From positions 1 through 29,362 of the IMG/VR virus record IMGVR_UViG_3300044637_000416: a stretch of DNA of 29,362 nucleotides, one strand, 5' to 3'. Of the stretch, positions 1 to 29,362 are shown in pieces (the first letter of the stretch is position 1; each line of letters starts with the position of its first letter). This DNA is from a virus. A program made the position numbers and the translations under genes. The notes under the pieces were generated by a model, which searched no databases, was not told the origin of the DNA, and saw only the letters and a program-made list of their open reading frames with translations.

Positions 1-7092: not shown

Positions 7093-7292
7093 AACACGAA
7101 GCAAAAGTATTAAGCGAAGCGAATGAACTTACTCGGTTAATGATTAAAAATTACCTACAAAAACACGAATTAAGTTTAAACGCATTTTCAAAACAATCTG
7201 GAATAAGACAACCTAACTTGCACAAGTTTATGAAAGGACAAAATTTGTCCAGCAGTTCAATCGAAAAATTAGGAATGTTTTTTAGTAAATAA
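7089..7292 (+). CDS. XRE/Cro-type helix-turn-helix protein
   Basis: A 67-residue protein with a complete HTH_3 domain at about 17-65: MIKNYLQKHELSLNAFSKQSGIRQPNLHKFMKG and then SSSSIEKLGMFF. It is essentially one DNA-binding domain and should repress or activate by binding an operator. The last nine codons fall in a 24-bp sequence repeated at 7855-7878, so the 3' end of this gene is a junction. It ends the recombination operon. Confidence 0.75.
   Translation: MKHEAKVLSEANELTRLMIKNYLQKHELSLNAFSKQSGIRQPNLHKFMKGQNLSSSSIEKLGMFFSK
7269..7292 (+). repeat. 24-bp direct repeat, copy 1
   Basis: Identical to 7855-7878. This copy encodes the C-terminus (LGMFFSK) and stop of the XRE protein. The flanking base on each side differs between copies, so the identity is exactly 24 bp. 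The two copies bracket a 586-bp unit carrying a terminator and one gene. Confidence 0.9.
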
Positions 7293-7311
7293 CTGAGGTT
7301 CGGCAAAACCT

Positions 7312-7366
7312 ACCCCCTATTCAAATCAAAACCTGAGAAGTTAGTAAATACAGGTAGGGGGTTTTT
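7312..7366 (+). terminator. Terminator-like hairpin after the XRE gene
   Basis: ACCCCCTA (7312-7319) pairs perfectly with TAGGGGGT (7355-7362), followed by a five-T run. The 35-nt loop is long for a terminator, so efficiency is uncertain. A smaller competing hairpin (AGGTT with AACCT) overlaps the left arm at about 7296-7311. The alternative pairings could act as a switch. Confidence 0.45.
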
Positions 7367-7378
7367 AAAAAACTAAAT

Positions 7379-7858
7379 ATGGAAAATTACAATAAATTAA
7401 TTGGATTTACTAAATGGAAAATGTATAGGTTAACAGGGTCAAGTCAAGATCCGTTAGATGTATTACACTCAGCTTATTTAAGAAATGAAGATATTTACAA
7501 GGCAATAACAAATGAATGTTTTTTATTATTAAGAGAAAAATGGGCTCGGAATCAACATTTGTATGGGTTTAATCCACCTGAACAAAAACAATGCAATAAA
7601 TGCAAAGAAACACTCCCGATTTCACAATTTAGAATTTTTAAAGAATTAAAATATGATGTTCAACGTGTTCGGTATATTTGCAAACCATGCGAAAGTATAT
7701 ATAACAGAAAATATAATTATAGGCAAAAAGAATATAAAGCACGTGTTAAAGCTTTTGTTAATGGATTAGACGAAAAATTACGAAAAGCAATTGAAGAAAA
7801 ATATAATACAAAAGATGTAAGAAAAATATATTCAATATGCAAAAAATTTAAAAGTTAG
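7379..7858 (+). CDS. Sigma-region-2-like N-terminus plus Cys4 zinc ribbon protein
   Basis: A 159-residue protein not matching one familiar family. Residues 3-36 (NYNKLIGFTKWKMYRLTGSS, then DPLDVLHSAYL) line up by eye with the sigma-like protein at 8703. A zinc ribbon follows with C72, C75, C101 and C104, spaced as in the N-terminal ribbons of HNH and endonuclease-VII-like phage proteins. The remainder is a basic helical tail. No HNH catalytic residues are seen. It could be a regulator that binds RNA polymerase or DNA, or a decayed endonuclease. No promoter was seen, so read-through past the upstream hairpin is needed. Its stop codon lies in the second 24-bp repeat. Confidence 0.5.
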   Translation: MENYNKLIGFTKWKMYRLTGSSQDPLDVLHSAYLRNEDIYKAITNECFLLLREKWARNQHLYGFNPPEQKQCNKCKETLPISQFRIFKELKYDVQRVRYICKPCESIYNRKYNYRQKEYKARVKAFVNGLDEKLRKAIEEKYNTKDVRKIYSICKKFKS

Positions 7859-7878
7859 GAATGTTTTTTAGTAAATAA
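7855..7878 (+). repeat. 24-bp direct repeat, copy 2
   Basis: Identical to 7269-7292. Here it is noncoding apart from the stop codon of the zinc-ribbon gene (TAG at 7856-7858). It probably represents the ancestral 3' end of the XRE gene or a recombination scar. Confidence 0.9.
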
Positions 7879-7904
7879 TTTGGCTCTGGTAAACCAACAG
7901 AAAG

Positions 7905-7933
7905 ACGGAACGTAAAAAATTCCGTTTTTTTTT
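7905..7933 (+). terminator. Rho-independent terminator
   Basis: ACGGAA (7905-7910) and TTCCGT (7920-7925) form a perfect stem around a 9-nt loop, followed by nine Ts. It closes the recombination operon. Its T run touches the TTTG (-33) of the next promoter, so the end of one transcription unit and the start of the next are packed together. Confidence 0.8.
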
Positions 7934-7961
7934 GTTTGTGTTATTCTTTTTAGTATATTTG
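7931..7961 (+). promoter_or_regulatory. Promoter of the sigma/late operon, reversed A-box
   Basis: TTTG at 7931-7934 and TATATTTG at 7954-7961 with 19-nt spacing form an excellent Bacteroidetes promoter. The spacer holds ATTCTTTTTA (7943-7952), the reverse complement of the TAAAAAGAAT box found at the same place in the sister promoters. The leader includes AAACAATTAAAA and then an AACACGAA word three bases before the ATG at 7991. It is the only clear plus-strand promoter found upstream of the late genes. Confidence 0.75.
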
Positions 7962-7990
7962 TACACGTTAAACAATTAAAAACACGAATT

Positions 7991-8344
7991 ATGGAAAGTT
8001 TATTAATGGAATGCCCGGAATGTAATGGATGCGGTTATGTAACAATCGATTTGAACGATACGATAATACCGTACGAACAAAGAGAAGTTGATTATACTTG
8101 CATGAGTTGTGACGGTAAACAATATGTTTTATCTCCAGATGCAGTTGAAGACCGAATGATGTGCATTGAAGATATGATTCAAGGGATGCAATCACGAATT
8201 GAGTTAGTAGGTCGTTCAGCTTATTCAGCAAAAAAAGTAAATTCAGAAAGATATGTTGAAATATACTTAGACAGATTAGACACTTTAACACGTGGTTTAT
8301 ATCGACTTAAACAATATAGAAATAAATTGCTTAATTTAGCCTAA
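7991..8344 (+). CDS. DnaJ-type zinc-finger protein with helical C-terminus
   Basis: A 117-residue protein. The N-terminus has CPECNGCGY (C8, C11, C14) and CMSCDGK (C37, C40), the paired CxxCxGxG-like motifs of the DnaJ zinc finger, which bind zinc and unfolded or nucleic-acid partners. Residues 50-115 form two long helices. No J-domain is present, so it is not a chaperone cofactor by itself. As the first gene of the transcript carrying the sigma-like gene it may be regulatory. Confidence 0.6.
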   Translation: MESLLMECPECNGCGYVTIDLNDTIIPYEQREVDYTCMSCDGKQYVLSPDAVEDRMMCIEDMIQGMQSRIELVGRSAYSAKKVNSERYVEIYLDRLDTLTRGLYRLKQYRNKLLNLA

Positions 8345-8351
8345 AAAAAGC

Positions 8352-8609
8352 ATGGAATTAGTTTTATTGATATCAGTGGCATGGTGGTTTGTTAACTTCG
8401 AACCGTTCCAGCTACTGATTGATTTTATTTTTAAGCATATTAGAATCACTCATTTATCAAATTACATTCACGCATCACTTGGATGTTGGAAATGTTGGTC
8501 TTTTTGGACTGTTTTAATTGTGACCTATGATTTTAAATTAGCTTGTTTGGGTGCGTTAATATCTTATTTTATATTACTATGTTTGAACAAATTGAACTTG
8601 AACAAATAA
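8352..8609 (+). CDS. Small membrane protein with CWKCWSFW motif
   Basis: An 85-residue protein with two or three hydrophobic segments: LVLLISVAWWFVNFEPFQLLIDFIF at the N-terminus, and FWTVLIVTYDFKLACLGALISYFILLC at the C-terminus. Between them lies HASLGCWKCWSFWTV, a Cys-Trp motif reminiscent of small DUF1360-like inner-membrane proteins. The function is unknown. A host-membrane role such as superinfection exclusion is conceivable but unsupported. It overlaps the next gene by 31 nt. Confidence 0.6.
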   Translation: MELVLLISVAWWFVNFEPFQLLIDFIFKHIRITHLSNYIHASLGCWKCWSFWTVLIVTYDFKLACLGALISYFILLCLNKLNLNK

Positions 8610-8782
8610 ACGAGATAAACGCATCACAGGATGTTATAAAATACTCAAAGGTAAGTTTAAACAAGCTGAAGAAAATAAAAGAACTAAAAACCGGAAAAAA
8701 GGATGCTGAGTGTTTCTGTTCAAATGTTAGGAGGCGAGTTTGGTTTAAAGATTTCATGCAGTGGTTTGAAAGCAATTCTTGA
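8579..8782 (+). CDS. Small hypothetical protein
   Basis: A 67-residue product from ATG 8579. An in-frame ATG at 8543 lies deeper in the membrane-protein gene. It is acidic at the N-terminus and basic in the middle (KLKKIKELKTGKK), then AECFCSNVRRRVWFKDFMQWF, a Cys/Arg/Trp-rich end that looks conserved. It overlaps both neighbours in different frames, and the last 80 nt coincide with the annotated start of the sigma-like gene. No function is assigned. Confidence 0.55.
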   Translation: MFEQIELEQINEINASQDVIKYSKVSLNKLKKIKELKTGKKDAECFCSNVRRRVWFKDFMQWFESNS

Positions 8783-9296
8783 CAAATACATAAACACGAA
8801 TTATAGCGAGATTAGAAAATACACTAATTACTTTTTGGTGCGAATGAATAGCTTAATAGATGCCGATACAGTGATTAATAATTCCTATTTGTACTTAGTT
8901 AAGTTAAACCCAAAGTTAAACACGGAAAACGAAGTTAAAAGCTATCTATTGAACACTATTAAACAACAAGTGTTATGGAAAACATCACAAAGTAACGTTG
9001 ATGATAAAGTAACTGCTATCGAATATGAGCCAAATGAAACGAATGACGATTCTGACTTAATATATAAGATAGAGCAAGAACGTAAATATCAGTTACATAA
9101 GAGTTGCATTGAAATATACAGAAACACGATTCAAGATAGAATTAAGTTAATTATATTTGAGGCATACTACGACAAAGGATTCACAACTAATAGAGCAATG
9201 GGAAAGTATTTCAACCTACCGTTTACAACTTGCCACTATTGGATAAAAGAAATTAAAGAAGATTTGAAACGAATAAAACTTGAAAATGAAAATTAA
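8703..9296 (+). CDS. Sigma-factor-like transcription regulator
   Basis: A protein of up to 197 residues. About residues 25-95 resemble sigma region 2 (a helix YSEIRKYTNYFL, the acidic turn LIDADTVINNSYLYL, then ENEVKSYLLNTIKQQVLW). Residues 140-190 resemble region 4 (IKLIIFEAYYDKGFTTNRAMGKYFNLPFTT, then WIKEIKEDL), a helix-turn-helix. This is the two-domain plan of ECF-like sigma factors. It lies directly upstream of terminase and structural genes, fitting control of late transcription. The start is uncertain: ATGs at 8703 and 8724 both overlap the preceding gene by about 60-80 nt. Confidence 0.65.
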   Translation: MLSVSVQMLGGEFGLKISCSGLKAILDKYINTNYSEIRKYTNYFLVRMNSLIDADTVINNSYLYLVKLNPKLNTENEVKSYLLNTIKQQVLWKTSQSNVDDKVTAIEYEPNETNDDSDLIYKIEQERKYQLHKSCIEIYRNTIQDRIKLIIFEAYYDKGFTTNRAMGKYFNLPFTTCHYWIKEIKEDLKRIKLENEN

Positions 9297-9507
9297 AGAC
9301 GAATTTAAAGGAAAAACGATTGTAAAATACGATTCCATACTTGGAGAAAGACGTATTGAAGTTGATAAATTAGACCCTAAACGATTTGCATATTACCAAA
9401 CTATTGGACTGGGTCACTTATTTGAGCCAGAGGTAATCAATTACACTGGAGTTGAACAGGAACCAACGGAAAAAAAGCCTAAACGCAAAAGAAAAAAAAG
9501 TGAATGA
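9286..9507 (+). CDS. Small hypothetical protein with basic tail
   Basis: A 73-residue product from ATG 9286, which overlaps the sigma-like gene by 11 nt. It begins MKIKDEFKGKTIVKYDSILGERRI, a beta-rich segment, and ends in a strongly basic stretch (EKKPKRKRKKSE). Proteins of this opening are common just upstream of terminase genes in Bacteroidetes phages. It may be a virion or DNA-binding accessory protein, but the function is unknown. Confidence 0.6.
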   Translation: MKIKDEFKGKTIVKYDSILGERRIEVDKLDPKRFAYYQTIGLGHLFEPEVINYTGVEQEPTEKKPKRKRKKSE

Positions 9508-9532
9508 TTGCAGTTTAAAAAGCGAGTATTAC

Positions 9533-9703
9533 ATGGTGGTAATAAACCCACTGAAACACGAACGAACGTGGAATAAAATAAAACTGCTTTTAAAGATAGC
9601 TGAAGTTGAATACATATTATTTCATGATGAAAGTTTAGAAGTAGTAAAAATTCATCCAATGTCAAAACACGAATACAAAAATTACTATTATAACCCTAAT
9701 TAA
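9533..9703 (+). CDS. Small hypothetical protein
   Basis: A 56-residue product from the ATG at 9533. The same frame stays open upstream to a TTG at 9452, but that part overlaps the previous gene. It is basic and aromatic, with LKHERTWNKIKLLLKIAEVEYILFHDESLEVVKIH, suggesting a small alpha/beta fold. It carries two AACACGAA words (9555 and 9666), both read as Lys-His-Glu. No family is recognised. Confidence 0.45.
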   Translation: MVVINPLKHERTWNKIKLLLKIAEVEYILFHDESLEVVKIHPMSKHEYKNYYYNPN

Positions 9704-9704
9704 A

Positions 9705-10142
9705 ATGCCAAAACCTAAACTAATAGAAACACCCGAAAAACTCTATTCTTACTTTGAAGAGTATAAAGAATACATAAAGACGAACCCCAGAACTATCGAT
9801 AAAGCACTACAAAGCGGTAAGATAGCAAAAGAAACCCTAAGAGTACCTTTAACAATGGATGGATTCGAAGTCTTTTGCTTTCAGAAAGGCTTTACAGTTG
9901 AACATTATTTCAGAAATACTAATTTAGCGTACGACGATTATTGCGGTATCTGCTCTATTATTAAGAAAGAGATACGTTCAGACCAAATTGAAGGTGGCAT
10001 GGTTGGCCAGTACAATCCAAGCATAACACAACGATTAAATAACCTAACTGAAAAGACTGATATCACAACAGACGGAAAAGGAATAAACGAAATAAAGGTT
10101 AATATCATAAAACCAAATAACAAAAACGAAAACGAAATGTAA
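9705..10142 (+). CDS. terS: Terminase small subunit
   Basis: A 145-residue protein. TPEKLYSYFEEYKEYIK, then VPLTMDGFEVFCFQKGFTVEHYF, and later YCGICSIIKKEIRSDQIEGGMVGQYNPSITQRLNN form the classic small-terminase pattern: a DNA-binding helical domain followed by a GQYNPxIxxRLNxLTEK end. It recognises phage DNA and regulates the packaging ATPase encoded next. The gap to the large subunit contains a cysteine-rich open stretch in the +1 frame. Confidence 0.85.
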   Translation: MPKPKLIETPEKLYSYFEEYKEYIKTNPRTIDKALQSGKIAKETLRVPLTMDGFEVFCFQKGFTVEHYFRNTNLAYDDYCGICSIIKKEIRSDQIEGGMVGQYNPSITQRLNNLTEKTDITTDGKGINEIKVNIIKPNNKNENEM

Positions 10143-10189
10143 ATGCGTGTACGGGGTCAGTATTCCCAAAATATGCAAAACGTGTGCAA

Positions 10190-11341
10190 ATGGAATTAAA
10201 TTCAACAATTATATTCGAAAAGAACTTTAACGCACTTCAAAATAAAGAGGTGCGTTTTGTTATTAATGAGGGTGGCTCCCGTTCATCAAAAACTTATTCG
10301 CTTTGTCAATTACTAATTGTTTACGCATTGCAAAACCCTCAAAAGGTAGTTAGTATAATCAGAAAGACATTCCCAGCTTTACGGGCAACTGTAATGCGTG
10401 ACTTCTTCGAAATACTGAAAGACCTCGAAATATACTCACAGGAACGCCATAACAAGTCAGAACATATTTATACATTCGATAACGGTTCAATAGTTGAATT
10501 TTTCAGTGTGGATGACGAGCAAAAGATTAGAGGTCGTAAACGTGACGTGGCATGGTGTAATGAAGCGAATGAATTGTATTACGATGACTTTACCCAGTTG
10601 AATATGCGTACTGAATTTAAATTGATATTTGATTACAATCCGTCTGAAAGTTCAAGTTGGTTATATGAGTTACCAAAAGACGAAAGCACGTTAATTAAAT
10701 CAACCTACCGCGACAATCCGTTTTTACCTGACAGCATTAAAAAACAAATAGAGGATTTAAAACGAACGGATGAGGCACTTTATCAAATATACGCACTTGG
10801 AGAAAAAGCAATCAGTAAAAGTAATATATACTCAAATTGGACTTTCTTAAATCACAGACCTTCAAAGTTCGTGAATTTTGTTTATGGTTTGGACTTTGGA
10901 TATAACCATCCCACTGCATTGGTTCGAGTGTACTGGGTGGATAACGATATATTTATTGAAAAGGTTATTTACGAAAGCTATTTAACAACTACGAACCTAA
11001 TCGACAAAATGAATCAGTTAGGCATAGAAAAACACGTAACGATATTAGCTGATTACTCAAGGCCCGAAATAATAGCTGAAATGAACAATGCCGGGTTTGA
11101 CGTTCAAAACGCAAATAAGGTAGTTAAAAAAGGAATTGATAACATTAAAACGTTTGGAGTGTTCTGCGAGGATAACAAAGAAATCAAAAAAGAATACGAT
11201 AACTACAAATGGAAAAAAGTCGGTGATATTATAACGGATGAACCGGTAAAACTATTTGACGATGCAATGGATGCAATACGTTATGCTGTTACTCATATCA
11301 GACAAGAGTATTACACGGATGATAGTTACTTTGCGTTCTAA
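10190..11341 (+). CDS. terL: Terminase large subunit
   Basis: A 383-residue product from ATG 10190. A GTG at 10184 would add two residues. The packaging ATPase has Walker A GGSRSSKT at 28-35 and Walker B DVAWCNEANE at 119-128. The RNase-H-like nuclease has YGLDFGY with D235, the second acidic ADYS with D288, and DDAMDAIRYA near 360. This is the Terminase_3/PBSX-type arrangement. It cuts concatemers and drives DNA into proheads through the portal. All active-site acids are present. Confidence 0.93.
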   Translation: MELNSTIIFEKNFNALQNKEVRFVINEGGSRSSKTYSLCQLLIVYALQNPQKVVSIIRKTFPALRATVMRDFFEILKDLEIYSQERHNKSEHIYTFDNGSIVEFFSVDDEQKIRGRKRDVAWCNEANELYYDDFTQLNMRTEFKLIFDYNPSESSSWLYELPKDESTLIKSTYRDNPFLPDSIKKQIEDLKRTDEALYQIYALGEKAISKSNIYSNWTFLNHRPSKFVNFVYGLDFGYNHPTALVRVYWVDNDIFIEKVIYESYLTTTNLIDKMNQLGIEKHVTILADYSRPEIIAEMNNAGFDVQNANKVVKKGIDNIKTFGVFCEDNKEIKKEYDNYKWKKVGDIITDEPVKLFDDAMDAIRYAVTHIRQEYYTDDSYFAF

Positions 11342-11370
11342 ACATAAACACGAAAAAAATTAATATAAGT

Positions 11371-12702
11371 ATGGCATATAGAGAAAGACAAAAGATTAGT
11401 CAAATGACCCCAAAGGGTGCTAATTTAGCTGCTACTGATTTAATCGAAATAAGTGAATTAGTTAGCGGTTCGTATGTTACTAAGTCAATCACAGGTCAAG
11501 AAATCATAAATGCTTCTGGTGGTGGAACTGGAACTGTCACAAGTGTTGGTTTAACAACAGGCACAAGCGGAACTGATATAAACGTAACAAATTCTCCTAT
11601 TACTACTTCAGGTGATATTGCTTTAAATATACCAATTGCAAATGCTACAAACACAGGTAAACTTTCTTCAACTGATTGGACTACGTTTAATAATAAAGGG
11701 AATGGAACTGTTACAAGTGTGAATTTAACAATGCCATCAGCTTTTACGGTATCAGGCAATCCAATAACAACGAGTGGAACATTGGCAGTTACGGGAGCTG
11801 GAGTTGTTTCTCAATATGTACGTGGTGATGGTTCTTTAGCTAATTTTCCCTCTGTTTCTGGTGGCGGTGCTTCAACAAGTTATTATTTAAATGGCTCAGT
11901 AAGTCAAGGCACAATAGGCGGTGTTGATTATTACGAAATGAATAAGACTCCTATATTAGGAACGGGAACGGATTTCATTCGTACAAATGGTGCGGGTAAT
12001 GGTTATATCGCTTCATTCTTAACAGATGCAAACGACCCTAATTTATTAAAGATACCGGGCGGAAATTGGAATTTAGAATTTTATTTTTCTGCGTCAAGTA
12101 GTGGAAGCACACCTTCGTTTTATGTAGAACTTTACAAATACGATGGGAGTACTTTTACTTTAATAGCTTCAAATTCTGCAAATCCAGAAATCATAACGAA
12201 TGGTACTTCAATAGATGCTTATTTCACAGCTTTAAGTGTTCCTGAGACAGTTTTAGTAGCGACGGATAGATTAGCTATTCGAGTTTATGTAACTACGGCA
12301 GGACGAACAATTACATTACATACTGAAGACAATCATCTTTGTCAAGTCATAACTACATTCACAACGGGTTTAACTGCTTTAAATGGTTTAACAGACCAAG
12401 TTCAAAACTTTGCGGTTGGTCAATCCGGAAGTGTTATAAATTGGTCATCGGTTGGGGCTACTCATACATTGAATGTTCCTATAAAATACACAATAGAATT
12501 AATTGATGCGTTGACTGTTGATTTTTATGCACCTTATAATTTGTCAATAGGTTCGGTTACCAATATCTTAAATTCGCCTACTATTACAATTCAAGATGAC
12601 GGGGCTGCATATACCTTAGGAAACACAATAGCATTAGGAAGTAGGATAACAATAACTGCAAATACAGCATCGGTAGTAACATTGAATGTAACAAGAATAT
12701 GA
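11371..12702 (+). CDS. Tail fibre / receptor-binding protein
   Basis: A 443-residue protein beginning with KISQMTPKGANLAATDLIEI, a typical attachment segment of Bacteroidetes phage fibres. It then has repeated beta modules: GTVTSVGLTTGTSGTDINV and GTVTSVNLTMPSAFTVSG are about 176 bp apart at DNA level, and each is followed by ITTSG and an NIP or AVTG motif. KLSSTDWTTFNNKG joins them. The C-terminus is Ser/Thr/Asn-rich beta structure. It would form a trimeric fibre for host recognition. It starts in the shared TTAATATAAGTATG context and overlaps the next gene by ATGA. Confidence 0.75.
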   Translation: MAYRERQKISQMTPKGANLAATDLIEISELVSGSYVTKSITGQEIINASGGGTGTVTSVGLTTGTSGTDINVTNSPITTSGDIALNIPIANATNTGKLSSTDWTTFNNKGNGTVTSVNLTMPSAFTVSGNPITTSGTLAVTGAGVVSQYVRGDGSLANFPSVSGGGASTSYYLNGSVSQGTIGGVDYYEMNKTPILGTGTDFIRTNGAGNGYIASFLTDANDPNLLKIPGGNWNLEFYFSASSSGSTPSFYVELYKYDGSTFTLIASNSANPEIITNGTSIDAYFTALSVPETVLVATDRLAIRVYVTTAGRTITLHTEDNHLCQVITTFTTGLTALNGLTDQVQNFAVGQSGSVINWSSVGATHTLNVPIKYTIELIDALTVDFYAPYNLSIGSVTNILNSPTITIQDDGAAYTLGNTIALGSRITITANTASVVTLNVTRI

Positions 12703-13316
12703 TAAACGATATTTACATAAAAGCACGTTCAGCAGTTAGCCGTTCAACAGCTAAGTTGATGAAAACTGGTCAAACCACTTCATATAGAACTGGTGATGAT
12801 GGTGATATTGAAGCTGGAAGAGCAACTGATTTCACAACACTTGCTGAGAACAATCCATTTGGAAACACGAATCGATTTACGGATGAATTAGGCGGTCAAA
12901 CATACACCAACGATATTGTAATAGATTGGTCAACTTATGACGGTGCAGCTGTTTTAGGTTGGCGGAGAACTTCAAACGGGGTTGATATAACATGGAATAA
13001 TGCAATAGACGGAGCATTAGCAGTAAGCATTGGGACTTTTACAACTGGATGGAGGTTGCCAAACATACAGGAGTTATTTAGTTTAGCTAATTGGGCTGGA
13101 CAAGTATTTAATTACTCACCTTTAAATTTAGGTATTACTGTTTTTAATTATTGGACTGGAACAACATTTTACAATGCAGCGACAAGGGCATATGTAATAA
13201 CTAATCAAACATCTGGAACTGCAGCTACTATATCACAAATAACAAAAACAACAAGTGGATCTATGAGATACATACCTTGCAGAGTATTCACAGTAACAGG
13301 AACAACATTAAGTTAA
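12699..13316 (+). CDS. Lectin-like (DUF1566/Lcl_C-type) receptor-binding protein
   Basis: A 205-residue protein. The C-terminal half has TTGWRLPNIQELFSLANWAG, then FNYWTGTTFYN, and RYIPCRVF, the signature of DUF1566/Lcl_C domains, which adopt a C-type-lectin-like fold. The N-terminal 35 residues (YIKARSAVSRSTAKLMKTGQ) probably attach it to the fibre. It likely binds a host surface sugar or protein. It is coupled to the fibre gene by ATGA. Such folds are used by diversity-generating retroelements, but no reverse transcriptase lies in this genome. Confidence 0.65.
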   Translation: MINDIYIKARSAVSRSTAKLMKTGQTTSYRTGDDGDIEAGRATDFTTLAENNPFGNTNRFTDELGGQTYTNDIVIDWSTYDGAAVLGWRRTSNGVDITWNNAIDGALAVSIGTFTTGWRLPNIQELFSLANWAGQVFNYSPLNLGITVFNYWTGTTFYNAATRAYVITNQTSGTAATISQITKTTSGSMRYIPCRVFTVTGTTLS

Positions 13317-13321
13317 TAGAT

Positions 13322-13555
13322 ATGAAATATAAATTCCCTCAATTCAATATAGAGATAGTTGACCCGACTATTGAAATTGACTTAAACACGATTCAAGACC
13401 AAGCAATCAATAAATTGCTAAGTGTTGATGTTTTATTGGAAACTGATTCTGCAAAGTTTGGAATAACAGCTGATTCAATGTCCTATGAGTATTCATGGGA
13501 TGATGACGATATTCCAACAATGGTTAATAAATGGTTAACGCAATTTGAAGTGTAA
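13322..13555 (+). CDS. Small tail-module hypothetical protein
   Basis: A 77-residue acidic protein from ATG 13322, five bases after the previous stop. An upstream in-frame ATG at 13277 lies inside the lectin-like gene. It has KFPQFNIEIVDPTIEID and ends in SYEYSWDDDDIPTMVNKWL. No fold is recognised. Its place among baseplate genes and its TAATG overlap with the next structural gene suggest a small virion or assembly protein. Confidence 0.6.
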   Translation: MKYKFPQFNIEIVDPTIEIDLNTIQDQAINKLLSVDVLLETDSAKFGITADSMSYEYSWDDDDIPTMVNKWLTQFEV

Positions 13556-15048
13556 TGGCAATAACAGCACTCGCATATCCTCAGTCATATACACCGGCAT
13601 ACAATCCAATTAAATTGATTGTTGATTCGACTAATAAAAACAATGCTGGGTTTAAATATATTTTTCAAGTTGAAAATCTTTTTACAACTGCTCAAATTGC
13701 AGATTATAGAATTTTACCAACTTTTGCAACGGGATATGGTGAGCAGGATTTTAGTAAGTTATTCAGTTCTTATGTTTCATTTGACTTAAACACGAATGTA
13801 ACAACAGCTTATCCGGCTACAAATAGCTATTACAGTTATTTAGTAAAGGTAGGCGAGGAATATACTGCGACAGTCAACTATACAGCATCACTTACAAATG
13901 ATTCCGGAAACGTAAAAATAACGGTTACAAATACTTTTGTAGCTGGAGACAGAATAAATATAAGTCAATCTGACGGAGGGGTAGCAAATCCTTATTTGGA
14001 GGGTTTATTTACGGTTATTTCAGCGACTGGTAGTTATGTAATTGTAAATTCTCTTTACTCACTTGTAACGGATGTAACAATAAACGGTTCAATTACCTAT
14101 GCTGATAACAGAAAAAAAATAGACTTTAATTTATACAATATAAGTTTAGTAGTTTACAACGGTGCTTTTCGTTGGAATGAATTTCCAGCATACGATTACA
14201 CTGACTTTCAATTAAACGCAAACACGAAAAGATTGCTCACAAACCAACCGACAACTTTTTATAGTACATTAGGTCAGGATATGTATTTAAACGCGTTAAA
14301 TCCAAGCGGAGACCCTGATTATCTAATTTTTAAAAATAGTAACGGAGAGTATTATTACAAATCAGTAACGGGAACCGATGTTATAAATCAAATTCCATGT
14401 GGACCAAATAATTACGGAGTGTTAACACCGATAGGAACCGCGACTTTGCCAATGATAAAAACGGATACTACTTCGTATGAACTTTATTACTCGAATGCTA
14501 ATAGTGGAACACCAGCACAAAAGTCTTTATCATATACAATTAACTTAGATACTCGTGTTCAAATATCTGAGTATCATTGTTTGTTTTTAGATAGGTTGGG
14601 TTCTTTTAGTTCATTCGCTTTTCAGTTAAAGAATTACGAACGTGGAGAAATAACACGTGAAGAGTTTAATCAAGATGTAAAGGGGTTTATTGATAATTAC
14701 AAATGGAAGTACGATACTATTGAAAACGGTTTTAAATCGTTTAATATAAATGTCAAAAAGACGATTGATTTAAACACGAACTGGATGACTGAATCAATGG
14801 GTAGGTATTTTGAAGAGTTGATAACATCCCCTCAAGTTTATTTGAAATTGGCATCGTACACAAATACGGAATCATGGTTATATCCTGAGGATGAAAGCGG
14901 ATGCCCTTTGAGAATACCGGAATCAACTGAATATCAACCAGTAATTGTTACAAATAATCAGTATGAAGTATATCAACAAAGAAATTCAAATTTGATTAAA
15001 CAAAGTATTACTGTTAGATTAGCAAATCAGGACAATATCAATGGTTAA
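13555..15048 (+). CDS. Tail/baseplate structural protein
   Basis: A 497-residue, Tyr/Asn/Thr-rich beta protein without cysteine clusters, signal peptide or membrane segment. The N-terminus (ALAYPQSYTPAYNPIKLIVD) and the middle domain (NYTASLTNDSGNVKITVTNTF) look like stacked beta modules. The C-terminal part (WLYPEDESGCPLRIPESTEYQPV) is typical of virion proteins lying between tape measure and fibres in Bacteroidetes phages. The exact role, such as a distal tail component, is not resolved. It overlaps the next gene by 8 nt. Confidence 0.55.
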   Translation: MAITALAYPQSYTPAYNPIKLIVDSTNKNNAGFKYIFQVENLFTTAQIADYRILPTFATGYGEQDFSKLFSSYVSFDLNTNVTTAYPATNSYYSYLVKVGEEYTATVNYTASLTNDSGNVKITVTNTFVAGDRINISQSDGGVANPYLEGLFTVISATGSYVIVNSLYSLVTDVTINGSITYADNRKKIDFNLYNISLVVYNGAFRWNEFPAYDYTDFQLNANTKRLLTNQPTTFYSTLGQDMYLNALNPSGDPDYLIFKNSNGEYYYKSVTGTDVINQIPCGPNNYGVLTPIGTATLPMIKTDTTSYELYYSNANSGTPAQKSLSYTINLDTRVQISEYHCLFLDRLGSFSSFAFQLKNYERGEITREEFNQDVKGFIDNYKWKYDTIENGFKSFNINVKKTIDLNTNWMTESMGRYFEELITSPQVYLKLASYTNTESWLYPEDESGCPLRIPESTEYQPVIVTNNQYEVYQQRNSNLIKQSITVRLANQDNING

Positions 15049-17755
15049 AATACAATTAGAAACCGGTTATTTGGATGTAAAAGAGGGGACTTCATTCCCG
15101 CTTAATTTTCAAGTTGGCGATATTCGTGACCTTTCAGAACGCAAAGGAACATTTTCCAAGTCTATTACATTAATAGGTAGTAAAAACAATCATTTGCTTT
15201 TAAACAACTATTACGATGTAAATATAACTGCGGGAACCTTTGATATAAATAAATTGACTAAGTGTACCGTATTGCAGAATAACATACCTATCGTTACGGA
15301 TGCCTTACTTCAATTAGTTAACGTTCGTAAAGTTCAATTAACTGATGCCTATGAACAAGGGGTTGAATATGAGGTATTGGTAAAAGATGCACAAGCGGAG
15401 TTTTACACTGCGATAACAAATAAAGAACTTACCGACTTAGATTTTAGCGATTGTAATCATAACTTTGATATTACTGCGATAACTGATAGTTGGAATCATA
15501 CGCAAAGCGACCATTATAAATATATAATGGGGTGGAATGAAGACACAAATTACACTTTAAACCATTTTAAACCGGCTATTTATGCTAAATCTTATTGGGA
15601 TAGGATATTCGCTTATTCAGGTTTTACATATCAATGGGATGAACTGCAAACTGCTCACTTTGACAAGTTATTAATTCCTTATAACGGGGATGTAAATAAC
15701 TTTGATTATAGCGATTATCGAGTTACTGCTGATATACCGTCAACTTTTACAGCCTCAAGTACAAATCCATTAGCTTCATATACTGATAAAGTGGCAGTAT
15801 GGACGGAAACACTTGACAATCAAAATTTATTTGACCCTACAAATGGCGATTACGTTGCTCCATTCAATTCAGATACTACGCAAGGGCAAACTTATAATTT
15901 CAATTTCACGTATGATTATAATATAGTTTTAGATAACGTTGGTTTAACGACTGCTCAATTTGTAGGAAAAGAAAGATATAGCTTAATTTTTGAAATAACT
16001 GTAAATGGTTCTGGAGTTGGTACGGTTGCCGCTGCTGATAATGTGATTTATGAAAGTATTGGTTTACTACCTTTATTTTTACCGGTTGGTCCAACAGTTA
16101 TATTAACTGCATCCGGCACAACTTTTTTTCCAATTCCTATAAACGTAACCGCTGGTGATTTAATTGAAATTTACGTTGGGGTAAAATGTGAAAATCTATC
16201 TATATTCCCAAGTTTATTTGCTGGGACAGTGAATCTAAATGCTAATGTATTCTCATTGAATGTAGATATAACACCGTCAAATAACATTCAAGTTATTGGA
16301 GGTACGCAAGTTGTAAATGAGTTCATTCCATTAAAAGTAAAGCAATCCGATTTTATAAAGGCTATATTTCAGATGTATAATCTTTATGCTTATCCGGATA
16401 TAAACCAACCTAATAAACTAATTTTAGTACATCGGGATGAGTGGTATGATTCCGGAACTAAAAAAAATTGGACTCGTAAACTTGCAAAGAACCAGGAACA
16501 AGAATTGATATTTTTACCTGATTTAAGTAATAAGAAATTAAAGTTAACATACAAACCGGATACCGATTCTGCCAATAATGTTTACACTCAGGCAACTGCT
16601 GAAACCTACGGTCAAATTGAATATACTTTTGATAACGAATATGTAAAAGATACCGATACAAAAGAATTATTATTTAGTCCAACACCAGTTAATAAGACTT
16701 CATTTGATGCTTACCTACCTTTAATTAACGGAACAGCCCCGAACACGAATATAAGAATCTTATATGACGGTGGATTACAAACTTGTTTACCGTTCAATAT
16801 ATATGAACAAGGTACAACTGGAACGACTGGCTTAACTGACTATCCTCAAACTGGTCATTTTGATAACGCATTAACTCCGACATTTGATATTAATTACGGT
16901 CTTTGTGATTATTACTTTTACCAAACATCCGTTTTAACAAACAATAATCTTTACAACCTATATTGGAGACGAACTGTTAATCAAATCAATGTAGGCAAAA
17001 TGCTAATCGCATATTTTTACCTACGTGAAGACGATATTCAAACGTTAAAACTTAATGACAAAATACGGATTGATAACAGTTGGTGGAACATTAACAGAGT
17101 AATTGATTATAATGCCAACGATGAAACGTTAACAAAGGTTGAATTAATTAGTATTGATTCCGATATTAAAACAGCACCATTAAAAATAAAAAGACCTGTT
17201 TTTATTGGCGATGTAAACACTCCAAAAGGGGATGAGGATATGCTTAAAATAAACCGAGTACAATCAAACGTTAATTTGAGTGCTGGTAGTTTTGAAATAT
17301 ATGGCAAGGGGAATGTAGTAAGTAGCGGTTTAAGTGGTATTGTAATTGGCGATAATCAAACAGTAAGTGAAAGCGGAATAACGACTACAAATTTAAGAGT
17401 AACAGAAACTATAAACGGTGAGCCTATTGGAGTTGTACTTCCGGCATATAAAAAATACGTTGCTACAATTAGTCAAACTGGAACATTGGCCCCAACCGTT
17501 ACTATTTTAGAAAATACAATTGGCGATATTGTATGGACGAGGGCAGGAGTTGGGGTTTATTTTGGTACATTAATAGGTGCTTTTACACTGAATAAAACAT
17601 TTTTATTAATGGGAACTATTCCGTTTATAAATTACCCGGCATATATATTTGACAGAACAAATAATGATAATGTAAGCATACAAACAAGTGTTAATAATAT
17701 CATGTCAGATACCGTATTAACATCAACATCAATAGAAATAAGAGTTTATCCATAA
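15041..17755 (+). CDS. Large tail/baseplate protein (tail-associated, Tal-like position)
   Basis: A 904-residue virion protein. It opens with beta-rich IQLETGYLDVKEGTSFPLNF and DIRDLSERKGTFSKSITLIG, an arrangement common to Bacteroidetes phage baseplate proteins. The middle is large and Tyr/Asp/Asn-rich. The last 200 residues contain SGIVIGDNQTVSESGITTT, a beta-helix-like segment that probably trimerises or holds the fibre. It lies directly before the tape measure, so a tail-tip hub role is likely by position. No peptidoglycan-hydrolase motif is seen. Confidence 0.6.
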   Translation: MVKIQLETGYLDVKEGTSFPLNFQVGDIRDLSERKGTFSKSITLIGSKNNHLLLNNYYDVNITAGTFDINKLTKCTVLQNNIPIVTDALLQLVNVRKVQLTDAYEQGVEYEVLVKDAQAEFYTAITNKELTDLDFSDCNHNFDITAITDSWNHTQSDHYKYIMGWNEDTNYTLNHFKPAIYAKSYWDRIFAYSGFTYQWDELQTAHFDKLLIPYNGDVNNFDYSDYRVTADIPSTFTASSTNPLASYTDKVAVWTETLDNQNLFDPTNGDYVAPFNSDTTQGQTYNFNFTYDYNIVLDNVGLTTAQFVGKERYSLIFEITVNGSGVGTVAAADNVIYESIGLLPLFLPVGPTVILTASGTTFFPIPINVTAGDLIEIYVGVKCENLSIFPSLFAGTVNLNANVFSLNVDITPSNNIQVIGGTQVVNEFIPLKVKQSDFIKAIFQMYNLYAYPDINQPNKLILVHRDEWYDSGTKKNWTRKLAKNQEQELIFLPDLSNKKLKLTYKPDTDSANNVYTQATAETYGQIEYTFDNEYVKDTDTKELLFSPTPVNKTSFDAYLPLINGTAPNTNIRILYDGGLQTCLPFNIYEQGTTGTTGLTDYPQTGHFDNALTPTFDINYGLCDYYFYQTSVLTNNNLYNLYWRRTVNQINVGKMLIAYFYLREDDIQTLKLNDKIRIDNSWWNINRVIDYNANDETLTKVELISIDSDIKTAPLKIKRPVFIGDVNTPKGDEDMLKINRVQSNVNLSAGSFEIYGKGNVVSSGLSGIVIGDNQTVSESGITTTNLRVTETINGEPIGVVLPAYKKYVATISQTGTLAPTVTILENTIGDIVWTRAGVGVYFGTLIGAFTLNKTFLLMGTIPFINYPAYIFDRTNNDNVSIQTSVNNIMSDTVLTSTSIEIRVYP

Positions 17756-17759
17756 CGAT

Positions 17760-19913
17760 ATGAATGAAATAGAAGTTCCTTTAAAGGTCACCGGAATAAG
17801 TGCAATTAAAAAAGAGTTAAGAGATTTAAAAGGTCAATTAGCGGATGCAACCGACCCTGAACAAATACAAAAGTTATCCGAAAGAGCCGGAGAATTATCG
17901 GATAAATTAAAAGATGCAAACGACCAAGTTAAAGTATTTGCAAGTGGATCCAAATTTGAGCAAGTTAGCAATGGAATTGGAGGGATAAAAGATTCTTTAA
18001 TGTCTTTGGATTTTGCTGAAGCTGGTCAAAAAGCAAAAGCATTCACGCAGAATTTAAAGTCATTAAATCCGGCTGATTTTGCTGCTCAATTTAAAGGATT
18101 TGGAACGGTAATAATGTCTGTTGCCTCAACTGTTGGTATTCTTACAAAGCAATTTATAGCAATGGGAATTTCATTATTGACAAATCCTATATTTTTATTA
18201 GTTGCTGTTATCGTTGCAATCGTTGCTGCTGTTCTTTTATTGTTACATAAACTTGGAATTTTAGAAAAAATCTTTGATGCGATAATGGTTCCTATTAAGG
18301 CGGTTATTCAGGCATTCAAAGACCTTACAGATTGGTTAGGTTTAACAAGTTATGCAGCTGAAGAGAATGCAGAAAAAATGATTGCTGCGAATGAGAAAGT
18401 TGTCGAAAGTTCTAAAAGACGAAGTGATTCATTAACCGCAAGTTATGACTTTGAAATTAAAATGGCAAAGTTAAGAGGTCAAGAAACGTTGGATTTAGAA
18501 ATAAAAAAGAGCAAAGGAGTTGAAAAGGAATCGTTAAGAAGGGTTGCAAGTGGAACCAAAGCATTATTTGCAGAGTTAAAATTAGGTGAGGATGCTGATA
18601 AAAAGAAAATAGCTGAATTAGGTAAACAAATCGAAGAGGAAAAGAAACTAATTGAAGCTGGTCAAAGAGATAGAAAGTATTTAGTAGCTGAAGATTATTA
18701 TAAGAAACGTGAAGAGGCTAAAAAAGAAGCGGATGCAAGTGCAAAAGAAGCTGAAGAGGCAGCAAAGAAACAAGCGGATGCAAATAAAAAAGCAGTAGAG
18801 GCAGCTAAGAAATTTGCAGCTGATAGATTAGCAGCAGCACGAACTATAAAAGATATTGAACTCGGTTTAATAAAAGACGATAGCGATAGAGAAGAGGCAA
18901 TCACACGTGAAAAATATAAACGTTTAATTGAAGATGTGCAAAAAAGTGAGACGTACACAAAAGACGAGAAGATAAAACTAAAAGCATTATATACAAAACA
19001 GTTAAAAGTTGAATTAGATAAACAAGCACAAGTTGAAATAGATGCTGAAAAAGAAAAACAAAAAAAGTTACTCGATGAATATAATGCTGGTTTAATTAAA
19101 CAATATGAACTTGCAGATAAACAATATTTACGATTACAAGAATTAACGACATCACAAACCGAATTTGAAAAATTACAACTTTCTCAAAAGTTTGATGCTG
19201 AAACCGCTGCTGCTGGTGAAAACCAAGAATTAATAAAAGCCTTAACAATTAAATATCAAGCTGATTTAAATGCTATTGATAAAAAAGCATCCGAAGAAAA
19301 AATAAAAATACAAGAAGACGAGGCTAAAAAAATACGGGATACTAAAATAAAAGCTGCTCAGGATGATTTACAAATTGCAGAATCAAGTGTTAAATCAATT
19401 CAAGCTATTGGTGATATTGCTTTTGCTGCTAAAATGTCAAAAGTTAAAAAAGGTAGTAAGGAAGAGGAGGAGTTAGCAAAAAAACAATTTAAGTTTAATA
19501 AATCCTTACAATTAGCTGGTGCGATTGTAGATGCCGGAAAAGCAATTACAGCTTCATTAGCTTCATCGCCATTAGCCATTGGAGTTGTACCGAATCCAAT
19601 TGGTATTGCAAACCTTGTCGCGACTGCTGCTGTTTCAGCTGCTAATATCGCTAAAATAGCATCAACACAATTCACATCAACTGCTGGTGGGGGTGGCACT
19701 AATCAACCGTCATTGCCGGGTGCAAGTTCAACATCGACAACTGGAGCGACACCGTCATTCAATTTATTCGGACAGGGTAATAATATGAATAATGTAGGTG
19801 CAAATGGTCAAACACAAGCAACCGAAATAACAGTTAAAGCGGTAGTAAGTGAAACCGAACTAACAAACACGCAAAATAAAATCGCTAAAATCAATAAAAA
19901 CGCAACGTTATGA
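17760..19913 (+). CDS. Tape measure protein
   Basis: A 717-residue protein with the expected plan. The N-terminus is coiled coil (KKELRDLKGQLADATD). Hydrophobic helices follow at roughly 115-170 (FLLVAVIVAIVAAVLLLLHK), and then a long Lys/Glu/Ala-rich coiled coil from about 205 to 570. A Gly/Ala-rich membrane-like segment (LASSPLAIGVVPNPIGIANL) precedes a Gly/Ser/Thr-rich end. Tape measure length sets siphovirus tail length, and at about 1.5 angstrom per residue this predicts a tail near 105-110 nm. It ends in an ATGA overlap. Confidence 0.88.
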   Translation: MNEIEVPLKVTGISAIKKELRDLKGQLADATDPEQIQKLSERAGELSDKLKDANDQVKVFASGSKFEQVSNGIGGIKDSLMSLDFAEAGQKAKAFTQNLKSLNPADFAAQFKGFGTVIMSVASTVGILTKQFIAMGISLLTNPIFLLVAVIVAIVAAVLLLLHKLGILEKIFDAIMVPIKAVIQAFKDLTDWLGLTSYAAEENAEKMIAANEKVVESSKRRSDSLTASYDFEIKMAKLRGQETLDLEIKKSKGVEKESLRRVASGTKALFAELKLGEDADKKKIAELGKQIEEEKKLIEAGQRDRKYLVAEDYYKKREEAKKEADASAKEAEEAAKKQADANKKAVEAAKKFAADRLAAARTIKDIELGLIKDDSDREEAITREKYKRLIEDVQKSETYTKDEKIKLKALYTKQLKVELDKQAQVEIDAEKEKQKKLLDEYNAGLIKQYELADKQYLRLQELTTSQTEFEKLQLSQKFDAETAAAGENQELIKALTIKYQADLNAIDKKASEEKIKIQEDEAKKIRDTKIKAAQDDLQIAESSVKSIQAIGDIAFAAKMSKVKKGSKEEEELAKKQFKFNKSLQLAGAIVDAGKAITASLASSPLAIGVVPNPIGIANLVATAAVSAANIAKIASTQFTSTAGGGGTNQPSLPGASSTSTTGATPSFNLFGQGNNMNNVGANGQTQATEITVKAVVSETELTNTQNKIAKINKNATL

Positions 19914-20362
19914 TTTCATACCAAAGTTTAATAAATAAAATATCAACATTTTATAATAATCATTTGCAAGTTAAAAAGGTAGGTTCTGATTTTGTAGAAC
20001 AGTTGCCTAATTTCGCAACGAAAGACGAAAAATATCCTTTGGTTTATATTGCCCCAATAGATGCGACACCGGGAGTTGAGGGGTTTACTACGGATATTCA
20101 ACTTGAAATCTATTGTATGGATATCATACAAAAAGACCGAGCAAATATAAACGTAATTCTAAGCGATTGTCATTTGATATTAAACGATTTTTATGTATGG
20201 TTTACTGATAGTAATGACTATTCAATAGATATAATGGCATCACCAACAATGCGACCTTTAAACAACGATTTATTAGATTATGCAGCTGGGTGGGTAATGA
20301 CAGTTACGTGTACTATTAGCAATTATACAGATTGTCAAGTTCCCGAACAAATAGGAGATTAA
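19910..20362 (+). CDS. Putative tail terminator / completion protein
   Basis: A 150-residue alpha/beta protein with an N-terminal helix (SYQSLINKISTFYNNHLQVKKV) and a central sheet (YPLVYIAPIDATPG, FTTDIQLEIYCMD), ending with ATMxVTCTIxNY-type strands. This layout is like that of tail terminator proteins, which cap the tail tube. Its location between tape measure and a gp10-like gene agrees. The assignment rests on fold pattern and position, not on a firm signature. Confidence 0.5.
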   Translation: MISYQSLINKISTFYNNHLQVKKVGSDFVEQLPNFATKDEKYPLVYIAPIDATPGVEGFTTDIQLEIYCMDIIQKDRANINVILSDCHLILNDFYVWFTDSNDYSIDIMASPTMRPLNNDLLDYAAGWVMTVTCTISNYTDCQVPEQIGD

Positions 20363-20375
20363 TTTTAATATAGGT

Positions 20376-20789
20376 ATGCCAGCAGCAGAATTCAGACTTA
20401 AATATAAAATAAGAAACAAGGCAGCACGTGTTCTTAAAAAAGTTATCAAAGAGGATGCTTTGATTGATACCGGTACTTTGTATGAATCAGTTAGGATAAA
20501 TGCTAAATTTACAACTGAGGGTAATTTAAGAATCGAAATACTGGCTGCGTATTACTTTGGGTTTCTAAATAATGGAACAATATCAATCGAACCTTATCAC
20601 TTAGTTAGGCAGTTTAATAATCGTTTAGAAAGTGAGGGTATTATTAGTGAAATGTATGCTGAGTATTTAGCTTTTTTAACACAAAAATATCCATTAGTTC
20701 AAGTGAGTGCAATGCTACGTAAAAAGCAAAACGTAATCTATGACTTTAATCCGTTATTTGGTGAGTTTTGGGCTGCATTGGAATACTAA
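20376..20789 (+). CDS. HK97 gp10-like neck / tail completion protein
   Basis: A 137-residue protein with a basic N-terminal helix (KYKIRNKAARVLKKVIKED), then the family's typical LIDTGTLYESVRI turn, strands (LRIEILAAYYFGFLNNGT) and C-terminal helices. This resembles HK97 gp10-type proteins at the head-tail interface. It starts in the shared TTTAATATAGGTATG context. Its stop overlaps the stop of the convergent minus-strand gene by 4 nt, so the two transcripts meet tail to tail. Confidence 0.6.
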   Translation: MPAAEFRLKYKIRNKAARVLKKVIKEDALIDTGTLYESVRINAKFTTEGNLRIEILAAYYFGFLNNGTISIEPYHLVRQFNNRLESEGIISEMYAEYLAFLTQKYPLVQVSAMLRKKQNVIYDFNPLFGEFWAALEY

Positions 20790-21526
20790 ATGTTTAATTC
20801 TTTTTTCATTCCTAAAAAGTTGAACACAAGAATTAAGGGTAATTCACAAACAGCATTAAACTTAGTTAAATCTTCTTGACAAAGCGACCATATAAGCTGC
20901 TCCCAAGCCCATTTCTTATGGCGTTTCTCGTCATCTATTGCTTTGCGTTCCTCAGCATCCAACTGTTCTGTTTCCTCATACTCATCCTCTTCTGTTTCAT
21001 CCATAAGATTTTGGTATTGGTCAATAATAGATTCTCTAAATTTCATATATTCCGGAAGTATTCCGTAAACGTGCGTAATAGGAAAATCAAGAAACCAATC
21101 TAAACGGTCATTTGAATTATAATTATAAGATTCGAGGGTATCATCGCCCCATTCATTAACACGAAACCGTCTATAAAGTATTGCAATAATGTTTGGTAGT
21201 TTCTTTACATAGTCATCTGAGAAATATGATTCCAAAGAAATGAACTCGCCAAGTGTTAACTTAGATAATGGCTTCAATTTAAACTTATCAAATTCTGAAA
21301 GATATTGTTTTGGTGGCTCCGAGTTTATAAACTTTATTTTGCTTATATATTCATCAAGTTCTTGGATTGTAATATCATCAAACTGTTCAGGATAAACATC
21401 TAATAAAGTACAAATCAAATCAATTTGATAGCTAAAAACACCGTCTGACTTTTCTAAGTTTCTAAGTTCAAGAAATTGTTCAATCGTTATTTGATTCCAC
21501 TTTGTCGGCAGCTTGTTTATTAGCAT
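20786..21526 (-). CDS. Putative tail assembly chaperone-like protein
   Basis: A 246-residue protein on the opposite strand to nearly everything else. It opens LPTKWNQITIEQFLELR and continues with LKPLSKLTLGEFISLE and a C-terminal helical part (KKWAWEQLIWSLCQEDLTKFNAVCELP) typical of a small family next to tape measure genes in Bacteroidetes phages. Residues 180-210 are very acidic (DETEEDEYEETEQLDAEE). A tail assembly chaperone is the likely role by position. The two minus genes overlap by 47 nt, and this one starts inside the other. Confidence 0.45.
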   Translation of the reverse strand: MLINKLPTKWNQITIEQFLELRNLEKSDGVFSYQIDLICTLLDVYPEQFDDITIQELDEYISKIKFINSEPPKQYLSEFDKFKLKPLSKLTLGEFISLESYFSDDYVKKLPNIIAILYRRFRVNEWGDDTLESYNYNSNDRLDWFLDFPITHVYGILPEYMKFRESIIDQYQNLMDETEEDEYEETEQLDAEERKAIDDEKRHKKWAWEQLIWSLCQEDLTKFNAVCELPLILVFNFLGMKKELNI

Positions 21527-22022
21527 GATTTGAAATTGTTTCTGTTACAAATGTTATATAAGGGATAGCAATTTCAGCGGGTTGCATTCTAAATAGTTTT
21601 GCTTTGTGTTTCAAGTGAGCATCGGCATAGTGTTCAGTATTGCTCAAATCAATACGTTTAAACATGATAGCGAGTATATCAGCAACGTTATGTTTATTTG
21701 TTTTGTTGATTAGCTTTTCAATTAGCTTTGTGTCTTTTACAGATAGTTTTAATTCAGCTTTGTAGGTATATCCGTCAATTTCAATTTCTCCGATTGGCTC
21801 TTTTTTTTCGTAATTGTCATTGTTAAATTCTCGGGTCTTTTCAACGAAATAATTAAAGTCATCCCATTCCTCTTCGTCTATTCCAACGACTTCAAAAACA
21901 CGAATATGTTTCTCTACATTGTCAAGTTCGGAATCGTTATGTATTGCAGAAATCTTTTCAAATTCCTCAACAGTAATTTCATTCATTTTATTGGCTATTT
22001 GCCTACCTAAAACTTCAATCAT
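21480..22022 (-). CDS. Hypothetical tail-module protein, minus strand
   Basis: A 180-residue product from the ATG at 22020-22022. An upstream in-frame ATG at 22071-22073 would add 17 residues but lies upstream of the promoter box. It opens IEVLGRQIANKMNEITVEEF and is acidic and helical (DEEEWDDFNYFVEKTREFN), with a short beta hairpin (GEIEIDGYTYKAELKLSV). It is the first gene of a two-gene minus-strand operon between neck and protease genes. In other siphoviruses this place holds the two tail assembly chaperones, so a chaperone role is possible. Confidence 0.5.
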   Translation of the reverse strand: MIEVLGRQIANKMNEITVEEFEKISAIHNDSELDNVEKHIRVFEVVGIDEEEWDDFNYFVEKTREFNNDNYEKKEPIGEIEIDGYTYKAELKLSVKDTKLIEKLINKTNKHNVADILAIMFKRIDLSNTEHYADAHLKHKAKLFRMQPAEIAIPYITFVTETISNHANKQAADKVESNND

Positions 22023-22038
22023 ATTTATAATTTTTGAA

Positions 22039-22046
22039 CAAATATA
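22039..22046 (-). promoter_or_regulatory. Minus-strand promoter for the inverted gene pair
   Basis: CAAATATA on the plus strand reads TATATTTG on the minus strand, a perfect Bacteroidetes -7 box. Transcription would start about 10 nt before the ATG at 22022. The -33 region is weak. The box sits in a 43-nt gap shared with the start context of the protease gene on the plus strand, so both strands use the same small control region. Confidence 0.6.
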
Positions 22047-22065
22047 AATAAAATTTAATATAGGC

Positions 22066-23055
22066 ATGACCAAAGACCTACCGGTTTATAAAATCACTAT
22101 TGATCCTGAGTATTCAGACGGTCAAGAATTAGGCATTGAACAAATCGCTTTTACTTCAAATCCGGCTATTAAAGTTAAGGGTATGGCATTCAACCATGAT
22201 GTAAAAATGTTATTTGCAGATGACGTAAAATACCGCGTAACAGCACCGGCAATGATTCCAATGGAGATATATAGACGGGATGATGAAACAGGCGAGTATT
22301 ACGTGCAATTTACAGCGGAAACAATAGAACAAATCCATGTTAAGTTTATGCAGGATTTAAAGAACCGCGATGTATTTAACTTAGAACATGACCAAGCTCA
22401 AACGGTTCCAGCTTTTATTCTTGAATCATGGATTGTAGACAATCCGGAATATGATAAAGCATTTACAACGTTTGGAATTGAAGTTCCAAAAGGGACATTG
22501 ATGTTAACTGCTCAAATTACTAACAAAGAATACTACAATGAGTTAGTTGGTAATGAACAAATTGGTTTTTCTATTGAGGGGTTTTTAGGTCTTAAATTAA
22601 GTAATCACTTAAAATTAAATAATATGAAGTTACCTGATGGCGAACATCTAATTGAAGGTAAAGTCTACGTTGTAAAAGGCGGAGAAATTATCGAGATTAA
22701 AGATGCACCGAAAGAAGAGGTTGCAATGGAAAGTGAATCAGTTGTCGAAGAGGAAGTAACAACCGAAACGGAACCAATTGATGAGCAACCAGCACCCGAA
22801 GAACTTGCAACAGAAGAAGTTGTAAAAGAAGAAAAAATGGCAGTGGACCCGGCAACGGATGCTGAAGCTGTTTTGGCTATCGTTACACCAATTCTTGAGG
22901 AGCAAGTAAACAATTTATTAAAAATTATCGCTGACTTAAAAACTCAAATCGAGGAAATGTTAGTGGAAAAATCCGAAGAGGAAATCGAACTTAAATCTGA
23001 GGTAAAAATGTCAATCGCTGAAAAGTTCAGTGCATTAAATAAACTAAGTAATTAA
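22066..23055 (+). CDS. Prohead protease (XkdF-like) fused to scaffold region
   Basis: A 329-residue protein. Residues 1-180 match the XkdF-type serine protease: NLEHDQAQTVPAFILESWIVD with H108 and S121, PKGTLMLTAQITN, then QIGFSIEGF with S169. Residues 205-270 are Glu/Val/Ala-rich and disordered, and 275-329 form a helix (ILEEQVNNLLKIIADLKTQIEEML), the form of an assembly scaffold. Internal ATGs at 22624, 22726 and 22837 could give separate scaffold products. It lies immediately before the capsid gene and starts in the shared TTTAATATAGGCATG context. Confidence 0.75.
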   Translation: MTKDLPVYKITIDPEYSDGQELGIEQIAFTSNPAIKVKGMAFNHDVKMLFADDVKYRVTAPAMIPMEIYRRDDETGEYYVQFTAETIEQIHVKFMQDLKNRDVFNLEHDQAQTVPAFILESWIVDNPEYDKAFTTFGIEVPKGTLMLTAQITNKEYYNELVGNEQIGFSIEGFLGLKLSNHLKLNNMKLPDGEHLIEGKVYVVKGGEIIEIKDAPKEEVAMESESVVEEEVTTETEPIDEQPAPEELATEEVVKEEKMAVDPATDAEAVLAIVTPILEEQVNNLLKIIADLKTQIEEMLVEKSEEEIELKSEVKMSIAEKFSALNKLSN

Positions 23056-23074
23056 TTAAAATCAAACAATAAAA

Positions 23075-24007
23075 ATGGAAAGAAAATTAAAATTTGATTT
23101 GGATATTGAAACAAACGCATTGTTATGTCCGAATCCTAACGAGTTTTATTCTCGTGCTTATTTAACTGCTGATGTGGCAGATACTTATCGGGCTTTGCCG
23201 GGAATTAAATCTCGTACAAAACTTGGTAACGTAACATTTGGGTCTATTTTACAAGCATCAACTTGTGCTTTTACTGCTCCAAATGATTCATTGAATGCTA
23301 TTGATATCGATGTTTGTGCATTCTCTGCAATGGCTCAAATCTGTCAATTTGACTTAGAGCAATCTTTCGTTGCTTTGCAAATGACTCAAGGTTCTAACGG
23401 TGATTTCTCAGTACCGTCTTTCATGAACTATTACTGGGGAGAAATGGCAAAACAAATCGAAGAGGATATCGAGTTAATCAGATGGCAAGGTGATATCACA
23501 AGCGAGAATGATTTATTGGCACTTTGTGACGGTTATTTAACTCGACTTTGTAAAGACGGTGGAAGCCTTGCTTATACAAGTGGTGGTGCTATTAATACTT
23601 CAAATGTATTGGCTACTTTTGAGGCTGTACTTAATGGACTACCAGCATCAGTAAGATTCAAAAAAGCTGATTTACGTTTTAGAGTTTCTTCAAATGTAGC
23701 TGCTGCTTACGAACTTGCGGCTGCATCTGGTAACACTTTGACTTATGTAACTTTACCTTTGGGATTGACTTTCTTAGGAATTAAAGTTGTAGTTTGTGAG
23801 GGTATGCCTGACAACACAATCGTAGCTTCATTGAAAGACGATTTGATTTACGCATTTGATGCAGAGGGAGATTCAAAAGCATTGAAAGCAGTTAACTTGA
23901 CTGATTCAGTTGCTGAGCCTTATATCCGTACACGTGCAAATGTTAAAGCTGGTTTCTATTACACAAACCCTGAGCAAATTGCTGTTTGGGCTGATTGTTT
24001 TGATTAA
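23075..24007 (+). CDS. Major capsid protein (HK97-fold)
   Basis: A 310-residue protein immediately after the protease/scaffold gene, with the size and beta-rich composition of HK97-fold capsid proteins. FYSRAYLTADVADTYRALPG forms the N-terminal arm, and QIEEDIELIRWQGD is the spine-like helix. LRFRVSSNVAAAYELAAASG and IVASLKDDLIYAFDAEGD belong to the A-domain, and YTNPEQIAVWADCFD ends the protein. Codons look more host-optimised than in neighbours, as expected for an abundant protein. A terminator follows. The nine or so cysteines are unusual and might matter for capsid stability. Confidence 0.9.
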   Translation: MERKLKFDLDIETNALLCPNPNEFYSRAYLTADVADTYRALPGIKSRTKLGNVTFGSILQASTCAFTAPNDSLNAIDIDVCAFSAMAQICQFDLEQSFVALQMTQGSNGDFSVPSFMNYYWGEMAKQIEEDIELIRWQGDITSENDLLALCDGYLTRLCKDGGSLAYTSGGAINTSNVLATFEAVLNGLPASVRFKKADLRFRVSSNVAAAYELAAASGNTLTYVTLPLGLTFLGIKVVVCEGMPDNTIVASLKDDLIYAFDAEGDSKALKAVNLTDSVAEPYIRTRANVKAGFYYTNPEQIAVWADCFD

Positions 24008-24030
24008 TCATTAACTAATAAATAATTTAA

Positions 24031-24058
24031 GGGGTGGGGATAACCTCGCCCCTTTTTT
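24031..24058 (+). terminator. Terminator after the capsid gene
   Basis: GGGGTGGGG (24031-24039) pairs with CCTCGCCCC (24044-24052), with two wobble pairs, around an ATAA loop, followed by six Ts. This is a strong hairpin inside the late operon with no promoter visible after it, so it probably lets only part of the polymerase through. Confidence 0.8.
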
Positions 24059-24083
24059 GTAAAACATAAAAAAATATATAAAT

Positions 24084-24602
24084 ATGTCATGTGAAGCATT
24101 AGAGGGAATCGTAAAATCATGCGATAACAACTCCGGGGGAATCTACAAAGTGTGGATAAACCAACAAGATAACATTGATACATTCACTTTAAATCCAACT
24201 TTAACGTGGACTATCGATTCAATTACATTAACAAATCCGGCAAACGTTTACACTGAATTTGAAATCAGAAGAAATACGGGAAGCTATACTGAAGAGGCTG
24301 CTATTGATTTAATCAATGGTTCGTCTTATTACACTCAAACAATTACTTTAATGTTTCATAGACGTGATCAATCGAAGTCACAAGCTATTAAAGTTTTGGG
24401 TGCTGGTCAACAGTATTTAAATGCAATTGTACAGGATGCAAATGGTAAGTATTGGTATTTTCCATTCTTACAATTAACAGCATCGGCTGAGGGTTCTGGA
24501 ACTGCCAGAGCAGATGGTTCAAAATACAGTGTTTCACTATTAGCACAAAATGACTTTTTAGCCTATGAGGTTACTGAGGCAACTGTATTATCTGTTATTT
24601 AA
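24084..24602 (+). CDS. Major tail tube protein
   Basis: A 172-residue, beta-rich protein directly after the capsid gene and its terminator. It opens SCEALEGIVKSCDNNSGGIYKVW, then strands (TLTWTIDSITLTN, YTQTITLMFHRRDQSK), AIVQDANGKYWYFPFLQL, and ends GTARADGSKYSVSLLAQND. This layout is that of siphovirus tail tube proteins of Bacteroidetes phages. It is probably made in large amount, and it too is followed by a strong terminator. Confidence 0.78.
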   Translation: MSCEALEGIVKSCDNNSGGIYKVWINQQDNIDTFTLNPTLTWTIDSITLTNPANVYTEFEIRRNTGSYTEEAAIDLINGSSYYTQTITLMFHRRDQSKSQAIKVLGAGQQYLNAIVQDANGKYWYFPFLQLTASAEGSGTARADGSKYSVSLLAQNDFLAYEVTEATVLSVI

Positions 24603-24624
24603 TTCGCTTACTCTTATCAAAATT

Positions 24625-24650
24625 AGCACTCTTCGGGGTGCTTTTTTTTT
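24625..24650 (+). terminator. Terminator after the tail tube gene
   Basis: AGCACTC (24625-24631) and GGGTGCT (24636-24642) enclose a TTCG tetraloop closed by C-G, one of the most stable RNA loops, followed by nine Ts. A very strong intrinsic terminator with no promoter visible downstream. Confidence 0.85.
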
Positions 24651-24681
24651 AAACAAAAAGACGAACTAATTTAATATAGTT

Positions 24682-25023
24682 ATGATTTACATAAACAAGG
24701 ATGAGGTAAACAATATCGTATTAACACTTTCAGAGGTTAGTTCGTTAACAAATCCTTTTTATTTATTCGTGTTTCAAAACGAAATGAACCCGGAAAGCGA
24801 CCCGATTTTATTTACAACAACAGATATTTCAACGTATCCTGAAAGGTTTAATCAATTCTTATTAGATGAGCCGGTTGATGTTGAATTAACAAAAGGACAG
24901 TACACTTATTCTGTTTATGAATCATTAATTGCACCGATAACGATTGAAGACACTACGGGAATTATTATCGAAGAGGGTCGTATGGTTGTTTCTGGAGCAG
25001 TTGTAAACTCAATTTACGATTAA
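24682..25023 (+). CDS. Hypothetical virion-associated protein
   Basis: A 113-residue, acidic, beta-rich protein: MIYINKDEVNNIVLTLSEVS, NPFYLFVFQNE, then GQYTYSVYES and IIIEEGRMVVSGAVV. This pattern recalls small immunoglobulin-like or head-tail accessory proteins in Bacteroidetes phages that lie between tail tube and portal. No firm family. It starts in the shared TTTAATATAGTTATG context after the tail-tube terminator and is two bases from the portal gene. Confidence 0.55.
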   Translation: MIYINKDEVNNIVLTLSEVSSLTNPFYLFVFQNEMNPESDPILFTTTDISTYPERFNQFLLDEPVDVELTKGQYTYSVYESLIAPITIEDTTGIIIEEGRMVVSGAVVNSIYD

Positions 25024-25025
25024 TT

Positions 25026-26345
25026 ATGGCATGGTACAATATATTTTCTAAAAGTGAAAAGCAAAGTGTTGAAGTTGTGGAGGGTTATCAGTCTTTCAGT
25101 ACACCATTTGTTAAAATTGGCGGTGCAAATCTTGCATTACCTTATGTGAATGGTCGTTATCAGGTTGCTGGTTACATTCCATTCGGACAGGACAACTTAT
25201 ATCCAGAGGTTTTAAATCAAATGTATTACACTTCGCCTTTGCATGGTGCGATAGTTGATTATAAAGTGAATGCAGTTGTGGGGGGTGGGTTTAACATTAT
25301 CATTGATAAACTTACAAATGAAGAAAAGTTAGATTTGTACGCATTTGAAAACAAATTAAAGCTAAAAAAGACTGCTTCAATAGTTACAAAACAACTTGTA
25401 ATTCATAACCGCGTATATTTTAGATTGTGTTTTTCAGAACGTGGAAAAATAAAACGAATTGATAATCTATCACCGGAGAAAATAAGACGTTCGAGAGACG
25501 GTCAAACATACTTTATTTGCGAGGATTGGTCGTCACGTATTGATGTAGAGGAGATAGTGCCTTACAATCCATTAAATCAAGAATTAGAGCAGTTATTTAT
25601 ATATGAGTTACCTTGTATTGGTCAAGACTTTTATCCGTTACCTCAGTATTCAAGTGCTTTGAACTTTGCTTTTTTAAGTGGGGAGCTAAGTTATTTAGCA
25701 AAATCAAACATTCAGAATGCGGTATTCCCGTCTTTTGCTATGATGTTCCCTAAGCGACCGCAAAGTGAAGAGGAAAAGTCAATGATTAGACGAACAATTG
25801 ACAAATTAAAGGGTGCTGAAAATGCTGGTAAGGCTGTCGCATTTTTTGCGAATGCTCCGGAGCAATTACCTAAGATTGAAAGTTTACCAACGAACGCAAA
25901 TGATAAACTATTCCAAGAGGCATCGAGTTTAAATACAGAACAGATTTGTTTTGCTCATACTATTGACCCTATATTAATGGGAGTTCGTACAACTGGCTCA
26001 CTTGGGTCCGGTAGTGATATAAAACAAGCATACGTTATATTTGAAAAGAACGTTGTAAAACCTTTGAGAGAAATTGTCGAAGATATATTTAACGAATTAT
26101 TGCATATTGCAAAAGTAAAAGGAGAATTAAGAATCAATAATTTTCAAATCATTAATGAAACGATTGTCGAAGTTGCTGAAAGTGCAAGTAAAACAAGCGA
26201 TGCTTTGAATACAATGTCCCCTTTGGTAGCTACAAAAGTTCTCGGTTCTATGACACCAAACGAAATTAGAGCCTTAGCAAGTTTACCACCAATAGAGGGT
26301 GGCGATATAGTTCCTATTCCAAAACAAGAAACACCTATTGTCTAA
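25026..26345 (+). CDS. Portal protein
   Basis: A 439-residue protein with the portal pattern. PFGQDNLYPEVLNQMYYTSP and LHGAIVDYKVNAVVGGGF at the N-terminus are characteristic. A beta/alpha clip region is followed by a helical stem (EEEKSMIRRTIDKLKGAENA), FFANAPEQLPKIESLPTNA, then LFQEASSLNTEQICFAHTID and a C-terminal region starting EVAESASKTSD. It forms the dodecameric ring through which DNA enters. It lies far from terminase, an unusual position. TAATG overlap with the next gene. Confidence 0.85.
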   Translation: MAWYNIFSKSEKQSVEVVEGYQSFSTPFVKIGGANLALPYVNGRYQVAGYIPFGQDNLYPEVLNQMYYTSPLHGAIVDYKVNAVVGGGFNIIIDKLTNEEKLDLYAFENKLKLKKTASIVTKQLVIHNRVYFRLCFSERGKIKRIDNLSPEKIRRSRDGQTYFICEDWSSRIDVEEIVPYNPLNQELEQLFIYELPCIGQDFYPLPQYSSALNFAFLSGELSYLAKSNIQNAVFPSFAMMFPKRPQSEEEKSMIRRTIDKLKGAENAGKAVAFFANAPEQLPKIESLPTNANDKLFQEASSLNTEQICFAHTIDPILMGVRTTGSLGSGSDIKQAYVIFEKNVVKPLREIVEDIFNELLHIAKVKGELRINNFQIINETIVEVAESASKTSDALNTMSPLVATKVLGSMTPNEIRALASLPPIEGGDIVPIPKQETPIV

Positions 26346-26905
26346 TGTTATATTTTATTACTGAAACATACTTAAAAACGAATACACCGATAACAGCAAA
26401 TGTTGACGTTACGGATGTTACTCCTTATATAGCTACTCAGGCACAATTAAGAGTGATGCCAATTTTAGGAACTGTTTTTTTTAATTATATGCTGGATGTT
26501 TATAATCAACAATTAGCATTACCGGGAAGCCCTGAAGAAACACTAATTAAATTCATTCAACCGATAGTTGCGTGGAGAAGTGCTGAGGATGCTGTCTTTG
26601 GTTTAACATATCAACTTAAAAATAAAGGTCTTCAATTACAAAATGGGGATTTTTCAAGTTCGGTAAGTCAAAGAGAGGTGGCATTTGGTATGGAACACTA
26701 CGCACAAAAGGCGGCATTCTTTGAAGAGCGATTGATTAAATATCTAATTAAAAATAAAAACTTATTCCCGGAGTTTATTTCAGAAGAAAACAAAGATACT
26801 GATTTACGACCTATGATTGAATGTCATGGCTGCAGTGGATGTTGTGGGAATGAATGTAGTTATCCAAATGGAAACGGTTATAACACTTCAATTTTAATTT
26901 TATGA
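26345..26905 (+). CDS. Head-tail adaptor protein with cysteine-rich tail
   Basis: A 186-residue, mainly helical protein beginning MLYFITETYLKTNTPITANVD, then QLRVMPILGTVFFNYMLDVY and FIQPIVAWRSAEDAVF. This arrangement is found in DUF6712-like head-tail connectors directly after the portal in Bacteroidetes phages. The C-terminus ends in ECHGCSGCCGNEC within a Gly/Asn/Tyr stretch, five cysteines in thirteen residues, possibly binding metal. It shares TAATG with the portal and overlaps the holin-like gene by four bases. Confidence 0.65.
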   Translation: MLYFITETYLKTNTPITANVDVTDVTPYIATQAQLRVMPILGTVFFNYMLDVYNQQLALPGSPEETLIKFIQPIVAWRSAEDAVFGLTYQLKNKGLQLQNGDFSSSVSQREVAFGMEHYAQKAAFFEERLIKYLIKNKNLFPEFISEENKDTDLRPMIECHGCSGCCGNECSYPNGNGYNTSILIL

Positions 26906-27144
26906 ATAAAAAAATGATAAATCTAAACGAACTTTTAGACGTGATTAAAAAACAAGGAGCAACGGGAGTTTTGGCGATATGGTTATGGTACACGCATACC
27001 GAAGTTCAAGAACTTAAACAACGATTATATGATTGTTATGGTAAAACAGCATTGATTGAACAAACTGAAAAAAACAAACAAGGTTTATTTAATAATTTTT
27101 ATGCAATTTTACCGAAAAACGAATTAGAAGATGAAACTATCTGA
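26902..27144 (+). CDS. Holin-like protein (BhlA/UviB type)
   Basis: An 80-residue protein with one short hydrophobic segment at about 19-31 (GATGVLAIWLWYT) preceded by an amphipathic start (LLDVIKKQG) and followed by a charged helix (HTEVQELKQRLYDCYG). The QGxxxVLxxWLxY plan matches small BhlA/UviB bacteriocin/holin proteins. It lies directly upstream of the endolysin gene, with a 14-nt overlap, as expected for a holin. A secondary pinholin-like function cannot be excluded. Confidence 0.6.
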   Translation: MNKKMINLNELLDVIKKQGATGVLAIWLWYTHTEVQELKQRLYDCYGKTALIEQTEKNKQGLFNNFYAILPKNELEDETI

Positions 27145-27577
27145 ACACGTATCACTTATTGAATTTGAAAGGTCGGAATCAGCTACAAAGCATAGCATCT
27201 TAAATAAGATGAATGAAAGCGAAACTGCAAAAGCTAAATTACTTTGTGAGAAAGTTTTTGAGCCTATTAGAAAAAAGGTAGGTGGGCCAATTAAAATCAA
27301 TTCGGGTTTTCGTTCAACGTTATTAAATAAAGTTATCGGTGGGGCAAAGTCATCTCAGCATTGCAAAGGTGAGGCAATGGACTTAGATTTACATGATAAA
27401 GAATTATTTGTTTGGATAATTGAGAATGTAGATTTTGACCAAGCTATATTTGAGGGTGGAACAGAAACACAAGCTGGTTGGTTTCATATAAGTTACAAAG
27501 CAAGTGGAAACCGAAATGAAGCATTAAGAATGACAAAAGTAAAAGGAAAATCAGTATATACTAAATTTATAAAATAA
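27131..27577 (+). CDS. Endolysin: peptidase M15A family
   Basis: A 148-residue protein with the full M15 zinc-peptidase signature: INSGFRS (56-62), SSQHCKGEAMDLDL with zinc ligands H77 and D84, and WFHIS with H119. These enzymes cut D-Ala-containing bonds in peptidoglycan stems, releasing progeny. No signal peptide is present, so export would rely on the holin-like partner. It is joined by TAATG to the next gene. Confidence 0.88.
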   Translation: MKLSEHVSLIEFERSESATKHSILNKMNESETAKAKLLCEKVFEPIRKKVGGPIKINSGFRSTLLNKVIGGAKSSQHCKGEAMDLDLHDKELFVWIIENVDFDQAIFEGGTETQAGWFHISYKASGNRNEALRMTKVKGKSVYTKFIK

Positions 27578-27801
27578 TGGCAAAGAAAAAAAAGGTTGAT
27601 GTTGAAATTCAAGTGAATGACGCATCGTTGGAAATTCATAAAGACGAAAATTCAAGTGAGGTAAAATTAGATACTAAGAAACTGGATATAGAAGTGAGTA
27701 AGACTGCTGATAACATCGAGGTGAAAGTCGATGCTCAAAATGGTCTTCTCACTTTTGTAGGTAAAATTTTAGGCAGATATGTTTCTAAGAAATTAAAATA
27801 G
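27577..27801 (+). CDS. Small charged hypothetical protein
   Basis: A 74-residue protein with alternating Lys/Glu/Asp/Val strands (VDVEIQVNDASLEIHKD, VKLDTKKLDIEVSKT, NIEVKVDAQ) and a basic C-terminus with a short hydrophobic stretch (LLTFVGKILGRYVSKKLK). The repeated VxVxV pattern looks like a small beta sheet. It follows the endolysin by TAATG, so a spanin-like or lysis-accessory role is conceivable, but no lipobox is present. It is the last gene of the late operon. Confidence 0.55.
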   Translation: MAKKKKVDVEIQVNDASLEIHKDENSSEVKLDTKKLDIEVSKTADNIEVKVDAQNGLLTFVGKILGRYVSKKLK

Positions 27802-27803
27802 TT

Positions 27804-27878
27804 TATATTTGCATATCTAATCATAATTTGGTTTAATTGTTTTAACTGAAAGAACCCTCTAACCGGAGGGTTTTTTTT
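27804..27878 (+). ncRNA. Candidate small transcript between promoter box and terminator
   Basis: A perfect TATATTTG lies at 27804-27811, directly after the last late gene. A hairpin terminator ends at 27878. A transcript of about 60 nt would result, without an obvious start codon. The -33 region is weak, so this may only be the 3' end of the late message. Confidence 0.25.
27853..27878 (+). terminator. Late operon terminator
   Basis: AACCCTC (27853-27859) and GAGGGTT (27866-27872) pair perfectly around a 6-nt loop, followed by eight Ts that begin within the stem's 3' end. It closes the long late operon before the next promoter at 27930. Confidence 0.85.
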
Positions 27879-27911
27879 ATTGCCTAAAAAATAATTGTTA
27901 AAAAACGTAAC

Positions 27912-27937
27912 TTATATTAAAAAGAATAGTATATTTG
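27912..27937 (+). promoter_or_regulatory. Promoter of the terminal small-gene operon
   Basis: TATATTTG at 27930-27937 preceded by TTATATTAAAAAGAATAG, the box shared with 3540 and 4385. No good -33 TTG at the correct distance. The leader AAACAATTAAAATTTA runs into the ATG at 27961. Nearly the same block as before 4415, so regulation is probably shared. Confidence 0.65.
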
Positions 27938-27960
27938 CTGAAACAATTAAAATTTAAGTT

Positions 27961-28107
27961 ATGAAAAACAGATTAAACAACTTGTTGGATGAAGTTAAAC
28001 CGACAACAGATGAACACAAAGACGTTATTTACACGTTTTTAGGCTTTCCAGTGATACTTTTCGCTATCGTTGGAGCATTGTATTGTATTTTAAAATTCAT
28101 GCGATGA
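27961..28107 (+). CDS. 48-aa single-pass membrane protein
   Basis: A 48-residue product. A hydrophilic N-terminus (MKNRLNNLLDEVKPTTDEHK) is followed by one membrane segment (TFLGFPVILFAIVGALYCIL) and a short basic end. It lies just behind the shared-type promoter with an ideal start context and overlaps the next start by ATGA, so the frame is well supported despite its size. It may act at the host membrane. The function is unknown. Confidence 0.6.
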   Translation: MKNRLNNLLDEVKPTTDEHKDVIYTFLGFPVILFAIVGALYCILKFMR

Positions 28108-28277
28108 GAGAGCCTAAAAAAAGCAATCCAACTTTGATAGAGATTATCAGATATTGGAAAGACCAAGAGAAAAAAAACATTGGTAAGTTTAACATGGAGT
28201 TATATTTAAAGATTTGCCATGCAAAAGCATACAATGTTAGGTACGATTCAGAAACAAATAAATACTATCGTATATGA
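28104..28277 (+). CDS. Small basic hypothetical protein
   Basis: A 57-residue product from ATG 28104. An upstream in-frame TTG at 28083 lies in the previous gene. It begins MREPKKSNPTLIEIIRYWKD and is basic with a Tyr-rich end (AYNVRYDSETNKYYRI). It is joined by ATGA overlaps on both sides. No family is recognised. Confidence 0.5.
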   Translation: MREPKKSNPTLIEIIRYWKDQEKKNIGKFNMELYLKICHAKAYNVRYDSETNKYYRI

Positions 28278-28501
28278 AAACGAAAGAAGTTACTTGCACA
28301 TTTGAATATACTACTACTGAGGACTTACAACAAGTATTGAATCGTGTTTATAAAGAAGTCACTAAGGGAAGAGAATACTTTGAGAAAGTTTGTAAGACAG
28401 ATAAAGGGATGCGATTAGTACAATTTAAACAAGAATACAGAAAATTGCGTAGTTTTAAGATTGTAAACACGGATTCAGTAATAGTAAAATCAAACGTATG
28501 A
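28274..28501 (+). CDS. Small hypothetical protein
   Basis: A 75-residue alpha/beta protein: strands KEVTCTFEYT, then helices (EDLQQVLNRVYKEVTKG) and a final strand-like FKIVNTDSVIVK. ATGA overlaps link it to both neighbours. No recognised motif. It is part of the shared-promoter small-gene operon. Confidence 0.55.
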   Translation: MKTKEVTCTFEYTTTEDLQQVLNRVYKEVTKGREYFEKVCKTDKGMRLVQFKQEYRKLRSFKIVNTDSVIVKSNV

Positions 28502-28884
28502 ATGCAAGTGAATTAAGAATAGGAAACTATTTAAACGGAAAACGAGGTCACGTTGTAGTTACCGAAATTAGAACAAATAACAGTGTAAAAATACACGATA
28601 ATACGAGTAGTTTTTATGTAGGAATTTGTTTGATACCGATTGAAATAACAAAAGAATGGTTGTTAAAGTTAGGTTTTGAACATAACGATTATTACAATAA
28701 TTATAAAATTAAAGCAGGTCAATATTATAATTCAGTAGGTTATAATGATGAGGATTGCGAATGGTATTATAACAATGATAGTTCAGACGCAGGATGTTAT
28801 TACGTTACTTCTATTAAATATGTTCATGAATTACAAAACTTATATTTTACTATAAATAAAAACGAACTAAAACACGAACTATGA
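28498..28884 (+). CDS. Conserved hypothetical protein of Bacteroidetes phages/prophages
   Basis: A 128-residue protein with the recognisable opening ASELRIGNYLNGKRGHVVVTE and later IEITKEWLLKLGFEHND, ending YVHELQNLYFTINKNELKHEL. Proteins of this layout are widespread in Bacteroidetes genomes and prophages but lack a known function. Mostly beta structure rich in Tyr and Asn. ATGA overlaps on both sides. The last codons carry an AACACGAA word. Confidence 0.65.
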   Translation: MNASELRIGNYLNGKRGHVVVTEIRTNNSVKIHDNTSSFYVGICLIPIEITKEWLLKLGFEHNDYYNNYKIKAGQYYNSVGYNDEDCEWYYNNDSSDAGCYYVTSIKYVHELQNLYFTINKNELKHEL

Positions 28885-29063
28885 CACCTAAGCAAAAAGC
28901 GATAAACCTAATGGATGATATTTATGTAGGTTTAGAAATAAAACACCAGTTAACAGCTAAAAAGATAGCAATATATTTGGCTCATTCTCATGTTTGGGAA
29001 ACCTTAGACTTGGATAAAATCGTGTTTTGGAAATCTGTGGTAACTGAATTGGAAAAGCTATGA
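28881..29063 (+). CDS. Small hypothetical protein
   Basis: A 60-residue helical protein beginning TPKQKAINLMDDIYVGLEI, a pattern seen in small phage proteins, and ending FWKSVVTELEKL. No motif is recognised. ATGA overlaps link it to the previous gene and to the tiny membrane protein that follows. The start context contains AACACGAA three bases from the ATG. Confidence 0.55.
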   Translation: MTPKQKAINLMDDIYVGLEIKHQLTAKKIAIYLAHSHVWETLDLDKIVFWKSVVTELEKL

Positions 29064-29146
29064 AACGTTTAGGGTGTTTATTACCGTTTGTAATTGGTTT
29101 TATATTTTGGTATATTGTTATTCATTTTATAATTAAGTATTGGTAA
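29060..29146 (+). CDS. 28-aa membrane microprotein
   Basis: A 28-residue product, MKRLGCLLPFVIGF followed by IFWYIVIHFIIKYW, almost entirely one hydrophobic helix. It shares ATGA with the gene before and TAATG with the gene after, so translational coupling supports it. It could be a modulator of a membrane protein or an additional lysis peptide. Function inferred only from hydrophobicity. Confidence 0.45.
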   Translation: MKRLGCLLPFVIGFIFWYIVIHFIIKYW

Positions 29147-29253
29147 TGATAATATACAACGCAAAGCAAAAGATTGACTACCGTAAATTAAAACGGTGGA
29201 GAATAAAAGTTAACATATCAAATAATTATTACAAGAATTTCGAGTTTGATTAA
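29146..29253 (+). CDS. 35-aa basic microprotein
   Basis: A 35-residue basic product (MIIYNAKQKIDYRKLKRW, then a Tyr/Asn-rich end). It starts in the TAATG overlap with the preceding gene and stops 11 nt before the replication promoter's -7 box. Its basic residues suggest nucleic-acid or membrane binding, without evidence. It fills the rest of the genome to the junction. Confidence 0.4.
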   Translation: MIIYNAKQKIDYRKLKRWRIKVNISNNYYKNFEFD

Positions 29254-29272
29254 AAAATAATTGTTATATTTG
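29245..29272 (+). promoter_or_regulatory. Promoter for the replication module (across the junction)
   Basis: TATATTTG at 29265-29272 matches the Bacteroidetes -7 consensus TAnnTTTG. A TTTG at 29245-29248 is a possible -33 element, but the 16-nt spacing is shorter than the usual 19-21. Transcription would start within the terminal repeat, a few bases into the window, and read through the structured leader into the initiator gene at 117. Confidence 0.6.
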
Positions 29273-29362
29273 CAGAACATACGCAACCAAATGCAAAAAG
29301 AAATTTATTTAAGAGAGTGTAAACCGCCATATAATCTCGTGGTTGTGTATGTATGTGGCGGC
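29272..29362. repeat. 91-bp direct terminal repeat, second copy
   Basis: Exact copy of positions 1-91. It begins at the final G of a TATATTTG promoter box (29265-29272), so the promoter is complete only at this end. This supports closing the sequence into a circle of 29,271 bp. Confidence 0.9.

Follow-up and report, generated by a model that had tools for sequence, protein, structure and literature searches.

Genomic context of P0001

The window, i.e. the whole stretch of DNA analysed here, is an IMG/VR virus record of 29.4 kb (29,362 nucleotides) that carries terminase, portal, NinG and ERF genes. Within it, the gene P0001 lies immediately downstream of an XRE/Cro-type gene and just upstream of a Bacteroidetes-type promoter match, as the initial annotation had described (Table 1); the bare promoter pattern is expected to occur 3.2 times by chance, and this match is kept at the equivalent place in a near-isogenic contig (L017). 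The TTTG/TAnnTTTG promoter match, together with the phage and sigma relatives, points to Bacteroidetes as the probable hosts. The insert that contains P0001 is bracketed by a 49-nt direct repeat, whose two copies are 80% identical and of which the second is the probable scar of a cassette insertion or exchange. Scans for tRNAs and Rfam families found nothing.

Table 1. Features of the P0001 locus, with positions in the window.
Feature	Position	Strand	Remarks
XRE/Cro-type HTH gene	7089..7292	+	upstream neighbour of P0001
Direct repeat, copy 1	7259..7307	+	3' end of the XRE gene
Terminator-like hairpin	7311..7368	+	just 5' of the P0001 start codon; CTACCCCC.../...GGTAGGGGGTTTTT; fold z-score only -0.6
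P0001	7379..7858	+	encodes 159 residues: helical N-terminal domain (about 1-62), zinc ribbon, basic helical tail
P0001, N-terminal domain	7379..7570	+	predicted helices 2-19, 24-35, 37-62
P0001, Cys4 zinc ribbon	7580..7702	+	C72, C75, C101, C104; ribbon of the type at the N-terminus of endonuclease VII/HNH proteins; not followed by a nuclease motif
Direct repeat, copy 2	7845..7893	+	overlaps the P0001 stop codon
Bacteroidetes-type promoter match	7931..7961	+	TTTG-N-TATATTTG; for the gene that follows (7991); also seen in the empty site of L017
Sigma-like protein	8703..9296	+	TIGR02937 sigma70-ECF, E 0.0037, residues 26-190; comparison protein for P0001

In the three backbones that were compared closely (the window, L001, and L012-L016), no more than about 20 nt separate the start of P0001 from a terminator-like hairpin with a T-run, and the promoter region of the next gene lies downstream. 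The loop of the hairpin in the window is common to L001 and to relatives without P0001. As an RNA element specific to P0001 the hairpin is ruled out: it is the ordinary terminator-like hairpin of this slot, found in L123, L128, L131 and other contigs that lack the gene. The start of P0001 in the window follows it by about 15 nt, with no Bacteroidetes-type promoter recognised between the two (7311-7379), and read-through is the simplest guess at how P0001 is transcribed. Elsewhere in the window, two overlapping open reading frames of 246 and 197 residues (20786-22073) are the sole long ones on the minus strand, the rest being on the plus strand; the 246-residue one has no Pfam match at an E-value of 0.01.

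Distribution of P0001

Relatives of P0001 occur in ten other IMG/VR contigs, nearly over the whole length in eight of them (69-74% identity), the remaining two being cut by contig ends. None were found in GTDB genome contigs, INPHARED phages or plasmids, INPHARED yielding matches at the level of the ribbon only. More distant relatives were found in none of the scans (viral contigs, genomes, INPHARED, plasmids, and 50 contigs searched whole), and the family alignment is thus shallow (Neff of 1.1 in hhalign). P0001 is a small, strongly conserved, optional gene in a few phages that apparently infect Bacteroidetes.

The gene is absent from 45 of the 50 contigs searched whole, and at least 45 contigs carry both the XRE gene and a homologue of the 7991 gene with no P0001; 36 of these have a sigma factor of the type encoded at 8703 in the window and nine one of the ECF type. 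L017, whose sigma-like protein is 98% identical to that of the window, has the same genes without P0001, and at the corresponding site L013 differs from L108 and L109 by a clean insert of about 0.5 kb. In one carrier, L011, the gene occurs at another locus, ahead of a 782-residue open reading frame. Because of these empty sites, the flanking repeat, the clean insert and the second locus, P0001 is an exchangeable cargo gene: it is a facultative, horizontally exchanged accessory cassette downstream of the XRE gene.

Other sequences are seen in the same slot. In L131 (1503-2324), the stretch downstream of the XRE gene holds a gene of 273 residues, ParB-like by eye, inserted across the terminator-like hairpin from the P0001 position; the slot thus looks like a general cargo site. 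Two relatives without P0001, L104 (about 4124-4230) and L106 (about 3575-3680), have slot sequences that look tRNA-like by eye, with a GGGGGTTCGAGTCCTCCCC arm; neither contig yielded a tRNA call from ARAGORN, and L104 gave no Rfam match.

Selection and the zinc ribbon

The four cysteines are invariant in the aligned relatives, and the open reading frame, with its Cys4 motif and basic tail, is real, as first described. Its most conserved part is the N-terminal 64 residues: Nei-Gojobori dN/dS values are about 0.02-0.12 for the N-terminal domain in nearly all pairs, as compared to roughly 0.1-0.5 for the ribbon segment. Given this strong purifying selection, which is tightest on the N-terminal domain, P0001 is a functional gene, in which the N-terminal domain matters most; a decayed gene is ruled out by the dN/dS of that domain.

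The ribbon is the only part of P0001 with significant database matches, residues 61-147 matching PHROG families annotated as endonuclease VII, endonuclease or Lar-like, with E-values from 7e-8 to 3e-6. It shares with the N-terminal zinc ribbon of phage endonuclease VII/HNH proteins (PHROG 1035, 2340, 2633 and 2255; Lar-like 5558) the pattern C-x2-C ... LPxxxF ... C-x2-C followed by a basic helix; unlike these proteins, P0001 has no nuclease domain and adds a conserved helical N-terminal domain of about 60 residues. An HNH motif is absent from the aligned P0001 sequences, and Pfam gave no nuclease match at its cut-off. Other phages, the Bacteroides phage LoVEphage among them, have open reading frames made up of an endonuclease VII-type ribbon alone, so this ribbon is an ordinary phage module; going by the families it matches, it probably binds nucleic acid.

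The initial annotation had offered a decayed HNH/endonuclease VII-like protein as an alternative, and was borne out in the type of ribbon and contradicted in the decay. A related reading would derive P0001 from a free-standing homing nuclease (HNH/endonuclease VII), as a remnant or miniature that has lost the nuclease and goes on spreading. The ribbon type fits this, as do the empty sites and flanking direct repeat of the cassette and its different locus in L011; however, besides the missing HNH motif, all relatives are of nearly equal length with a nuclease in none, and decay would not make the N-terminal domain the most constrained part, so this origin is improbable.

Comparison of the N-terminal domain with sigma region 2

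The N-terminal helices had been likened to sigma region 2, with residues 3-36 aligned by eye to the sigma-like protein encoded at 8703. In a Smith-Waterman comparison, residues 3-34 are indeed placed on the region-2 segment of that protein, at a score marginally above chance (69 of 2000 shuffles were as good, p about 0.03); for the family consensus, 224 of 2000 shuffles scored as well. A search of NCBIfam with the N-terminal domain (E up to 10) returned as its sole match the ECF sigma factor SigJ (NF007214), with an E-value of 0.0084 for the window sequence. This profile is matched by three of the eight family members in the register of region 2.1-2.2: residues 16-45 of P0001 pair with profile positions 22-52. 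D27 coincides with the Asp that is conserved in ECF region 2.2. Among 30 composition-matched shuffles of the domain, none matched a sigma factor and nothing fell below an E-value of 0.096. When the domain was aligned by hhalign to region-2 profiles pooled from three groups of phage sigma factors, it ranked 11th of 272 among control segments, with a score about the same as those of known sigma groups against each other, and the register of D27 on the conserved Asp was picked unaided. AF2 models of the full protein and of the N-terminal domain alone both have the three helices, at low confidence (pLDDT of about 42-60 in the N-terminal domain); the top Foldseek match in the PDB is sigma H bound to RNA polymerase, at a non-significant E-value of 5.3, and of the 45 weak fold matches to the full model, five are to sigma chains in RNA polymerase complexes. 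All of the tests that lean towards sigma draw on this one short sequence and cannot be counted as independent.

Against the agreement in register between SigJ, hhalign and the pairwise test, which backs the region-2 assignment weakly, stand several negative results. The N-terminal domain has no match in Pfam or among PDB sequences, HMMs of phage sigma factors give no significant match to P0001, and neither does an ungapped PSSM, which is underpowered, as it also missed the link between the 8703 protein and the ECF group. BLASTP of P0001 against the 8703 protein did not recover the alignment of residues 3-36, and hhalign of the two families aligned an insignificant piece of 15 residues only. 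In comparison to ECF sigma factors (SigJ NF007214; TIGR02937), P0001 shows weak in-register similarity to region 2.1-2.2 over YRLTGSSQDPLDVLHSAYLR and likewise a low-confidence three-helix prediction; unlike them, it lacks region 4, has a shortened link before the third helix, and stays far below every family cut-off, including that of SigJ. As read from the sequences, helices 2 and 3 of P0001 are joined by a link about seven residues shorter than that of the third-type phage sigma, and P0001 has His at the position of the region 2.2 Gln. At the place of the region 4 HTH, P0001 has the ribbon and basic tail and no match to any HTH profile; the earlier statement that a ribbon replaces region 4 thus holds for the absence of region 4, the word "replaces" presupposing the homology. 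The resemblance of the N-terminal domain to sigma region 2, the part of a sigma factor that takes hold of RNA polymerase, is weak and suggestive, and we place the likelihood of homology just short of even.

The domain could also quite plausibly, at something under an even chance, be unrelated to sigma and bind some other conserved protein of the phage or its host, such as one in replication, recombination or counter-defence, P0001 being a DNA-binding accessory protein built on an endonuclease VII ribbon. Such a reading is favored by the ribbon alone having significant matches, by the sigma likeness falling below conventional significance in most tests, and by the location in a cargo slot, which fits accessory host-interaction genes; the sole NCBIfam match and the blind agreement in register point instead to sigma.

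Sigma factors carried alongside P0001

The left arms of these phages are similar, and each phage has one of three very different sigma-like proteins (window 8703-9296; L012:7085-7627; L011:5923-6441). Among the P0001 carriers with readable flanks, seven have the ECF type (in L012 matching TIGR02937 with an E-value of 9e-11) and one the third type (L011); the 8703 type is found together with P0001 in the window only. The 8703 and ECF types go with different terminases, suggesting swapped regulatory and packaging modules.

Region 2 without region 4 has a precedent in T4 gp55, a region-2-type late sigma whose regions 2.1-2.4 have been modelled on the β' coiled coil (PMC2988020). P0001, with its region-2-like domain, its lack of region 4 and its position near the start of the late genes, might be a late sigma factor of this kind; gp55, however, is the late promoter-recognition factor of its phage (PMC2988020), whereas most relatives, among them at least 45 close ones with an equivalent slot, lack P0001 and have their own sigma factors, and another full-length sigma is encoded in every carrier contig that extends far enough. 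A gp55-like role is therefore very unlikely. The initial annotation had proposed a sigma decoy, an anti-sigma or a transcription-linked regulator. A decoy or anti-sigma dedicated to the 8703 protein would fit the window, where the two genes are 0.8 kb apart, but it is made highly improbable by the other sigma types of the relatives: no related contig examined carries both genes, and the 36 contigs with an 8703-type sigma and an intact slot lack P0001. With at least 45 slot-intact relatives that do without it and carriers that span three sigma types, P0001 is neither the late sigma of the lineage nor a partner dedicated to a single sigma.

Proposed role of P0001

The best explanation, which we put forward tentatively, at somewhat less than an even chance, is that P0001 is an accessory modulator that binds RNA polymerase or DNA, i.e. 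a non-enzymatic, nucleic-acid-binding regulator that is horizontally exchanged. Its N-terminal helices would be sigma region 2 in shortened form, comprising 2.1-2.2 and a 2.3-like helix, which would dock on the β' clamp helices of the host RNA polymerase; the ribbon and basic tail would then hold nucleic acid, and P0001 would compete with or modulate sigma-dependent initiation, rather than direct it, because it has no region 4. A conserved partner for the N-terminal domain fits the strong constraint on this domain. The more specific proposal of a mobile, optional mimic of sigma region 2, with an endonuclease VII-type ribbon for region 4, that moves as an RNA polymerase modulator between phages with different sigma systems, is more doubtful, at well below even likelihood.

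If the N-terminal domain is such a mimic, P0001 would represent an unusually small architecture to redirect or block host RNA polymerase, one that travels as exchangeable cargo and does not depend on the sigma factor of the phage itself. If it is not, P0001 would simply add to the accessory DNA-binding proteins that are built on the common endonuclease VII ribbon. In both cases, P0001 marks an accessory-gene slot, formed by the XRE gene, the terminator and the promoter, in which these phages swap cargo.
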